From Sulfitobacter sp. THAF37 (GTDB lineage Bacteria > Pseudomonadota > Alphaproteobacteria > Rhodobacterales > Rhodobacteraceae): a stretch of DNA of 64,000 bases. Each line of letters starts with the position of its first letter. Positions within the stretch are counted from its first letter, which is position 1. Below, piece by piece: positions 1 to 64,000 of the stretch. A program made the position numbers and the translations under genes. The notes beneath the pieces were generated by a model, which was given only the letters and a program-made list of their open reading frames with translations, made no database searches and was not told the origin of the DNA. The DNA is taken from assembly GCF_009363555.1 (NCBI RefSeq), contig NZ_CP045372.1:2119501-2183500 (forward strand), given 5' to 3'.

Positions 1-254
1 CGCTTTACGATCAGGTGCTGACGGCGTTGCGGACAGAGCCGTTCGACGCGCAGGCCGTGCAATCCGTCCTGCGGGAACAGGGGCGCATCGCGTTGGAACT
101 GCAAACCGCGGCGGAAGGGGCCTGGCTGGCCGAGGTTGCTGCGATGTCGCCCGCCGAACGGGCGTCTTATGCCGACCGGGTCGCCGAGGAACTGACCCGC
201 CGCCCCGGCAAGCGCGGAAAGAGGACGCGCATGGATGAGGGCGCGAAGCCGTGA
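1..254 (+). CDS. Periplasmic heavy-metal sensor / Spy-like protein, 3' end (partial)
   Basis: The frame is open from the left edge, so the start lies outside the window. The visible 84 or so residues are a charged alpha-helical stretch with a LYDQVLTALR-type helix, an MSPAERASYADRVAEEL helix and a basic tail ending before TGA at 252. This pattern fits the C-terminal half of small periplasmic metal-sensor/CpxP-Spy-like proteins found in Rhodobacterales, often beside an anti-sigma or sigma factor gene. No metal ligands can be judged in this fragment. The family call is inference from helix pattern and composition only. Confidence 0.5.
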   Translation, partial: LYDQVLTALRTEPFDAQAVQSVLREQGRIALELQTAAEGAWLAEVAAMSPAERASYADRVAEELTRRPGKRGKRTRMDEGAKP

Positions 255-402
255 GCGAGCCTGGCGTTCTGGCCGATCTGTGCGGGTTGTTCTTTTGAGA
301 TCGGGACGGGGCGCACAGCTGGCGGCCCTGTTCTTGGCAACCGATCGCTGTCGGATGACGTCACGGCGAAACAGCTTTGCCGAAGGCGACATTTCTTCCT
401 GC

Positions 403-483
403 CTGAGAAGAAAGGCGACCTTCCTCCTGACCAAGAAAAAAGGCGACCTTTCCTGCTGACCAAGAAGAAGGGCGACCTTCCTC
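403..483. repeat. Short tandem repeat, three units of 24-29 bp
   Basis: Units begin at 403, 427 and 456 (24, 29 and 28 bases), and a fourth partial unit at 484 runs into the palindrome. Each starts CTGA, continues with an AAGAAG-like purine run, contains GGCGACCTT and ends TCCT plus C or G. AAGG-CGA-CCTT inside each unit can form a small hairpin. Unit lengths are not multiples of three, so this is not a coding repeat. A degraded earlier copy may lie at 382-402. Confidence 0.75.
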
Positions 484-487
484 CTGA

Positions 488-523
488 TCAAGAAGACATG
501 TCATATATGACATGTCTTCTTGA
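488..523. repeat. Perfect 36-bp palindrome
   Basis: Positions 488-523 equal their own reverse complement with no loop (centre between 505 and 506, core CATATATG). The left arm begins TCAAGAAG, the same purine run as the tandem units just upstream, so the palindrome seems to have grown from the fourth unit. It could be a dimeric regulator site, a cruciform or a recombination remnant; no T-tract follows, so it is not a standard terminator. Confidence 0.85.
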
Positions 524-760
524 AACTGTCTTTTGCGGCGGCGGCCAAAGTGGGGTGAGGTTGGCAAGAGGGGCGGATCGGGTCATGGGCCAGCAGCAGC
601 TGCGGATCGACAGCGCAATTGGCCACGCCCTGAGGGGATCGCCGGTCCGCCGGATCGTGGCGTCAGGAAAGCGCCTGACGAATGTCGCCCTGTTCCTGCG
701 CTTTCGATTTCCAAGCCCGTGCAAATCCCCTAGTCAGGGCCAAAGCCGAAAGGGACGCAG

Positions 761-1252
761 ATGGACCTCGATGACGATACCGAAATACTGGCCACCGTTC
801 AGTCCTCTGCCGGGCGGCGGGTGCTTGGCATCGGCTGCCTGGCCGTGCTGGGGGTGCTGCTGATCTACATGGCGTTCAACAGCCCACCCGCGCTGCCCTG
901 GCAGGTATTCCTGATCCTTGTCGGCGCGGGGGCATTGTGGTGCGCCGACGCCATGCGCCGTGCCACGGCCAGCCGGGTGGAACTGACCCCAGCGGTCCTG
1001 CGTGACGCGGACGGTACGGTCATCGCGCGGGTGGACCAGATCACCGGGATCGACCGCGGCTTTTTCGCCTTCAAGCCCTCCAACGGGTTCTTGCTGAAGC
1101 TGGACACCGGCGGGGCCCGTGTCTGGCGTCCCGGCCTGTGGTGGCGCATGGGGCGCCGTGTGGGCATCGGCGGGATGACACCGGGCAGCCAGACCAAATT
1201 CATGTCCGACGTGCTGTCCGCCCTTCTGGCACAAAAAACCCCGCCCGACTGA
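761..1252 (+). CDS. Small membrane protein of unknown function
   Basis: A 163-residue protein with two hydrophobic segments, about residues 20-40 (VLGIGCLAVLGVLLIYMAF) and 46-62, followed by a soluble part that resembles a bacterial PH-like/DUF fold: short beta strands, the phrase ITGIDRGFFAFKPSNGFLLKL, then GGMTPGSQTKFMSDVLSALL. The ATG at 761 is preceded by AAAGGGA. Likely an inner-membrane protein with a cytoplasmic C-terminal domain. Its end converges on the minus-strand tad operon and contains that operon's terminator. I do not recognise a named family. Confidence 0.75.
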   Translation: MDLDDDTEILATVQSSAGRRVLGIGCLAVLGVLLIYMAFNSPPALPWQVFLILVGAGALWCADAMRRATASRVELTPAVLRDADGTVIARVDQITGIDRGFFAFKPSNGFLLKLDTGGARVWRPGLWWRMGRRVGIGGMTPGSQTKFMSDVLSALLAQKTPPD

Positions 1253-1265
1253 AGGTCCGGCGGGG
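1232..1265 (-). terminator. Rho-independent terminator of the TadG-TadE operon
   Basis: On the minus strand the stem CCCCGCC (1265-1259) pairs with GGCGGGG (1245-1239) and is followed by six T (1238-1233). It lies 26 bases past the stop of the last tad gene and inside the 3' end of the convergent plus-strand gene. Confidence 0.85.
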
Positions 1266-1290
1266 CCTGTGTCGCCACGTCAGGCAGCTG

Positions 1291-1866
1291 TCAGTTACAC
1301 TCTTCCCAGCACACGCGCGGGGCGTAGCGCGGGCGGGTGAAGACAAAGTTCTGGATCTCGCGGTTTTCCAGCCCGGTGGCGAAGGGCGGCGTATAGTCGC
1401 TCCAGGTCTCCACCAGCACCACCCGTTCGTTGTCGGGCATCACCGGCAGCTTGTCATGCCAGTTCCGGACGTTGCTGCTGGTCAGCGCGGTGACACCGCC
1501 GCGTGTCTTGGACCAGTCCGTGCGGTAGCGGTTGTCGTCCGCGTCGAACCAGATCGAACTGACGCGCAGGGCGGACTGGCCTTCGCTCAAGGACAGATAT
1601 TCGAACAGGCTGTGCATTCCGTTGAGGTAATCGTCGTCCAGCGGCAGCGTCTCGCGCGAGATTGCGTCGCCCACGGTAAAGGCCGCTTTCTGGTTGATCC
1701 CGTAGGTGCGGAACGCATCGAAGATCGAGAACATCGCCAGGAAGGCCCAGAACATCACTGGCAGAACGATCATCGCCTCGATGGAGATCGACCCGTCCTG
1801 TCGGCGCATGAAATCGCCGTGCAGGGCCGAGCGAAGTCCGGCTTTGAACAAGGTTGCATGCATCAT
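1291..1866 (-). CDS. TadE/TadF family pilus assembly protein (second copy)
   Basis: A 191-residue protein starting at 1866, where its ATG overlaps the TGA of the upstream gene (ATGA). Residues about 22-60 hold the TadE signature: a Gly-Ser-Ile-Ser-Ile-Glu-Ala lead followed by a hydrophobic helix (MIVLPVMFWAFLAMFSIFDA), as in Flp-type pseudopilins processed by TadV. The rest is periplasmic and has a late cysteine in CWEEC. It is the last gene of a three-gene minus-strand operon with another TadE-like protein and a vWA TadG protein, so it probably acts at the envelope in Flp/Tad pilus biogenesis. The ATPase and secretin genes of the system are not in this window. Confidence 0.85.
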   Translation of the reverse strand: MMHATLFKAGLRSALHGDFMRRQDGSISIEAMIVLPVMFWAFLAMFSIFDAFRTYGINQKAAFTVGDAISRETLPLDDDYLNGMHSLFEYLSLSEGQSALRVSSIWFDADDNRYRTDWSKTRGGVTALTSSNVRNWHDKLPVMPDNERVVLVETWSDYTPPFATGLENREIQNFVFTRPRYAPRVCWEECN

Positions 1867-2402
1867 TGGGGCTCCTGAACAAAGGCGGATACCGCGATCA
1901 GCCGGGCCCGTCCGCTGCCATCCTTGTCCAGCGCCTTGCCCAGGCCGGTGGTGGCAAAGACCGGCTTGAACTTGACGCAGGCCCGCATGATCATCACCTC
2001 GTGCTCGCGGCCCAGAACGAAGCCGCGCACCGGTTCGGCAGGGGCCGAGGTATCCACACAATCGGGCGTCTGGTCGAACGTGGCAAAGGCACGGGGGCGC
2101 AGCGGGATCATTTCCAGCCGCAGAGTGCTGTCGCAGTCTTCGATAAAGCCTGCGTTGTCGCAGACGATCTGCTTGATCTGGTCGTGCGCGATGGGCGTGT
2201 TGGTGCTGAGCCGGATGTAGCGTACCGCGATATCCACGCCCCGGTCCAGGTACATCTGCCGCATGGAGTAGATGCCCATCTCGACCGCCATCATGAACGC
2301 GCCGAACAGGATCGGCACCAGGATGCAGAATTCGACCAGAAAGATCCCGCCTTCTTCGTCCCGGCGAAACCGGAACAGGCGCCGCATGAGGGACGGTTTC
2401 AT
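1863..2402 (-). CDS. TadE family pilus assembly protein (first copy)
   Basis: A 179-residue protein with a basic N terminus (MKPSLMRRLFRFRRDEEG), a Glu-containing TadE hydrophobic segment around residues 19-45 (GIFLVEFCILVPILFGAFMM) and a periplasmic domain with four cysteines that could form disulfides. Its start overlaps the stop of tadG by ATGA and its stop overlaps the next TadE start the same way, showing translational coupling. It likely works as a minor pseudopilin or envelope partner of the Tad pilus. Assignment rests on the N-terminal motif and operon. Confidence 0.87.
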   Translation of the reverse strand: MKPSLMRRLFRFRRDEEGGIFLVEFCILVPILFGAFMMAVEMGIYSMRQMYLDRGVDIAVRYIRLSTNTPIAHDQIKQIVCDNAGFIEDCDSTLRLEMIPLRPRAFATFDQTPDCVDTSAPAEPVRGFVLGREHEVMIMRACVKFKPVFATTGLGKALDKDGSGRARLIAVSAFVQEPQ

Positions 2403-3856
2403 TGCGTCAGCCTCAGCTGGTTGATCTGGCGCGCGATGGACTCGAAGGCGTCTTCGATCTCCACGCCTTCCACCCTGAAGAAGTGGCTGGGCGAGGAGGC
2501 GCAGTCGCGCATCACGTTGGCCCCGTGGTCGGTCACTTCAAAGCCGATGGACCAGATGACGATCCGTGCTTCCTTGGCCGCGTCGCAGATGTTGGACAAC
2601 AGGCGGTCGCCCTGGGCCGCGTCGTACTTCTGGTAGTAGAAGTTCGAGTGGTAGCGGTAGTTCACGTAGCGGTTCATGTAGTACTGAAGGTTGTAGTCGA
2701 CCCAGTGCATGATCTCGCTGTCGGAGTTGTAGTACCAGTCCGGAATGCGCATCGAACGGTCGTTCTGCCCGTCGGTCATCAGGATCACGGTCTTGAGCGT
2801 TTCGGGATCGTTGAGCGCGGAAGGCCGGTTTGCGAATGCGCCGTCGGCTTGGCCCATGTCAGCCAGATTGCTGATGATCGGGCGGAAGTCCGGGTGCAGC
2901 ATGCCAACGGCCCACTTCATGCCGAGAAAGATCGACGTACCGGCGCGCGGTTTGAACTTGTTGATCTGGGCCTTGAGCGCGTTGGCGTTCTGGCTGAACG
3001 CGGTGATCGCCTCGTAATCCTCGCCGGTGTGGCCGTTACGGTTTCCGTTGCGCGGGCAGACCGTGTCATAGCGGGTGTTCTGGTAGTTGCCGCTTTCGAT
3101 CGAATAATAGTTCCACTGGAAGTACTGCATCTGCTCGTAGCTGCGGGAACGGTCGAACCGCAGTTTGTCGAACTCCGAATCCGGAATTTCGATGCAATGG
3201 GAGAACTTGTGCACCTTGTTGACGTTGAGCTGGTCGAAGATTCCGGGCCCGGCGTTCACATGTTCCGAATAGGGGATAAGCGAAACCGAGATCAGATCTT
3301 CGTTTTCGGGCTTCAGCACAGTGTCCACAAAGACGCCGGCGGCGTTCTTGAGGTTCTGCATCTTGCCGTTGTCCTTCATCGAGCCGGAAATATCGACGAC
3401 GAGCGAAATCTCGACCTTTTGGATCTTTTCTTCCGCCTTGGCACGGGCGGGCACATTAAGGTTTTCGACGCCCATTGAATCCATGAACTGCGTCTTGATC
3501 GTGTTGGTGGCATCCACCGTCACGGTACGGTAATTCAGACCATCGCTTACGCTAACTGCGGACACGTATTCGGCCATGTTGGCCTTGGCGAAATAGTCAC
3601 GCACCACCGCTTCGGGGTCGAGCGGCTGATCCAGGTCGGCGGCGGCCAGCACCGCCCGGTCCGAGATCGCCTGAAGCCGGGTCCGTTCCATTTCGTGGCG
3701 CATCATGTCCACGCCAATCCCGCCGATCATCAGCATGATGAGGACCATAAAGCAGGCGAACATGGTGATCGAGCCGTCGTCCGACTTTGACAAATGGCGC
3801 GACAGTGCCAACAGGTCCCCAGCAGTCAGGCGATTTTCACGTGTAGGACGTTTCAT
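2399..3856 (-). CDS. tadG: TadG-like pilus protein with von Willebrand factor A domain
   Basis: A 485-residue protein. I place the start at the ATG at 3856, which follows AAGAAAGG, rather than an upstream frame extension of nine residues. An N-terminal TadE/Flp-like hydrophobic helix (about 28-52) anchors it. From about residue 148 there is a vWA domain with a complete MIDAS: D155-x-S157-x-S159 in DISGSM, a threonine in RAGTSIF, and the Asp of ILMTDGQ. The domain is extended by Tyr/Asn-rich insertions. TadG proteins act in Flp pilus assembly or adhesion. It heads the tadG-tadE-tadE operon. Confidence 0.88.
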   Translation of the reverse strand: MKRPTRENRLTAGDLLALSRHLSKSDDGSITMFACFMVLIMLMIGGIGVDMMRHEMERTRLQAISDRAVLAAADLDQPLDPEAVVRDYFAKANMAEYVSAVSVSDGLNYRTVTVDATNTIKTQFMDSMGVENLNVPARAKAEEKIQKVEISLVVDISGSMKDNGKMQNLKNAAGVFVDTVLKPENEDLISVSLIPYSEHVNAGPGIFDQLNVNKVHKFSHCIEIPDSEFDKLRFDRSRSYEQMQYFQWNYYSIESGNYQNTRYDTVCPRNGNRNGHTGEDYEAITAFSQNANALKAQINKFKPRAGTSIFLGMKWAVGMLHPDFRPIISNLADMGQADGAFANRPSALNDPETLKTVILMTDGQNDRSMRIPDWYYNSDSEIMHWVDYNLQYYMNRYVNYRYHSNFYYQKYDAAQGDRLLSNICDAAKEARIVIWSIGFEVTDHGANVMRDCASSPSHFFRVEGVEIEDAFESIARQINQLRLTQ

Positions 3857-4198
3857 GTTTGTTAACCTTTCTTCCCGAGGCATATTTCGAATGCCGGGCT
3901 TCAGACGGGATCCGCCTTTAACTTCTTCTGATTGGGCAACGTGGCGAAATTTGGGCGGAAAAATGCCTAAAAAGCCGGTATGTAACGTAAAATCGTGATC
4001 AATTCCGCCGCCGGGTGCCGGTTGTTTCGCGTGCGGAAACGTCTGGCCACTTTGGACCGCGAATCATCTCAAAGGCTTAATTTCAAGGCAGTGTGATGAG
4101 CAGGGTCGCGCTTTGAAAAAGCTGGGCTTAGGGTGGGACCAGATATGCGGCGCATCCGAGTCGCGCCCGCCATCGGACCGAAACGACTGGAGAAGACG
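3857..4198. promoter_or_regulatory. Divergent intergenic region between tadG and gdhA
   Basis: A 342-base AT-richer stretch between divergent genes, so it must carry promoters for both. On the plus strand TTGGAC near 4054 and CTTAAT near 4078 are spaced 18 and could be a sigma-70 promoter for gdhA. For tadG the segment near 3960-4000 is AT-rich, but no good hexamer pair is evident. Small frames on either strand here look like chance. Confidence 0.35.
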
Positions 4199-5629
4199 AT
4201 GACCCCATCCAACGAGCCGAGTTTCCGCGAGAGCGTCGACATGATGTACAACCGCGCGGTGGCGCTGATGGACCTCTCGCCGGGCCTTGAGGAAAAGATC
4301 AGGGTCTGCAACGCGACCTATACGGTGCGCTTCGGCGTCCGTCTGCGCGGCACGATCCACACCTTCACCGGATACCGGTCCGTCCATTCGGAACACATGG
4401 AACCGGTCAAGGGCGGCATTCGCTATTCACTGGGCGTCAATCAGGACGAGGTCGAGGCGCTGGCGGCGCTGATGACCTACAAATGCGCATTGGTCGAAGC
4501 GCCCTTTGGCGGCTCCAAGGGGGGCTTGTGCATCGACCCGCGCGAATACGACGAACACGAGCTTGAGCTGATCACCCGCCGCTTTGCCTATGAGCTGATC
4601 AAGCGCGACATGATCAATCCCGCGCAGAACGTGCCCGCCCCGGACATGGGCACGGGCGAGCGCGAGATGGCCTGGATCGCGGACCAGTACAAGCGGATGA
4701 ACACCACCGACATCAACGGTGTCGCCTGCGTGACCGGCAAACCCACCCATGCCGGCGGCATCCAGGGCCGGACCGAGGCCACGGGGCGGGGCGTGCAATA
4801 CGCGCTCCACGCCTTTTTCCGGGACCCCAAGGGAATGAAACGGGCGGGGATGACCGGAGAGCTGGACGGCAAGCGCGTGGTTGTGCAGGGGCTGGGCAAC
4901 GTGGGCTATCACGCGGCCAAGTTCCTGAGCGAGGAAGACAATTGCCTGATCACCGCGATCATCGAGCGCGATGGCGCATTGTTCGACGACAAGGGGCTGG
5001 ACGTGGAGCAGGTGCATCAGTGGATCGCCAAGCACGGCACGGTCAAAGGCTATCCCCATGCGCCGTTCGAGCCCGACAGCGCCAAGATGCTGGAAGCGGA
5101 CTGCGATATCCTGATCCCCGCAGCCCTCGAAGGGGTGATCAACCTGACGAACGCCAATCAGATCAGCGCGGCCCTGATCGTTGAGGCCGCGAACGGCCCG
5201 GTCACGGCGGGCGCCGACCAGATCCTGCGCGACAAGGGGGTGGTGATCATTCCGGACATGTACGCCAACGCGGGCGGCGTGACCGTGTCGTATTTCGAAT
5301 GGGTCAAGAACCTCAGCCACATCCGCTTTGGCCGGATGCAGCGCCGGCAGGAGGAGGCCCGCCACCAGCTCGTCGTGGACGAGTTGGAACGCCTGAGCGC
5401 CGACAGCGGCATCGGCTGGCAGCTGAGCCCGAACTTCAAGGAGAAATACCTGCGCGGCGCGGGCGAGCTTGAGCTGGTCCGTTCGGGGCTCGATGACACG
5501 ATGCAGACGGCCTATCAGGCGATGGCGGATATCTGGCACACCCGCGACGACGTGGACGATCTGCGCACCGCCGCGTACATCTCGGCCATCAGCAAGGTCG
5601 CGTCCAGCTACCGGGCCAAGGGGATCTGA
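4199..5629 (+). CDS. gdhA: Glutamate dehydrogenase (Glu/Leu/Phe/Val dehydrogenase family)
   Basis: Catalyses reversible oxidative deamination of glutamate to 2-oxoglutarate and ammonia with NAD(P). The 476-residue length and motif order match the family: Lys71 in PVKGGIRYS, Lys95 in YKCALVEAPFGG, catalytic Lys107 in GGSKGG, Asp149 in VPAPDMGT, and the Rossmann motif GLGNVG at 231-236. I chose the ATG at 4199 because GGAGAAG lies just upstream and the conserved domain starts there; an upstream in-frame ATG would add 22 unconserved residues. It stands alone with its own promoter region and may link ammonia from methylamine or sarcosine breakdown to central metabolism. Confidence 0.95.
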   Translation: MTPSNEPSFRESVDMMYNRAVALMDLSPGLEEKIRVCNATYTVRFGVRLRGTIHTFTGYRSVHSEHMEPVKGGIRYSLGVNQDEVEALAALMTYKCALVEAPFGGSKGGLCIDPREYDEHELELITRRFAYELIKRDMINPAQNVPAPDMGTGEREMAWIADQYKRMNTTDINGVACVTGKPTHAGGIQGRTEATGRGVQYALHAFFRDPKGMKRAGMTGELDGKRVVVQGLGNVGYHAAKFLSEEDNCLITAIIERDGALFDDKGLDVEQVHQWIAKHGTVKGYPHAPFEPDSAKMLEADCDILIPAALEGVINLTNANQISAALIVEAANGPVTAGADQILRDKGVVIIPDMYANAGGVTVSYFEWVKNLSHIRFGRMQRRQEEARHQLVVDELERLSADSGIGWQLSPNFKEKYLRGAGELELVRSGLDDTMQTAYQAMADIWHTRDDVDDLRTAAYISAISKVASSYRAKGI

Positions 5630-5767
5630 CACGCCGCGCGGCATTCCGCCGAAGGGGTTTGAAGGCGCGGCGAAGCGGGGAACCGCAGCCGCACGCCAGA
5701 GTTGAGGATACGACGGCAGCAGCCGGGGGTGTCCCGGCCGCGCCATCCCCAGAGAACGGAGCAGACG

Positions 5768-5941
5768 ATGACCCGACAGCATCATGACTTCGGTACCACG
5801 ACACGACCGGACAGCCGGCAGATCCAGCGCAATATCCGCATTGATCAGCAGGAATTCCTGCGCCGGCAGGTCGCAAAGCTGACTGTGCCCGCCGAATGCC
5901 GCCCGGCGGCCCGCGCGGAAGCCCCGACCGACCGGCGCTGA
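5768..5941 (+). CDS. Possible small basic protein, 57 residues
   Basis: The ATG at 5768 has GGAG eight bases before it, and the frame ends at TGA 27 bases before a strong terminator. The peptide is basic, Gln/Arg-rich and has a helical middle (RQIQRNIRIDQQEFLRRQV). The arrangement of Shine-Dalgarno, frame and terminator is what a genuine short gene would look like. No family is recognised, and chance cannot be excluded at this GC content. Confidence 0.45.
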   Translation: MTRQHHDFGTTTRPDSRQIQRNIRIDQQEFLRRQVAKLTVPAECRPAARAEAPTDRR

Positions 5942-5967
5942 GCGACTGCTCGGCTTCAAGCAACCCC

Positions 5968-5992
5968 AAGGCGGCCTCCGGGCCGCCTTTTT
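5968..5992 (+). terminator. Rho-independent terminator
   Basis: GGCGGCC (5970-5976), loop TCCG, GGCCGCC (5981-5987), then five T. It ends transcription coming from gdhA and the small frame after it, before the sox operon. Confidence 0.9.
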
Positions 5993-6123
5993 CATGTGCG
6001 CCGTCCAGCGGGGGCGTCGCCGACGGGAAAGTTCCTGTCGAAAACAATGGTGCAGCGGTCCGCCGGGCATTGCACCAAGGCGTCGGACTTGGTTCACTCC
6101 GACCCAGGTCAGGGGGATAGTCG

Positions 6124-7377
6124 ATGCGGTTTTCAGGATGGCGCGTGTTGCGCGAAGGGTTCACCGGCAACAGGGGCTGGACACGGCACTGGCGAGACCC
6201 GGAGCCCAAGGCGGAATACGATGCGGTCATCATCGGCGGCGGCGGTCATGGGCTGTCCACGGCCTACTACCTGGCCAAGAACCACGGCATGACCAATATC
6301 GCGGTGCTGGAAAAGGGCTACCTTGGCGGCGGCAACGTGGGGCGCAACACCACCATCGTCCGGGCCAATTACTTCCTGCCCGGCAACTCGGAGTTCTATT
6401 CCCATTCGCTAAAGCTGTGGGAGGGGCTGGAGCAGGATCTGAATTACAACGCGATGCATTCGCAGCGCGGGCTGATCAACCTGTTTCATTCCGACGGCCA
6501 GCGCGATGCCTTTGCCCGGCGCGGGAACGCGATGATCAACCAGGGCGACGACGCGGAGCTGCTGGACCGCGAGGGGGTGCGCAGGTACCTGCCGTACCTC
6601 GATTTCGACAACGTCCGTTTCCCGATCTACGGCGGGTTGCTGCACAAGCGCGGCGGCACCGCCCGGCATGACGCCGTGGCCTGGGGGTACGCGCGGGCGG
6701 CGGACCGGCGGGGTGTCGATCTGATCCAGCAGTGCGAAGTCACCGGCATCGACATCGAGAACGGCCGCGTGCGCGGCGTGCAGACCACGCGGGGGGCGAT
6801 CCGTGCCAAGAAGGTCGGCATCGTCGTCGCGGGCCGCTCGGGCCAGGTGGCGGCGATGGCGGGGATGCGCCTGCCGATCGAAAGCCATGTGCTGCAGGCT
6901 TTTGTCACCGAGGGGCTGAAGCCCTGCATCGACCATGTGGTCAGCTTTGGCATGGGCCACTTCTATATCTCGCAGTCCGACAAGGGCGGGCTGGTCTTTG
7001 GCGGCGACCTGGATTTCTATGCCTCTTATGCGCAGCGCGGCAACATGCCGATGATGGAGCATGTGATGGAGGCTGGCATGACCCTGATGCCGATGATCGG
7101 CAAGGCGCGGGTGTTGCGGTCCTGGGGCGGGATCATGGACATGACGCCGGACGGCAGCCCGATCATCGACAAGACCGGGACCGAGGGTTTGTTCATTGAT
7201 TGCGGCTGGTGCTACGGCGGGTTCAAGGCGGTACCGGGGTCGGGGTATTCCTTTGCCCATCTGATGGCGACCGGCACCCACCACGAACCGGCGGCGAAGT
7301 TCCGGCTGGACCGGTTCCGCACCGGGCGCGGCCTGATGGACGAGGAGGGCACCGGTGCGCAGCATAACCTTCACTGA
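6124..7377 (+). CDS. soxB: Sarcosine oxidase beta subunit
   Basis: The 417-residue beta subunit of heterotetrameric sarcosine oxidase, which oxidatively demethylates sarcosine to glycine with transfer of the methyl carbon to tetrahydrofolate. It carries an FAD-binding Rossmann motif (VIIGGGGHGLS, about 35-45). His182 in TARHDAVAWGYARAA corresponds to the histidine that holds covalent FMN in this family. The C-terminal DGSPIID and CGWCYGGFKAVPGSG segments are typical of DAO-type oxidoreductases. First gene of soxBDAG, the usual order. Confidence 0.96.
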   Translation: MRFSGWRVLREGFTGNRGWTRHWRDPEPKAEYDAVIIGGGGHGLSTAYYLAKNHGMTNIAVLEKGYLGGGNVGRNTTIVRANYFLPGNSEFYSHSLKLWEGLEQDLNYNAMHSQRGLINLFHSDGQRDAFARRGNAMINQGDDAELLDREGVRRYLPYLDFDNVRFPIYGGLLHKRGGTARHDAVAWGYARAADRRGVDLIQQCEVTGIDIENGRVRGVQTTRGAIRAKKVGIVVAGRSGQVAAMAGMRLPIESHVLQAFVTEGLKPCIDHVVSFGMGHFYISQSDKGGLVFGGDLDFYASYAQRGNMPMMEHVMEAGMTLMPMIGKARVLRSWGGIMDMTPDGSPIIDKTGTEGLFIDCGWCYGGFKAVPGSGYSFAHLMATGTHHEPAAKFRLDRFRTGRGLMDEEGTGAQHNLH

Positions 7378-7418
7378 GCCCCGGCACGTCGGCCGCGCGT
7401 CCGTGGCGGGCGTTGTGG

Positions 7419-7446
7419 TGTGTATTTCGGGAACAATGAAACGGGG
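7419..7446 (+). repeat. Dispersed GTATTT...GAACAATGAA repeat, copy 1
   Basis: Between soxB and soxD the sequence TGTATTTCGGGAACAATGAA matches a short intergenic repeat seen four more times in this window (25291, 31944, 59997 and, cut by the window edge, 63968). It is not coding. Confidence 0.6.
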
Positions 7447-7473
7447 CGACGGCACCCCGTCGGAGAGGATGGC

Positions 7474-7746
7474 ATGAGGATCGACTGTCCGCTGTGCGGG
7501 TCGCGGGACCGACGAGAGTTCTACTATCAGGGTGATGCGGTTGCGCTGGCGCGGCCTGCGCCGGAGGCGAATGAGGCGGCCTGGGACGGCTATGTGCATC
7601 TGCGCGACAACCCGGCGGGGCCGACACGCGAGCTGTGGCATCACGAGGCGGGCTGTTCGGCCTGGCTGGTGGTGACGCGCGACACGGTCAGCCACGAGAT
7701 TTCCGACGTGGCGCTGGCCGCCGATGCGAAGGAGGCAGGGGCATGA
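7474..7746 (+). CDS. soxD: Sarcosine oxidase delta subunit
   Basis: A 90-residue zinc-binding subunit. The start at 7474 follows GGAGAGG. Ligand-type residues are CPLCG at the N terminus and WHHEAGCSAWL in the second half, giving three cysteines plus histidine as in characterised SoxD. The stop overlaps the start of soxA by ATGA. The family's role is structural, holding the alpha/beta complex together. Confidence 0.95.
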   Translation: MRIDCPLCGSRDRREFYYQGDAVALARPAPEANEAAWDGYVHLRDNPAGPTRELWHHEAGCSAWLVVTRDTVSHEISDVALAADAKEAGA

Positions 7747-10676
7747 GGATCGCGGGCAGGGGTCTGATCGACCGGGAGAGGCCGGTCAGCTTCCGCTTCG
7801 ACGGGGCGACCTACGGGGGTTTCGCGGGCGATACGGTCGCATCCGCGCTGTTGGCGAACGGGCAGAAGCTGATGGGCCGGTCGTTCAAGTATCACCGCCC
7901 GCGTGGTGTGCTGACCGCCGGGTCCGAGGAACCGAATGCGCTGGTCACGGTGGGAAGGGGCGCCGCGGCGGAGCCGAACCTGCGTGCCACCGTGCAGGAA
8001 CTGTACCAGGGGTTGGAGGTGCGCAGCCAGAACGCCTGGCCGTCGCTGAGTTTCGATCTGATGGCGGTCAACGATCTGGCGGCGCCGTTTCTGGGGGCGG
8101 GCTTCTATTACAAGACCTTCATGTGGCCGAAGACATTCTGGGAGGCGATCTATGAGCCCGTGATCCGGCGGGCGGCAGGGTTGGGTGCGCTCAGCGGCAA
8201 GAACAATGCGGACCGCTATGAACGCGCCTATGCCTTTTGCGATCTTCTGGTGATCGGCGCGGGGCCTGCGGGCCTGATGGCGGCGCTGACGGCGGCACGG
8301 GCCGGGGCGGATGTGATCCTGATGGACGAGGATGCGCGCATGGGCGGGCGGCTCAATGCCGAAACCGGGGCGATCGGGCACCAGCCCGGTCATGCCTGGG
8401 CCGCCGGTGTCGTGGCGGAGCTGGCCGGGATGGCCAATGTGCGGCTGATGCCCCGGACCACGGCGACGGGCGTTTACGACGGCGGGATGTTCGGGGCGCT
8501 GGAACGGGTGAACCACCATGCCCCGCGGGCGGGTGATCTGCCGCTGGAGACGTTCTGGCGCATCCACGCGCGGCGCAGCATTCTGGCTACTGGCGCGCTG
8601 GAGCGGCCCGTTGCCTTTCGCAACAACGACCGACCTGGGATCATGACGGCAGGGGCGGTGCGGGCCTATCTCAACCGCTGGGGGGTGAGCCCCGGCAAAC
8701 ATGTGACGGTTTTCGGCAACAACGACGATGCGCATCGTACTGCGCGCGATCTGGTGGCGGCAGGTGTTCATGTGGCGGCGCTGATCGACAGCCGCGCCGA
8801 TGTCACGGTGGAGGGGGGCGACTTCCCGGTCTATACCGGCGCTCAGGTCTGCAACGCGGCGGGCCGCAAGGAGCTGGAGGCGATCACCATCCGGACGGCC
8901 TCGGGCGAACAGGCGATCCAGACCGATTGTCTGGCGATGTCGGGGGGCTGGAACCCGACGCTGCACCTGACCTGCCACTTGGGCGGGCGACCGACCTGGA
9001 ACGCGGATATTCAGGCCTTTGTGCCGACCCCCGGCGCGGTGCCGGGCATGACGGTGGCCGGAGCCTGCAACGGGGTCTTTTCCACGGCGGGCTGCCTGCG
9101 GGCCGGTGTCGACGCGGCGACTGAAGCCTTGGCCGATCTGGGGAGGCGGACGGGCGCGGTGGACCTGCCGCGTGCGGAGGATGACGCCTATGCGCTGGAA
9201 CCGCTTTGGGCGGTGCCGGGCAAGGGGCGCGCCTGGCTGGATTTCCAGAACGACGTGTCGGTCAAGGATGTGAAACAGGCGGCGGTTGAGAACTTCCGCT
9301 CGGTCGAGCACATGAAGCGGTACACGACACAGGGCATGGCCACCGACCAGGGTAAAAGTTCGAACGTGGCGGCGCTGGCGATCCTCGCGGATGCCACCGG
9401 GCGGGGCATTCCCGAAACCGGGACGACGACCTTCCGCCCCCCCTATGTGCCCGTTTCCATCGCGGCGATGGGCGCGGGCGCGCAGGGCAAGGGGTTCGCA
9501 CCGCAACGCTTCACCACCTCTCACCGGGCGTCGGTGAAAATGGGGGCGCCGATGATCGAAGCGGGGCTATGGTACCGGCCCAGCTATTTCCCGAAGGCGG
9601 GAGAAACCAACTGGCGGCAGTCCTGCGACCGGGAGGTGGGCCATGTGCGCGGGGCGGTGGGGGTCTGCGACGTGTCGACCCTGGGCAAGATCGACATCCA
9701 GGGGCCGGATGCGGCGGCGCTTCTGGATTTTGTCTATGCCAATGTCTTCTCGACGCTCAAGGTGGGGCGTGTGCGCTATGGTCTGATGCTGCGCGAAGAC
9801 GGGCACGTGATGGACGATGGCACCACCGCGCGCCTGGGGGACCAGCATTTCGTCATGACCACCACCACCGCCGCGGCGGGGCAGGTCATGCGGCATCTGG
9901 ATTTCGTGACCCAGTGTCTGCACCCGGAATGGCGAGTGTCCTGCATCTCGGTCACGGAACACTGGGCGCAGTTCGCCGTCGCCGGGCCAAAATCGCGCGA
10001 CCTGCTGAACGGCATCCTGGGCGAAGAGATCGACAGCGACCGCTGGCCCTTCATGGCCTGTGGTCCGGTCGAGGTGTGCGGCGTGGCGGGGCGGCTGTTC
10101 CGCATCTCGTTCTCCGGTGAACACGCCTACGAGGTGGCGGTGCCCGCGCGCTACGGGGCAAGCCTGTTCGATCTGCTGGTCAAGCGGGCAGAGGCGCTGG
10201 GCGGCGGCGCCTACGGCATGGAGGCGCTGAACGTCCTGCGCATCGAGAAGGGCTTTATCACTCATTCCGAGATCCATGGCCGCACGACCGCCTTCGACAT
10301 CGGAATGGGGCGCATGGTGTCGGACAAGAAGGACTGTATCGGCAAGACGATGGCGGCGCGATCCGGGCTGCAGGACGAGAGCCGCGAGCAACTGGTGGGG
10401 CTGAAGCCGGTCGGCGCGGTAAAGCAGCTGACCGCCGGGGCGCATCTATTCGATGCGGGCGCAGAGGCGGTCCGGGAGAACGATCAGGGGTATGTCACCT
10501 CTGTCGCGTTCTCGCCCGACCTGGGGCACATGATCGGTCTGGGTTTCGTGAAACGGGGCCTGACGCGCGAGGGCGAGGTGATCCGCATGGTGGATCATCT
10601 GCGCGGGCTGGAGGCGGAGGTGGAAATCTGCCATCCGGTGTTTCTGGACCGGGAAGGGGAGCGTGTACGTGGCTGA
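7743..10676 (+). CDS. soxA: Sarcosine oxidase alpha subunit
   Basis: A 977-residue subunit. The N-terminal 100 residues are ferredoxin-like (VSFRFDGATYGGFAGDTVASAL), then comes a dinucleotide-binding FAD/NAD domain (DLLVIGAGPAGLMAA), and the C-terminal 370 residues are an aminomethyltransferase (GcvT-like) domain that receives the methyl group on folate (GVCDVSTLGKIDIQGPDA; HAYEVAVPA). Length and domain order match known alpha subunits of about 965-1000 residues. The start at 7743 is fixed by the ATGA overlap with soxD. Confidence 0.97.
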   Translation: MRIAGRGLIDRERPVSFRFDGATYGGFAGDTVASALLANGQKLMGRSFKYHRPRGVLTAGSEEPNALVTVGRGAAAEPNLRATVQELYQGLEVRSQNAWPSLSFDLMAVNDLAAPFLGAGFYYKTFMWPKTFWEAIYEPVIRRAAGLGALSGKNNADRYERAYAFCDLLVIGAGPAGLMAALTAARAGADVILMDEDARMGGRLNAETGAIGHQPGHAWAAGVVAELAGMANVRLMPRTTATGVYDGGMFGALERVNHHAPRAGDLPLETFWRIHARRSILATGALERPVAFRNNDRPGIMTAGAVRAYLNRWGVSPGKHVTVFGNNDDAHRTARDLVAAGVHVAALIDSRADVTVEGGDFPVYTGAQVCNAAGRKELEAITIRTASGEQAIQTDCLAMSGGWNPTLHLTCHLGGRPTWNADIQAFVPTPGAVPGMTVAGACNGVFSTAGCLRAGVDAATEALADLGRRTGAVDLPRAEDDAYALEPLWAVPGKGRAWLDFQNDVSVKDVKQAAVENFRSVEHMKRYTTQGMATDQGKSSNVAALAILADATGRGIPETGTTTFRPPYVPVSIAAMGAGAQGKGFAPQRFTTSHRASVKMGAPMIEAGLWYRPSYFPKAGETNWRQSCDREVGHVRGAVGVCDVSTLGKIDIQGPDAAALLDFVYANVFSTLKVGRVRYGLMLREDGHVMDDGTTARLGDQHFVMTTTTAAAGQVMRHLDFVTQCLHPEWRVSCISVTEHWAQFAVAGPKSRDLLNGILGEEIDSDRWPFMACGPVEVCGVAGRLFRISFSGEHAYEVAVPARYGASLFDLLVKRAEALGGGAYGMEALNVLRIEKGFITHSEIHGRTTAFDIGMGRMVSDKKDCIGKTMAARSGLQDESREQLVGLKPVGAVKQLTAGAHLFDAGAEAVRENDQGYVTSVAFSPDLGHMIGLGFVKRGLTREGEVIRMVDHLRGLEAEVEICHPVFLDREGERVRG

Positions 10677-11229
10677 ACTGACGGCAAGGACGCCCTGCGA
10701 CGGCCTGCTGCCGATCCGCATCGGCGCGGCGGAACTGACGGAACTGGATGCGGGCACCCTGACGCTGCTGGCGCCGCTGGGCGACGCTGCGGCGCTGGGT
10801 GCGGCGTTGGAAAAGGCACATGGCCTTGCCTGGCCCGCGCCCCTGCGCGCGACCGGCAAGGCGGGGGCGCGTTGCCTGTGGTTCGGGCGCGATCAGGCAT
10901 TGCTGATGGGGCCGGTTCCGGATCCGGCGCTGGCCGAACATGCCGCGGTCGTGGATCAGTCCGACGGTTGGGCGGCGGTGCAGCTGAAGGGGGCCGGGGC
11001 GGTGGACGTGCTGGCACGGCTGGTCCCGGTGGACCTGCGCGAGGACCGGTTCAAGCGTGGGCACACCCTGCGCACGCAACTCTACCACATGTCCGCCTCG
11101 ATCACCAAGACCGGGGCTGACACTTTTGTCATCCTTGTTTTCCGGTCGATGGCATCCACATTGGTTCATGATATGAAGACAGCGATGGAAGCCGTGGCTG
11201 CACGCGCCGACGTGCGTGGCGGAGATTGA
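10669..11229 (+). CDS. soxG: Sarcosine oxidase gamma subunit
   Basis: About 186 residues, GcvT-N-like gamma subunit completing soxBDAG. I favour the GTG at 10669, giving an eight-base overlap (GTGGCTGA) with soxA and a good distance from GGAAGGGGA; a GTG at 10663 is also possible. Conserved gamma features are LWFGRDQALLM, DQSDGWAAVQLKGAGA and the final YHMSASITKTGADTF plus RSMASTLVHDM segments. Confidence 0.92.
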   Translation: MAELTARTPCDGLLPIRIGAAELTELDAGTLTLLAPLGDAAALGAALEKAHGLAWPAPLRATGKAGARCLWFGRDQALLMGPVPDPALAEHAAVVDQSDGWAAVQLKGAGAVDVLARLVPVDLREDRFKRGHTLRTQLYHMSASITKTGADTFVILVFRSMASTLVHDMKTAMEAVAARADVRGGD

Positions 11230-11242
11230 GTGGAGTGATCCG

Positions 11243-11545
11243 ATGGTGAAGTATCTGGTGATGTCGGCGGTTGTTGCCGCGATGGCCGGTCCCGTAGCGG
11301 CGGCCGGAAAGAAGGAAGTGGATTGCGGGCACCAGGCGGCGGTTGTCTCGGCGGTGCAGCAGGCGCGGCTTGCGCGTGTCAGCGAACGCAAGGTGGCGGA
11401 TCATGTGGCGGGCAAGGCGACCTGGCCTGAGCGTTACAACACCGCGATCCCGCTTGTGGCCCCTTGGGTTTACCAGATGAAGCTGCGGGATGTGAAGGCG
11501 CAGGACCTTGCGGCGGCCTGGAACGAAATGTGCATGGCGCGCTGA
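11243..11545 (+). CDS. Small exported protein of unknown function
   Basis: A 100-residue protein beginning 13 bases after soxG, with GGAG before the ATG at 11243. A signal peptide is clear (residues 1-22, ending PVAAA). The mature part is helical with two cysteines (DCGHQAAVV and NEMCMAR) that could form one disulfide. Position suggests cotranscription with sox, but nothing in the sequence ties it to sarcosine use. Family not recognised. Confidence 0.75.
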   Translation: MVKYLVMSAVVAAMAGPVAAAGKKEVDCGHQAAVVSAVQQARLARVSERKVADHVAGKATWPERYNTAIPLVAPWVYQMKLRDVKAQDLAAAWNEMCMAR

Positions 11546-11631
11546 GCGCGGTCCGCACCGGCCCGTCCTGAACCGTTTCGATCATGCATGGCGCCGCTGG
11601 ACCATCCCGCGTGCGGCGATTAGGATATGGT

Positions 11632-13599
11632 ATGAGCCTGCCACCCGGATTCCTGGACGAATTGCGCAGCCGAGCGAGCCTGTCACAGGTCGTCGGTCGC
11701 AAGGTGATATGGGATCAGCGCAAGTCCAATCAGGGCAAGGGGGACATGTGGGCGCCGTGCCCCTTTCACCAGGAAAAATCGGCCAGCTTCCACGTCGATG
11801 ACCGAAAGGGCTTTTATTATTGCTTTGGCTGTCACGCCAAGGGGGACGCGATCTCTTTCGTGCGGGAAACCGAGAATGTCGGTTTCATGGAAGCGGTAGA
11901 GACTCTCGCCCGGGAAGCGGGGATGACCATGCCCGCGCGCGATCCGAAAGCGGCCGAGAAGGCCGACAAGCGCAACGACCTGGCCGACGTGATGGAGCTG
12001 GCGGTGCGCTGGTTCCGGCTGCAGTTGCAGACAGGCGGGGCGGCGGACGCGCGGGCCTATCTCGACCGGCGCGGGCTGGACGAAAAGGCGCGGGATCACT
12101 GGGAAATCGGCTTTGCCCCCGACGCCTGGCAGGGGTTGTGGGACGCGCTGAAGGGCAAGGGCGTCTCGGACCAGATGATCCTGGATGCGGGGCTGGCCAA
12201 GCCTTCGTCGAAGGGGGGTAAGCCCTACGACACCTTCCGGGGGCGCATCATGTTCCCGATCCGCGATGTCCGGGGCCGGGCGATTGCCTTTGGCGGTCGG
12301 GCGATGGACCCGAACGACAACGCGAAATATCTCAATTCGCCGGAAACCGCGCTCTTTGACAAGGGCCGCAGCCTCTACAATGTCCGCGAGGCGCGGGCGG
12401 CGGCGGGCAAGGGGCAGCCGTTGCTGGTGGCCGAAGGGTATATGGACGTGATCGCCCTGCATGGCGCGGGGTTCGAGGCGGCGGTGGCCCCGCTGGGGAC
12501 CGCGATCACGGACAATCAATTGCAGATGCTGTGGCGCATCCACCCGGAGCCGATCATCACGCTGGACGGCGACACCGCCGGTCAGCGTGCGGCGCTGCGT
12601 CTGATCGACCTGGCGCTGCCGCTGCTGGAGGCGGGGCGGTCGCTGCGCTTTGCCATGATGCCCGAGGGGCAGGACCCGGACGATCTGCTGAAGGCCTCTG
12701 GGCCGGGTGCGTTCCAGAAGCTGATCGACGAGGCGGTGCCGATGGTGCGCCTGTTGTGGCAGCGCGAGACGGAAGGCCGGGTGTTCGACAGTCCGGAGCG
12801 CAAGGCGGCACTGGACAAGGCCCTGCGCGAGAAGATCATGCAGATCAAGGACCCGTCGATCCGCAGCCATTATGGCCAGGAAATCAAGGACCTTCGCTGG
12901 CAGCTGTTTCGGCCCCAGGCGGCCCCGCGCGGCGGCGCACGACCGGCTTTTCGCCCCGGTGGCAAGTGGCAGCAGGCCCCGATGGCGCCTCTTCCCAGCA
13001 CCAAGGCATCGGTTCTGGTGGGCGGCGATCAGGCCGTGACGGACCATCTGCGCGAGGCGGTGATCCTGGCTGCGGTGATCGGCTGCCCCCAGATCGCGGC
13101 CGAGTTCGAAAGCGGGCTGGAGGGGATGCTCTGCCGCGACCGCGACAACAAGGTCATGCGCGACCTGATTCTGCGTCATGCGCAGGACGGCGACGCGGTG
13201 TTGCGTGAAAAGATTTCCACCGCACTGGGGCCGGACGCCCTTGAAAACCTCATCTCACAGCGCCATGTCGCCATCACTCCGTGCATCCGCAATCCGGGCG
13301 ACATCGAAATGGCCACCATGACCGTGGCCGAGGAACTGGCCAAACTGGCGGCGGCACGAGGGTTGAGCGAGGAGATCGCCGAAGCCGAGGAAGACATGGC
13401 GGGGGCGGCTGACGAAGGGTTGACCTGGCGGTTGAGCGAGGCCGTGCGCAGCGCGGATCAGGCCCGGCGGTCCGGTCAGGAGGACAAGGCGGAATACGAG
13501 GTGAGCGAGAATGGCGCGCGCATCTCCCGCGACGAACGCAGCGCGCTGGACGCGCTGTTGCAGAACATTACGTATGAAAAACCGAAGGGCCGTAACTGA
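11632..13599 (+). CDS. dnaG: DNA primase
   Basis: Synthesises RNA primers at the replication fork with DnaB. 655 residues from the ATG at 11632. N-terminal CHC2 zinc domain: Cys43, His46, Cys64, Cys67 (CPFHQ and CFGCH). The catalytic Toprim core has EGYMDV (268-273) and DGDTAG (312-317), then QDPDDLL. The C-terminal third is the helicase-interacting region. It sits directly upstream of rpoD, the classical macromolecular-synthesis arrangement without rpsU. Confidence 0.97.
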
Positions 13600-13730
13600 G
13601 CCGTGACCTTTTTGGCAGGCCCTTTAGGAAAATGCAGGACGACGGGTTTAAGAATCGGCGCAAACCCCGCATGATTCGCGCTAGTCGAATCGCTCTCACT
13701 GATTCGCGCAACCGCGCTGGAGGACATTCA

Positions 13731-15713
<1,983 letters not shown>

Positions 15714-15757
15714 CATCAAGAGACGGGCGCGGTGCCCGCGAGGCGTATCAAGTGTGC

Positions 15758-15786
15758 AAAAGGACCGGCGCTTTGCCGGTCCTTTT
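15758..15786 (+). terminator. Rho-independent terminator after rpoD
   Basis: AAAAGGACCGGC and GCCGGTCCTTTT form a 12-bp stem around a five-base loop (15770-15774), 45 bases past the rpoD stop; more T follow. The symmetry would allow function on both strands. Confidence 0.92.
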
Positions 15787-15928
15787 CGTTTTAGGGTTTG
15801 CAGTACTCGGCGCGGTGCCGTTGTTCTAGTCGCGGCGCGAGGGTGACACAGGTGTGATTAGATTTGGCCCAGCATCGGCATATCTAAATGAAGACAAACC
15901 AAGCAAAGAACCAGGCAAAGGAAGTGTC

Positions 15929-16375
15929 ATGCGCATATTCTGCTCTGCCGCCCTTTCGGCGGCGTTATTCACCGGCAGCCTTCCGGTTGCGGCGGCTGCA
16001 CAATCCTATGAAGCGATCAACGACCTCAAGGTCTATGGGCTGAGCCAGACCTCGTTCGAGGTGATCGAGGACCACGGCGAAGGGGCGCGCGGCATGTGGT
16101 GCGCGGCTGCGGATTATGCGATCCATCGGCTGGGCGTGCCCCGGACCACGCGGTTCTACGTCAAATCGCCCCGTGGCCGTTCCCAGACCGGCGCGGGTCG
16201 CGTCGGTGTCGTCTTTACAACGGATGCAGCCAGCCTGCCGGTTCAGCCGTCCCGCTCCGTCTCGGTCAGTGTGGAGGTGCCGGGCGAAGGGCTGCCGGTC
16301 TACCACGCCCATCAGTTCTGCCGGGACTACGAGATCGAACTCGACAGCATTCTGTTCCGGCGTGGCCGGTACTGA
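15929..16375 (+). CDS. Exported protein of unknown function
   Basis: 148 residues from the ATG at 15929, preceded by AAAGGAAG. Signal peptide to about residue 24 (ALFTGSLPVAAAAQ). The mature domain keeps two cysteines (GMWCAAADYAI and HQFCRDYEIELDS) and aromatic residues typical of small periplasmic proteins conserved in Rhodobacteraceae. Its own promoter must lie in the AT-rich stretch 15840-15925. No function can be assigned. Confidence 0.8.
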   Translation: MRIFCSAALSAALFTGSLPVAAAAQSYEAINDLKVYGLSQTSFEVIEDHGEGARGMWCAAADYAIHRLGVPRTTRFYVKSPRGRSQTGAGRVGVVFTTDAASLPVQPSRSVSVSVEVPGEGLPVYHAHQFCRDYEIELDSILFRRGRY

Positions 16376-16495
16376 CGGAAAACCTGGCGCTGCCGGACGC
16401 GGTTGATCTCCGGTTCGCGGCGGCGCTACTGTCGGGAATGTGGACACGCAGCCCTCAGGCTGGCCTGAAAGGGCGCAGGTGGGTTGCGGCGCGGC

Positions 16496-16930
16496 ATGGA
16501 AGAATGGATGCAGACGACCTTTGACATCTCGACACGCGGTCAGGGCCTCTACCTTTTTACCCCTGAGGTCGAAACCTGGCTGGCCGGGCACGGCGACGGG
16601 CTGCTGACCCTGCTGATCCGCCACACCTCGGCCTCCATCCTGATCCAGGAAAACGCGGACCCCGATGTTCAGACCGACCTTCTGGCCTATTACCAGCGCC
16701 TGGTACCGCCAGCGGACGATCAAACCATGAGCTACCTGCGTCACCGGATGGAGGGGCCTGACGATATGCCTGCGCATATCAAGGCCGCGATGCTTCCTGT
16801 GAGCCTGTCCATCCCGGTTGCGGGTGGGCGGATGCAACTGGGCACCTGGCAGGGGCTGTACCTGTTCGAACACCGCGATGCGCCCCACCAACGGAGGGTG
16901 GCGGCGCATTTCCTGCCCGACGGGCGGTAG
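16496..16930 (+). CDS. YjbQ family protein (UPF0047, secondary thiamine-phosphate synthase type)
   Basis: 144 residues; an internal ATG at 16508 is an alternative start and leaves a protein closer to the usual length of about 138. Family marks are the RHTSASILIQENADPDVQTDL segment with His, Glu and Asp, a middle HRMEGPDDMPAHIKA segment and the end LGTWQGLYLFEHR. YjbQ proteins have weak thiamine-phosphate synthase activity; their main physiological role is unsettled. It converges on the SDR gene. Confidence 0.9.
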   Translation: MEEWMQTTFDISTRGQGLYLFTPEVETWLAGHGDGLLTLLIRHTSASILIQENADPDVQTDLLAYYQRLVPPADDQTMSYLRHRMEGPDDMPAHIKAAMLPVSLSIPVAGGRMQLGTWQGLYLFEHRDAPHQRRVAAHFLPDGR

Positions 16931-16936
16931 TCCCGC

Positions 16937-17608
16937 TCAGCCGGTGGGCATCAGGTGTATTTCGCGGACCGATGCGCGTGCGGGCGCATCAAGCGCGTGC
17001 ATCACGGCGTTTGCCACGTCTTCGGGCGCAAGCTTGTCCGGCTTTGCCTCGTCAAAGAACCCGGTGTTGACCATGCCCGGAGAGACGACCATGCAGCGCC
17101 CGCCCCATTCGGCCATTTCATCGGCCAGGTTCCCGGCAAAGCCGTGGATGAACCATTTCGTCGCGCCATAGATCGAGCCTTTGATGTGGGTGCGTCCCGC
17201 CGCCGACCCGGTGACGACATATTGGCCGGTGGTCTTGCGCAGATGCGGCATCGCCGCGTGCGCGGTATAGAGCGCCCCCATGACGTTGAGGTCCACCATG
17301 CCTTTCCAGTCCTCGGGATCGCCGTTTTCGGTGCCCGCCTGCGAGGTGCCGCGCCCGGCATTGGCGAAAACCGCGTCGATCTGGCCGAACTTGCTGGCTG
17401 TCTTGTCCATCGCATCTTTTTGCGCGTCGTAGTCGCAGGCATCGCCCGGCAGCGCCAGCGCCGTGTCGCCGATGTCGCTTGCCAGGGCGTCCAGCTTGTC
17501 CGCGCTGCGGGCGAAAAGCGCAACATTCCAGCCTGCGTCCGCGGCGGCCTTGGCCGTCGCCGCACCGATCCCGCTGGAGGCGCCTGTGATGAAGAGGGTC
17601 TTGGTCAT
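16937..17608 (-). CDS. Short-chain dehydrogenase/reductase
   Basis: 223 residues; start at 17608 with AAAGGA upstream. Classical [13 protein letters not shown] coenzyme motif at the N terminus, an NAG motif (FANAGRG), catalytic Ser and YGATK (Tyr-x-x-x-Lys), and the C-terminal PGMVNTGFF. Likely an NADP-dependent oxidoreductase of the YdfG/serine-dehydrogenase-like group. The substrate cannot be told from sequence. Monocistronic, convergent with the YjbQ gene and divergent from nrdR. Confidence 0.92.
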
Positions 17609-17795
17609 TGGATCGTCCTTTCTGCTCGTAAAGGAGGGCAACGCATGGGCGCAGCGTTGGGTTCAGGTCACAGCTTTGGACACAACATCTTGCGGGGCAT
17701 TTCGCCACTACCCAAAACCTCGCGTTGCCCCTATAAGTTTCGGCAAGAGGGCGGATAGCCCCACTAGTGAGGCAGGTAAAAAAGGGGGATGGCTC

Positions 17796-18263
17796 ATGCG
17801 CTGCCCGTTTTGCGGAAATATAGATACCCAGGTTAAAGACAGCCGCCCGGCGGAAGATCATGTGTCGATCCGGCGCAGACGGTTCTGCCCGGCTTGCGGC
17901 GGGCGCTTCACGACCTATGAACGCGTGCAGCTGCGCGACCTTGTCGTGATCAAGACAACCGGCAAGCGTGAGGATTTCGACCGCGACAAGCTGGAACGGT
18001 CGATCCGCATTTCCATGCAGAAACGCCCGATAGAGCCCGAGCGCATTGATCAGATGATCAGCGGCATCGTGCGCCGCCTGGAAAGCATGGGCGAAACCGA
18101 TATCCCCTCGAAACAGATCGGCGAAATCGTGATGGAGTCGCTGAACCGGATCGACACGGTGGCCTATGTGCGCTTTGCCAGCGTTTACAAGAATTTCCAG
18201 GCGCCGGACGATTTCGACAAGTTCGTCGCCGAATTGCGTCCCGACCTGCCCAAGGAAGAGTGA
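17796..18263 (+). CDS. nrdR: Transcriptional repressor NrdR
   Basis: 155 residues. N-terminal zinc ribbon (CPFCG ... [14 protein letters not shown]) followed by an ATP-cone domain ([20 protein letters not shown]), the full NrdR architecture. It senses ATP/dATP and represses ribonucleotide reductase genes. The ATG at 17796 follows AAAGGGGGA. The stop overlaps the GTG start of ribD (GTGA), a linkage common in proteobacteria. Confidence 0.97.
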
Positions 18264-19363
18264 CCCGCCCGGCGGACAGCGACGCGCGGTTCATGGCGCA
18301 GGCCCTGTCCCTGGGGCGGCGGGGGCAGGGCCGTGTCTGGCCCAACCCCGCGGTGGGCTGCGTCATCGTTTCGGCGGGACGGATCGTCGGGCGCGGCTGG
18401 ACCCAACCCGGCGGACGCCCCCACGCCGAGACCGAGGCGCTGGCCCAGGCCGGTGCGGCGGCGCGGGGCGCGGATGTCTATGTCACGCTGGAACCCTGCG
18501 CCCATCACGGCAGGACACCGCCCTGCGCGCAGGCATTGATTGACGCGGGCGTCGCGCGTGTTCTGATCGCGGTGCAGGATCGGGACAGCCGCGTCGACGG
18601 CCGGGGAACCGCGATGCTGCGCGCCGCGGGGATCGAGGTCTTCCAGGGCATTATGGCGAAAGAGGCCGCCCGCGACCATGCGGGGTTCTTCAGCCGGGTG
18701 CAGCAGAGCCGCCCGCTGGTGACGCTGAAGCTGGCGCAGACCTTTGACGGCCGCATCGCCACCGGCACGGGCGAAAGTCAGTGGATCACCGGACCCGAGG
18801 CGCGGCGGGCCACGCATGCCATGCGCGCACGCCATGACGCGGTGATGGTGGGCGGCGGCACGGCGCGCAAGGACGACCCCAGCCTGACGGTGCGCGGTCT
18901 GGGCATCGGCTGGCAACCGGCGCGGGTGGTGGTATCGCGCCGGCTGGACCTGCCGCTGCTGAGCAACCTCGCCCGGACGGCGGCAACGGCGCCGCTGATC
19001 CTCTGTCATGGGCGGGACGTCGACCCGACGCTGGAGCGGACCTGGCGTGGCCTGGGGGCCACGCTGCTTTCTTGTGCGGCGCGGGGCGGGCAGCTCGACC
19101 CGGTCGATGTGCTGCGGCAGCTGGGCGATCATGGGCTGACGCGGGTGTTCTGCGAAGGCGGAAGCGCGCTGGCGGCATCGCTGATCGAGGCGGATCTGGT
19201 GGACCGGCTGGTGGGCTTCAGCGCCGGTCTGGTGATCGGGGCGGAAGGCTTGCCCGGGATCGGGGCGATGGGCCTGTCCCGCCTGGCCGAGGCGCCGCGC
19301 TATGCGCTGAGCGAGACGCGCCGTGTGGGCGCGGATGCGCTGCACATCTGGGAACGCGCCTGA
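18260..19363 (+). CDS. ribD: Riboflavin biosynthesis deaminase/reductase RibD
   Basis: 367 residues, GTG start overlapping nrdR. The N-terminal cytidine-deaminase-like domain has the zinc site His-Ala-Glu ([11 protein letters not shown]) and [11 protein letters not shown]. The C-terminal reductase domain starts near residue 150 ([28 protein letters not shown]) and includes [12 protein letters not shown] and [13 protein letters not shown]. It carries out the deamination and reduction steps from the GTP-derived pyrimidine. The next rib gene is 4.7 kb away, past an opposed capsule block. Confidence 0.97.
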
Positions 19364-19372
19364 GCGCGCCTG

Positions 19373-21415
19373 TCAGCGCCCGCGCCAGAGGTGGCTTTGG
19401 CTGGCCAGCAGACCCTGAAGTCTGGACAACGCGCGATTGCCGACGCCCGCCCGCGGCAGCCTGCCGGAGGCCAGCCGCGCCACCACCACCTCGACCGGGC
19501 AGGGCAGGCCCGTCACGGGATCGAGATAGCGCGGGTAGTCGATCAGGGTGGCATGGACCAGCCCTTCCAATCCCGGCATCGCCCGTCTGCGCGGCGGCAC
19601 ATCGCCCAGATCGCGGGTCAGCCCCCAGCCAGCGTAGAAAGGCGCGCCCAGCGTCACCACCGGCACGCCCCGCAACAAGGCTTCGAACCCCAGAAGCGAG
19701 GTCATCGTCCAGACCGCATCGACCTGAGGCAAAAGCGCGATCGGATCGGCATGACGCAGCACGTGATCGGCCAGCGGGGATGCGTCCTCTCCGCCGTCGC
19801 GCAGCCCCGCTTCCACATCGGGATGCGGCTTGTAGAGGATGAGCGCATCGGGCTCCGCCGCCCGCACCGCGCGCAACAGGTCCGCGTTGGTCCGCACCGC
19901 GTCCGTGCCGGTGCGGATGGAGGCATCGTCCGCCACCTGTCCGGGCACGAGGATGCGCCGCCGCTTGGGCAGCGTCGACAGGTCTGCGGCGCCGGTCAGG
20001 TTGTACTTGCTCAACCCCGCGTCGCGGATCGCGTCGATCAGGTCGCGCGCGCGTCGGTGCTGGTCGGGGCGCAAGTCCGCCCGGCGTTCGATCCATTTTT
20101 CCAACCGGCTGGGGCGGGCGGGGTCATAGTAGATGCCAAGGTCGTCGCAGACCAGCGACAGGGGCGGGACCAGTTCAGCCCCCAGCCCGCGCGAGCGCAG
20201 AAATCCGTCCTCGATCCGCCAGGCATCCCCGTGGCCCACCTGTGCCTTGCCCGCCCAGACCAGCCAGCGGCGCGGGGCGGCGGCGCGGGCGCGGGCCGGG
20301 TCGTCGTCGAACACCATCGGCGTGGTGCGGCCATAGAACCGCTGCAGGGGCTTGCGCTTCCACAAGCTGATCATGGATCCGGTCCAGCCGTGGTGATCCT
20401 CGCGCCAGGCGCGGGTCTGCGCCGCCAATGTCTCCATCGCGTCCTCTAGCGGGCACAGGCGGTCCCGGTAGGGGTCGTACCATTTGGGGTAAAGGATCAT
20501 CGCCGCCGCGAAGAGCTGTGCGCGGGTCAGCGCCCGCTGACGGCGCTGCACCGGGAACTCATCCGTGGTCAGTCCCCAGCCCGCATAGAAGGGCTGGCCA
20601 AAGACGCGCGGCTTGTGCCCGGCAAAGATCGCCTCGAACCCCAGTTGCGACGACACGGTATAGACGCCCACCGCCCCTTCGAAAAGCTTCCAGGGGCTGA
20701 CCGGGGCCTCCAGCAGGCGCACCCGGTCATTGGTGTCCTCGGGGCCGAAATATCCCGCGCGCTGGCCTTGCGTCGCCTCGGGGTGGGATTTGATCACCAC
20801 GGGGCAGCCGGGGTGTTCTTCCTGCGCAAAGACGAGCATTTCCAGAAACCGGGCCCGGTCGGCCCCCGAGGCGGTGACGGAGGCATCGCCGCGCGTCTGG
20901 TCGATCACAAGCACATAGCCGGGGGCGGGCACCTCGGCCTCCGGTTCGAACCCGGTGTATTTGGTCAGATGCGCCTCCTGCATCCGGGCGATGGCGCCGC
21001 GCGCGCGGTTCAGCAGGTTGGTGTCGTCCAGCGGATGGGAGGCAAGGATGTCTTCCAGCTCTGAGGGCTGGGCAGGGTCGAAATGCAGGCCCTTGTGGTC
21101 GATCAGCAGGCCCAGCGGCGGCTCGCCGCCGGTGCGCCCCGGATGGACCGACCGCAGCAGCGCGTCTTCGATCCAGACCACCGGCGCGCCGCGCTTTTGC
21201 GCCACCGACAGGCCCCGGTGCGCGGTGGGCGAATTGCCCCAGACCGCGACGTGATCGCCATCGCGCGGCAGGCCAAGGTGCAGCGAATAGCCCGCAAGGC
21301 GCAGGATGCGGCGCACCCGGCGCTGGGTCAGGAAACCGCCGTTGTAGACGAAAAGCCGCCGGTCCTTTTCAGGGCCGGCGGCGGGGGTGTCATAGGTTTC
21401 CGGCCCGAGAGCCAT
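19373..21415 (-). CDS. kpsC: Capsule polysaccharide beta-Kdo transferase KpsC-like
   Basis: 680 residues with two similar halves, the hallmark of KpsC. Each has an IEDGFLRS/IEDALLRS segment, a YYDPARPS/HFDPAQPS segment, a KYN/KYTGF segment, a SHPEA/KPHPD donor-site segment, and LGFEAIFAG or LGFEALLRG followed by PFYAGWGLT and a YPKWYDPY/YPRYLDPV tail. KpsC adds the beta-Kdo linker that joins capsule to its lipid. Its start lies five bases after the export lipoprotein stop, so the two are cotranscribed. Confidence 0.93.
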   Translation of the reverse strand: MALGPETYDTPAAGPEKDRRLFVYNGGFLTQRRVRRILRLAGYSLHLGLPRDGDHVAVWGNSPTAHRGLSVAQKRGAPVVWIEDALLRSVHPGRTGGEPPLGLLIDHKGLHFDPAQPSELEDILASHPLDDTNLLNRARGAIARMQEAHLTKYTGFEPEAEVPAPGYVLVIDQTRGDASVTASGADRARFLEMLVFAQEEHPGCPVVIKSHPEATQGQRAGYFGPEDTNDRVRLLEAPVSPWKLFEGAVGVYTVSSQLGFEAIFAGHKPRVFGQPFYAGWGLTTDEFPVQRRQRALTRAQLFAAAMILYPKWYDPYRDRLCPLEDAMETLAAQTRAWREDHHGWTGSMISLWKRKPLQRFYGRTTPMVFDDDPARARAAAPRRWLVWAGKAQVGHGDAWRIEDGFLRSRGLGAELVPPLSLVCDDLGIYYDPARPSRLEKWIERRADLRPDQHRRARDLIDAIRDAGLSKYNLTGAADLSTLPKRRRILVPGQVADDASIRTGTDAVRTNADLLRAVRAAEPDALILYKPHPDVEAGLRDGGEDASPLADHVLRHADPIALLPQVDAVWTMTSLLGFEALLRGVPVVTLGAPFYAGWGLTRDLGDVPPRRRAMPGLEGLVHATLIDYPRYLDPVTGLPCPVEVVVARLASGRLPRAGVGNRALSRLQGLLASQSHLWRGR

Positions 21416-21420
21416 TCAGG

Positions 21421-22551
21421 TCATTCCGTGAGCGAGGTCAGGCTCGCGGCCGACCCGGCGGTGCCGGTGATGGCGGAAATGACCTTGCTCCACTGGGCAA
21501 AGGGCGCTTCGGTCACATAGATGGTATCGCCGTCCCGGATGACAAAATCGCGGGCCATGAACATGCCGTTGGGCTGCGTCAGATCCAGCACATAGACCAT
21601 GCGCTGCACACCCTGCAGGTCGTTGCGGCCCAGGACCTGTTCGGCGATTTCCTCGGGTTCGTTGCGGAAGACGAAAACCCCGGTGGGGTCGGCAAGGCCG
21701 GCGTTCAGGCCGCCGACCTGCGCGATGCCTTCCAGCGCCGACAGGTTCTGCGTCTCGAAGGGGACGCGCGCCTGGCCGCCGGTCGCGCCCAAGGCGGTAA
21801 AGGCACGGGTGTCGGCCTCGACCAGGATGCGGTCGCCCGCGCGCAGGGCGATGTCCAGCTCGGGGTGTTCATAGAGGTCCTGGAACCAGATCTTGCCCCG
21901 CATGCCGCCACGGATGACGGTGATCTGCGCGATTTCAGGCTCGATCGCCACGCCGCCTGCGCGGGCCAGCATCGTCGACAGGGTCCGCGTGGGCCGCTCG
22001 ATCGGGTAGACGCCCTGCGCGCCGATGCCGCCGACCAGCGACACGGTAGAGCCGTCGCCCGGCGCGCGGCGGACCTCGACCTGCGGATCGGGGGTCTGTT
22101 CGCCCAGACGGTTGGTGATGATGCGGCGGATTGCGTCGGGGGTGTTGCCCGCCGCCTTGATGCGCCCCGCGTAGGGGATAAAGATGAAGCCTGCGCCATC
22201 GACCTGCACTTCTTCCAGCAGGGTGGCGGGGGCGCCTTCGACGCCCAGCAGCGGATCGTCCACGTTCTCGTAGACCGTGATGCCCAGAACGTCGCCGGGC
22301 CGGATCGTATCGGACCCAAGCTGCGCCGCGTTCTTGAAGGCGTCGGAGAATCCCAGCGCAGGAACCACGCCGGTGGCGCGGGTCACGCGGTCATTGACGG
22401 AGACGACGAAGGCATCGCCTTCCTTCTGCACGGAACCTGAGAAGATCTGCCGTTTGTTCGGACCTGCCTGCGGCAAGCCGCAGGATGAGAGTACTGCAAG
22501 CGCCGCAAGCACCGCGATGGGGCGCGCCCACCGAAATTTTCTGGTTTTCAC
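21421..22551 (-). CDS. Polysaccharide export outer-membrane lipoprotein (Wza/KpsD-like)
   Basis: 376 residues with a lipoprotein signal ending LAVLSSC (lipobox, Cys about 24). The poly-export domain (IRPGDVLGITVYENVD; VQVDGAGFIFIPYAGRIKAAG) is followed by SLBB-type domains (GGIGAQGVYPIERPTRTLSTML; LRAGDRILVEADTRAF). Such proteins form the periplasmic/outer-membrane channel for capsule export. It lies upstream of kpsC on the minus strand, with kpsS further upstream. No inner-membrane transporter (KpsM/T/E) is present in the window. Confidence 0.92.
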   Translation of the reverse strand: MKTRKFRWARPIAVLAALAVLSSCGLPQAGPNKRQIFSGSVQKEGDAFVVSVNDRVTRATGVVPALGFSDAFKNAAQLGSDTIRPGDVLGITVYENVDDPLLGVEGAPATLLEEVQVDGAGFIFIPYAGRIKAAGNTPDAIRRIITNRLGEQTPDPQVEVRRAPGDGSTVSLVGGIGAQGVYPIERPTRTLSTMLARAGGVAIEPEIAQITVIRGGMRGKIWFQDLYEHPELDIALRAGDRILVEADTRAFTALGATGGQARVPFETQNLSALEGIAQVGGLNAGLADPTGVFVFRNEPEEIAEQVLGRNDLQGVQRMVYVLDLTQPNGMFMARDFVIRDGDTIYVTEAPFAQWSKVISAITGTAGSAASLTSLTE

Positions 22552-22665
22552 TGCCCGGTCTCCTCGACCTGTTTTATCTGCCTCGAATTCGCCGGTTTTT
22601 TCGGCGTATTTGGGGTCAGGCTACGTCAGGCCGTGCCGAAAATCCAGATGTTCAGGCAGTTTGGC

Positions 22666-23958
22666 TCAGGTAACGGCGCGCAACTGTTGCCTTGGGGCCG
22701 CGGTCCCGAGTTCCAGCGCCTCGTAGGGGTCCTCGGACGCCAGCATCATGTCCACCACCTGCCGCAGCAATTGCCGCCGTCCGCGTGCGGCGTAAAAGCC
22801 GCCGGGAATCTGCGAAGTTTCAAGCAGATAGCGTCGGAAATCCTTGTAGGCCCTGTTGTCGGGCCGGCTGGCACGGGCAAAGAACTCGGGCAGGGGCTGG
22901 TCCGAGACGAATTCCGGCTTGGCATAGACCGCCCGGCCAAAGACCTTGAGCGGAATTCCGCGCCACAGCACCTGCTGCCCGGCGGTGGAATTCACCGTGA
23001 CCGCGCTGCGCGCATCGTTGAGCAGCTGCGCCAGCTTGCCGCCGCGCACGTAATGCACCCTGTCCGCCACGCCCAGCTTTCGCGCGAGACGTTTCAGGTC
23101 GCGGCGCACCGGCACGCGGCCATCTTCCAGCGGATGCGCCTTGACCACCAGATGATGATGTTTCGGCGCGCCCTTGGCGAAGCCGTCGATCACCAGTTCC
23201 AGAAAGTCGCTCATGGTGTCGAAAGGCGAATGCATCTGGAACGCGCTGTCGTGTTCCAGCTGCAGCAGCGCCAGGTGGTAAGGAAAGCCGCCCAACCTGA
23301 TCCGCAAGGTCGCCGCAAGCCGGTCCGCCGCCAGGGCGGGCATCAGCATCAGCCGTTTGAGGTAGAGCTGGAATTCCTTGGTCACTGGCAGGCTGCGGTG
23401 GGGCTGAAAATTGCGGTAGTCACCGTTCCGGAACATCACGAACCAATGGTACAGGGCGCCATAGAAGATGTGGTGGCGCATGTCGCCCCAGTGGCCCGGG
23501 GGCAGGGGCGCCTCCATGTCGGAATTGGCAAGTGCCGTCTGCATCTGGGGAATGGTCATATCCATCAGGCGCGAGTTGCCGTTCGATCCGCCGCGTTCGT
23601 AAGTGACCCAATAGGGCCGCATGTACCCTTCCTCGAACACATGTACCGTCAGGCCACGCGTCCGTGCCTCTGCCACCGCCTGCGCATGGATCGGTCGGGT
23701 GTCGCCATAGAGCACGATGTCGGTCACGCTCTTTTCCGTCAAGAGCGTGCGGAACGTCCGCGGCCAGTCCGCCGCGGTGCCGCGAAACGGGATGTAGCTG
23801 CGCGGGTGGAACCAGAAGGCCCGGTCGCCCGCGTTGAACCCCACGCGCCAGACCTCCGCCCCCGTCAGGCGCAGCATCTTGCCCAGGCGGTTGAAGAAGG
23901 GGCCATGCGGTCCCTGCAGGAAAAGGAACACCCTGGTTTCGGGGGCGACGGGCGGCAT
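22666..23958 (-). CDS. kpsS: Capsule polysaccharide modification protein KpsS
   Basis: 430 residues from the ATG at 23958 (AGAGGA upstream); a longer frame would run into the ribE promoter. Motifs are FLFLQGPHGPFFNRLGKML at the N terminus, VHVFEEGYMRPYWVTYE, VVKAHPLEDGR, and VNSTAGQQVLWRGIPLKVFG. KpsS adds the first Kdo residue to phosphatidylglycerol in capsule linkers. 114 bases separate it from the export lipoprotein, so the latter may also have its own promoter. Confidence 0.93.
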   Translation of the reverse strand: MPPVAPETRVFLFLQGPHGPFFNRLGKMLRLTGAEVWRVGFNAGDRAFWFHPRSYIPFRGTAADWPRTFRTLLTEKSVTDIVLYGDTRPIHAQAVAEARTRGLTVHVFEEGYMRPYWVTYERGGSNGNSRLMDMTIPQMQTALANSDMEAPLPPGHWGDMRHHIFYGALYHWFVMFRNGDYRNFQPHRSLPVTKEFQLYLKRLMLMPALAADRLAATLRIRLGGFPYHLALLQLEHDSAFQMHSPFDTMSDFLELVIDGFAKGAPKHHHLVVKAHPLEDGRVPVRRDLKRLARKLGVADRVHYVRGGKLAQLLNDARSAVTVNSTAGQQVLWRGIPLKVFGRAVYAKPEFVSDQPLPEFFARASRPDNRAYKDFRRYLLETSQIPGGFYAARGRRQLLRQVVDMMLASEDPYEALELGTAAPRQQLRAVT

Positions 23959-24088
23959 GTGAATCCTCTGGCATCGTCGGTTGCGGCTGTCCTGCCATGC
24001 AATGGGGGCGAAAATGTGGCGTCGGTGACACTTGCTGTCCGGTCGGTGTGGCGCTACCTCGGGTAGCGGAACAGTCAAGGAGCGGGCC

Positions 24089-24676
24089 ATGTTCACAGGG
24101 ATCATAACCGACATCGGAACCGTTGTCGCGCTGGAGCAGCAGGGCGACCTGCGCGCGCGGATCAAGACGGGCTACGCGACAGACGGGATCGACATGGGGG
24201 CCTCCATCGCCAGCGACGGCGTGTGCCTGACGGTCGTGGCGCTTGGGCCCGACTGGTACGAGGTCCAGATCAGTGCCGAGACGGTGGACAAGACCAATCT
24301 GGGCACCTGGCAACCGGGCAAGCGGCTGAACCTGGAACGCGCGCTCAAGGTCGGCGACGAACTGGGCGGACACATCGTGTCCGGCCATGTGGACGGCGTG
24401 GCCGAGGTGATCGCCCTGACGGATGAAGGCGACAGCACGCGCGTCACTCTGCGTGCCCCCGAGGCGCTGGCGCGCTTCATCGCGCCGAAGGGGTCGGTGG
24501 CGCTGAACGGCACGTCGCTGACGGTGAACGCCGTCGACGGCTGTGATTTCGGCATCAATTTCATCCCTCACACCAAGGCGGCGACCACCTGGGGCGACGT
24601 GGCGGTGGGCGACCATGTCAATCTGGAGATCGACACGCTGGCGCGCTATGTGGCGCGGCTGGGGGAAATGTCATGA
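24089..24676 (+). CDS. ribE: Riboflavin synthase alpha chain
   Basis: 195 residues; two internally similar lumazine-binding halves, starting MFTGIITDIGTV and VSGHVDGVAEVI, with ALNGTSLTVNAV marking the second. Converts two 6,7-dimethyl-8-ribityllumazine molecules to riboflavin. Its start is preceded by AAGGAG. The stop overlaps the next gene (ATGA), so the downstream unknown gene is translationally coupled. Confidence 0.97.
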   Translation: MFTGIITDIGTVVALEQQGDLRARIKTGYATDGIDMGASIASDGVCLTVVALGPDWYEVQISAETVDKTNLGTWQPGKRLNLERALKVGDELGGHIVSGHVDGVAEVIALTDEGDSTRVTLRAPEALARFIAPKGSVALNGTSLTVNAVDGCDFGINFIPHTKAATTWGDVAVGDHVNLEIDTLARYVARLGEMS

Positions 24677-25239
24677 CGGCGGGGATCGGTCACAACCAGG
24701 GTCCGACGCTGGAGGGGGGCCACAGGTGGCGGACCTTTCAGTGGCAGAAGGCGCGCGACGCGGCCATGCCCAAGGCGATCCCGCTGATGGTGGTCCGGAT
24801 GCATGTGGCGCGAGCGCGGGCGCTGGGGCTGGATTACCCGACCTATGCCGCGGTGCGCAAGGCGACGGGGCGCGACATCACGGGGCTGCTGTTTTCCTCG
24901 AACGCGCTGCGGGTCGTGCGGGCCGAAGCGCCGCAGATGCCGGTCGCGCGGGCGGACAAGCTTGCCATGCTGGAGCGGGCGGACAAGCTGGCGCTGGTCC
25001 ATGCGCCGCTGACGCCGACGCTGATGGCGGCGGCGAACCCGGTGCTGGACGCCGCCGCGCCCGCGCCGAAGTTCACCGACAGCTGGAGCGAGATGCGCAG
25101 CCACCTTGGCGATGTGATCGGCGCGCGCGGCCTTCTGCGCGATCAGGTGCTGATCGTGGGAGATACCGGGATGGAACGGGCTTGGACGGCGGCGGCACGG
25201 GCGGCGGGCTATGTGGAGGCTGCGCGCTACTTCTCCTGA
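24673..25239 (+). CDS. Unknown protein embedded in the riboflavin operon
   Basis: 188 residues, start overlapping ribE by ATGA. It opens with a glycine/asparagine motif (TAGIGHNQGPTLEGG) followed by RTFQWQKARDAAMPKAIPL, a mostly helical basic middle, and a final part with RDQVLIVGDTGMERAWTAAARAAGYV. No signal peptide or membrane segment. I do not recognise a family. The coupling to ribE suggests, but does not prove, a link to flavin metabolism. A GC-rich alphaproteobacterial codon bias like its neighbours argues it is native. Confidence 0.8.
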   Translation: MTAGIGHNQGPTLEGGHRWRTFQWQKARDAAMPKAIPLMVVRMHVARARALGLDYPTYAAVRKATGRDITGLLFSSNALRVVRAEAPQMPVARADKLAMLERADKLALVHAPLTPTLMAAANPVLDAAAPAPKFTDSWSEMRSHLGDVIGARGLLRDQVLIVGDTGMERAWTAAARAAGYVEAARYFS

Positions 25240-25290
25240 GCGCGCGCAGGTCCCGCCCTGTTGCTGTCGGCGGTTTGGGACGGCATAGGC

Positions 25291-25326
25291 CGGATTGGAG
25301 TATTTGCAGCATAAAGAAGCGGGGCG
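25291..25326 (+). repeat. Dispersed GGAGTATTT...CATAAAGAAG repeat, copy 2
   Basis: Between the unknown gene and ribBX, the sequence TTGGAGTATTTGCAGCATAA followed by AGAAGC belongs to the dispersed family described in the findings. No FMN riboswitch was found in this 150-base gap. Confidence 0.7.
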
Positions 25327-25392
25327 GAGCGCAGTCTGGTCAAGCCTTTGCGCCTGGGCTATGTGGTGGCCTGCCAGAGGTGAGGACTTGTG

Positions 25393-26517
25393 ATGAACTA
25401 CGAAAAACCGGGACCCGTGGAAGCGGAGCTTGCATCTGCCATCTCCCCGATCGAGGAAATCATCGCCGAAGCGCGCCGGGGCCGCATGTTCATCTTGGTC
25501 GATCACGAGGACCGCGAGAACGAGGGCGACCTGGTGATCCCGGCGGTGCATGCGGATGCGGATGCGATCAATTTCATGGCGACCCACGGGCGGGGGTTGA
25601 TCTGTCTGCCGATGACGGCAGAGCGGGTGGCAAAGCTGGGGTTGCCGATGATGGCGGTGAACAATTCAGCGCGGCACGAGACGGCCTTTACCGTCAGCAT
25701 CGAGGCGCGCGAGGGGGTCACGACAGGCATTTCCGCCGCCGACCGCGCCCGCACGGTTGCGGTGGCGATCGACGAACAGGCGGGCGAGGCGGATATCGCC
25801 ACGCCGGGGCATATCTTTCCGCTGCGCGCGCGCGACGGCGGGGTGCTGGTGCGGGCGGGCCATACCGAGGCGGCGGTGGACATCAGCCGTCTGGCGGGGT
25901 TGCACCCTTCGGGTGTGATCTGCGAGATCATGAAGGAGGACGGCACCATGGCGCGGCTGCCCGACATGGTCACGTTCGCCGCGAAACACGGGCTCAAGAT
26001 CGGCACGATCAGTGATCTGATCGCCTATCGCCACAAACACGACAACCTGCTGATGGTGCGGGACGTGCGGCAGGTGACTTCAGCCTACGGCGGTACCTGG
26101 GAGATGCGCATCTTTGCCGATGAGATCACCGGCACGGACCATGTCGTGCTGGTCAAGGGCGACATCACCACGCCCGAGCCGGTGCTGGTGCGCACCCATG
26201 CGATCAATGCGCTGGAAGACATTCTGGGCCTGGGGCCAAGCCCCGCCGACGAACTGCCGCGGGCGATGCAGATCATCGCGGAGGAGGGGCGCGGCGCGGT
26301 GGTCCTGTTCCGAGACCCTTATCCGCGCCTGCGGCTGGACGAGGACGAGGACGAAGGCCCCCGGACCGTCAAACGCACCGGTCTTGGCGCGCAGATCCTG
26401 ACCGAGCTGGGGCTGCACGAGCTGGTGCTGCTGACCGACAATCCCGAGACCCGGTACATGGGCCTTGATGCCTATGCGATTGAAATCGTGGGCACACGCC
26501 CCATCACGGAGAGATAG
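25393..26517 (+). CDS. ribB: 3,4-dihydroxy-2-butanone-4-phosphate synthase with degenerate GTP cyclohydrolase II domain (RibBX type)
   Basis: 374 residues. The N-terminal domain is a complete RibB: DHEDRENEGD (37-46), THGRGLICLP, and HTEAAVDISRLAGLHPSGVICEI. The C-terminal 170 residues align in outline with GTP cyclohydrolase II (HVVLVKGD; LVRTHAIN; GLGAQILTELGLHELVLLT) but the zinc ligands of the usual CLTGDVFGSxxCDCG loop are missing. So only the RibB reaction is expected. Hybrid RibBX proteins like this are known in Proteobacteria. GTG at 25390 is an alternative start. Confidence 0.93.
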   Translation: MNYEKPGPVEAELASAISPIEEIIAEARRGRMFILVDHEDRENEGDLVIPAVHADADAINFMATHGRGLICLPMTAERVAKLGLPMMAVNNSARHETAFTVSIEAREGVTTGISAADRARTVAVAIDEQAGEADIATPGHIFPLRARDGGVLVRAGHTEAAVDISRLAGLHPSGVICEIMKEDGTMARLPDMVTFAAKHGLKIGTISDLIAYRHKHDNLLMVRDVRQVTSAYGGTWEMRIFADEITGTDHVVLVKGDITTPEPVLVRTHAINALEDILGLGPSPADELPRAMQIIAEEGRGAVVLFRDPYPRLRLDEDEDEGPRTVKRTGLGAQILTELGLHELVLLTDNPETRYMGLDAYAIEIVGTRPITER

Positions 26518-26520
26518 ATC

Positions 26521-27072
26521 ATGGCGTCGTCCGAAGAACATACCGTCCTGCCGCGCCCGAGCTTTGACCGGCCGGTCAAGGTGCTGATCGTGGTGTCGCC
26601 CTATTACAGCGACATCGCGCGCGGGCTGCTGGACGGTGCCAAGGCAGAGCTGGAGGCGGCGGGCGCGGAATACGATGTGGTCGAAATGCCCGGCGCGCTG
26701 GAAATTCCCACCGCCATCGGGATCAGCGACCGGCGCAGCAATTTCGACGGCTACGTGGCGCTGGGCTGCGTGATCCGGGGCGAGACGACGCACTATGAAA
26801 CCGTCTGCAACGACAGCTCCCGCGCGCTGCAGTTGCTGGGATTGCAGGGGCTGTGTATCGGCAACGGGATCCTGACGGTCGAGAACAGGGCCCAGGCCGA
26901 AGTGCGCGCCGACCCCGCCGGCCAGAACAAGGGCGGCGGCGCGGCCGCGGCGGCCTTGCATCTGATCGCGCTCGCCCGTAAGTGGGCGCAAACAAGCAAG
27001 GGCATCGGCTTCAAACCGCGCGGCGAGGATACGCTGTTGGCGGGGGAGACCGACGGAAACAGCATCGCATGA
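26521..27072 (+). CDS. ribH: 6,7-dimethyl-8-ribityllumazine synthase
   Basis: 183 residues, longer than the usual 155 through short N- and C-terminal extensions. Core motifs: VSPYYSDIARGLLDGA, MPGALEIPTAI, ALGCVIRGETTHYETVCNDSS (catalytic His in the ETTHYE segment) and NGILTVENRAQAEVRA. Condenses the RibB and RibD products to lumazine. Lies three bases after ribBX; the stop overlaps nusB (ATGA). Confidence 0.96.
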   Translation: MASSEEHTVLPRPSFDRPVKVLIVVSPYYSDIARGLLDGAKAELEAAGAEYDVVEMPGALEIPTAIGISDRRSNFDGYVALGCVIRGETTHYETVCNDSSRALQLLGLQGLCIGNGILTVENRAQAEVRADPAGQNKGGGAAAAALHLIALARKWAQTSKGIGFKPRGEDTLLAGETDGNSIA

Positions 27073-27542
27073 ACACCTCACTGTCGGGCAACCAGAAACG
27101 CAAGATGAAGTCCGCCTCGCGGCTTTATGCCGTGCAGGCGCTGTTCCAGATGGAACATTCGAACCTGACGGTTGAGATGGTGCGCCGCGAATTCCTCGAC
27201 CATCGCTTCGGCGCGGTCTACGAAGGCGACGAGATGCTGGACGGCGATATCGACCTGTTCGCCTATGTCATCGAAACGGCGGTGAATCATCAGGCCGGGA
27301 TCGACCAGATGACCGATCGTGCATTGGTGGCGAAATGGCCGATCGCGCGGATCGACCCCACGCTGCGCGCCCTGTTCCGCGCCGCCGGGGCGGAGTTCCG
27401 GGACGACAGCACACCCCCGAGAGTGGTGATCAACGAATACGTCGACGTGGCGCGCGCGTTCTTTCCCGACGGGAAAGAACCGAAATTCGTGAATGCGGTG
27501 CTGGACCACATGGCGCGCGAGGCCCGGCCAGAGGCGTTCTGA
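27069..27542 (+). CDS. nusB: Transcription antitermination factor NusB
   Basis: 157 residues, all-helical. Motifs: KRKMKSASRLYAVQALFQME at the N terminus, WPIARIDPTLRALFRAAGAE, PRVVINEYVDVARAFF and KFVNAVLDHMAREARP. Binds boxA RNA with S10 in rRNA antitermination. ribH-nusB linkage is standard in bacteria. No clear terminator follows; the convergent lipoprotein gene ends 16 bases later. Confidence 0.96.
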   Translation: MNTSLSGNQKRKMKSASRLYAVQALFQMEHSNLTVEMVRREFLDHRFGAVYEGDEMLDGDIDLFAYVIETAVNHQAGIDQMTDRALVAKWPIARIDPTLRALFRAAGAEFRDDSTPPRVVINEYVDVARAFFPDGKEPKFVNAVLDHMAREARPEAF

Positions 27543-27557
27543 ACCGGGCGCCGGACG

Positions 27558-27842
27558 TCAGTTCAGGCACAGGAACAGGTGGCTTTGTTCATAGGTCTGC
27601 TGGTTCGTCCTGGTCGAGGCATATTCGGCCCGTTTCTTCGGGCCCTTGGCACAGATGCGGGACGCCTCTTCCTGGGTCTTCTGCTTGACGCTGGCGGGAT
27701 CGGCGAAAGCGGACGTCACGATTGTCACGCTGTCGCCGTTGAATTCCGACACGATCGGCGTGGCCGGAATGGCGCAGCCTGCGAGAGTGACGAGTAGGAC
27801 CGCGCAGAAGCTACGGCGTTGAAATGGCATCATATTTTTCAT
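27558..27842 (-). CDS. Small lipoprotein of unknown function
   Basis: 94 residues from an ATG at 27842; ATGs at 27863 and 27833 are alternatives. The signal sequence ends in the lipobox LVTLAGC. The mature part holds SEFNGDSVTIVTSAF, a basic helix (KQKTQEEASRICAKGPKKRAEYAS) and a final HLFLCLN, giving two cysteines besides the lipidated one. This composition resembles small outer-membrane lipoproteins of Rhodobacteraceae. Function unknown. Confidence 0.75.
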   Translation of the reverse strand: MKNMMPFQRRSFCAVLLVTLAGCAIPATPIVSEFNGDSVTIVTSAFADPASVKQKTQEEASRICAKGPKKRAEYASTRTNQQTYEQSHLFLCLN

Positions 27843-28285
27843 GTAATATCCAGTTGGTAGCATCGCCGCGTCACCCCTATCCGGGGTGCACGGCCTGGGT
27901 CGAGATAGAGATGAATTTATTAAAATTGGGTTAACTGCGTTGTCTCGATGCCGTCATGGGCCGTCAGGCACTGGCAACCTGCAGCGGAAACAGACCGCAA
28001 AGTATCGCGCGACGCGCTGCGGACAGGCGACGCGCGGCACCGCCGTCCGGCACGCTGAGATGCATAGAAAGAGAAAGGTGTGACGGGACCGCACCTGCCG
28101 GTCAGTCTTGATTCCCGGGGACCTGTTACTACAGGTGGGCGCCAGATAACCGGACCAGGGCCCGGACAGAGCCAGCTCCCTAGGATTTGCTTAAGGCCAC
28201 TGGAATGCTACGTCACACGAACAGGGCAGAACCCGCCACAGCCCTGAGATAGAGCCGCAACGGCGCAGCGACAAGGGGGCGTGCC
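27843..28285. other. Intergenic region without a protein gene
   Basis: About 440 bases between two minus-strand genes. There is an AT-rich patch at 27905-27935, and a block at 28076-28240 that could encode a structured RNA on the minus strand (see that entry). No protein frame with a ribosome binding site stands out. Confidence 0.5.
28076..28240 (-). ncRNA. Candidate structured RNA (possibly 6S-like), unproven
   Basis: On the minus strand a candidate promoter, TTGTCG (28274-28269) and CTATCT (28252-28247) with 16-base spacing, precedes a stretch whose ends pair perfectly: GTGTGACG (28218-28211) with CGTCACAC (28085-28078), enclosing 125 bases. Inside are hairpins ACCTG-TAGTAA-CAGGT and GACCG-n7-CGGTC, the latter followed by a T/C-rich run like a weak terminator. 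Size and a long closing stem with distal hairpins recall 6S RNA, but I cannot confirm the conserved bulge. The region could instead be a long leader of the lipoprotein gene. Confidence 0.3.
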
Positions 28286-29041
28286 CTAATCCCCGTCGAT
28301 TTCCGGCACGAAACCGTAGGCGCGCAGCTCTTCCGGCAGCAGCACGTAGATTTCGTCAGGCGGCGTGACAAGCGCATGGCGCATCACAAGCGGGTCGATA
28401 CCCATACTGTCGAGATACGCCATCACCTCGCCTTGCCCGCGCTGGATGTTCTCCACCGCGACAAAGGCGGGCAGGATCGTGCTTTCGCCGAAATAATGCT
28501 GATGCACGCCGACGGAGCCGCCTTCGGGAATGTCGCGGTTGACCCCGGCGGCCAGCACGTAGGGGCAGGCGGAATAGCAGATGTCGCCGTCGCGCAGGGC
28601 GGTGTCCAGACCGGCGGTGCGCAGGCTGCGGCCCAGGTCCAGCGCATCGCGGACCGATCCGCCGGGCGAGTTCAGGATGACCCGGTCGGGCACCTGCGGC
28701 AGCTCTTCGATCTGCTGGGCGATGCGCGCGGCGTCGCCTTCGCTGATCGCGCCTTCCAGAAGGATGCGGCGCCCCGCCTCTATGGCGGTCAGGACCAGCC
28801 TGTCGGGCAACGGTGTATCGGGCATCGGTCGGCCCGGTGCGGGGGCGCGGTCGGGCCGGTAGCGGCGGGTCTGGTCGCCGGGGCGGATCGGTTCGGTCAG
28901 CGACGGCGCGCGGGGGCCGAAGCCCGGCAGCCGCAGGCCATCGCGCAGATCGCCCCAGAACAGCAACACGCCAAGCCCCAGCTGAAAGATCAGGATGCCC
29001 GTCAGGACGCGGGCGACAGGGTTGCGGCGGGCGGTGCTCAT
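28286..29041 (-). CDS. Membrane-anchored periplasmic protein with ClpP-like fold (COG3904 type)
   Basis: 251 residues. An N-terminal membrane anchor (about 11-29, VLTGILIFQLGLGVLLFWG) is followed by a Pro/Arg-rich linker and a ClpP/crotonase-like domain from about residue 78: ILLEGAISEGDA, VILNSPGGSVRDAL, then a possible nucleophile Ser in DICYSACPYVLAAG and a His in GSVGVHQHYF. Such proteins are predicted periplasmic serine peptidases; none of the visible motifs proves activity. The start overlaps the stop of the upstream membrane protein gene (ATGA). Confidence 0.83.
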   Translation of the reverse strand: MSTARRNPVARVLTGILIFQLGLGVLLFWGDLRDGLRLPGFGPRAPSLTEPIRPGDQTRRYRPDRAPAPGRPMPDTPLPDRLVLTAIEAGRRILLEGAISEGDAARIAQQIEELPQVPDRVILNSPGGSVRDALDLGRSLRTAGLDTALRDGDICYSACPYVLAAGVNRDIPEGGSVGVHQHYFGESTILPAFVAVENIQRGQGEVMAYLDSMGIDPLVMRHALVTPPDEIYVLLPEELRAYGFVPEIDGD

Positions 29042-30351
29042 GTGGATTTGAGCGGGGTTACACGCACCGTGTCCTTTGGCGCGGCGTCAGGCGCCGCCGA
29101 TGCCGGGGCGGACGGGGTGCGGGTGGCCTGGGCTGTCTCATCCATCTCTCGCATCACGGTCAGGGCGGCGCGGATTTCGGCCAGGGTCAGCGTATCCTCG
29201 ATCGCCGCGCCCTCGCGGCCCGAACGGATCGCGCTCTGGGTGATGGCCAGGATCAGCACCAGCACCGCGGGCAACAGGTCGATGGCGATGGCCCCGGCCC
29301 AGGACGGCACGAAGTTTCGGGCATAGAGGATCACAGCATCGGCGCTGGAGACCGGGGTATAGGTCGTCTCGGACGGGGGCGGCATGGCCAGCACCGCCTG
29401 CGCCGCACGTTCCAGCGTGGTGGCACGCTGAGCGAGGACTTCGAGCACGGAGGTGATGGTGGCGCCCTGCGCGGTGCGGTTCTCGGCGCTGCTCGCGTCG
29501 AGTTCCGGCAGCACGACCGAGGCGGACAGATCCTGGGCCGCGCGTTCCACCAGCGAAGCAACGGAGAGCTGGCGCAACTGGGTGATCAGCCCCGCCAGCC
29601 GCACGGCCTGTTCGGAAAACTCCACGGATCGCGCCTCGACCGGGCCGGGTTCCACCGTCAGCGCGCGCATCCGGCTGAGAATCTGGTTGCCCTCGGCAAA
29701 GGCGGTGGCGACCAGCGGGGTCTGGGTCGCGATCTGCGCTTCGAGTGCCGCCAGTTCCGAGGATTTCTGCCGCAGAACGCGGAACACGGCCCCGCGCCCT
29801 GCAAGGCCCGACAGGTTGCCTGTGGCCTCCTGTTCGCTCAGGTCCTCGAAGGACTGCCGCACGCGGGCGACGTCACGTTCCAGACCCTGCGCCGACAGGG
29901 CGATCTCGTGCGCGCGCTCCAGCGAGCCCTGATAGTCCTGAACCGTTTCCGCCAGATGCTGTTCGACTGCCGCCGACCCGGCCAGCGCGGCGGCGTTCAG
30001 CCAGCTGGACATGGCGACGATGGCGACGGATCCCAGCCCCATCGCCCCCAGAAGGCCCGCACGGGCGCGGGCCGTGCGCACGGCGGGAAACAGGCGCAGC
30101 ATGTAGGACCAGAAGACGAAGATGCCGACGGAGACGGCGACCGAATAGGCAATGGCGGCAAAGGCGGACATCGCGCCGTTGTCGTCCAGCAGCGACGATA
30201 CCCCGAGATAGGTATAGATCCCCGAGGCCACGGCCAGCACGCCAAGCGCGGTGCCCGAAAAGGTGTCAAGCCAGCTGAGATGCCCTTCAAGCTCGCGGGC
30301 GTAGCGCACGCCGCGCGCCTGTGTCTGGTTCATCGGTTGCCGTTCATCCAT
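29038..30351 (-). CDS. Coiled-coil inner-membrane protein of unknown function
   Basis: 437 residues from an ATG at 30351 (GGGAGC upstream). Three membrane helices lie in the first third (SGTALGVLAVASGIYTYLGV; SAFAAIAYSVAVSVGIFVFW; GLLGAMGLGSVAIVAMSSW), then a long periplasmic or cytoplasmic coiled coil (about 130-320, HLAETVQDYQGSLERAHEIA and similar), a fourth helix (AGAIAIDLLPAVLVLILAIT) and an acidic/proline tail. Translationally coupled to the ClpP-like gene. It is divergent from mmcB across an SOS box, so it may be DNA-damage regulated too. Confidence 0.75.
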   Translation of the reverse strand: MDERQPMNQTQARGVRYARELEGHLSWLDTFSGTALGVLAVASGIYTYLGVSSLLDDNGAMSAFAAIAYSVAVSVGIFVFWSYMLRLFPAVRTARARAGLLGAMGLGSVAIVAMSSWLNAAALAGSAAVEQHLAETVQDYQGSLERAHEIALSAQGLERDVARVRQSFEDLSEQEATGNLSGLAGRGAVFRVLRQKSSELAALEAQIATQTPLVATAFAEGNQILSRMRALTVEPGPVEARSVEFSEQAVRLAGLITQLRQLSVASLVERAAQDLSASVVLPELDASSAENRTAQGATITSVLEVLAQRATTLERAAQAVLAMPPPSETTYTPVSSADAVILYARNFVPSWAGAIAIDLLPAVLVLILAITQSAIRSGREGAAIEDTLTLAEIRAALTVMREMDETAQATRTPSAPASAAPDAAPKDTVRVTPLKST

Positions 30352-30438
30352 TCCCGCCGCTCCCTGCTGGGTCCACCAGAGCTCAAGATAGGGCTGCCGG
30401 GCGGGTTTTGCCATTGCCGGGGCAGGGGGGTTGCAAAT

Positions 30439-30453
30439 GTTCACGAAATGTTC
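30439..30453. promoter_or_regulatory. LexA binding site (alphaproteobacterial SOS box)
   Basis: GTTC-ACGAAAT-GTTC is an exact match to the alphaproteobacterial LexA direct-repeat operator GTTC-N7-GTTC. It lies 13 bases before the mmcB start and 88 bases before the divergent membrane protein gene. Confidence 0.85.
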
Positions 30454-30465
30454 ATTATTTTCCGT

Positions 30466-30936
30466 ATGACCCAGATCGACCTGTCACCGCCGCCGCCCGC
30501 CCCGCAGCCCGGCCAGCTTCTTGCCCGGGGGGTCTGCCGGCACCTGGCAGGACATGGGTTTGCCTGCGTGGAGGAACTGGTCCCGGCGCGCGGGTTGCGG
30601 GTGGATGTGATGGCGCTGGGCCCGAAGGGCGAGGTCTGGGTGGTGGAGTGCAAATCCTCCCGCGCCGATTACACCTCGGACCGGAAATGGGAGGGCTACC
30701 TTGAGTGGGCCGACCGGTTCTTCTGGGCGGTGGACGCCGATTTTCCGACCGAATTGCTGCCGGATGAGACCGGGCTGATCATCGCAGACGCCTATGGCGC
30801 CGAGATCGTGCGCATGGGGCCGGAGACCCGGCTGGCCCCCGCACGGCGCAAGGTCATGGTGCAGAAGTTCGCCTTTTGCGCGGCGCGCAGGCTGCAGATG
30901 CTGCGCGACCCGGACATGCTGCCGGATTGGGGGTAG
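30466..30936 (+). CDS. mmcB: MmcB family DNA repair protein
   Basis: 156 residues. PD-(D/E)XK-nuclease-like core: RLARGVCRHL-type helix (here LLARGVCRHLAGHGFACVEE), RGLRVDVMALGPKGEVWVVECKSSRADYTSD with Asp and Glu-x-Lys catalytic residues, then KWEGYLEWADRFFWAVDADFP. This matches the DUF1052/MmcB family, named in Caulobacter as part of the mitomycin-C response. The preceding SOS box supports that role. I chose the ATG at 30466 over an upstream frame extension. Confidence 0.92.
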   Translation: MTQIDLSPPPPAPQPGQLLARGVCRHLAGHGFACVEELVPARGLRVDVMALGPKGEVWVVECKSSRADYTSDRKWEGYLEWADRFFWAVDADFPTELLPDETGLIIADAYGAEIVRMGPETRLAPARRKVMVQKFAFCAARRLQMLRDPDMLPDWG

Positions 30937-30939
30937 AGG

Positions 30940-31137
30940 TTAACGCTTCTTGCCCTTGCCGCCGCTGGCGCGGTGGGCCGCGGCCATGATTTCTTCGGCG
31001 ATTTCCACGGCTTCCTCGGGGGTGAAGTCCATCGGCAACTCAACGCCGCCACCTTCGACGAAAAGCCGCACCATGCCCGCGTCGGTCGGTCCGATCTGCA
31101 GGTTAGCCTCGATGTCGCGTTCCGTGTTGATTCCCAT
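30940..31137 (-). CDS. Small conserved protein (DUF6324-like)
   Basis: 65 residues: a beta-rich start (DIEANLQIGPTDAGMVRLFV) with a PMDFTPEEAVEIAEEIMAAA helix and a basic Lys/Gly tail. The stop is only four bases beyond mmcB on the opposite strand. It looks like a small cytosolic protein conserved in Rhodobacterales. The DUF number is recalled from memory and should be treated as tentative. No function known. Confidence 0.7.
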   Translation of the reverse strand: MGINTERDIEANLQIGPTDAGMVRLFVEGGGVELPMDFTPEEAVEIAEEIMAAAHRASGGKGKKR

Positions 31138-31217
31138 GGTGTTCTCCGCCGATGATGGGAAGCAGGGCTATCCCGGCGGGGCCCGATTGGCAAGCGTCAG
31201 CCGCGCGGAGGGACGGA

Positions 31218-31700
31218 ATGGACAACATCGAACTGCGCAGATTCGCTGCCGAGGACCGGGACTGGCTGGTGGAGCAGCATGCCGTTCACTATGCGCGGGA
31301 CGAGGGATTCGACGACAGCTTTGGCGAGCTGGTGGCGCGCATCCTTGATGACTTTCTGGCGCAGAGCGATCCGGGGCGCGAGCGCGGATGGATTGCGCAG
31401 GCGGGGGCGCAGCGGCTGGGGTCGATCTTTTGTGTGCGGCTCGATGCGGAAACGGCGAAGTTGCGGTTGTTTCTGCTGACGCCCGAGGCCCGGGGGCAGG
31501 GGCTGGGGCGGCGGCTGCTGGAGACCTGCATGGGCTTTGCCCGAGAGGCCGGATACCGGCGCATGGTGCTTTGGACGCACGAGTCGCACCGGGCGGCGGG
31601 TGCGCTTTATGCCCGCAATGGCTGGACGCTGGAGAGCACTGCGCCGGTGGTGTCCTTTGGTCAGCCGAACGTGGAACAGCATTGGTCCATCGGCCTGTGA
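31218..31700 (+). CDS. GNAT family N-acetyltransferase
   Basis: 160 residues; ATG at 31218 after GGAGGGACGG. Acetyl-CoA site ARGQGLGRRLL (about 98-108) and the C-terminal helix-strand GALYARNGWTLE are typical of GNAT enzymes. The N-terminal HAVHYARDEGFDDSF pattern resembles the acetyltransferase domain found in MarR-GNAT fusions, here without the MarR part. Substrate unknown. A near-perfect hairpin at 31712-31739 (12-bp stem with one bulge) follows, without a T-tract. Confidence 0.9.
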   Translation: MDNIELRRFAAEDRDWLVEQHAVHYARDEGFDDSFGELVARILDDFLAQSDPGRERGWIAQAGAQRLGSIFCVRLDAETAKLRLFLLTPEARGQGLGRRLLETCMGFAREAGYRRMVLWTHESHRAAGALYARNGWTLESTAPVVSFGQPNVEQHWSIGL

Positions 31701-31768
31701 ACCTGCTGTGTGGATTGCAGACCTTGGGTCTTGCAATCCGTGGTCCGCTTGGCTAAATCGGCCCCAGT

Positions 31769-31845
31769 GCCGCCTTAGCTCAGTTGGTTAGAGCGCTTGA
31801 TTGTGGATCAAGAGGTCCCTGGTTCGAGACCAGGAGGTGGTACCA
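31769..31845 (+). tRNA. tRNA-His (GTG)
   Basis: Cloverleaf with acceptor GCCGCCT/AGGTGGT, anticodon stem CTTGA/TCAAG around loop TTGTGGA (anticodon GTG at 31803-31805), T-arm with GGTTCGAGACC, and encoded CCA. The discriminator is A73 and the base before the acceptor is T, so the universal G-1/C73 identity pair is absent, as known for many alphaproteobacteria. Confidence 0.96.
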
Positions 31846-31943
31846 CCCCCGCCCCCCACCGCGCAGAGAAAGTTCGAGGCCTTTGCCGAACGGCATCGCC
31901 CCGTGGCGCGGTTGCGGCCCGTGCCCGGCGGTTGCGTTGATGG

Positions 31944-31995
31944 CGAGCCTTGGGGCGCTGCCCCAAACCCCGGAGGTATTTGGGGCATAAAGAAG
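31944..31995 (+). repeat. Dispersed hairpin + GGAGGTATTT...CATAAAGAAG repeat, copy 3
   Basis: A hairpin GGGGC-GCT-GCCCC followed by AAACCCCGGAGGTATTTGG and GGCATAAAGAAG; it ends exactly at the stop codon (31996) of the minus-strand gene. This is the fullest copy in the window. Confidence 0.75.
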
Positions 31996-32298
31996 TCAGT
32001 TGGGTGTAACCTCGACCGTTTGGGTGATTTTGCCGGTGAGACGGTCGAAGATCACGATCTGGTCCCGATCCGTCACCACGGCATACCAGCCGTCGCCCTG
32101 GGTGAAGGCGCGGGCGGTGGCGCCGCCGGGCAGGCTGATGCTGGCGGGCAATACCGGTGCGCTGCGTCCAAGGCGGGTGACAAGCAGGCCGATCACCACT
32201 AGAACGCCGCAGATCATCACCACGGTCAGCACCGTGACCAGCCGCCGCAGGAACCGCAGGTTAGCCGGTTCGCCAATTTCTTTTTCGGGTTCATTCAT
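31996..32298 (-). CDS. Small membrane protein (DUF6476-like)
   Basis: 100 residues: a short acidic N terminus, one membrane helix (about 20-43, VTVLTVVMICGVLVVIGLLVT), then a beta-rich domain with GGATARAFTQGDGWYAVVTDRDQIVIFD. Likely inner membrane with a periplasmic domain. The start codon overlaps the divergent RluD-like start in a shared CATG (32296-32299). The family name is tentative. An alternative start at 32313 would add five residues. Confidence 0.75.
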   Translation of the reverse strand: MNEPEKEIGEPANLRFLRRLVTVLTVVMICGVLVVIGLLVTRLGRSAPVLPASISLPGGATARAFTQGDGWYAVVTDRDQIVIFDRLTGKITQTVEVTPN

Positions 32299-33328
32299 GT
32301 CGCACCGGACCATCACCTTTATTCTGGCGGAAAGCCCGCCGCCGCGCCTTGATAAGGCGCTGGCCCGCGATGTGCCAGAGGATGCGGCGCTGTCGCGCAC
32401 CCGGCTGGCGCGGCTGATCGAACAGGGGGCGGTCCGCATCGACGGACAGGTGGTGCGCGACGCGCGTGCGCAGGTCGCGGCCGGGGCGCAGGTGGACATC
32501 GGGGTGGAGGAGGCCGAGGAGAGCCATATCCTGCCGGAGGCGATCGCGCTGGACATCGTCCATGAAGACGCGGATCTGGTGGTGCTGAACAAGCCAGCGG
32601 GCATGGTGGTGCACCCGGCGCCCGGCACGCCGTCGGGCACGCTGGTGAACGCGTTGATGGCCCATTGCGGCGATGATCTGTCCGGCGTGGGCGGCATGAA
32701 GCGGCCCGGCATCGTGCACCGGATCGACAAGGACACCAGCGGGCTGTTGGTGGTCGCCAAGTCGGACGCGGCGCATCACGGGTTGGCCGCACAATTCGAA
32801 AAGCACACGGTGGAGCGGTATTATCAGGCGCTTGTCTACGGTGTGCCCCTGGCCGGCGATCCGCGGCTGCGGGGGGTCAGGGGGGTGTCTTTCGAACCGG
32901 GCGATATTCTGAAGCTGACGACTCAGCTGGCGCGGCACCGGACCGACCGGCAGCGGCAGGCGGTGCTGTTCCAGGGTGGCCGCCACGCGGTGACGCGCGC
33001 GCGCCGGGTCGAAACCTACGGCAACCCGCCTGTGCTGGCGCTGATGGAATGCTGGCTCGAGACCGGGCGGACCCACCAGATCAGGGTGCACATGACCCAT
33101 GCGGGCCATGCGCTGGTGGGCGATCCCACCTATGGCGGCAAGCGCAAGCTGCCCAAGGGGGCGCTTCCACCGCCGGTGGCGGATGCGGTGCGCGCCTTTC
33201 CGCGCCAGGCGCTGCATGCCGCCGTTTTGGGGTTCACGCACCCGGTGTCGGGCGAGGCCCTGCGCTTTGAGGCGCCGTTGCCCGCCGACATGGCGGAACT
33301 GCTGGACCGGCTGCGGACGGCGGGATGA
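32297..33328 (+). CDS. RluA family 23S rRNA pseudouridine synthase (RluD-like)
   Basis: 343 residues. N-terminal S4 RNA-binding domain (PRLDKALARDVPEDAALSRTRL) and a catalytic domain with the conserved HRIDKDTSGLLVVAKS, holding the nucleophilic Asp, plus GRTHQIRVHM and DPTYGG. It converts uridines in 23S rRNA (RluC/RluD group). The start overlaps the divergent gene start; no good Shine-Dalgarno precedes it. Next to rpoH, as in other Rhodobacteraceae. Confidence 0.93.
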   Translation: MSHRTITFILAESPPPRLDKALARDVPEDAALSRTRLARLIEQGAVRIDGQVVRDARAQVAAGAQVDIGVEEAEESHILPEAIALDIVHEDADLVVLNKPAGMVVHPAPGTPSGTLVNALMAHCGDDLSGVGGMKRPGIVHRIDKDTSGLLVVAKSDAAHHGLAAQFEKHTVERYYQALVYGVPLAGDPRLRGVRGVSFEPGDILKLTTQLARHRTDRQRQAVLFQGGRHAVTRARRVETYGNPPVLALMECWLETGRTHQIRVHMTHAGHALVGDPTYGGKRKLPKGALPPPVADAVRAFPRQALHAAVLGFTHPVSGEALRFEAPLPADMAELLDRLRTAG

Positions 33329-33350
33329 CGCGCACAAGGTCGTGACCGGT

Positions 33351-33379
33351 TTGAAAGATAACTGTTCCTTCACCTATCT
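33351..33379 (+). promoter_or_regulatory. Candidate sigma-70 promoter for rpoH
   Basis: TTGAAA (33351-33356), 17-base spacer, CTATCT (33374-33379). Hexamers and spacing fit alphaproteobacterial sigma-70 promoters. It lies about 145 bases before the rpoH start. Confidence 0.55.
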
Positions 33380-33433
33380 TGTGCCATTCTTAACGCCGAA
33401 CGGCAGATGGGGTGAAAAACCGCATGGCGTCGA

Positions 33434-33462
33434 CTTGAAACAGATGTGTGCGCTAACCATAT
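33434..33462 (+). promoter_or_regulatory. Candidate sigma-32 promoter for rpoH
   Basis: CTTGAAA (33434-33440) followed after about 12 bases by CTAACCATAT resembles the heat-shock consensus (CTTGAAA, then CCCCATNT). This would allow RpoH autoregulation. The -10 match is partial. Confidence 0.35.
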
Positions 33463-33525
33463 GCATGTTAAGGGCTTAAACATCACGCGAGAACAGGCCC
33501 CCCGAGACTGGGAAAGGGACAATTG

Positions 33526-34422
33526 ATGGCAAATTATGCAAACCTGCCGGCACCGACTCCTGAAGGCGGTCTTAACCGGTACATGCAGGAGATTCGCAAG
33601 TTTCCCCTGCTGGAGCCCGAGGAAGAATACATGCTCGCCAAGCGGTGGGTGGAAGAGCAGGACACGGAAGCCGCGCACAGGATGGTCACCAGCCACCTTC
33701 GGTTGGCCGCAAAGATCGCGATGGGCTACCGCGGCTACGGCTTGCCGCAGGCCGAGGTGATCTCGGAGGCGAACGTGGGCCTGATGCAGGCGGTGAAACG
33801 CTTTGATCCCGAAAAGGGGTTCCGCTTGGCGACCTACGCCATGTGGTGGATCCGCGCGTCGATCCAGGAGTACATCCTGCGGTCCTGGTCGTTGGTGAAA
33901 CTGGGCACGACCTCGGGTCAGAAGAAGCTGTTCTTCAACCTGCGCAAGGCCAAGAACAAGATCGGCGCGCTGGAGGATGGCGATCTGCGCCCCGAGAACG
34001 TGACCGAAATCGCGACGCAGCTGGGCGTGACCGAGGACGAGGTGATCTCGATGAACCGGCGGATGTCGGGCGGCGATGCGTCGCTGAACGCGACTGTCGG
34101 CACCGAGGGCGAAGGCACGATGCAATGGCAGGACTGGCTGGAGGACGAGGGCGCGGACCAGGCGGGCGATTACGCCGAACGGAACGAGCTGGAGACCCGT
34201 CGCGAGATGCTGGCGGAGGCGCTGGAGGTCCTCAACGACCGGGAGAAGGATATCCTGACCCAGCGCCGCCTGAGCGACGAGACCGTCACGCTGGAGGATC
34301 TGTCGGCGCAATATGACGTGAGCCGCGAACGCATCCGCCAGATCGAGGTGCGGGCCTTTGAAAAGCTGCAGAAACGCATGCGCGACCTGGCCCGGGAAAA
34401 GGGCATGACGGTGGACGCCTGA
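33526..34422 (+). CDS. rpoH: RNA polymerase heat-shock sigma factor
   Basis: 298 residues; ATG at 33526 with GGAAAGGGA upstream. Region 1.2/2 (LNRYMQEIRKFPLLEPEEEY, SHLRLAAKIAMGYRGYGL), the RpoH box-like QKKLFFNLRKAKNKI, and the region 4 helix-turn-helix ([20 protein letters not shown]) identify a sigma-32. Roseobacters often have two RpoH proteins; this one, beside the rluD-like gene, is in the position of RpoH-I. Directs transcription of chaperones and proteases on heat or oxidative stress. Confidence 0.96.
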   Translation: MANYANLPAPTPEGGLNRYMQEIRKFPLLEPEEEYMLAKRWVEEQDTEAAHRMVTSHLRLAAKIAMGYRGYGLPQAEVISEANVGLMQAVKRFDPEKGFRLATYAMWWIRASIQEYILRSWSLVKLGTTSGQKKLFFNLRKAKNKIGALEDGDLRPENVTEIATQLGVTEDEVISMNRRMSGGDASLNATVGTEGEGTMQWQDWLEDEGADQAGDYAERNELETRREMLAEALEVLNDREKDILTQRRLSDETVTLEDLSAQYDVSRERIRQIEVRAFEKLQKRMRDLAREKGMTVDA

Positions 34423-34440
34423 TCCGCCGGTCCGACGTCC

Positions 34441-34470
34441 TGCCCCCGCCGCCCCGGCAGCGGGGGCATT
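34441..34470 (+). terminator. Hairpin terminator after rpoH
   Basis: TGCCCCCGC (34441-34449) pairs with GCGGGGGCA (34460-34468) around a ten-base loop and is followed by TT. The stem is strong but the T-tract is short. Confidence 0.55.
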
Positions 34471-34549
34471 GTGCCCGGATCCTGCCAAGCGAACTTGTGC
34501 CGCAAAACCAGTCCGCTAAGGTCCCGCGGAAAGATCAGTGGAGGCGGAT

Positions 34550-35518
34550 ATGACCCATTTGCGTTGGGGCGTCCTGGGGGCGTCCAATTTTGCCAGGCAG
34601 GAGATGGCCCCGGCCATCCATGCTGCCAAAGGGGCCGAACTGGCCGCGCTGGCCACGTCTTCGCCGGCCAAGGCGGAAGGCTTCCGGGCGTTTGCGCCGG
34701 GCTTGCGTGTCCATCAGGACTACGCGGCGCTGCTGGACGATAGTGAGGTCGATGCGGTCTACATTCCTCTGCCGAACCACCTGCACGTCGAATGGGCGAT
34801 CAAGGCGCTGGATGCGGGCAAGCATGTGCTTTGTGAGAAACCGCTGGGCCTGAAAGCGGCGGATTTCGACCCTGTGATCGACGCGCGGGACCGGACCGGT
34901 CTGCTGTGCGCCGAAGGGTTCATGATCGCGCACCACCCGCAGATGCAGCGGGCGCGGGAGCTTCTGAAGGACGGTAGTCTGGGCAGGCTGCGGCATGTAA
35001 GCGTGGCCTTTTCCTATTTCAACGACGATCCGGACAACATCCGCAATCAGGCGCAGGCCGGGGGCGGTGCCATGCCGGACATCGGGGTCTATGCCTGCGG
35101 TGTGGCGCGGCTGCTGACCGGGGCGGAACCGGTTGCCATTTCCCATGCCGGGATCGACTGGGACAATGGGGTCGATACGAAGGCGTTGATCGACGCGGAT
35201 TTCGGTGATTTCACCTACAGCGCCATGGTTTCCACCCGGATGGCGCCCCGGCAGGAGGTGGTGCTGCACGGGGACAAGGGGGTGCTGCGCCTGACCTGTC
35301 CGTTCAACGCGGGCGTGTTCGATCAGGCGGAGCTGCATCTTGAGACCGAGGTCGGCACCCGCACCGTTGAGCGGTTTGCGAACGTGAACCACTACGTGCT
35401 GCAGGTCGAAGCCTTTGGGCGCAGCGTTCTGCAGGGCGAAGATTACCCCTGTGCCCTGGAGTTCAGCCAGGGCACGCAGCGGATGATCGACATGGTTTAT
35501 GCCGCGGGCAAGGCCTGA
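34550..35518 (+). CDS. Gfo/Idh/MocA family oxidoreductase
   Basis: 322 residues; ATG at 34550 after GGAGG. N-terminal Rossmann domain (LRWGVLGASNFARQEMAPAI), VYIPLPNHLHVEWAIKAL and the family motif CEKPLG, then a C-terminal alpha/beta domain with GGGAMPDIGVYACG. NAD(P)-dependent oxidoreductase of sugars or sugar-like compounds. No neighbour gives the substrate. Its stop directly abuts the stop of the convergent M19 dipeptidase. Confidence 0.93.
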   Translation: MTHLRWGVLGASNFARQEMAPAIHAAKGAELAALATSSPAKAEGFRAFAPGLRVHQDYAALLDDSEVDAVYIPLPNHLHVEWAIKALDAGKHVLCEKPLGLKAADFDPVIDARDRTGLLCAEGFMIAHHPQMQRARELLKDGSLGRLRHVSVAFSYFNDDPDNIRNQAQAGGGAMPDIGVYACGVARLLTGAEPVAISHAGIDWDNGVDTKALIDADFGDFTYSAMVSTRMAPRQEVVLHGDKGVLRLTCPFNAGVFDQAELHLETEVGTRTVERFANVNHYVLQVEAFGRSVLQGEDYPCALEFSQGTQRMIDMVYAAGKA

Positions 35519-36694
35519 TCACTTCAGGCGGGCGCGCAACACGCGGACCATGTTTTCGCCCATGACCTTGGCAATCTGATCTTCGCTCAGCCCTTCGTCC
35601 AGAAGCGCCTGCGTCAGCGCCGCCAGTTCTGACGTGTCGAAAGCGGTCGTGACCGAGCCGTCAAAGTCCGACCCCAGCGCCACGTGGTCCGCGCCCAGCA
35701 GGTCGACGGCGGTTCGCGTCATCTTGGCAACCCCGGCGGGGGTGAAGTCGCCGCAAGTGACCTCATCCCAATAGCCCATGCCGATGACACCGCCGGTGGC
35801 GGCAATCTGGCGCATCACATCGTCCGGCAGATTGCGCGGCGTTTCGCAGTGGGCGGTGACGCCGCTGTGGCTGACGATCAGCGGAATATCAGTGATTTCA
35901 ATTACTTCCAGGGCAACCGCCGGGCTGGAATGGGCAAGGTCCAGGACAAGCCCGCGCTGCGCCACCTCGCGCACCACCGCGCGGCCAAAGTCTGTGAGCC
36001 CCTGTTTGTCCTTGCCGTGCAGCGACCCGCCCAGGGCGTTGTCAAAGAAATGGTGCAGGCCGATGACCCGGTGGCCTGCCGCTTCGATCCTGTCGAGGTT
36101 CGCGATGTCACCCTCCAGCGCATGCGCCCCTTCGATTCCCAGAATGCCGCCAACAACCTGTTGACCTGCCGCACGGTCGGCCAGCAGGCTGTCCAGGTCG
36201 GCGCGCGTGCGGATGATGCGGAACTGGTCGGGCAGGGCGGCCTCGACGGCTTCCAGTTTCTCGGCCTGATAGATCGCGCGTTGCAGCAGGCTGGTCCAGG
36301 TGCGCGGCGGCCAAAGCTGGCCGATGGCCAGCGAGGTGACGTTGTCGAAAGCTTCGGCCGAATTTTCCTCGTAGTTCTGACCGGCGGGCGATTTGGTCAC
36401 GGCGGTAAAGACCTGCACAGCCACATTGCCCTCCAGCAGGCGGGGGATGTCGACCTGTCCGTAGTCGCCGCGCCGGGACAGGTCGCGGTTCCACAGCAGG
36501 GGGTCGGCATGCAGGTCGCCGATGATCAGCCGGTCGTGCAACTGCTGTGCCGCTTCGGACACCGGGTAGGGATCATGCGGCAGCACGGCGTTCCGCGCCT
36601 TTTCCACGAATCCCGGGGCGAAGGCGAAAAATGCGACCAGCGCGATCACGACCAGTACAATGAGGGCTGCAAGAAGTCGCTTGATGATACGCAT
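35519..36694 (-). CDS. Membrane-anchored dipeptidase, peptidase family M19
   Basis: 391 residues. Signal anchor at residues about 7-28 (LLAALIVLVVIALVAFFAFAP). Zinc-site motifs of renal-dipeptidase-type enzymes: DLHADPLLW (His-x-Asp), GIEGAHALEGD (Glu), GLHHFFDNALGGS, LDLAHSSPAVALEV and IPLIVSHSGVTAH, ending with LGSDFDGSV. A metal-dependent dipeptidase facing the periplasm, possibly acting on D-amino-acid-containing or peptidoglycan-derived dipeptides. Confidence 0.93.
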   Translation of the reverse strand: MRIIKRLLAALIVLVVIALVAFFAFAPGFVEKARNAVLPHDPYPVSEAAQQLHDRLIIGDLHADPLLWNRDLSRRGDYGQVDIPRLLEGNVAVQVFTAVTKSPAGQNYEENSAEAFDNVTSLAIGQLWPPRTWTSLLQRAIYQAEKLEAVEAALPDQFRIIRTRADLDSLLADRAAGQQVVGGILGIEGAHALEGDIANLDRIEAAGHRVIGLHHFFDNALGGSLHGKDKQGLTDFGRAVVREVAQRGLVLDLAHSSPAVALEVIEITDIPLIVSHSGVTAHCETPRNLPDDVMRQIAATGGVIGMGYWDEVTCGDFTPAGVAKMTRTAVDLLGADHVALGSDFDGSVTTAFDTSELAALTQALLDEGLSEDQIAKVMGENMVRVLRARLK

Positions 36695-36804
36695 GGTGTC
36701 TCCTTCGGCAAATATCAGGCGCAGTCTAACAGCACTTTGTGACAGTCAAAGGGTGACGTGGCGCCCTGCCGTGCTATCCTTGCCGCGAGAGCGGAGGAAC
36801 GAAC

Positions 36805-37074
36805 ATGGCCGGAGGATGGGCGCGCGACGGCGCTGTATCGGAACAGATCGAAGCCTCGATCAGCGACGAGCTGGCGCGGCTCAGGGCGCGCAGGCAACCG
36901 ACGGGCGAAAGCCTGACCCACTGCGCGGAATGCGAAGAGGAAATACCCCAACGCCGACGAGAGGCGCTGCCGGGGGTCAAACTTTGTGTGGATTGTGCCC
37001 AGGAGCGGGCGTCAAAGGCTCAGACGCGGGGTGGGATAAATCGGCGTGGATCGAAGGATTCGCAACTGAAGTGA
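36805..37074 (+). CDS. DksA/TraR family C4 zinc finger protein
   Basis: 89 residues after GGAGGAA. Helical N terminus (QIEASISDELARLRAR) and a C4 zinc finger: two cysteines in HCAECEEEIP and two in LCVDCAQ. The tail NRRGSKDSQLK is typical of short TraR/YbiI-like proteins. It lacks the long coiled-coil of true DksA, so probable roles are binding at the RNA polymerase secondary channel or none known. Its last 98 bases overlap the convergent membrane protein gene. Confidence 0.9.
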   Translation: MAGGWARDGAVSEQIEASISDELARLRARRQPTGESLTHCAECEEEIPQRRREALPGVKLCVDCAQERASKAQTRGGINRRGSKDSQLK

Positions 37075-37318
37075 CCGGCCGCCGCCGTCCACGCATCCAG
37101 CGCCACAGGGGCAGAATGTCCAGCGCCGCAACATAGAACCCTGCGGGCAGCATCCACAGACCCAGAAAAGGCAGGATGCTGAAGACGCCGCCGATCATCA
37201 GCAGGACGCCCAGGATCAGCCGCAGACCCGGCGGAATATGCAGCCGCACCCAGATCAGCACGCGCAGCAGGCGTTTCCTGAAATGGGTTCTGTATAGGTT
37301 CCTGATCATCAGGTTCAT
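36977..37318 (-). CDS. Small membrane protein overlapping the TraR-like gene
   Basis: 113 residues from an ATG at 37318. A basic N terminus (RNLYRTHFRKRLLRVLIWVR) precedes two hydrophobic helices (LRLILGVLLMIGGVFSILPF and LGLWMLPAGFYVAALDILPL), a pattern seen in small transmembrane proteins of this lineage. The hydrophobic segment is unlikely by chance. The last 33 residues lie antisense to the end of the TraR-like gene and look unstructured, suggesting the frame lost an earlier stop or that the tail is tolerated. Confidence 0.6.
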   Translation of the reverse strand: MNLMIRNLYRTHFRKRLLRVLIWVRLHIPPGLRLILGVLLMIGGVFSILPFLGLWMLPAGFYVAALDILPLWRWMRGRRRPVTSVANPSIHADLSHPASEPLTPAPGHNPHKV

Positions 37319-37479
37319 TTTTCCTGCGCCTTCGCCACTGCACATCTCAACCCGGCAGGGCGGTCGGCGGTTCAGCACCAATTTCTCTGCAGGCGGCCTT
37401 TGGCCGACCGGCCCGGATGCCGGTTGTTGCCTGCGTCGCGCCGCGCCACCTCGCGGCGGCGCGGCGGCGCGGCGGTTTT

Positions 37480-39300
37480 TCAGTCTTCCATGGCCTCAAG
37501 TTCGTCGATCAAGCCCGAGATCATGCTCAAACCCTTGTCCCAGAACGCGGGGTCGGTGGCGTCGAGACCGAAAGGGGCAAGAAGCTCCTTGTGGTGCTTG
37601 GACCCGCCCGCCTTGAGCATGTCGAAATATTTCTCCTGAAAGCCCGGCTCACCCTCGGCATAGACGGCATAGAGCGCGTTCACCAGACCGTCGCCAAAGG
37701 CGTAGGCATAGACGTAGAAGGGCGAATGCACGAAATGCGGGATATAGGCCCAGAATGTTTCGTACCCGTCCATGAATTCAAAGGCGGGCCCAAGGCTTTC
37801 CGCCTGCACGGACATCCACAGCGCATTGATGTCGTCGGGTGTCAATTCGCCCCCGCGCCGCGCCGCGTGCAGCTTGCATTCGAAATCGTAGAAGGCGATC
37901 TGGCGCACGACCGTGTTGATCATGTCCTCGACCTTGCCGGCCAGCAGGACCTTGCGCTCCGCGGTCGACTTTGCCCCGTCCAGCATCTTGCGGAAGGTCA
38001 GCATCTCGCCAAAGACGCTTGCGGTTTCCGCCAGGGTCAGCGGGGTCGATGACAGCATTTCGCCCTGACCCGCCGCCAGTACCTGATGCACCCCATGGCC
38101 CAGTTCGTGCGCCAGCGTCATCACGTCGCGCGGTTTGCCAAGGTAGTTGAGCATCACATAGGGGTGCACGTCGGTGACGGTGGGATGGGCAAAGGCCCCC
38201 GGCGCCTTGCCCGGTTTCACCGCCGCGTCGATCCAGCCCTTGCGGAAGAACGGTTCCGCCAGTTCGCCCATGCGGGGATCAAAGGCGGTATAGGCCTCCA
38301 TCACGGTCTTTTCGGCCTGCGCCCAGTCCACGATACGGGGGTCTTCCATCGGCAGGGGCGCGTTGCGGTCCCAGACCTGCATCTTGTCCAGACCCAGCCA
38401 TTTGCGTTTCAGCTCATAATACCGGTGGCTGAGGCGCGGATAGGCGTCCACAACCGCATTGCGCAGCGCCTCGACGACCTCGGGTTCGACGTGGTTGGCC
38501 AGGTGCCGGGAGGTCTGGGCCGTCTCCATCCCGCGCCAGCGGTCGATGACTTCCTTTTCCTTGGCCTGGGTGTTGTGCACACGGGCAAAGGTCCTGATCC
38601 GGTCGCTGAACACCTCTGCCAGCGCGCGGGCCGCGGCCTCGCGGGTGTCGCGGTCGGGGTCGGTCAGCAGGTTCAGCGTGCCCTCGATACCCAGAACCTC
38701 GCCCATCACCTCGAATTCCAGCCCCGCGATGGTCTCGTCAAAGATCCGCTCCCAGGCGTCGCCGACCACGCCGAGGTCGTGCAGAAAACGCTCCAGCTCG
38801 TCCGACAGCTGATAGGGTTTCATCGCGCGGATGCGGTCGAACACCGGCTTGTAGCGCGCCAGATCGGCGTTCTGGTTCAGCAGCTTGTCCAGGTGATCGT
38901 CGGGCAGCTTGTTCAGTTCCAGCGTGAAGAACACAAGCGGCGTGGTGAAATTGGTGATCTTTTCCTGCAGGTCGGACATGAATTTGGCCCGGCCCGCGTC
39001 GGTGGTCAGCTGATAGTAGCGCAGCCCGGCAAAGGACATGATCCGCCCGGCGATCTGGTTGATCTTCTCATTGCGCAGCACGCAGTCCAGCAGACCGGCG
39101 GCGTCGAGTTCGGCAAGCTTGCCCTCGTAATCGGCGGCAAAGCTCGCGCAGGCTTCCTCCAGCCAGTCGAGGTCGCGTTTCAGCTCCGGCGCATCTTCAC
39201 CGGTGTAGAGATCGCTCAGGTCCCATTCCGGCAGGTCGCCCAGGTTCTTGTCGCCTCCGGCGGCGTTGGCATCATGGACGGGATAGGGAAGCTGGAACAT
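37480..39300 (-). CDS. pepF: Oligoendopeptidase F (peptidase family M3)
   Basis: 606 residues; start at 39300 with AAAGG upstream. The zinc site HELGHGVHQ lies in LAHELGHGVHQ, with the third ligand Glu in AETASVFGEML downstream. PepF/M3 N-terminal helical domain and C-terminal SPFYVYAYAFGDGLVNALY are typical. A cytosolic metalloendopeptidase that trims short peptides. Monocistronic. Confidence 0.96.
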   Translation of the reverse strand: MFQLPYPVHDANAAGGDKNLGDLPEWDLSDLYTGEDAPELKRDLDWLEEACASFAADYEGKLAELDAAGLLDCVLRNEKINQIAGRIMSFAGLRYYQLTTDAGRAKFMSDLQEKITNFTTPLVFFTLELNKLPDDHLDKLLNQNADLARYKPVFDRIRAMKPYQLSDELERFLHDLGVVGDAWERIFDETIAGLEFEVMGEVLGIEGTLNLLTDPDRDTREAAARALAEVFSDRIRTFARVHNTQAKEKEVIDRWRGMETAQTSRHLANHVEPEVVEALRNAVVDAYPRLSHRYYELKRKWLGLDKMQVWDRNAPLPMEDPRIVDWAQAEKTVMEAYTAFDPRMGELAEPFFRKGWIDAAVKPGKAPGAFAHPTVTDVHPYVMLNYLGKPRDVMTLAHELGHGVHQVLAAGQGEMLSSTPLTLAETASVFGEMLTFRKMLDGAKSTAERKVLLAGKVEDMINTVVRQIAFYDFECKLHAARRGGELTPDDINALWMSVQAESLGPAFEFMDGYETFWAYIPHFVHSPFYVYAYAFGDGLVNALYAVYAEGEPGFQEKYFDMLKAGGSKHHKELLAPFGLDATDPAFWDKGLSMISGLIDELEAMED

Positions 39301-39375
39301 GTCGGACCTTTCTTGTGTGCTGTCGCACATCTAGGTCCGGGCGGGCTGTGGCGCAAGGTGCAGCGGGCTGCGGGG

Positions 39376-39730
39376 CTAGGCTCTGGACTCATTAGTTCCA
39401 TACGCTCAGTTTGACAGATTTTTTCGAAGACAAGAAGCACCTGCGCAGGAATAGTGGTTCTATTTCAAGCAGATCTGACGCAGGCTGCGGGAAAATCCGT
39501 CAAACCCGTCACGCCGAAGGCGTGCCAGCATGACACGGCGCTCCTTCGGAGCGACGGGCGGCGATTTCACTTCATTTCAACGGCTTGGGTCGCTTGCGAA
39601 TAGAACCTACCGCTGCCCGGCAGGGCATTGCGCAGCAATGTCCCGAGAGGGGATTGGCTGCACGCCCCAAACCATTGAAATCCCGTGAAATCGCCGCTGA
39701 GCATATAGAATTAATGGGTCCAGAGCCTAG
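39376..39730. mobile_element. MITE-like element, 355 bp, with 34-bp inverted ends
   Basis: The ends 39376-39409 and 39697-39730 are inverted repeats matching at 30 of 34 positions (CTAGGCTCTGGAC... outward). The outermost CTAG on both sides fits a 4-bp YTAR target as used by IS5-family elements. Inside are a 16-bp inverted repeat (39410-39425 with 39489-39504), perfect hairpins at 39510-39524 and 39539-39553, a 30-bp inverted repeat (39560-39589 with 39666-39695) and a hairpin at 39623-39644. No transposase frame. A nonautonomous element, likely mobilised in trans. Confidence 0.8.
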
Positions 39731-40497
39731 TCCTGTGCCAGCGGCGGGGCCATATGGCCCCTGCGGCCCAGGCCCCGCGCGACCAGCAGGCAGACGATGG
39801 CCCAGGCCGCGCCGACCAGCCAGCCCGCCAGCACATCCGTCGGCCAGTGCACCCCCAGGTAGACGCGGCTGACCCCCACCAGGATTGTTACCAGCATGGC
39901 CACGCTCAGCACGTAGGATTTCAGCCGCCGCTGCGGCAGCACCCGCGCGATCAGCGCCCCCAGGGTCAGGTAGACGACCGCCGCCATCATCGAATGCCCG
40001 GAGGGAAAGCTGGCGGTATAGACCATGGACCCATGCGGGACGAGATCGGGCCGCGCACGGTCGAACAGCTGTTTGAACACGGTTGAAAAGGCGATGCCGC
40101 CCCCCGTTGCCACCAGCACGTAAAGCATGGTGCCATAGCTCTTGCGGATGGCGAAGAACCCCGCGGCCACGCAGGTCGCAAGGCTCAGCACCACGACGCC
40201 GCCAAGCGCGGTCAGATCACGGCCCATTTCCTCCAGGTAGGGCGGGCCGATCGGGTCGGACAGATCGCCCGGCGTCCGCAGAAGAAGCAGAAGGGTCCGG
40301 TCGACCCCTTGCGTGCCGCCCTCGATCACCTCGTCGGCCAGTTCGGCGAAGGCCCAGACCGCGACGATTCCGGCGGCAATGACCAGAAGGGTGCTGATCT
40401 CGGCGTTCCGCCGGACCCATTTTGCGAGGGCGATCAGCCTGTGCCGATAAGTTTGTGCGCCGTTGGCGGTCGCGGGTGTCTTGGGGGTCTCATCCAT
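39727..40497 (-). CDS. PAP2 family phosphatase, membrane bound
   Basis: 256 residues, about five to six membrane helices. Acid-phosphatase motifs: KQLFDRARPDL (Lys-x6-Arg-Pro), the PSGH motif (SFPSGHSM) and SRVYLGVHWPTD (Ser-Arg-x5-His-x3-Asp). Probable lipid phosphate phosphatase such as undecaprenyl- or phosphatidylglycerol-phosphate phosphatase. Its start overlaps the ligase stop by eight bases. Its stop codon TAG is part of the CTAG at the MITE edge, so the natural C terminus may have been altered. Confidence 0.92.
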   Translation of the reverse strand: MDETPKTPATANGAQTYRHRLIALAKWVRRNAEISTLLVIAAGIVAVWAFAELADEVIEGGTQGVDRTLLLLLRTPGDLSDPIGPPYLEEMGRDLTALGGVVVLSLATCVAAGFFAIRKSYGTMLYVLVATGGGIAFSTVFKQLFDRARPDLVPHGSMVYTASFPSGHSMMAAVVYLTLGALIARVLPQRRLKSYVLSVAMLVTILVGVSRVYLGVHWPTDVLAGWLVGAAWAIVCLLVARGLGRRGHMAPPLAQD

Positions 40498-42088
40498 ATT
40501 GGCGCAGCATGTCGTTCAGGTCGTCCAAGGTGTTTGCCTCCTGCAGGGGTTTGTCCTTGCGCCAGCGTTTCATGCGCGGAAAGCGCAGGGCAACGCCGGA
40601 TTTGTGGCGCGGGCTGGGCTGGATGCCCTCAAATGCGATCTCGAAAACATGGTGCGGTGTCACTCGCCGCACCGGGCCGAAGCGTTCCAGCGTGTTCTTG
40701 CGCACCCAGGCCGTGATCTGGCGAAACTCGGCGTCCGTCAGGCCCGAATAGGCCTTGGTAAAGGGCACAAGGTCGTTGCCGTTCCAGACGGCAAAGGTGA
40801 AATCGGTGAACAGGTTCGCGCGACGGCCCGATCCCGATTGCGCATAGATCATCACCGCGTCGATGGTCAGCGGGTCGAGCTTCCATTTCCACCAATCGCC
40901 CTTCTTGCGCCCGGCAAGGTAGGGGCTGCAGGCCCGTTTCAGCATCAGCCCCTCCGCCTGGGCGTCCCGCGCGGCGGCGCGGCGCTGTGCCAGGTCTTCC
41001 CAGCTGTCGAACGCGATCTGCGGCGAAAGCCGCACGGGCGCGTCCGGCGGCAGGTCGGCGCAGGCCGTCTCAAGCAGCTGGCGGCGCTCGGCAAAGGGGC
41101 GGTGGCGGATGTCTGTGCCCTGCCACTCCAGCATATCGTAGGCGTGAATGACGACGGGCGCCTCGCGCAACAACTTCTTGGGCACCGTCTTGCGCCCGAT
41201 CCTGGCCTGCAGCGCATTGAAGGACGACGGCGCCTCGGCACCGGGCAGCCAGACCAGCAACTCGCCGTCCAATACTGTGCCGGTAGGCAAATGGTCGATG
41301 GCGCGGGCAAGCTCGGGGAAGCGGTCGGTCATCAGTTCCTCGCCGCGCGACCAGATGTAGTAGTTGCCGTCGCGCAGGATCAGCTGGCCGCGGATACCGT
41401 CCCATTTCCATTCCGCGCGCCAGGGTTCGGGGTCGCCCAGGCTTTCGGGTCCGTCCTCCAGCGCGTAGGCAAGGTAGAACGGGTAGGGCCGCGATGCATC
41501 GGCGGAGGCGTCCGCCGCCTCGATCAGCGCGTGCCAGGTGGTATCGTCCGGGTGCCAATTGCCCATGAGCCGGTGCGCCAGCTCGGTCTCGGGCTTGCCT
41601 GTGGCCTGGGCCAGCGCGCGGGTCATCAGCTTCTGGCTGACGCCGACACGAAAGCCGCCTGTGATCAGCTTGTTGAAGAGGAACCGTTCCGTGCCGCCCA
41701 GGCTCTGCCAGGCGGACAGGACAAAGGCCTTGCGCGCCGGTTCTTCCATCTGGGCCAGACCGCGCAGTTCGGTGATCCAATGGGTCAACGGGCGGTCCTC
41801 GGTCGAGGGGTTCGGCGGCAGGACCAGCGCAATGGTCTCTGCCAGATCGCCGACGATGGCATAGCTGTCCTCGAACAGCCACAGCGGTATGTCCGCGACT
41901 TCGGCCGCCCATTCCCGCAGCCGGGTCGTCGTGACCGCACGTTTGGGCCTGCGGCCGGAAAACAGCGCGACGGTCCACAACCGGTCCTCGTCCGCCGCAT
42001 CGCTGAAATAGTCAGCCAGCGCGGTAACTTTTACCGTCGTCTTGGTACTTTGGTCGATGGTGTTGAACAGCGCGGCAAACCGTTTCAT
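40490..42088 (-). CDS. ATP-dependent DNA ligase
   Basis: 532 residues; start at 42088 overlapping the exonuclease stop (ATGA). Nucleotidyltransferase core with catalytic Lys228 in EWKWDGIRG, followed by WSRGEELMTDRFPEL, LDGELLVW and GLMLKRACSPY, then an OB domain (KGDWWKWKLDPLTID). An N-terminal DNA-binding domain precedes the core. This is the bacterial Lig type that pairs with a metallo-beta-lactamase exonuclease in a predicted DNA-damage module. The usual partner helicase is not adjacent. Confidence 0.95.
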   Translation of the reverse strand: MKRFAALFNTIDQSTKTTVKVTALADYFSDAADEDRLWTVALFSGRRPKRAVTTTRLREWAAEVADIPLWLFEDSYAIVGDLAETIALVLPPNPSTEDRPLTHWITELRGLAQMEEPARKAFVLSAWQSLGGTERFLFNKLITGGFRVGVSQKLMTRALAQATGKPETELAHRLMGNWHPDDTTWHALIEAADASADASRPYPFYLAYALEDGPESLGDPEPWRAEWKWDGIRGQLILRDGNYYIWSRGEELMTDRFPELARAIDHLPTGTVLDGELLVWLPGAEAPSSFNALQARIGRKTVPKKLLREAPVVIHAYDMLEWQGTDIRHRPFAERRQLLETACADLPPDAPVRLSPQIAFDSWEDLAQRRAAARDAQAEGLMLKRACSPYLAGRKKGDWWKWKLDPLTIDAVMIYAQSGSGRRANLFTDFTFAVWNGNDLVPFTKAYSGLTDAEFRQITAWVRKNTLERFGPVRRVTPHHVFEIAFEGIQPSPRHKSGVALRFPRMKRWRKDKPLQEANTLDDLNDMLRQYG

Positions 42089-43098
42089 TCCGCCGCTCCC
42101 GTGTCCAGGTTCTCGCCCTCGAACTCCGTGGGGACGACCTGCGCCCGCCAGCCGTTTTCGTTCAAGTATCGCGTGAAGATATCCGTATAACCATGCGTTA
42201 CATATATATTTTCTGCGCCAGTTTGCGTGATGGCCGACAGCAGGCCCTGCCAGTCGGCATGATCCGATATCACGAACCCCCGATCCCCGGCGCGGCGCCG
42301 CCGCACGCCACGCAGCGCCATCCAGCCGGAGGCAAAGGCGCTTTCCTGCGGGCCGAACCGGCGCGCCCATTTGCTGCCCAGGGCAGAGGGCGGCGCCACG
42401 ACCATCGCGCCGGGATGCGCCTTGGGGTCAACCTCCGCCGTGGCATGGATCGTCGGGGGCAGTGTCAGCCCCTGGTCGCGCAGCACCGCGTTGGTGGCCT
42501 CGATCGCGCCGTGGGTCAGGATCGGCCCGATCCCGGTGTCCAGCATCGACAGCAGGCGCTGAGCCTTCCCAAGGGAATAGGCCCCCAGGAACGCGGTCTT
42601 GCCCGCCGCCGCGCAGGCTGCCCACCATCCGTTGATCTCTGCCGCGACATCCTCTTGCGGGGTCCAGCGGAACACCGGCAGGCCGAATGTGCTCTCGGTG
42701 ATGAAGTGATGACATCTGACCGGGGCGAAAGGTTCGGAAAATCCGTCGTCGATCACCTTGTAGTCGCCCGAAACGACCCAGACTTCGCCGCCCACGGCAA
42801 CCCTGATCTGGGCGGAGCCGGGCACATGCCCGGCCGGATGAAAGGATACCTCGGCATCCCCGATCCTGCGCAGCTCTTCATAGGCGATACCGTCGGCAGA
42901 GATATCCCCCAGCCGGTGGCGCATGACCGGCAGGGCGGCGTGGGTGGCAAGGTAATGGCCCATACCGCCGCGCGCGTGATCGGCGTGGCCATGGGTGATC
43001 AACGCCCGGTCAACCGGCCGCCAGGGGTCGATGAAAAAGTCGCCAGCAGGGCAGTAGATGCCCTTTTCGGTAAAGGTGAGGACCGGTGCGCGTGTCAT
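42085..43098 (-). CDS. Ligase-associated DNA damage response exonuclease
   Basis: 337 residues. Metallo-beta-lactamase/beta-CASP fold: HGHADHARGG (His-x-His-x-Asp-His), FHPAGHVPGSAQI, and VVSGDYK, plus FLGAYSLGKAQR and FVISDHADWQGL in the beta-CASP part. Related to Snm1/Pso2-like nucleases. Coupled to the ligase by an ATGA overlap, so both act in the same repair step. Confidence 0.93.
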   Translation of the reverse strand: MTRAPVLTFTEKGIYCPAGDFFIDPWRPVDRALITHGHADHARGGMGHYLATHAALPVMRHRLGDISADGIAYEELRRIGDAEVSFHPAGHVPGSAQIRVAVGGEVWVVSGDYKVIDDGFSEPFAPVRCHHFITESTFGLPVFRWTPQEDVAAEINGWWAACAAAGKTAFLGAYSLGKAQRLLSMLDTGIGPILTHGAIEATNAVLRDQGLTLPPTIHATAEVDPKAHPGAMVVAPPSALGSKWARRFGPQESAFASGWMALRGVRRRRAGDRGFVISDHADWQGLLSAITQTGAENIYVTHGYTDIFTRYLNENGWRAQVVPTEFEGENLDTGAAE

Positions 43099-43126
43099 GA
43101 CCGCCTATGTAGGCGGGCGGCATCGC

Positions 43127-44074
43127 TTAGCGAGTCACCGTGCCCAGAAACAGCTTTTCCAAGCCGTCCATGATCGCGTTGCGCTGGTCTTCGTTGCCCA
43201 TCAGCACCTCGTGTTCGCCGCCTTCGACGATTTCCAGCCGCCCGCCCTTCCAGTTCTCCATTCGGGCGTGGACATGGGCGGTGTTGACGATTCTTTCGTT
43301 GCTGCCCAGCCACGTCACCGCGGGCAGGCTGGGGGCGGCGCGGCCAGCAAGGTGCATGGTCTCGGCCAGCGCCTCGCGCAGCCAGATGTAGCTGGGTCCG
43401 CCCAGCGACAGTTCGGGGTGCGCGCGCAGTTGGTCGCGCATCATGTCGTACATCTGCTGGTCGGTGGTCAGCATGTTGTCCTCGAAAGGGGCCGACAGCA
43501 CGTAGGGCTCGCGCACCGTTCCGGGCGGCAGGTCCAGCCCCCGGCCCAGGCGTGGCATGTTCCGGGCGAGAAGCCCGGCCAGAAAGCGCAGCTGCGGCTT
43601 GATGTAGATGCCCCACATCGGTCCGGTAAAGGCCGCCGCCTGAACGCCCAGCCCCTCCATCACCGCGCGCAGCCCGATACAGCCGCCCATCGAATGCGCC
43701 AGCAGGAAATAGGGCCGGGGCAGGCCAAGCTCCCGCGCGGCCCGCATCATGGCCGAGACGTCTTTCTGGTAGTCCTGGAAGACATCCACATGGCCCAGAA
43801 GCGGGTCCTGCGCCAGCCTGTCGGCCAGCCCCTGGCCGCGCCAGTCAATCGCCATGGTGGCAAGGCCGCGCGCCGCCAGTTCGCTGGCGGTCACGCCGTA
43901 TTTCTCGATGTATTCGGTACGCCCCGGAAACAGCAGTACTGTTCCTTTTGCGTGGGCCAATGGCCATGACCCGACCCTGATCCGCTTGTCATCGGAAGTC
44001 ATCGCCCAATGGGCCTGACCGCTGTCAGGCCCCGGCATCACATCCGTGAAGAGGGGGGCGGGCTCCAGCTGCAT
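43127..44074 (-). CDS. Alpha/beta hydrolase (lysophospholipase-like)
   Basis: 315 residues. Nucleophile elbow AHSMGG (Ser), oxyanion region LFPGRTEYIEKYG, DWRGQGLADR and a C-terminal His in EGGEHEVLMG. Similar to PldB/monoacylglycerol-lipase-type hydrolases. The TGATG overlap with the upstream SCP2 gene suggests lipid-related work, but the substrate is not shown. Confidence 0.9.
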   Translation of the reverse strand: MQLEPAPLFTDVMPGPDSGQAHWAMTSDDKRIRVGSWPLAHAKGTVLLFPGRTEYIEKYGVTASELAARGLATMAIDWRGQGLADRLAQDPLLGHVDVFQDYQKDVSAMMRAARELGLPRPYFLLAHSMGGCIGLRAVMEGLGVQAAAFTGPMWGIYIKPQLRFLAGLLARNMPRLGRGLDLPPGTVREPYVLSAPFEDNMLTTDQQMYDMMRDQLRAHPELSLGGPSYIWLREALAETMHLAGRAAPSLPAVTWLGSNERIVNTAHVHARMENWKGGRLEIVEGGEHEVLMGNEDQRNAIMDGLEKLFLGTVTR

Positions 44075-44364
44075 CAGGCCAGGACGGACGCCAGCTTCAT
44101 TGCCATGCCCATGTCGCCGTCCACGCCCAGCTTGCCGGACATGAAGGCCGCGGTGGGGTTCGTGTCGCCGTCGAGAATCGACTGGAACGTGTCGGCGTCG
44201 GCGCTCAGCGTCACGTCGGCGGGTTCGTCGCCCGCGCGCGCGCCGCTGCTGTCCATCATGATCGCGCCTTCGTTCTTAATGTCGAACTTCGCGGTGCCGT
44301 CGAAATCCGCGGTCGAGAGTTTTTCGTTCAGGATGACAACGGCTTGGTTCACAATATCGCTCAT
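44074..44364 (-). CDS. SCP2 sterol-binding domain protein
   Basis: 96 residues; start at 44364 after AAGGG. Single SCP2 domain: helical start (SDIVNQAVVILNEKL), FDGTAKFDIKNEGAIMMD, DVTLSADADTFQSILDGD and SGKLGVDGDMGMAMKL. Binds lipids or acyl-CoA. Cotranscribed with the hydrolase. Confidence 0.93.
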   Translation of the reverse strand: MSDIVNQAVVILNEKLSTADFDGTAKFDIKNEGAIMMDSSGARAGDEPADVTLSADADTFQSILDGDTNPTAAFMSGKLGVDGDMGMAMKLASVLA

Positions 44365-44438
44365 TTCGGGCCCTTTTTGGCAAATCGGCTCCGTCACGTC
44401 TGGAATTGCGGCGGCAGCCTGTTACATTCACCTTTGTT

Positions 44439-44996
44439 ATGCGTATGTTCAGCGTCAACCTCAAACGTCACCTCGCGGCACTTGGCGCTTTAGTGTTGCT
44501 CAGCGGCATGTCCGTGGCTGAATCCGTCTCTCCGGAGCTGATGGAAAAGCTGCGCACCGCGACAGCGGACGAAGCGCCGCGAGTCGCCCGCGAGGTGGAA
44601 ACCACCTGGGGGCGGTCGGGGTCCGCCGCGATGGACCTGTTGCTCAAGCGGGGGCGCGACGCGATGGAGGAAGAGGAGTATTCCCTCGCCATCGAACATT
44701 TCACGGCACTGACCGACCACGCCCCCGATTTCGCCGAAGGATACCACGCCCGTGCCGAAGCGTTCTTTCGCGCCGAACGGTATGGCCCCGCCCTGGCCGA
44801 TCTTGAGCGCGCGCTGGCGCTCAACCCGCAAAACTACGATGCGATCTTTGGCCTGGCCGTGATGGTCCAGGAATTCGGCGACCCGCGCCGCGCCGCCGAA
44901 CTGTATCGCCGTGTCCTTGCCATCTATCCACACCATCCCAACGCGGGCGAGGCGCTGACGCGTCTGCAGCGCGACGGGATCGGGCGGGAACTCTGA
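44439..44996 (+). CDS. Exported tetratricopeptide-repeat protein
   Basis: 185 residues. A signal peptide (ALGALVLLSGMSVAES) is followed by TPR helices: DAMEEEEYSLAIEHFTALTD, AEAFFRAERYGPALADLERA and FGLAVMVQEFGDPRRAAELY. Periplasmic scaffold protein by inference. Start at 44439, with an alternative ATG at 44445. The helicase gene follows 13 bases downstream. Confidence 0.9.
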   Translation: MRMFSVNLKRHLAALGALVLLSGMSVAESVSPELMEKLRTATADEAPRVAREVETTWGRSGSAAMDLLLKRGRDAMEEEEYSLAIEHFTALTDHAPDFAEGYHARAEAFFRAERYGPALADLERALALNPQNYDAIFGLAVMVQEFGDPRRAAELYRRVLAIYPHHPNAGEALTRLQRDGIGREL

Positions 44997-45009
44997 TCGG
45001 AGACATCTC

Positions 45010-47982
45010 GTGGCGAGCGATGCGCGGATCGTGGCCGTTCTGGGCCCGACCAATACCGGCAAGACCACCTATGCCATCGAACGGATGCTGGCGCACCGGA
45101 CGGGGGTGATCGGCCTGCCGCTGCGCCTGCTGGCGCGCGAGGTCTACGACCGCATCGTGGCGCTGCGCGGCCCTTCGGTGGTGGCGCTGGTCACAGGCGA
45201 GGAGCGTATCGTGCCGCCGCGCACCCAGTACTGGGTCTGCACGGTCGAGGCGATGCCCGAGGGCATGGGCGCGGATTTCGTCGCGGTGGACGAAATTCAG
45301 CTTTGTGCCGATCCTGAGCGGGGCCATGTCTTTACCGACCGCCTGCTGCGGATGCGGGGCCTGCACGAGACGCTCTTCATGGGGTCGGATACCATGCGCG
45401 GCACCATCGCGGCCCTTGTCCCCAAGGTCCAGTTCATGCGCCGTGAACGAATGTCCGAATTGATCTACTCTGGTCAGAAAAAGATAAGCCGGATGCGCCC
45501 TCGCAGTGCGATTGTCGGGTTTTCGGTTGAAAATGTATATCCGATTGCCGAGCTGATCCGCCGCCAGAAGGGCGGTGCGGCGGTGGTAATGGGGGCGCTG
45601 TCGCCGCGCACGCGCAACGCGCAGGTGGAGATGTACCAGAACGGCGAGGTCGATTTCCTGGTGGCGACCGATGCCATCGGGATGGGGCTTAACCTTGACG
45701 TCGATCACGTCGCCTTTTCCAGCCTGACAAAGTTCGACGGCCGCCGGATGCGCCAGCTGGCACCGAACGAACTGGCCCAGATCGCCGGACGCGCCGGACG
45801 CGGGTTCAGATCCGGCACCTTCGGCACCACAGGCGATGCGCCCGCGCTGGACGACGGCATGGCGCGGGCGATCATGGATCACCAGTTCACGCCGCAGAAC
45901 AAGATCAACTGGCGCAATCATGCGCTGCAATTCGGCTCCATCGACAGGCTGATCGAGACGCTTGAGGCAAAGCCCGACGACGACCGTCTTGTCCGCGCGC
46001 GTGAGGCGGACGATCTGCGCGCCCTCAAGGCGCTGGGCCAGGTCGACGAAGTTTTTGCCCGCTGCAGCGACGGACCATCCGTGCGGCTGCTGTGGGACGT
46101 CTGCCGCATCCCCGATTTCCGGGGGATCAGTCACGCGGAACACGCCGACCTTCTGGAACGGATTTTCTGCGATCTTCACCAGTCAGGCCGCATACCGGAC
46201 GACTGGCTGGCGCGACAAATCAAGCGAATAGATCGAACCGATGGGGATATTGATGCGTTGTCGAAACGACTGGCCTTCATCCGCACATGGACCTATGTCG
46301 CGCAGCGCAAGGGGTGGACCCAGGACGAAAGCCATTGGCGCGGGGCGACCCGTGTCGTAGAAGACCGACTGTCGGACGCATTGCACGAGCGTCTGACGCA
46401 GAGATTTGTAGACCGGCGCACATCCGTGCTCTTGCGCCGGCTAGGACAGAAGGAAGCCATGGTGGCCGAAGTAAACGAGACTGGTGAAGTCACTGTCGAA
46501 GGTGAATACGTAGGCAAGCTGGACGGTTTCCGGTTCCGCGCCGACAAGGGTGCAGGCGGGGCCGAGGAAAAGACGATCAAGTCCGCCGCTCTTCAGGCGC
46601 TTGCACCACAGTTCCATCTGCGCGCCGATCGTTTCTACAATGCGCCCGATACCGAGATCGACTTTACCGAGCAGGGCGGGCTCATGTGGGGCGCCGCCGC
46701 TGTGGGCAAACTGGTCGCGGGCAGCGACCCGTTGAAGCCGCAGGTCGAGGTCTTTGTTGACGATGTCGCCGGTCCGGACGTGGCGCAAAAGGTGCAGCGC
46801 CGGTTGCAACATTTCATCGACCGCAAAATCGCGGCATTGTTCGAACCGCTGATGGGGCTGTCCAAGGATGAGACACTGACCGGCCTTGCACGGGGCTTTG
46901 CGTTTCAGTTGGTCGAAAACTTCGGGCTCCTCCCGCGCGCCCAGGTGGCCGATGACGTCAAGGCGCTGGATCAGGACGCGCGCGGCGCGCTGCGCAAGCA
47001 CGGCATCCGGTTTGGCCAGTTCACCATTTTCATGCCGCTGCTGCTGAAACCCGCGCCGACACGGCTGCGGCTGGTCCTGTGGTCGCTGTCCCGAGAGTTG
47101 GACGAATTCCCCGAATCCCCGCCGCCCGGGCTGGTGACGATTCCGGTCGAGGCCGACGCGCCGCAGGGGGCCGACACGATGTCGGGCTATCGCAACGCGG
47201 GTGCGCGGGCGATCCGCATCGACATGCTGGAGCGGCTGGCCGACATGGTGCGCGCCGAGGATTCCCGCGGCGGGTTCGAGGCCAAGGCGGACATGCTGTC
47301 GATCACCGGCATGACGCTTGAGCAGTTCGCCGGCCTGATGCAGGGGCTTGGCTACAAGGCCGAGAAGGGCGAGCGCGAAAAGGTCAAACCGGTCGATACC
47401 TCCACGCCCAAGGACGGCACCCACAAGGTGATGGATGAGACCGCCGATACCGAGGTGCCGGAAAAGACCGATCTCGACACACCGACGGACGATGCACCGG
47501 ACAAGCCGGTGATGGACGTCGCGGCGGAAGAGCCTGCCGGCGGCATCATCGAAAAACCCGCTCCGGCGACACCGGACGACACCCCGGGCGCCGTCTCTGA
47601 CATGCCGGACGACGGGATCGCGCCGCTGGCCGAAGAGCCTGCGGAGACGCCGCTTGCAGAGGACGGCATTCCCGACGTCCCCGCCGAGGAAACACCGCAA
47701 GGCACCGCACCCGATGCAGAGGTCGCGGGCCCCGAGACTGAGGTGTACTACATCTTCACCTGGGCCCGCAGCGGCCGTGGTGGCAACAATCCGCGCCGCA
47801 ACGCGGGCGGCGAAAAGCCCAGGGGCCGCAGCAAGCCGCGCAAGGGCGGTCCGCGCGGTGACAAGGGCGAAAAGGGCGGCAAGGCGCAGAATTTCTCTGC
47901 CCGTCCGCCCCGCAAGGAAAAGCAGATCGACCCCGACAATCCGTTTGCCGCCGCCCTGATGGGGCTGAAGGACAACAAGTAG
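45010..47982 (+). CDS. Suv3-like ATP-dependent RNA helicase
   Basis: 990 residues, GTG start after GGAGA. Superfamily 2 motifs: GPTNTGKT (12-19), VDEIQLC (motif II), and IAGRAGRG (motif VI). This is the Suv3/mitochondrial-type helicase found in alphaproteobacteria. Beyond the helicase domains lies an acidic Pro/Glu-rich linker (about 800-905), then a basic Arg/Gly/Lys tail (SGRGGNNPRRNAGGEKPRGR), likely for RNA binding. Probably works in RNA turnover. The next gene starts right after its stop. Confidence 0.92.
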   Translation: MASDARIVAVLGPTNTGKTTYAIERMLAHRTGVIGLPLRLLAREVYDRIVALRGPSVVALVTGEERIVPPRTQYWVCTVEAMPEGMGADFVAVDEIQLCADPERGHVFTDRLLRMRGLHETLFMGSDTMRGTIAALVPKVQFMRRERMSELIYSGQKKISRMRPRSAIVGFSVENVYPIAELIRRQKGGAAVVMGALSPRTRNAQVEMYQNGEVDFLVATDAIGMGLNLDVDHVAFSSLTKFDGRRMRQLAPNELAQIAGRAGRGFRSGTFGTTGDAPALDDGMARAIMDHQFTPQNKINWRNHALQFGSIDRLIETLEAKPDDDRLVRAREADDLRALKALGQVDEVFARCSDGPSVRLLWDVCRIPDFRGISHAEHADLLERIFCDLHQSGRIPDDWLARQIKRIDRTDGDIDALSKRLAFIRTWTYVAQRKGWTQDESHWRGATRVVEDRLSDALHERLTQRFVDRRTSVLLRRLGQKEAMVAEVNETGEVTVEGEYVGKLDGFRFRADKGAGGAEEKTIKSAALQALAPQFHLRADRFYNAPDTEIDFTEQGGLMWGAAAVGKLVAGSDPLKPQVEVFVDDVAGPDVAQKVQRRLQHFIDRKIAALFEPLMGLSKDETLTGLARGFAFQLVENFGLLPRAQVADDVKALDQDARGALRKHGIRFGQFTIFMPLLLKPAPTRLRLVLWSLSRELDEFPESPPPGLVTIPVEADAPQGADTMSGYRNAGARAIRIDMLERLADMVRAEDSRGGFEAKADMLSITGMTLEQFAGLMQGLGYKAEKGEREKVKPVDTSTPKDGTHKVMDETADTEVPEKTDLDTPTDDAPDKPVMDVAAEEPAGGIIEKPAPATPDDTPGAVSDMPDDGIAPLAEEPAETPLAEDGIPDVPAEETPQGTAPDAEVAGPETEVYYIFTWARSGRGGNNPRRNAGGEKPRGRSKPRKGGPRGDKGEKGGKAQNFSARPPRKEKQIDPDNPFAAALMGLKDNK

Positions 47983-48369
47983 GTGAACACCGCGCCGCCA
48001 AAGCTTCGAATCGACAAGTGGCTTTGGCACGCGCGTTTCTTCAAGACCCGCTCGCTGGCTGCGGCGCGGGTTTCCGACGGGGCGGTGCGGATCAACGGCA
48101 CGGCGACCACGAAACGGGCCAGCATGGTCTCCGCTGGCGATGTCCTGACCTTTGCCATCGGCGAGCGGGTGCGCGTCATCCGGATCGAGGCGCTGGGGAC
48201 GAGGCGCGGTCCGGCGGTCGAGGCACAGGGTCTTTACACCGACCTGTCCCCGCCCGCCCCCCGACCGGAGGACAAACTGACTGAAAATCCGGCGTTTGAC
48301 GGAAAAGGTCGCCCCACCAAGAAGGACCGCCGCAAGCTTGATCTTTCTAAGTCCCGGCACCTTGAATGA
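47983..48369 (+). CDS. hslR: S4-domain RNA-binding protein, heat-shock protein 15 type
   Basis: 128 residues, GTG start immediately after the helicase stop. S4 domain LRIDKWLWHARFFKTRSLAA, then VRINGTATTKRASMVSAGD, with a basic C terminus. Hsp15 rescues stalled 50S subunits carrying nascent chains in E. coli. The coupling to a helicase suggests RNA handling. Confidence 0.9.
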   Translation: MNTAPPKLRIDKWLWHARFFKTRSLAAARVSDGAVRINGTATTKRASMVSAGDVLTFAIGERVRVIRIEALGTRRGPAVEAQGLYTDLSPPAPRPEDKLTENPAFDGKGRPTKKDRRKLDLSKSRHLE

Positions 48370-48420
48370 TGACGGATGCTGATTTACTCAGGCCCACAGC
48401 GACCCTGACAGAGATCCCCC

Positions 48421-48759
48421 ATGACCTATATCGTGAACGACGCCTGCATTGCCTGCAAATACACCGATTGTGTCGAGGTGTGCCCGGTTGACTGCTTTTA
48501 CGAAGGCGAGAACATGCTGGTGATCCACCCGGACGAATGCATCGACTGCGGCGTCTGCGAACCCGAATGCCCTGCCGATGCGATCCGTCCGGATACAGAG
48601 CCGGACATGGAAAAGTGGGTCGAATTTAACCGAAAGTATTCAGAGCTTTGGCCGGTGATCATCACCAAGAAGGATCCGCTGCCCGAGGCCGAGGAACGCG
48701 ACGGCGAGACCGGAAAACTCGAAAAGTACTTCTCGGAAAGTCCCGGTGAGGGCGGGTGA
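48421..48759 (+). CDS. fdxA: 7Fe ferredoxin FdxA
   Basis: 112 residues. Cysteines at 9, 12?, 17, 21 and 25 in [21 protein letters not shown] and at 40, 43, 46 and 50 in [11 protein letters not shown] match 3Fe-4S plus 4Fe-4S ferredoxins of the Azotobacter FdI type. The C-terminal tail is the long family type. Soluble electron carrier; partner not evident. Confidence 0.96.
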
Positions 48760-49076
48760 TTCGCCGCCTTTCTTCATGTGCTGCATGAATAAGACCCTGT
48801 AAGTGCCTGCAATAAAAGGTTGCACATAGAGTTTACCCCGGGTCATCTTTCGGATGCCCTGTTTTTGTGCTATGATGCAGCAACGCTGGATATGACTGTC
48901 AACTCTTTGGGTGCGGACGTTTGATCATTCTTCCGCCAACAGAGGTTCAAAGCAGTAAATCACTACCACGCACAGTTGGATGTCGGCATGCACCGCCGCA
49001 TCGCGTTTGTGTTTTCGACCGTCGGATCAGCACATGGATTAACAGCGGGTGAACCCCGCGCTTCAGGAGCCGCCAA
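48760..49076. promoter_or_regulatory. Upstream region of carD
   Basis: 317 bases without a gene. A candidate sigma-70 promoter for carD is TTTCGG (48848-48853), 17 bases, TATGAT (48871-48876), leaving a leader of about 195 bases. No riboswitch or RNA structure recognised. AGGAG lies before the carD start. Confidence 0.4.
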
Positions 49077-49589
49077 ATGACTAAAACGAAAAAGCACGAT
49101 TTCCGCCCGAACGAATTTGTCGTCTATCCCGCCCATGGTGTGGGACAGATCGTTTCGATCGAAGAGCAGGAAGTCGCCGGCATTTCGCTGGAGCTGTTCG
49201 TGATCTCCTTTGAAAAGGACAAGATGACCCTGCGGGTTCCGACCCACAAGGCCTCCGAAATCGGGATGCGTGCGCTGTCTTCGCCCGATGTCATCAACCA
49301 CGCGATGAAGACGCTCAAGGGCAAGGCCAAGGTCAAACGCGCCATGTGGTCCCGCCGGGCGCAGGAATACGAGCAGAAGATCAATTCCGGCGACCTGATC
49401 GCCATCGCAGAGGTCGTGCGCGATCTGCACCGCACAGACGATCAGCGCGAGCAAAGCTATTCCGAACGTCAGCTTTACGAAGCCGCGCTGGAGCGTCTGA
49501 CGCGCGAAGTGGCCGCGGTCAGCGGTGGCGACGAGAATGCGGCGGCCAAGCAGGTCGGCGATGTTCTGGACAGCCGCGTCGCGGCCTGA
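49077..49589 (+). CDS. carD: CarD family transcriptional regulator
   Basis: 170 residues. N-terminal RNA-polymerase-interacting Tudor-like domain (FRPNEFVVYPAHGVGQIVSI, LRVPTHKASEIGMR), then a helical DNA-binding domain (AMWSRRAQEYEQKINSGD, SERQLYEAALERL). CdnL/CarD proteins stabilise open complexes at rRNA and housekeeping promoters. A terminator follows. Confidence 0.95.
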   Translation: MTKTKKHDFRPNEFVVYPAHGVGQIVSIEEQEVAGISLELFVISFEKDKMTLRVPTHKASEIGMRALSSPDVINHAMKTLKGKAKVKRAMWSRRAQEYEQKINSGDLIAIAEVVRDLHRTDDQREQSYSERQLYEAALERLTREVAAVSGGDENAAAKQVGDVLDSRVAA

Positions 49590-49611
49590 GCCCCCAAGCG
49601 ATCTGATAGGG

Positions 49612-49643
49612 CGCCGCGTCTCCCGGGGGGAGGTGCGGCGTTT
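49612..49643 (+). terminator. Rho-independent terminator after carD
   Basis: CGCCGC (49612-49617) pairs with GCGGCG (49635-49640); inner CTCCC pairs with GGGAG. TTT follows. Confidence 0.65.
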
Positions 49644-49666
49644 CGCGTTTCAGGTTGTTTCCCGGT

Positions 49667-50452
49667 TCACGGCAGGGCGGCGGCGCAAACCACCATCAGC
49701 ACCGTGCATTCCACAATCTGCTGGGTGGCCCCCAGTACATCGCCGGTCTGACCGCCGATCTTGGCCCCTGCGACCGCGCCCGTGGCCAGTGTGGCCGCCA
49801 GGCTCATCACGATCACGCCCAGCCAAGCACCGGAAAAGGCCGCCGCGAGCACGCCGATACCAAGGGCACCGATCACGGCCGCGCGCGGCGGGGTGCCGGT
49901 CTGGCGTGAGAGCCCGCTGTTCCGGGCGTGGGGCAGCCGCTGCATGGCCCACACCATGCAGGCGCGCGATACCATCGCCGCAGGGATCAGGGCCGCCGCC
50001 AGCGCCCCGGCGCCGATCAGCAGCGCGATCAGTTGCCAGCGCAGGATCAGCGTCAGCGCCAATGCGATCACGCCATAGGTTCCGATCTGGCTGTCCTTCA
50101 TGATTTCCAGCCGCCGGTCCCGGGTCCAGCCGCCCCAGAACCCGTCCGCGCAATCGGCCAGCCCGTCTTCGTGCATGGCACCGGTCAGCAGCACCGTGAC
50201 CGCAAGCGTAATGAGGGCGGCAACGGCAGGCGGCAGCCCGGCCCCGGATGCGAGCGCCGCCGCGATCACCCCCGCGCCACCAATCACCAGGCCGACCAGC
50301 GGATAGGCCCAGGCCGCTTGGGCGGGGGCGCGGGTGTCATGCGCCGCAAAGCCAGAGGCAGGCAGGGGAAGGCGGGTCAAGAGCCCCAATGCCATGATGA
50401 CATCACGGGGATGAAAGGCACGCTGCGGCCCGGTGGTGTCGCTTCTGTCCAA
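49667..50452 (-). CDS. cobS: Adenosylcobinamide-GDP ribazoletransferase
   Basis: 261 residues, polytopic. Motifs of CobS/Cob[42 protein letters not shown], and [13 protein letters not shown]. Last step of cobalamin nucleotide-loop assembly. The 5' end is uncertain: the longest frame starts with TTG at 50452, and an internal ATG would begin at residue 20. Divergent from cobT. Confidence 0.93.
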
Positions 50453-50526
50453 TATTCCGCCCCTCGCGCCCTTTCCAGCATTCGGCGCTCTCGCTAGACA
50501 GGGCCAGTACCGAATTCAAGCCGAGC

Positions 50527-51546
50527 ATGCCCATGACCCAGCCTTTTGCAAGCCTCTCCGCCTTCCGCGCCCTTCTGACGGATCTTCCGGGGGTGGACGA
50601 GGACGCCACCCAGGCGGCGGCGGCGCATAACGGCCAGTTGACCAAGCCACCCGCGTCGCTGGGCCGGCTGGAGGACCTGGCGATCTGGTATCGCGGTTGG
50701 CGGGGCGGCGACAGGGCCGAGATCACGTCGCCGCAGGTCATCGTCTTTGCAGGCAACCACGGGGTCGCGGCGCGGGGTGTGTCGGCCTTTCCAGCCGAAG
50801 TGACCGGCCAGATGGTCATGAATTTCCAGGCCGGTGGCGCAGCGGTCAACCAGCTGGCGCGCACTGCGGGCGCGTCGATGACGGTTGTGCCGCTGGACCT
50901 CGACCGTCCGACAGCCGATTTCACCGAAAGTCCGGCGATGACGGAGGAGGATCTGCTGGCGGCCCTGACCGCGGGCTGGCAAGCGGTGGATCACACTGCC
51001 GATCTGTTGGTGGTAGGCGAGATGGGCATCGCCAACACCACCAGCGCCGCCGCCATCGCCTGCGCCCTTCTGGGCGGCGATGCGGCAGACTGGACCGGTC
51101 GCGGCACCGGGGTCGATGACGCGGCGCTGGCGGTGAAAACGGACGTGGTGCGCCAGGGCGTGGCGCTGCACGGCGGGCAGGGCGACGGGCTGGACATGCT
51201 GCGCCGGCTGGGCGGGCGTGAGCTGGCCGGTATGGCGGGCGCGATGGCGCGCGCGCGCAGTCTGCGCATCCCCGTCATACTCGACGGTTTTATCTGCTGT
51301 GCCGCAGCACTTTGCCTTCAGAAAACGGCAGAGGCGGCGCTGGATCATACGGTGGCCGGACATCTGAGCACCGAGAACGGTCACGCCCGCCTTCTGGCGG
51401 CGATGGACAAGACGCCGCTTTTGCAGCTTGGCCTGCGGCTGGGCGAGGCATCGGGTGGCACCCTTGCAATTCCTGTGCTCAGGGCCGCGCTGGCCTGTCA
51501 CGCGGGCATGGCGACCTTTGCACAGGCAGGCGTCAGCGACGGCTGA
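50527..51546 (+). CDS. cobT: Nicotinate-nucleotide-dimethylbenzimidazole phosphoribosyltransferase
   Basis: 339 residues. Motifs [44 protein letters not shown] and [11 protein letters not shown] match CobT, which activates dimethylbenzimidazole for the cobalamin lower ligand. Start at 50527, with ATG 50533 as alternative. Paired divergently with cobS; no cobalamin riboswitch fits in the 74-base gap. Confidence 0.95.
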
Positions 51547-51568
51547 GGGCGCTGGCCCCCGCTGGCCG

Positions 51569-53488
51569 TCAGGCGCGCTTTTCTTCCTCTTCCTCGTCGC
51601 CGCGGTTCAGAAACGCGGTTTCAAGGTCTTTTTGCAGCTCTTTCGCGCGGGCCACGTAAGCCTTGTTCTGCGAGGGCGGCACATCGGGCCGCCACAGCGC
51701 GGCAAGCTCGCGCACCGACTTGCGGTCATGGGCATAGAACATGCGCTGCGCCTCGGCGGCCTCGTATTCCGACAGGCCGAGGTTTTCCAGCACATAGCGT
51801 CCCGCGCGCAAGGAGCTGTCGAACATCTCGCGGACGATGTCGTTGGCCCCGGCCTGGAACTGGCGATAGACATCCGTGCGGTCGTGGGCGCGGGCCACGA
51901 TGTGCAGGTCGGGCCGTTCCTTGCGGGCATAGGTGATCAGCTGCAGGGCCGACCGGGGATCGTCCAGCGCCACCACCAGCACGCTGGCATCCCGCAGCCC
52001 GGCCTTGCGCAGGATGTCGGGCCGGGTCGGGTCGCCCAGAAACGCCTTGAAGCCAAAGCGCCGCATCACCGCGATGGTGTCCGGGTTGTGGTCCAGCACG
52101 ACGGTCTGGAACCCGCTGGCCTGCACCAGCCGGTTCACGATCTGGCCGAAACGCCCGATCCCGGCGATGATGACGGGGCCCGATTCGTCGATCTCGTCCG
52201 GGGGCTGCGGCCCGCTTTTTTCGTCCATGCGGCGGCTGATCCGGTCATAAAGGATGAACAACAACGGCGTGATCAACATGGACAGGGCAATCACCAGCAA
52301 GAGCGTCTCGGCGATGTCGTTGGGCATCACGCCGGTCGCCACGGAAAAGCTGACCAGCACGAAGCCGAATTCACCCGCCTGCGCGAGGCTCAGCGCAAAG
52401 AGCCACTGGTCCCGCCCCTTGAGCCGGAAGATGCGGCCCAGAACGCCCAGGATCACGCCCTTCACGATGATCACCAACACCGCCATGCCCACCAGCAGGA
52501 TCGGACGGCTGAACAGCAGATCAAAGTTGACCCCCGCGCCCACGGTGACAAAGAACAGGCCCAGAAGCAGCCCCTTGAAGGGTTCAAGGTCGGTTTCCAG
52601 CTCGTGCCGGAACTCGGAGGAGGCAAGGACCACCCCGGCGAGGAACGCCCCCAGTGCCGGAGAAAGGCCGACCAGCATCATCAGGAACGAGATCCCGACC
52701 ACGATCAGCAATGCCAGCGCGGTATACATCTCGCGCAGGTTGGCGGAGTGGATGAAGCGGAACACCGGTCGCGTGAAGAAGACGCCGACGATGATGATCG
52801 ACAGCACAGCCCCGATGGTGACAAGGGTGACACCCCATCCCGGCAGGTTCTGGACAAAGTCGAAAGCCGCGTTGGCCCCGGCGGGGCCGTGATGGCCCGC
52901 GTCGGCGTCGTGGGCGGCCTCGACCTGTTCGGCACTGAGAGAGATCGACCCGTCGGGCAGGATGCCCCCCATGTTCCCGGTCGCCAGCAGCGGCAGCAGC
53001 GCCAGGATCGGGATCACCGCGATATCCTGCGTCAGCAGGACGGAAAAGACGCTGCGCCCGCCCCCGGTCCGCATGAGGTTCTTTTCCGACAGGGTCTGCA
53101 GCACGATGGCGGTAGAGGACAGCGCGAGTGTAAGCCCGACCGCCATGGAGACGTTCCAGGACTGGCCATAGGCCATCGCCACCCCCATCAGGGCCGCTGT
53201 GGTCAGGATCACCTGCAGGCCCCCGAGCCCCAGCAACCTATGCCGCATGTCCCACAGCGCGCGCGGCTCCAGCTCCAATCCGATGAGAAACAGCATCATC
53301 ACCACGCCGAATTCCGCGAAATGCTGCACATCCTTCGTCTCGGACCCGACAAGCCCCAGCACCGGCCCGATCAGGATCCCGGCGGCCAGATAGCCCAGCA
53401 CGGACCCCAGCCCGAGACGCGCGGCGATCGGCACCGCGATCACAGCCGCGGCGAGGTAGATCGAAGCCTGAAACAGGAAGCCTTCCAT
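51569..53488 (-). CDS. Kef-type monovalent cation:proton antiporter (CPA2) with RCK domain
   Basis: 639 residues. N-terminal antiporter of about 12 helices (GSVLGYLAAGILIGPVLGLV, LFLIGLELEP, GGRSVFSVLLTQDIAVIPIL) and a cytoplasmic TrkA-N/RCK NAD-binding domain (PVIIAGIGRFGQIVNRLV). A His/Asp-rich loop (AAHDADAGHHGPAGA) interrupts the membrane part. Probably exports potassium in pH or electrophile stress, as KefB/KefC do. The acidic C terminus ends RGDEEEEEKRA. Confidence 0.93.
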   Translation of the reverse strand: MEGFLFQASIYLAAAVIAVPIAARLGLGSVLGYLAAGILIGPVLGLVGSETKDVQHFAEFGVVMMLFLIGLELEPRALWDMRHRLLGLGGLQVILTTAALMGVAMAYGQSWNVSMAVGLTLALSSTAIVLQTLSEKNLMRTGGGRSVFSVLLTQDIAVIPILALLPLLATGNMGGILPDGSISLSAEQVEAAHDADAGHHGPAGANAAFDFVQNLPGWGVTLVTIGAVLSIIIVGVFFTRPVFRFIHSANLREMYTALALLIVVGISFLMMLVGLSPALGAFLAGVVLASSEFRHELETDLEPFKGLLLGLFFVTVGAGVNFDLLFSRPILLVGMAVLVIIVKGVILGVLGRIFRLKGRDQWLFALSLAQAGEFGFVLVSFSVATGVMPNDIAETLLLVIALSMLITPLLFILYDRISRRMDEKSGPQPPDEIDESGPVIIAGIGRFGQIVNRLVQASGFQTVVLDHNPDTIAVMRRFGFKAFLGDPTRPDILRKAGLRDASVLVVALDDPRSALQLITYARKERPDLHIVARAHDRTDVYRQFQAGANDIVREMFDSSLRAGRYVLENLGLSEYEAAEAQRMFYAHDRKSVRELAALWRPDVPPSQNKAYVARAKELQKDLETAFLNRGDEEEEEKRA

Positions 53489-53508
53489 TTCGGTCCTTTC
53501 GAAAAGGT

Positions 53509-53964
53509 TCAGGTGGGCAGCGGCCCATCCCGTTTGAGCTGGTCCATCACGATCTGACTGTGCACCCGCGACACGGCGGGATGTGGCAACAGCACCTCGT
53601 GAATCAGCCGGTTGAGGCTGGGTAAGTCTTCACAATAAACGCGCAGCAGATAATCCGCATCCCCCGTCATGGTCCAGACGCTGACAATCTCGGCCCGGGT
53701 GGCCATAAGTTGCGCAAAACTGCGTGAATGATCGGGGCCGTGGGTGCCCAGATGCACCTGGACGAAGCCCTGCACGTTCAGGCCCAGGCGCACCGGGTCC
53801 AGTCGGGCGAAATAGCCGTGAATGTACCCTTCGGCTTCCAGCCGTTGGCGGCGGCGCCCGGCCTGTGACGGCGACAGGTTCAGTGCTTCGCCCAGTTGCT
53901 GCGCCGTCAGATGCGCGTCGCGTTGCAGTGCGGCCAGCAGCCGCGCGTCTGTTTCATCCAGCAT
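53509..53964 (-). CDS. Lrp/AsnC family transcriptional regulator
   Basis: 151 residues from an ATG at 53964; the longer frame upstream is not conserved-looking. N-terminal winged helix (LDETDARLLAALQRDAHLTA, QLGEALNLSPSQAGRRRQRL) and a C-terminal AsnC/RAM domain (FVQVHLGTHG, IVSVWTMTGDADYLLRV). Divergent from hppD, so it probably regulates tyrosine catabolism in response to an amino acid or intermediate. Confidence 0.93.
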   Translation of the reverse strand: MLDETDARLLAALQRDAHLTAQQLGEALNLSPSQAGRRRQRLEAEGYIHGYFARLDPVRLGLNVQGFVQVHLGTHGPDHSRSFAQLMATRAEIVSVWTMTGDADYLLRVYCEDLPSLNRLIHEVLLPHPAVSRVHSQIVMDQLKRDGPLPT

Positions 53965-54119
53965 CTTCGCTCTGCCTTGTGCGGAGTTTGCGCGCCCTTG
54001 TGGGAAACTATGCGTCATTCCCGCAAGAATTACCATTCGCTTTATGAAATTTGCGCAACATCAGCACGCATTGAACCTTATCTTTCCAGTAACCGTTTAC
54101 CCTGCAAAGGAGGCATCTC

Positions 54120-55214
54120 ATGGGACCTTTCCCGCATGACGCAGCGAAGTCGAAAATTACCGCTGAAAACCCTGCCGGAACCGACGGTTTCGAGTTTGTC
54201 GAATTCGCGTCCGAGAACCCGCAGGAACTGCGCGATCTGTTCACCCGCATGGGCTATGCCCACGTGGCCAACCACAAGAGCAAGCAGATCGAGCTTTGGC
54301 AGCAGGGCGACATCACCTATGTTCTGAACGCCGACCCCGACAGCTTTGCCGCGAAGTTCGTACAGGAACACGGCCCCTGCGCGCCCTCGATGGGCTGGCG
54401 CGTGGTCGATGCGAAGCACGCGCTGGAACACGCCGTTGCCAACGGCGCCGAGGAATACACCGGCGACGGCAAGGTGCTGGACGTACCTGCGATCATAGGC
54501 ATCGGCGGGTCGCTGATCTATTTCGTGGATCACTACTACGAAACCTCGCCCTACAACTGGGAATATGACTGGATTGCCACCTCCAAGCCGGACGGCGTCG
54601 GGTTCTACTATCTCGACCACCTGACCCACAACGTGTTCAAGGGGAACATGGACGTCTGGTTCAAGTTCTACGGCGATCTGTTCAACTTCCGTGAAATCCG
54701 CTTCTTCGACATTGAAGGCAAGTATACGGGCCTGACCAGCCGCGCGCTCACCTCGCCCTGCGGGCGGATCCGCATCCCGATCAACGAAGACCGGGACGAG
54801 AAAGGGCAGATCGTCGCCTATCTCAGAAAGTACAATGGCGAGGGGATTCAGCACATCGCGGTCGGGGCGCGTGACATATATGACGCGACCGACGCGATTG
54901 CCGACAACGGGCTGAAGTTCATGCCCGGTCCCCCGGACACGTATTACGACATGAGCAAAGACCGCGTGACCGGCCATGAAGAGCCGCTGGACCGGATGAA
55001 GAAGCACGGTATCCTGATCGACGGCGAAGGTGTGGTCGATGGCGGCGAGACCCGTATCCTGCTGCAGATCTTCTCGAAAACGGTGATCGGTCCCATCTTC
55101 TTTGAGTTCATCGAACGCAAGGGCGATGACGGCTTTGGGGAGGGCAACTTCAAGGCGCTGTTCGAAAGCATCGAACAGGAACAACTGGAAACCGGCGAAC
55201 TCAAGGCGTCTTGA
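54120..55214 (+). CDS. hppD: 4-hydroxyphenylpyruvate dioxygenase
   Basis: 364 residues; strong AAAGGAGG before the ATG. Two vicinal-oxygen-chelate domains with the iron ligands His167 (LDHLTH), His245 (IQHIAV) and Glu329 (IFFEFIERKGDDGFGEGNF). Converts 4-hydroxyphenylpyruvate to homogentisate in tyrosine degradation. Its divergent Lrp-type regulator is adjacent, and a strong terminator follows. Confidence 0.97.
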   Translation: MGPFPHDAAKSKITAENPAGTDGFEFVEFASENPQELRDLFTRMGYAHVANHKSKQIELWQQGDITYVLNADPDSFAAKFVQEHGPCAPSMGWRVVDAKHALEHAVANGAEEYTGDGKVLDVPAIIGIGGSLIYFVDHYYETSPYNWEYDWIATSKPDGVGFYYLDHLTHNVFKGNMDVWFKFYGDLFNFREIRFFDIEGKYTGLTSRALTSPCGRIRIPINEDRDEKGQIVAYLRKYNGEGIQHIAVGARDIYDATDAIADNGLKFMPGPPDTYYDMSKDRVTGHEEPLDRMKKHGILIDGEGVVDGGETRILLQIFSKTVIGPIFFEFIERKGDDGFGEGNFKALFESIEQEQLETGELKAS

Positions 55215-55244
55215 TCAAGGCGCGAAGAATTCGCGGAGTTGTCG

Positions 55245-55271
55245 GGCGGCACGTCAGCGTGCCGCCTTTTT
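55245..55271 (+). terminator. Rho-independent terminator after hppD
   Basis: GGCGGCACG, loop TCAG, CGTGCCGCC, then five T; a nine-bp perfect stem. Confidence 0.93.
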
Positions 55272-55308
55272 CATGTCCGGCTTCCTCGTATGCCGCCCGG
55301 ATGGGCCG

Positions 55309-58300
55309 TCAGCTGCGGGGCATGGTCAACACGACCGACCGCCCGCCCTTGGTGTAGCGCAGTTCGCTGTCGCCGATGGCCGACACGCGGCCCCCGTCGA
55401 TCCGGTCGCCCACGACGACCTTCTGGTACCGTCCGTTGCTCAACCGGATCAGCGCGCGGCGGTTGGACGGCTTGCCATAGACACCGATCAGGTTGATCCG
55501 GCGCAGGTTGATCGCGTTCTTCACCGTCGCCTGTTTGGCGACAGATGTTTTCGACGGAATACTGGGCGCGACCGCACGGGGGGCCACGCTGGCCACACGG
55601 GTCTCTTCTCTGGGCGCGGCCCGTTCCGCACGGCGTACGATCCGGTTGAAGTTGCGCGGGCGCGGATCGGGTCGCGCCGAGGCTGCAACGGCGAATTGGG
55701 TCGGATTTTCAAAGGCCGCAGGCCGCGCCGGGGTTTCCAGCGCCTCGGCCACCGCCTCTGCCGTGTCTGCGGGGTCCACGGGGGGGGCTGCTGCGGCAGC
55801 GGCCTGTTCCTGCACGGATTGCGGGCGCAGGGCAGGGCGATACTCCGCCAGTTCATCCAGGGTCAGCCCGTCGAACTGCGCGCGCTCTGCGGTTTCGACC
55901 AAATCGCCGGGCCGTGTGCGCGGCCGTACCGTGGCCAGGATGTCAAGTTCCGGTGTTTCCTCGGTGGCATCTTCGCCGGTTTCGCCGGTCTGGGGCTGGT
56001 AGCGCGCCATGATGGCGTCGGGCGGGATGAGCTCGGGGCGGCCGAGATAGATGGTGATGCCATCCGGGTTCACGGTGCCCGCGGCTGTCGGGATCACAAG
56101 CCCGTTCGGCCCAAAGGCAAACCGGGTGCCCGCCGCCGCCGGATTCGGGATGTCATCCATCGCCGCATCGGTCAGCATGTCTTCCAAAGCGGGCAGGGCA
56201 ATGGCATCCGCCGCGGTACTGATCGGGTCGATGCTGGTCAGATAAAGGTCTTCGATCACGACTTCGCCCGCCGGTTCGGGTGGCAGGACGGGCGCGCGGG
56301 GCCAGATCCCGGTGGCGGCATACTTGGCTTCCAGCTCTGCCTCGGTCAGATCCTGCGCCGGGGCCGGGGCCGGTTCACGCAACGCATCCAGCACCGCGCC
56401 GTCCTCTTCGGTCAGGCCGCTGTCAAGCGCCGCTGTCTGCACCGGATCTTCCGACGGGGTGGCCGGGGCCTCGGGCACCGGCGTGTCGGGCGCCGCGGCG
56501 ACTTCGGGCGTGCTGCGGGGGCCGAACAGCCGAGAGAGGTTCAGCCCGTCATCCAGGAAAACGGATGCCCAGGCCGCGACACCGGCGAGGAACACCAGCA
56601 AGGCGGCAGTCAGGATCAGGCCCAGAAAGCGCGGCTTTCCCCCCACATCGGCTTTGCGCGCGCCGAAGATGGTCATGCGCTCGGCCTCTGAAACCGCGCC
56701 CCCGGCGGGTTGCGGCGCAGGGGTCGACGGAATGTGCTTGCCCGGGGGGGGGGCGGCCTTGCTGCGCCGGCTCAGGAAACCGGTTTTGGCTGGCGCGGCG
56801 GCAATGGAAGGCCCGGGCGGAGGGCTGTCCAGCGACGAGCTGTCGGGCCGCATCACGGCGTCGTCATCCGGTGTCAGCGCGGCGGCGGTGGCCGCGGGTG
56901 TCGCGACCTTTGGCTCGCGGCGCGCGCCTTCCAACGCGGGCGGTGTCGCAGGGGCGCGGCGGCTGGAAAAGCCTGCCGGTTCGGCACGCAACGGCGGCAG
57001 CGGCGCGGCTGTCGGCTTCTTTTCGATCCGGTTGGCCCGCAAGGGCGGCATGACCGGCACGTCCGGCGTGTCAGCAGCCGTTTCGGGCAGATCTTCGGCC
57101 CCGTCGCCCTTGTGTTCGTCAGTGGCGGCTGCACCTCGGTCAGCATTGCCGGATGTGACGTCCGAAACACTGTCGGGGGCGTCCTTCGTGCGCACCACCG
57201 GCGCCGCGCCCACGGGCGGCGTCGCTGCGGCCGCTGCGGCCACCGGCGCGGTCGGAATCTGCACTGTGACGTCTTCTGCCGCCTCCTCGGGCGGCTCCTC
57301 CGCCAGGGCGGGCGAGGACGATGAGCTGGCCCTGGCCGCTTCGCCCGTTGTGGGCTCGGGGTGCGCGGCCTTGGGTGTCGGAGCCTGCAAGACCGTTTCA
57401 GCATCCTTGGCAGGCGCGGAAGGTTCGTCCGCCTTTGCGACCGGTTCGGGGGGCCGGGCCTGCGGTGTCCTGGCCGAAGCGGCAGGGGCAGAAGCGGCGG
57501 GGGCAGAGACCGGGCTGTCTGCCGCCCCGTCCTTGGCCGCTTCCGTCGGGGTCTTTTCGGCCTTTGGCGGCAAGGGAGTGGCCGATGCCGGTGTTTCCGG
57601 CGCGAATGTCTCATCCGGCTTGGGCGGCTCATTCGGCGTGGCCGGTTTTTCCGCTCCCGGGGCGGGGCGTTCCGGCGTGTCGGCAGGATCGACCCTGGCG
57701 GGCGCGGCGGGCGCGTCGGCAGTGGTATCCGACGCGGGTGCGGCCGGGGGTGTTTGTTTTTCGGCCTTCTCGGGCTTGGCCGGTTCGGATGCCGCAGCTG
57801 CAACCGGGCCATCGGGGACCTTGACGTCGCCGATCACGACAACGGCGATGCCGTCCGCCTCGACGCTTTCGCCGTTCTCCAGCAGGGTCGCCGCCGCCTC
57901 GGTCTCGCCGAAAAAGGGTTCGCCCAGATAGGGGCTTTCGCCCGGCGTGGCGGCAAAACTGACAGGGTGGAACCGATGCTCAACGGCAAAGCTCTCCGCC
58001 TCAGCCAGGGTTTCCAGCGCCACGGCGGCGATATGGGTGCGAGGGCCGTCCTGGCTGATATCAAAGGCCAGGTCATCGACCGCGTAGGGCGTCGCCCCGT
58101 CGAGCGCGGCGCGGGAGGCCTCGCGGCGCTCGGCCTCAGACATGTCGGGTGTGTCGATGGTCAGATACTTGATCTGCTCGTCCGGCAGCAGCAGTTTCGT
58201 GCGCAGGCCGCCGGGTTCAAGCGCGGTGGCGGATTTCCGCAACACGGCAAGATCGGCGTTCAGGTCATCGGCATCCAGGGCCACTTCGCCGACGATACGC

Positions 58301-58371
58301 CAGCCACCGGCCGCGCGGTGCAGCAGCCGAATCCCTTCAAAAGACAGCGAAAGTGCAAAATCTGGCTTCAT
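55309..58371 (-). CDS. Large membrane protein joining a PilM/GspL-like start to a PilP/GspC-like end
   Basis: 1020 residues. Residues 1-190 resemble the N-terminal part of PilM/GspL-type actin-like proteins: FALSLSFEGIRLLHRAAGG, LLLPDEQIKYLTIDTPDMSE, then ATPYAVDDLAFDIS, which recalls the PYPLDE region. Residues 190-575 are a disordered Pro/Ala/Glu-rich linker. One membrane helix follows (about 581-603). The periplasmic part ends (about 954-1020) in a PilP/GspC-like module: INLIGVYGKPSNRRALIRL, VVVGDRIDGGRVSAIGDSEL. By analogy it would bridge cytoplasm and periplasm in an envelope machine. This is fold-level inference; lineage-restricted protein. Confidence 0.7.
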   Translation of the reverse strand: MKPDFALSLSFEGIRLLHRAAGGWRIVGEVALDADDLNADLAVLRKSATALEPGGLRTKLLLPDEQIKYLTIDTPDMSEAERREASRAALDGATPYAVDDLAFDISQDGPRTHIAAVALETLAEAESFAVEHRFHPVSFAATPGESPYLGEPFFGETEAAATLLENGESVEADGIAVVVIGDVKVPDGPVAAAASEPAKPEKAEKQTPPAAPASDTTADAPAAPARVDPADTPERPAPGAEKPATPNEPPKPDETFAPETPASATPLPPKAEKTPTEAAKDGAADSPVSAPAASAPAASARTPQARPPEPVAKADEPSAPAKDAETVLQAPTPKAAHPEPTTGEAARASSSSSPALAEEPPEEAAEDVTVQIPTAPVAAAAAATPPVGAAPVVRTKDAPDSVSDVTSGNADRGAAATDEHKGDGAEDLPETAADTPDVPVMPPLRANRIEKKPTAAPLPPLRAEPAGFSSRRAPATPPALEGARREPKVATPAATAAALTPDDDAVMRPDSSSLDSPPPGPSIAAAPAKTGFLSRRSKAAPPPGKHIPSTPAPQPAGGAVSEAERMTIFGARKADVGGKPRFLGLILTAALLVFLAGVAAWASVFLDDGLNLSRLFGPRSTPEVAAAPDTPVPEAPATPSEDPVQTAALDSGLTEEDGAVLDALREPAPAPAQDLTEAELEAKYAATGIWPRAPVLPPEPAGEVVIEDLYLTSIDPISTAADAIALPALEDMLTDAAMDDIPNPAAAGTRFAFGPNGLVIPTAAGTVNPDGITIYLGRPELIPPDAIMARYQPQTGETGEDATEETPELDILATVRPRTRPGDLVETAERAQFDGLTLDELAEYRPALRPQSVQEQAAAAAAPPVDPADTAEAVAEALETPARPAAFENPTQFAVAASARPDPRPRNFNRIVRRAERAAPREETRVASVAPRAVAPSIPSKTSVAKQATVKNAINLRRINLIGVYGKPSNRRALIRLSNGRYQKVVVGDRIDGGRVSAIGDSELRYTKGGRSVVLTMPRS

Positions 58372-58522
58372 GTCACAACATTAACACATGGGATCGGTGC
58401 TTTACAGGCGGCTTGCCCGTCAAACCTAGGTGAGGGCGGGGTCCCGCGCAAGAACCGCGCGTGGGCCACCGGGCTTTCGCGGTTGGCAAGGCCTGCGGGC
58501 CCCGCCAACCCTGCGGGCGTGG

Positions 58523-59815
58523 TCAGCCCACCGCCTTGCTCAGCGCCTGGTCGAGGTCCGCGATCAGGTCGTCCGCGTCCTCTGTCCCGATGGAGATTCG
58601 CACCACATTGGGTCCGGCCCCGGCAGCCACCTGCTGTTCCTCGCTCAATTGCCGGTGGGTGGTGGAGGCGGAGTGGATCACCAGCGATCGCGTGTCGCCC
58701 AAGTTGGCGACATGGCTGAAGATTTCCAGCGATTCGACCAGTTTCACGCAGGCTTCGTAGCCGCCCTTGACCGCGATGGTAAACAGCGCGCCGGCCCCTT
58801 TCGGGCAGACCTTGGCCACCCGGTCGGCATAGGGCGAGGATGCCAGCCCGGCGTAGGTCACGGCCTCGATCCGGTCGTCCTGCTCCAGCCACGAGGCGAT
58901 CTTGCCGGCGTTGGCCACGTGCCGCTCCATGCGCAGCGACAGGGTTTCGATGCCCATCAACGTGTAATGCGCGGCCTGCGGGTTCAGCGTCATGCCGAGG
59001 TCGCGCAGCCCGATGGCGATGCCGTGGAAGGTGAAGGCCAGCGCGCCGAAGGTCTCGTGGAACTTGAGACCGTGATAGGCCGGTTCCGGCTGGCTGAGAG
59101 AGGGGAACTTGTCGTTCGCGGACCAGTCGAACTTGCCCGAGTCGATCACGCAGCCGCCTGTCACGGTGCCGTTGCCGGTCAGGTATTTGGTCATGGAGTG
59201 AACCACCAGCGTGGCGCCGTGTTCGATCGGGCGACACAGGTAGGGGGTGGCGGAGGTGTTGTCGATGATCAGCGGCACGCCCGCTTTATCCGCGATATCG
59301 GCCACCGCGCGCACATCCATGATGTAGCCGCCCGGGTTGGCGATCGCCTCGCCGAAGATGGCACGGGTGTCGTCGTCAACTGCGGCACGAACCGCGTCGA
59401 GGTCATCGAAATCCACGAATTTGCAGGACCACCCGAAGCGTTTGATGGTCTGGCTGAACTGCGTGACCGTGCCGCCATAGAGCCGCGTGGAAGCGATGAT
59501 GTTCTTGCCCGGCCCCATCAGCGGGAACAGCGCCATGATCTGTGCGGCGTGACCGGAAGAACAGCAGACCGCGCCGACGCCACCTTCGAGCGTGGCCAAG
59601 CGTTCCTGCAGCACGGCAACGGTCGGATTGGTCAGGCGCGAATAGATAAAGCCCACTTCCTGAAGGTTGAACAGCGCCGCGGCGTGGTCCGCATCGCGGA
59701 AGACATAGGCCGTGGTCTGGTAGATCGGCGTCTGGCGCGCTCCCGTGGCGGGGTCGGGGCGCGCACCGGCGTGGATTTGCAGGGTGTCGAAGCCGTAGGT
59801 GGGTCCGTCGGTCAT
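58523..59815 (-). CDS. metY: O-acetylhomoserine aminocarboxypropyltransferase / sulfhydrylase
   Basis: 430 residues. PLP enzyme of the Cys/Met family: FDTLQIHAGARPDPATGA, SSGHAAQIMAL, and the PLP lysine in VVHSMTKYLTGNGTVTGG. Makes homocysteine from O-acetylhomoserine and sulfide. A hairpin with a GGTTGGC/GCCAACC stem at 58481-58510 lies just past its stop but lacks a T-tract. No SAM-II-like element was recognised upstream. Confidence 0.96.
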   Translation of the reverse strand: MTDGPTYGFDTLQIHAGARPDPATGARQTPIYQTTAYVFRDADHAAALFNLQEVGFIYSRLTNPTVAVLQERLATLEGGVGAVCCSSGHAAQIMALFPLMGPGKNIIASTRLYGGTVTQFSQTIKRFGWSCKFVDFDDLDAVRAAVDDDTRAIFGEAIANPGGYIMDVRAVADIADKAGVPLIIDNTSATPYLCRPIEHGATLVVHSMTKYLTGNGTVTGGCVIDSGKFDWSANDKFPSLSQPEPAYHGLKFHETFGALAFTFHGIAIGLRDLGMTLNPQAAHYTLMGIETLSLRMERHVANAGKIASWLEQDDRIEAVTYAGLASSPYADRVAKVCPKGAGALFTIAVKGGYEACVKLVESLEIFSHVANLGDTRSLVIHSASTTHRQLSEEQQVAAGAGPNVVRISIGTEDADDLIADLDQALSKAVG

Positions 59816-59996
59816 GGTGTCTCTCTCCCGGGATGTTTGCGATATGGGTAAGCCATTGGATCAGACCGCACAAGGGATGGAAGGGGCCGGATCAGGACAG
59901 GCGGAGCGTGATCCCAAGGCGCGGCTGCGCCGCACGACAGACCTGGCGGGGATGTCCGGCCTGAGCCAGAGGGGGCGAGGGCGCGCCGGGTGGCAC

Positions 59997-60031
59997 CGGA
60001 GGATTTGTGTATTTTGGGAACAATGAAGCGG
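59997..60031 (+). repeat. Dispersed CGGAGGATTT...GAACAATGAAG repeat, copy 4
   Basis: CCGGAGGATTTGTG and TATTTTGGGAACAATGAAGC, ending one base before the stop of the minus-strand glycosyltransferase-like gene, the same placement as copy 3. Confidence 0.65.
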
Positions 60032-60032
60032 G

Positions 60033-61037
60033 TCAGCGAATCCAGAAGCCGTTCTTCTTGATCCGGTTGCGGATCGCCTGTTCCTTGCGCGGCAGATCGT
60101 TCTGATCGAAGAGGGCACGGACCTTGTGCCCGCGGCCCTGGTAGATCGTGCGTTTGATCGCTTCCGATCCTTTCAGCACCTTCTTGAGCTTGTTCGGGGC
60201 GGTGACGCGTTCCAGCACGTCGATGGCCTGTGCGCTTTCGCGGGCGTAGAGCAGGGGCAGCAGGCGATAGTGGCAGGTCACGCTGCCATCGAGCAGCCCC
60301 GGTGGCAGTGTGTCGCGGCCGCCGCCCAGGGCATGGATCACCAGCGGCAGGGCGATCTGGTCGAGCCAGGGATCGAAGCTTTGCGCGCAGAGTTCGACCG
60401 GGGGGCTGTCCCGGATCGCCAGGGCGTAGTGCAGGAATTTTTCACCGAAGACATGCGGGCAGCGGTAGTAGAAGTATCCGGCGTTGAAATAGAGATAACG
60501 CTGCCAGTATTCGTCCGGCTGGCTGAGGTCCAGGCTGCTTTCGAAGTCGAGGCCGAACTTGTCATAAAGGCTTTGCCACAGTCCGGTGTATCCCGGACCG
60601 TAGAGCTGGGGGATCGGCCAGGTCCCTTCGCGCCGGAGCGAGGCGCTGGGGCGGTCGAAATCGAAGGGCACCCCGGCCAGGTCGCCGGTGATCAGCGTAT
60701 CGGTGTCGAAAAAGACGAAGGGGTCGCCCTGGGGCAGGGCGGTAAGCATCTCGATCTTGTTGCCGTAGGGGTAGCGGCTGCCGAAATGGCGCGTCTCGAA
60801 CGGCACGATCTCTGCCCCCAGGTCGGCCAGCGCGGCGCGGACGTCTGCCGCCTGGATGCGCGGATCGGACTTCCACAGGGGGCCGGGCTGGGGTTCCATC
60901 ACCAGCAGGCGGCCGTCGAAGCCGGGGCTCATCTCGCGCAGGGAGGCGGCGAAGATCAGGGCCTCGTAGGAGAGCCGACCGCCCTGGCCGACGATGGCGA
61001 TGTTGTAGGTTTGCGGTTTCACGGGGTTGCGTGCCAT
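60033..61037 (-). CDS. Glycosyltransferase-like protein with DxD motif
   Basis: 334 residues from an ATG at 61037; the frame continues upstream but through another gene's antisense. N-terminal YNIAIVGQGGRLSYEALIFA, then a nucleotide-sugar region ending FVFFDTDTLITGDL (Asp-Thr-Asp). Aromatic-rich YFNAGYFYYRCPHVFGEKF and FDPWLDQIALPLVIHAL follow; the C terminus is basic. Resembles GT-A fold proteins of unknown acceptor in Rhodobacteraceae. Convergent with nothing; divergent from the exported protein at 61143. Confidence 0.8.
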   Translation of the reverse strand: MARNPVKPQTYNIAIVGQGGRLSYEALIFAASLREMSPGFDGRLLVMEPQPGPLWKSDPRIQAADVRAALADLGAEIVPFETRHFGSRYPYGNKIEMLTALPQGDPFVFFDTDTLITGDLAGVPFDFDRPSASLRREGTWPIPQLYGPGYTGLWQSLYDKFGLDFESSLDLSQPDEYWQRYLYFNAGYFYYRCPHVFGEKFLHYALAIRDSPPVELCAQSFDPWLDQIALPLVIHALGGGRDTLPPGLLDGSVTCHYRLLPLLYARESAQAIDVLERVTAPNKLKKVLKGSEAIKRTIYQGRGHKVRALFDQNDLPRKEQAIRNRIKKNGFWIR

Positions 61038-61142
61038 ACTTTGCCTGTCTCTGGGATCGCCCGTTTTTATGTGGGCCAGTATAGGGGCATATGGAGGGTT
61101 GAAAAGGCCGGCATTTCCGCCGGGAGTGGGGGGATTTGAGGG

Positions 61143-61691
61143 ATGTTGGATATTTTCTTTGCCATGCTGGCGGCAGGCATCAACGGGACAGGTGAAGGCG
61201 CACCGGCGGGCGGCGGCGCAGTGACGGCGCAGGTGCCAGAGGCCGTCGCGCCGCAGGCGCCGCCACCGCCGAGCGGGCCACAGTTCAACATGGCCGTGGT
61301 ACCGGCGGGGCTGGTCGCGGAGAGCCAGGTGCCGAGCGGGAAGTTCACCACAGCGGCGGAGGTCAAGCCGATCCTGAATGCGACACGGGGCAACTGGGTT
61401 GCCCTGCGGGAGTATGACGGCAAGGATCTGCTTTATGTCACGCACCTGTGGAGCTGGCGGTGCGGCCTGTCCGCGCTGGCCATCTCGGTCAACGATGAGC
61501 CGATGCAGAACTGGCCGTTGCCGCCCTGCCACGGGGATACCGCCACACCCAATGCGATCCTGGAAGCGGACGGTCTGCCCTACCTGTCGCTGCGGGGCGG
61601 CGGGGTGGCGCGCGTCACCGTGCAGATCGTCTATGACGACCTGAGCATGGACGCGCAGACGTTTCAGCGCGCGCAGGTGCTGATGCCCTGA
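61143..61691 (+). CDS. Exported or envelope protein of unknown function
   Basis: 182 residues. A short hydrophobic N terminus (LDIFFAMLAAGING), an Ala/Pro-rich spacer (VPEAVAPQAPPPPSGPQ), then a compact domain with TTAAEVKPILNATRGNWVAL, VTHLWSWRCGLSALAISVN, and LPPCHGDTATPNAIL. Two cysteines likely pair. Conserved look without a named family. Preceded by GAGGG. Confidence 0.75.
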   Translation: MLDIFFAMLAAGINGTGEGAPAGGGAVTAQVPEAVAPQAPPPPSGPQFNMAVVPAGLVAESQVPSGKFTTAAEVKPILNATRGNWVALREYDGKDLLYVTHLWSWRCGLSALAISVNDEPMQNWPLPPCHGDTATPNAILEADGLPYLSLRGGGVARVTVQIVYDDLSMDAQTFQRAQVLMP

Positions 61692-61899
61692 GCCGTCCCG
61701 GCTGTCCTTCATCAGCCATCGGTCGGGGGTTAGTGTGCCGTCCCATTCCGGCAGGTCGCGCGGAAAGTGGCCGGTGGTCATGTCGGAAGGTGCAGCAGAC
61801 GTCAGTGCAGCAGATGTCCCGGAGCAGGTCGCGGCCTGCCAGTTGTCCTTGCGACCCGCGCGGCGCGCGGCATGGGGTTGGTGAATTGCTGCTGGAAAG

Positions 61900-61983
61900 T
61901 GGTGGGCGACCCTGGAATCGAACCAGGCGTGCGTCTCCGCGAGGGAGTTACAGTCCCCTGCCACACCTTGCGGCCTGTCGCCC
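61900..61983 (-). tRNA. tRNA-Tyr (GTA)
   Basis: Minus-strand tRNA with acceptor GGGCGAC/GTCGCCC, anticodon loop in GGGGACTGTAACTCCC (GTA), the long variable arm of class II tRNAs, T-arm CCTGGTTCGATTCCAGG, discriminator A and encoded CCA at 61902-61900. Confidence 0.97.
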
Positions 61984-62097
61984 ACTTTCGCCTGATGCAT
62001 TGCGCCCGGCGTGGGGGCGTGATTACAAGCGACCCTGAGAGGCGTCAAGGCGAAATTATTGTCGGGCCGCCCTGTCAGTCCGAACGGGGAAGATGCG

Positions 62098-62877
62098 ATG
62101 AAAAAGCCGAAGTGGGTGGTCCGGAAAGAACAAGACAAGAAGTCCGAGGCGCAGGCCACGGTCTGGCTGTTCGGACTGCACGCGGTGCGCGATGCGCTGG
62201 TGAACCCGGCCCGCGAGAAGCTGACCCTGATGGTGACCCCCAACGCGCTGGCCAAGCTGGAGGATGCGGTTGCCACAGCGGGGATCACGCCGCAGGTGGT
62301 GGACCCGCGAAAGTTCCGCCCGCCGCTTGATCCGGCGTCGGTGCACCAGGGCGCGGTGCTGGAGGTCAGGCCGCTGAACTGGGGTCGGCTCGAGGATGTC
62401 TGCATCGGCGACAGCCCGGCGCCCCGCGTGCTGCTGCTGGACCGGGTGACAGACCCGCATAACGTGGGCGCGATCCTGCGCTCTGCCGAGGTGTTGGGCG
62501 CCTCTGCCGTGATCGGGACGCGGCACCATTCCGCGCCGGAAACCGGGGCGCTGGCCAAGACCGCCTCGGGGGCGCTGGAACGCCAGCCCTATCTGCGGCT
62601 GCGCAATCTGGCCGATGCGATCCGGGCGTTGCAGGGGATGGGATACCTGGTGCTGGGTCTGGACGGGGAGGCGGACACCACCATCGAGGCCGCCGTGGAA
62701 GGCCGCCGGGATCGGCCGGTGGCACTGGTACTGGGCGCCGAGGGGCCGGGCCTGCGCGACAAGACCCGCGAGACCGTGGATGCGCTGGTACGGATTGACG
62801 CAGCCGGGCAGTTCGGGTCGCTCAATGTGTCAAATGCCGCCGCGATTGCCCTATATGCCGCCAGAGTGAATGGCTGA
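62098..62877 (+). CDS. rlmB: 23S rRNA (guanosine-2'-O-)-methyltransferase RlmB (TrmH family)
   Basis: 259 residues; ATG at 62098 after GGGGAAG. N-terminal substrate-binding domain (ATVWLFGLHAVRDALVNPAR) and the SpoU knot with LLLDRVTDPHNVGAILRSA, VLGAEGPGLRDKTRE and the final SLNVSNAAAIALYAARV. Methylates G2251 of 23S rRNA in E. coli. The zinc-ribbon gene follows in the same frame right after the stop. Confidence 0.95.
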   Translation: MKKPKWVVRKEQDKKSEAQATVWLFGLHAVRDALVNPAREKLTLMVTPNALAKLEDAVATAGITPQVVDPRKFRPPLDPASVHQGAVLEVRPLNWGRLEDVCIGDSPAPRVLLLDRVTDPHNVGAILRSAEVLGASAVIGTRHHSAPETGALAKTASGALERQPYLRLRNLADAIRALQGMGYLVLGLDGEADTTIEAAVEGRRDRPVALVLGAEGPGLRDKTRETVDALVRIDAAGQFGSLNVSNAAAIALYAARVNG

Positions 62878-62889
62878 AGGAGCGGACCG

Positions 62890-63201
62890 CTGAGCTATCC
62901 GACCAAAATCGCGACCTGCTGCTATTGCGGGACACGGGCGGCGCTGACGCTGGATCGCGGGCGGCATGAGCTGTCCTGTGCCCAATGCGCGGCGCCGCTG
63001 CACGATCTCAAGGCGCTGCCGGTAAAGGAAAAGCCGAAAAAGACCGGCGTCAGCCACCAGCCGGTGCTGCGCCGTTTTCCCGGCGGGCAGAAGGCGGCGG
63101 AGGTCCGGCATCGCAAGCCGAAAAAACGCAAGCCGCGCAAGTCGCTTTGGCGCCGCATGGCGGAAGAGGCGTTCGATGTGGTTGAAGATATCTTCGATTG
63201 A
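62890..63201 (+). CDS. Zinc-ribbon protein with probable CTG start
   Basis: 103 residues read from CTG at 62890. AAGGAG (62877-62882) lies seven bases before it, and no ATG, GTG or TTG occurs earlier in this frame after the rlmB stop (62875-62877); the next candidate would remove the zinc site. Two CxxC pairs (CCYCGTRAAL and CAQCAAPL) form a ribbon. The rest is very basic (RHRKPKKRKPRKSLWRRM) and ends acidic (EEAFDVVEDIFD). Likely nucleic-acid or ribosome associated by composition and rlmB neighbourhood. Function unknown. Confidence 0.8.
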   Translation: MSYPTKIATCCYCGTRAALTLDRGRHELSCAQCAAPLHDLKALPVKEKPKKTGVSHQPVLRRFPGGQKAAEVRHRKPKKRKPRKSLWRRMAEEAFDVVEDIFD

Positions 63202-63352
63202 CCGGGATCGGCGGAAAGATGCCCGTGAGGCGGCAGGCCATCACAAACCGCGCTGGTCCCTTTAACGGCAGCGGGGAATACCTATGTGAGGTAGAGGACG
63301 GCGGGCACGGAACGCCCGGCGTCACTTTACTGTCCCTCGTTCCGTACCTGAT

Positions 63353-63386
63353 GCGCCCCCTGATACATTCAGGAGGGCGCTTTTTT
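63353..63386 (+). terminator. Rho-independent terminator
   Basis: GCGCCCCCTGA pairs with TCAGGAGGGCGC with one bulge, loop TACAT, then six T. It lies 150 bases past the zinc-ribbon stop, so either a long 3' untranslated region or a small RNA ends here. Confidence 0.88.
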
Positions 63387-63422
63387 ATGTCGAAACCTGA
63401 TTTTACGCGATAGGGTCTGCGC

Positions 63423-63890
63423 ATGATGTATTCGGACACGATGCTCAGGGAGGTATTGGCCCGCGCCCGCCGGATCGCGGTGGTTGGCGTATCGCTCAAC
63501 CCGGTGCGGCCCAGTTACTATGTGGCGCGGTATCTGGGGCTGAGGGGATACGACGTGATCCCGGTGAACCCGCTGCACGCGGGCGAGACCGTGTTTGGCC
63601 GGCGCGTGCAGGGATCGCTGTCGGTGATCGAAGGCGGCGTCGATATGGTCGATATCTTTCGCCGCCCGGAGGCGGTGCCGGAGATCGTGGAGGAGGCGCT
63701 GGCGTGTTTTCCGGACCTGCAGACCATCTGGATGCAGATCGGCGTCGAACATGCCGAGGCGGCGGCAAGGGCGGAGGCGCGGGGGATCACCGTGATCCAG
63801 AACCGCTGTCCGAAGATCGAGTACCAACGTCTGCACGGCGAATTGCGGATGGGCGGTTTCGCCACGGGTCGGATATCGAGCAAGTTGTGA
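63423..63890 (+). CDS. CoA-binding protein (YccU-like)
   Basis: 155 residues. Rossmann-type CoA-binding domain: RRIAVVGVSLNPVRPSYYVA, GYDVIPVNPLHAGETVFG, DMVDIFRRPEAVPEIV, and the end VIQNRCPKIEYQRLHGEL. In related genomes this gene often sits beside metY; here metY is 3.6 kb away with the opposite orientation. Starts ATGATG at 63423. Confidence 0.93.
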   Translation: MMYSDTMLREVLARARRIAVVGVSLNPVRPSYYVARYLGLRGYDVIPVNPLHAGETVFGRRVQGSLSVIEGGVDMVDIFRRPEAVPEIVEEALACFPDLQTIWMQIGVEHAEAAARAEARGITVIQNRCPKIEYQRLHGELRMGGFATGRISSKL

Positions 63891-63967
63891 TGAGCGCGGC
63901 GTTTGGTCGGCGTTTGGTACCGGTCCCGACTGGCCGCGCTGCGCGCGACGCGATCCATTTTGCGGAT

Positions 63968-64000
63968 GAGGGGGCTTTGCCCCCTCAAACTCCCCCGAGT
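63968..64000 (+). repeat. Dispersed hairpin/CCCGAGT repeat, copy 5 (cut by window end)
   Basis: Perfect hairpin GAGGGGGC-TTT-GCCCCCTC (63968-63986), then AAACTCCCCCGAGT at the very end. Same order as copy 3 (hairpin, AAAC, C-run, G/A-G-T), so the GTATTT part should follow beyond the window. Confidence 0.6.

Follow-up and report, generated by a model that had tools for sequence, protein, structure and literature searches.

A fused GspL/PilM-like and GspC/PilP-like protein of the Rhodobacteraceae as a candidate trans-envelope tether

The window analysed here is a stretch of 64,000 nucleotides from Sulfitobacter sp. THAF37 (contig NZ_CP045372.1, positions 2,119,501 to 2,183,500). The gene of interest lies on its minus strand at 55309..58371, begins with an ATG start, and was confirmed as a genuine frame of 1020 residues. 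The encoded protein is composed of a half-actin domain, a linker, a transmembrane helix, a spacer and a GspC-HR/PilP domain. Upstream lies metZ (58523..59815, minus strand), which encodes a Cys/Met PLP enzyme and serves as a locus marker in relatives, while hppD (54120..55214, plus strand) is the convergent downstream neighbour. The ten neighbouring ORFs include cobS, cobT, an antiporter, an Lrp regulator, hppD, metZ, a SpoU methylase and a CoA-binding protein; two of the ten gave no Pfam match at E 1e-5. None encodes a pilus or secretion component, and the secretin and T2SSF matches of the genome all lie beyond the window, in agreement with the preliminary description.

Of 20 family loci, 19 have metZ upstream in the same orientation, and the antiporter, cobT and hppD recur in 14, 11 and 6, respectively. 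A functional link to metZ was rejected despite its constancy, as it is a housekeeping enzyme, and links to the antiporter, cobT and hppD were likewise considered and rejected. The same applies to a SIMPL-domain gene that often separates metZ from the target. At L067, L071, L074, L075, L077, L078, L080, L081, L082 and L111, this position holds a gene read as SIMPL-type on the strand opposite the target; Pfam confirmed the domain at L111 only. The window has no SIMPL-type gene, and the gap from metZ to the target is 151 bases.

The N-terminal part (residues 1-178; 57838..58371, minus strand) is a cytoplasmic domain of the GspL/PilM type whose actin-like fold stops after its first half. In the AlphaFold2 model, the pLDDT in blocks of ten residues is 94-98 for residues 1-180 and 87-96 for residues 961-1020. 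A structure search of the model returned the GspL cytoplasmic domain and PilM as top matches of the N-domain, with GspE-GspL and PilM-PilN complexes among the structures matched. Model residues 2-178 align with PilM residues 10-179 (5eoy); the full PilM comprises about 350 residues, and its second half is missing here. At the other end, a helix and the GspC-HR/PilP beta domain (residues 941-1020 and the stop codon; 55309..55551, minus strand) gave GspC HR and PilP as top structure matches. Model and structure search thus agree with the proposal that a PilM/GspL-like N end and a PilP/GspC-like C end occur in one chain, and with the shortening of the actin-like domain, whose folded part ends near residue 178. 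Folds unrelated to either pair, named beforehand as the refuting outcome, were not what the search returned.

Profile searches had also been suggested as a check. The window protein has no match in Pfam, whereas members of its family show sub-threshold matches: the T2SSL model matches 2 of 14 members at E 0.0055 or weaker. The PilP model TIGR03021 scores 21.2 bits on the protein, below the cut-off of 34.65. A GspL_C/PilN-type periplasmic domain was not matched by Pfam after the membrane helix, a search in which the GspL of the genome's own T2SS is itself below the cut-off (GspL_C 5.4e-6). Searching PDB sequences with the full protein or a full-length profile yielded nothing useful, the single stray row having E 0.46. 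Searched with the N-domain profile, PDB gave designed TPR proteins as the top matches (E to 1.8e-10) and no GspL or PilM row. The TPR matches were set aside because they were read as composition bias and 7 of 12 rows had no passing stretch.

Between the two folded ends lie a linker, a single membrane helix and a spacer. The cytoplasmic linker (residues 179-580; 56632..57837, minus strand) is disordered and rich in P, A and E, with pLDDT mostly below 50 (across most of residues 195-580), and its length and sequence vary among relatives. The transmembrane helix (residues 583-606; 56554..56625, minus strand), anticipated in the preliminary description, is supported by the model and by a hydropathy of 2.57. 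In 148 relatives, the mean net charge of its flanks is +3.2 on the N side and -0.75 on the C side. As the positive side comes first, the topology is assigned as N-in/C-out. The periplasmic spacer (residues 607-940; 55552..56553, minus strand) has mostly low pLDDT, with better values near 675-690 and 740-780, and carries the conserved motifs YAxTGIW, DAxALP and RPxxRP. A disordered linker had been described with 390 residues; it exists, but its cytoplasmic length is about 400, and the second, periplasmic spacer of about 330 residues had not been mentioned.

Several short motifs punctuate the linker, and FxSRR and xGAR motifs recur in relatives. FSSRR occupies residues 468-472 (56956..56970, minus strand) and FLSRR residues 532-536 (56764..56778, minus strand); the columns of F532, L533, S534, R535 and R536 are invariant in a 25-row alignment. 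TIFGARK (residues 567-573; 56653..56673, minus strand) stands directly ahead of the membrane helix and corresponds to a TVFGAR consensus in near relatives. Many of 20 distant relatives have [TS][VI]FGAR at this position, and others are without it. Motifs of the form [FLV]x[SG][RA]R occur 2.5 times per protein versus 0.05 times in shuffled linkers, counted over 148 related and hence non-independent proteins; 3 of 21 diverse members show none.

The distribution of the protein was surveyed in 150 genomes of the family, which is taken as Rhodobacteraceae from the named relatives. Each genome is at least 95% complete, some assemblies are fragmented, and absences refer to profile searches. The N-domain was found in 141 of these genomes and 140 of 149 genera, with one match per genome except in G198; an earlier search with a single N-domain sequence had found it in 36 of 41. 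Among named species, Ruegeria pomeroyi carries an orthologue (L189). All 36 genomes of the same genus match, the own genome counted, while none of 24 genomes from other families does. In a class-wide draw, 5 of 241 genomes match, four inside the family and one outside; some of the 216 non-matching genomes of the draw that are unlisted may belong to the family. The lineage specificity proposed earlier therefore stands in that the distribution is restricted, with the corrections that the lineage is the whole family and that one match lies outside it. Of 61 family genomes, 60 match the C-domain profile, and 20 have two matches. The C-domain is found alone in G074 and G088, and the two domains are on separate ORFs in G073 and G117. 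Over 19 pairs with dS near saturation, the finite dN/dS values shown are 0.05-0.22 for the N-domain, 0.06-0.37 for the C-domain and 0.23-0.84 for the linker. As the values are well below 1 at both ends, both folded ends are retained under selection.

The own genome encodes a second copy of the C-terminal fold, an 88-aa protein that consists of the HR/PilP-like domain alone, near a purF-like gene (C1:2443717-2443977, L085:9712-9978, minus strand). No signal peptide or membrane helix was found in this paralog, and a short second C-domain match is present in 33 of 36 same-genus genomes. Since the leaderless paralog looks cytosolic, the C-domain need not always act in the periplasm. Database labels for members of the family range from 'hypothetical protein' to 'Translation initiation factor 2', 'Type IV pilus biogenesis protein PilP', 'MSCRAMM family adhesin SdrC' and 'YdaS regulator', and the odd names are perhaps caused by the low-complexity linker. 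In the parts of the literature covered by the searches, no publication describing this protein was found.

Retention of the protein does not follow the presence of a secretin. A secretin domain was detected in 135 of 150 family genomes by a search that was positive in 6 of 14 control genomes. The N-domain is present in 13 of the 15 secretin-less genomes (not in G141 and G197) versus 128 of the 135 with secretin (Fisher p 0.22), and secretin dependence was rejected on this basis. In 12 of these 13 genomes, the N-domain frame runs to a stop and carries the C-domain (profile E 4e-27 or better); in G089, a partial N-domain runs off the contig and no C-domain was found. A T2SSF match is likewise absent from 14 of the 15 secretin-less genomes, in a search positive in 13 of 14 controls, with one weak match in G151. 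Neither N-domain, secretin nor T2SSF was matched in G141 and G197. Co-occurrence with a secretin, as expected of a GspC, was not found, nor was co-occurrence with the Tad machinery, the protein being kept in genomes that match neither secretin nor T2SSF. A pilus or secretion machine is thus not needed for retention. N-domain scores weaker than E 1e-40 occur in 7 of 13 secretin-less genomes and 15 of 128 secretin-bearing ones, which could reflect relaxed constraint or deep branching. A secretin may still be a partner in most species, as secretins occur in 135 of the 150 genomes.

The ancestry of the two ends was traced through profiles. The sole match outside the family (G371, E 2.3e-7) falls on L of a T2SS operon, which encodes a peptidase A24, T2SSE with MshEN, T2SSF, T2SSG, GspH, a further N-methyl pilin, T2SSK, L, T2SSM_b and C. 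This L protein matches PilN at 1.4e-12 and PilM_2 at 3.7e-6, slightly below the cut-off; its C gene has no Pfam match, and no secretin was found within the stretch fetched around the operon. Among relatives, T2SS-type genes were seen beside the target only in G076 and G113. At the metZ locus of G076, a GspE-like ATPase with MshEN and an L gene lie on one strand, the L gene extending to the end of the contig; a second contig, ending in the same peptide, holds the remainder of L together with M (T2SSM_b 4.6e-8) and C genes. The GspE-like ATPase beside metZ (L115:1017-3896) is 959 aa long, and a long stretch separates its MshEN and ATPase parts. In G113, L, M and C genes form an isolated trio, with PilN in L (4.4e-8) and T2SSM_b in M (2.7e-5); a separate set located elsewhere comprises GspD, E, F and an L of the PilN type. 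In local searches with filters off, the N-domain profile of the window protein connects to the L proteins of G076 (4.7e-21), G113 (9.8e-17) and G371 (7.4e-9), and the C-domain profile to their C proteins (7.5e-15, 5.3e-11 and 1.8e-5, respectively). The N-domain profile reaches neither the own T2SS GspL nor the other L of G113 in these searches, and the own GspC meets the C-domain profile at E 2.8 only, so that the trail depends on one outside operon. A profile comparison with only the own GspL and GspC yielded no information.

In the fused proteins of G060, G115, G130, G144, G150 and G163, the best membrane segment starts at 153-175 in the N-domain count, in a scan covering residues beyond 150 and with a weak segment in G163 (1.48). 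As the segment directly follows the N-domain in these six fusions, the long cytoplasmic linker appears to have been inserted later. In a MetZ tree of 38 rows, rooted only at the midpoint, G076, G150 and G074 as well as G060, G130 and G144 branch apart from the remaining 32, which form a well-supported group (99/99). The tree leaves 14 of its 35 inner branches undecided; it lacks G113 and 7 loci at which no MetZ was recovered. The two-ORF forms G073 and G117 lie within the group of 32 and are for this reason not called ancestral; their split ORFs may be true fissions or frameshifts. The metZ-E-L-M-C arrangement (one genome, two contigs), the stand-alone L-M-C trio and the fusions lacking the cytoplasmic linker are likely intermediates on the way to the long-linker form.

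Comparison with known systems shows partial likeness to several. As in GspL, an actin-like cytoplasmic domain, shortened here, is combined with one membrane helix, and the profile trail leads to an outside T2SS L gene of the PilM_2 and PilN type. In contrast to GspL, no GspL_C/PilN-type periplasmic domain was found by Pfam, a long linker precedes the helix, the PilM-type fold is halved, and the locus lies outside any T2SS operon. With GspC, the protein shares a membrane helix, a periplasmic spacer and the HR domain (3oss_C, rmsd 1.3 over 61), whereas it bears a GspL-like cytoplasmic domain, has no PDZ by Pfam, is retained without secretin, and is not encoded with other T2SS genes. The N-domain resembles the PilM fold (5eou) and the C-domain the PilP fold (2lc4, 2y4y, 2ivw), but here both are in one chain with the helix mid-chain and no PilN or PilO gene alongside. 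PilP is typically a lipoprotein with an N-terminal signal, unlike the folded N-terminus of the window protein. GspB/OutB (4wfw), which works with GspD, is also among the closest known systems and is not known to carry an actin-like domain. According to passages of PMC3169554, GspC docks the secretin N0 domain; the GspC-GspD contact residues Ala133 and Val141 given there lie near Y965 and A973 by simple offset only, a correspondence set aside here. DotF of the Dot/Icm T4SS has a C-terminal GspC/PilP-like domain (7muc_AF) that, in the sections of PMC8486379 concerned, docks on non-secretin envelope proteins. It belongs to a T4SS, and the comparison covers its C-domain.

Four other readings of the gene were weighed. 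As an accessory connector of the Tad pilus, it might bind the CpaC/RcpA secretin at its N0-like domain through HR, and the Tad ATPase or localisation proteins through its cytoplasmic end. The commonest secretin of these genomes is about 480 aa long, the own-genome one has PF13629, and, as far as the relevant part of PMC12307814 goes, no protein was reported for the alignment role in Tad before RcpC. This reading is nevertheless rather unlikely: the N-domain persists in 13 of 15 secretin-less genomes, showing no association with secretin, and the distance from the gene to the nearer Tad set is about 195 kb. That set has RcpC (PF16976), the Tad alignment complex of Pseudomonas as reported in the same part of that source. 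The own genome holds two Tad-like sets outside the window, as is its T2SS set. One directly abuts the T2SS set at about 912-926 kb of C1 (L003), and the second, at about 1.97-1.98 Mb, has RcpC and its own secretin. A T2SS spare part would agree with the kinship to GspL and GspC in fold and profile and with the T2SS set in the own genome, where C, D, E, F, G, I, L and M exceed cut-offs, N falls under and one further N-methyl pilin is present (the survey did not cover J and K). However, this set is already equipped with its own GspC, GspL and GspM, and a secretin frame of 580 aa or more occurs in only 12 of 41 family genomes versus 36 of 41 for the N-domain; the idea was rejected as very improbable.

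A decaying remnant without present function would fit the kinship to a dismantled gene set, the genomes with the C-domain only and the two-ORF forms, but is highly improbable given the near-universal single-copy N-domain across genera, the dN/dS values and the invariant motifs. A signal transducer, in which the periplasmic HR senses the envelope state and the half-actin domain recruits a regulator via the linker, would suit the asymmetric bitopic layout and the long disordered linker with its repeated short motifs. It is judged improbable, since the second half of the PilM-type fold is missing and the neighbourhood has no obvious partner regulator, the Lrp-type regulator sitting beyond hppD.

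A bitopic chain with two such ends, a linker of about 400 residues and a spacer of about 330 is best read as a tether, and we infer a connector role. The gene is held, with slightly better than even confidence, to descend from a fused T2SS-type platform, uniting the cytoplasmic part of GspL with the periplasmic part of GspC, and to act now as a trans-envelope tether that is independent and family-wide. The docking partners of GspL and PilM are cytoplasmic or juxtamembrane. By analogy with GspL on GspE or PilM on PilN, the GspL-like end would dock a cytoplasmic partner, and the linker with its repeated FxSRR/xFGAR motifs could provide reach and multivalent docking. The VFGAR motif ahead of the membrane may dock on the protein's own N-domain, as a PilN tail does on PilM. 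The HR/PilP-like end would dock a partner in the periplasm or outer membrane, other than a secretin or in addition to one. Such a partner is plausible because the DotF C-domain, which has the same fold, docks on other proteins. Together, these contacts would place or hold an inner-membrane complex at an envelope site.

On balance, and by a modest measure, it is probable that in the whole family a dismantled, fused T2SS platform persists as a core scaffold across the envelope, standing alone with new partners and free of type IV filament machines. If this is true, reduction and fusion can turn the inner-membrane platform of a secretion machine into a core envelope protein that outlasts the machine itself. 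As likely intermediates survive, the evolutionary path would be traceable gene by gene, and a conserved, poorly labelled gene of a large, marine-rich family gains testable hypotheses.
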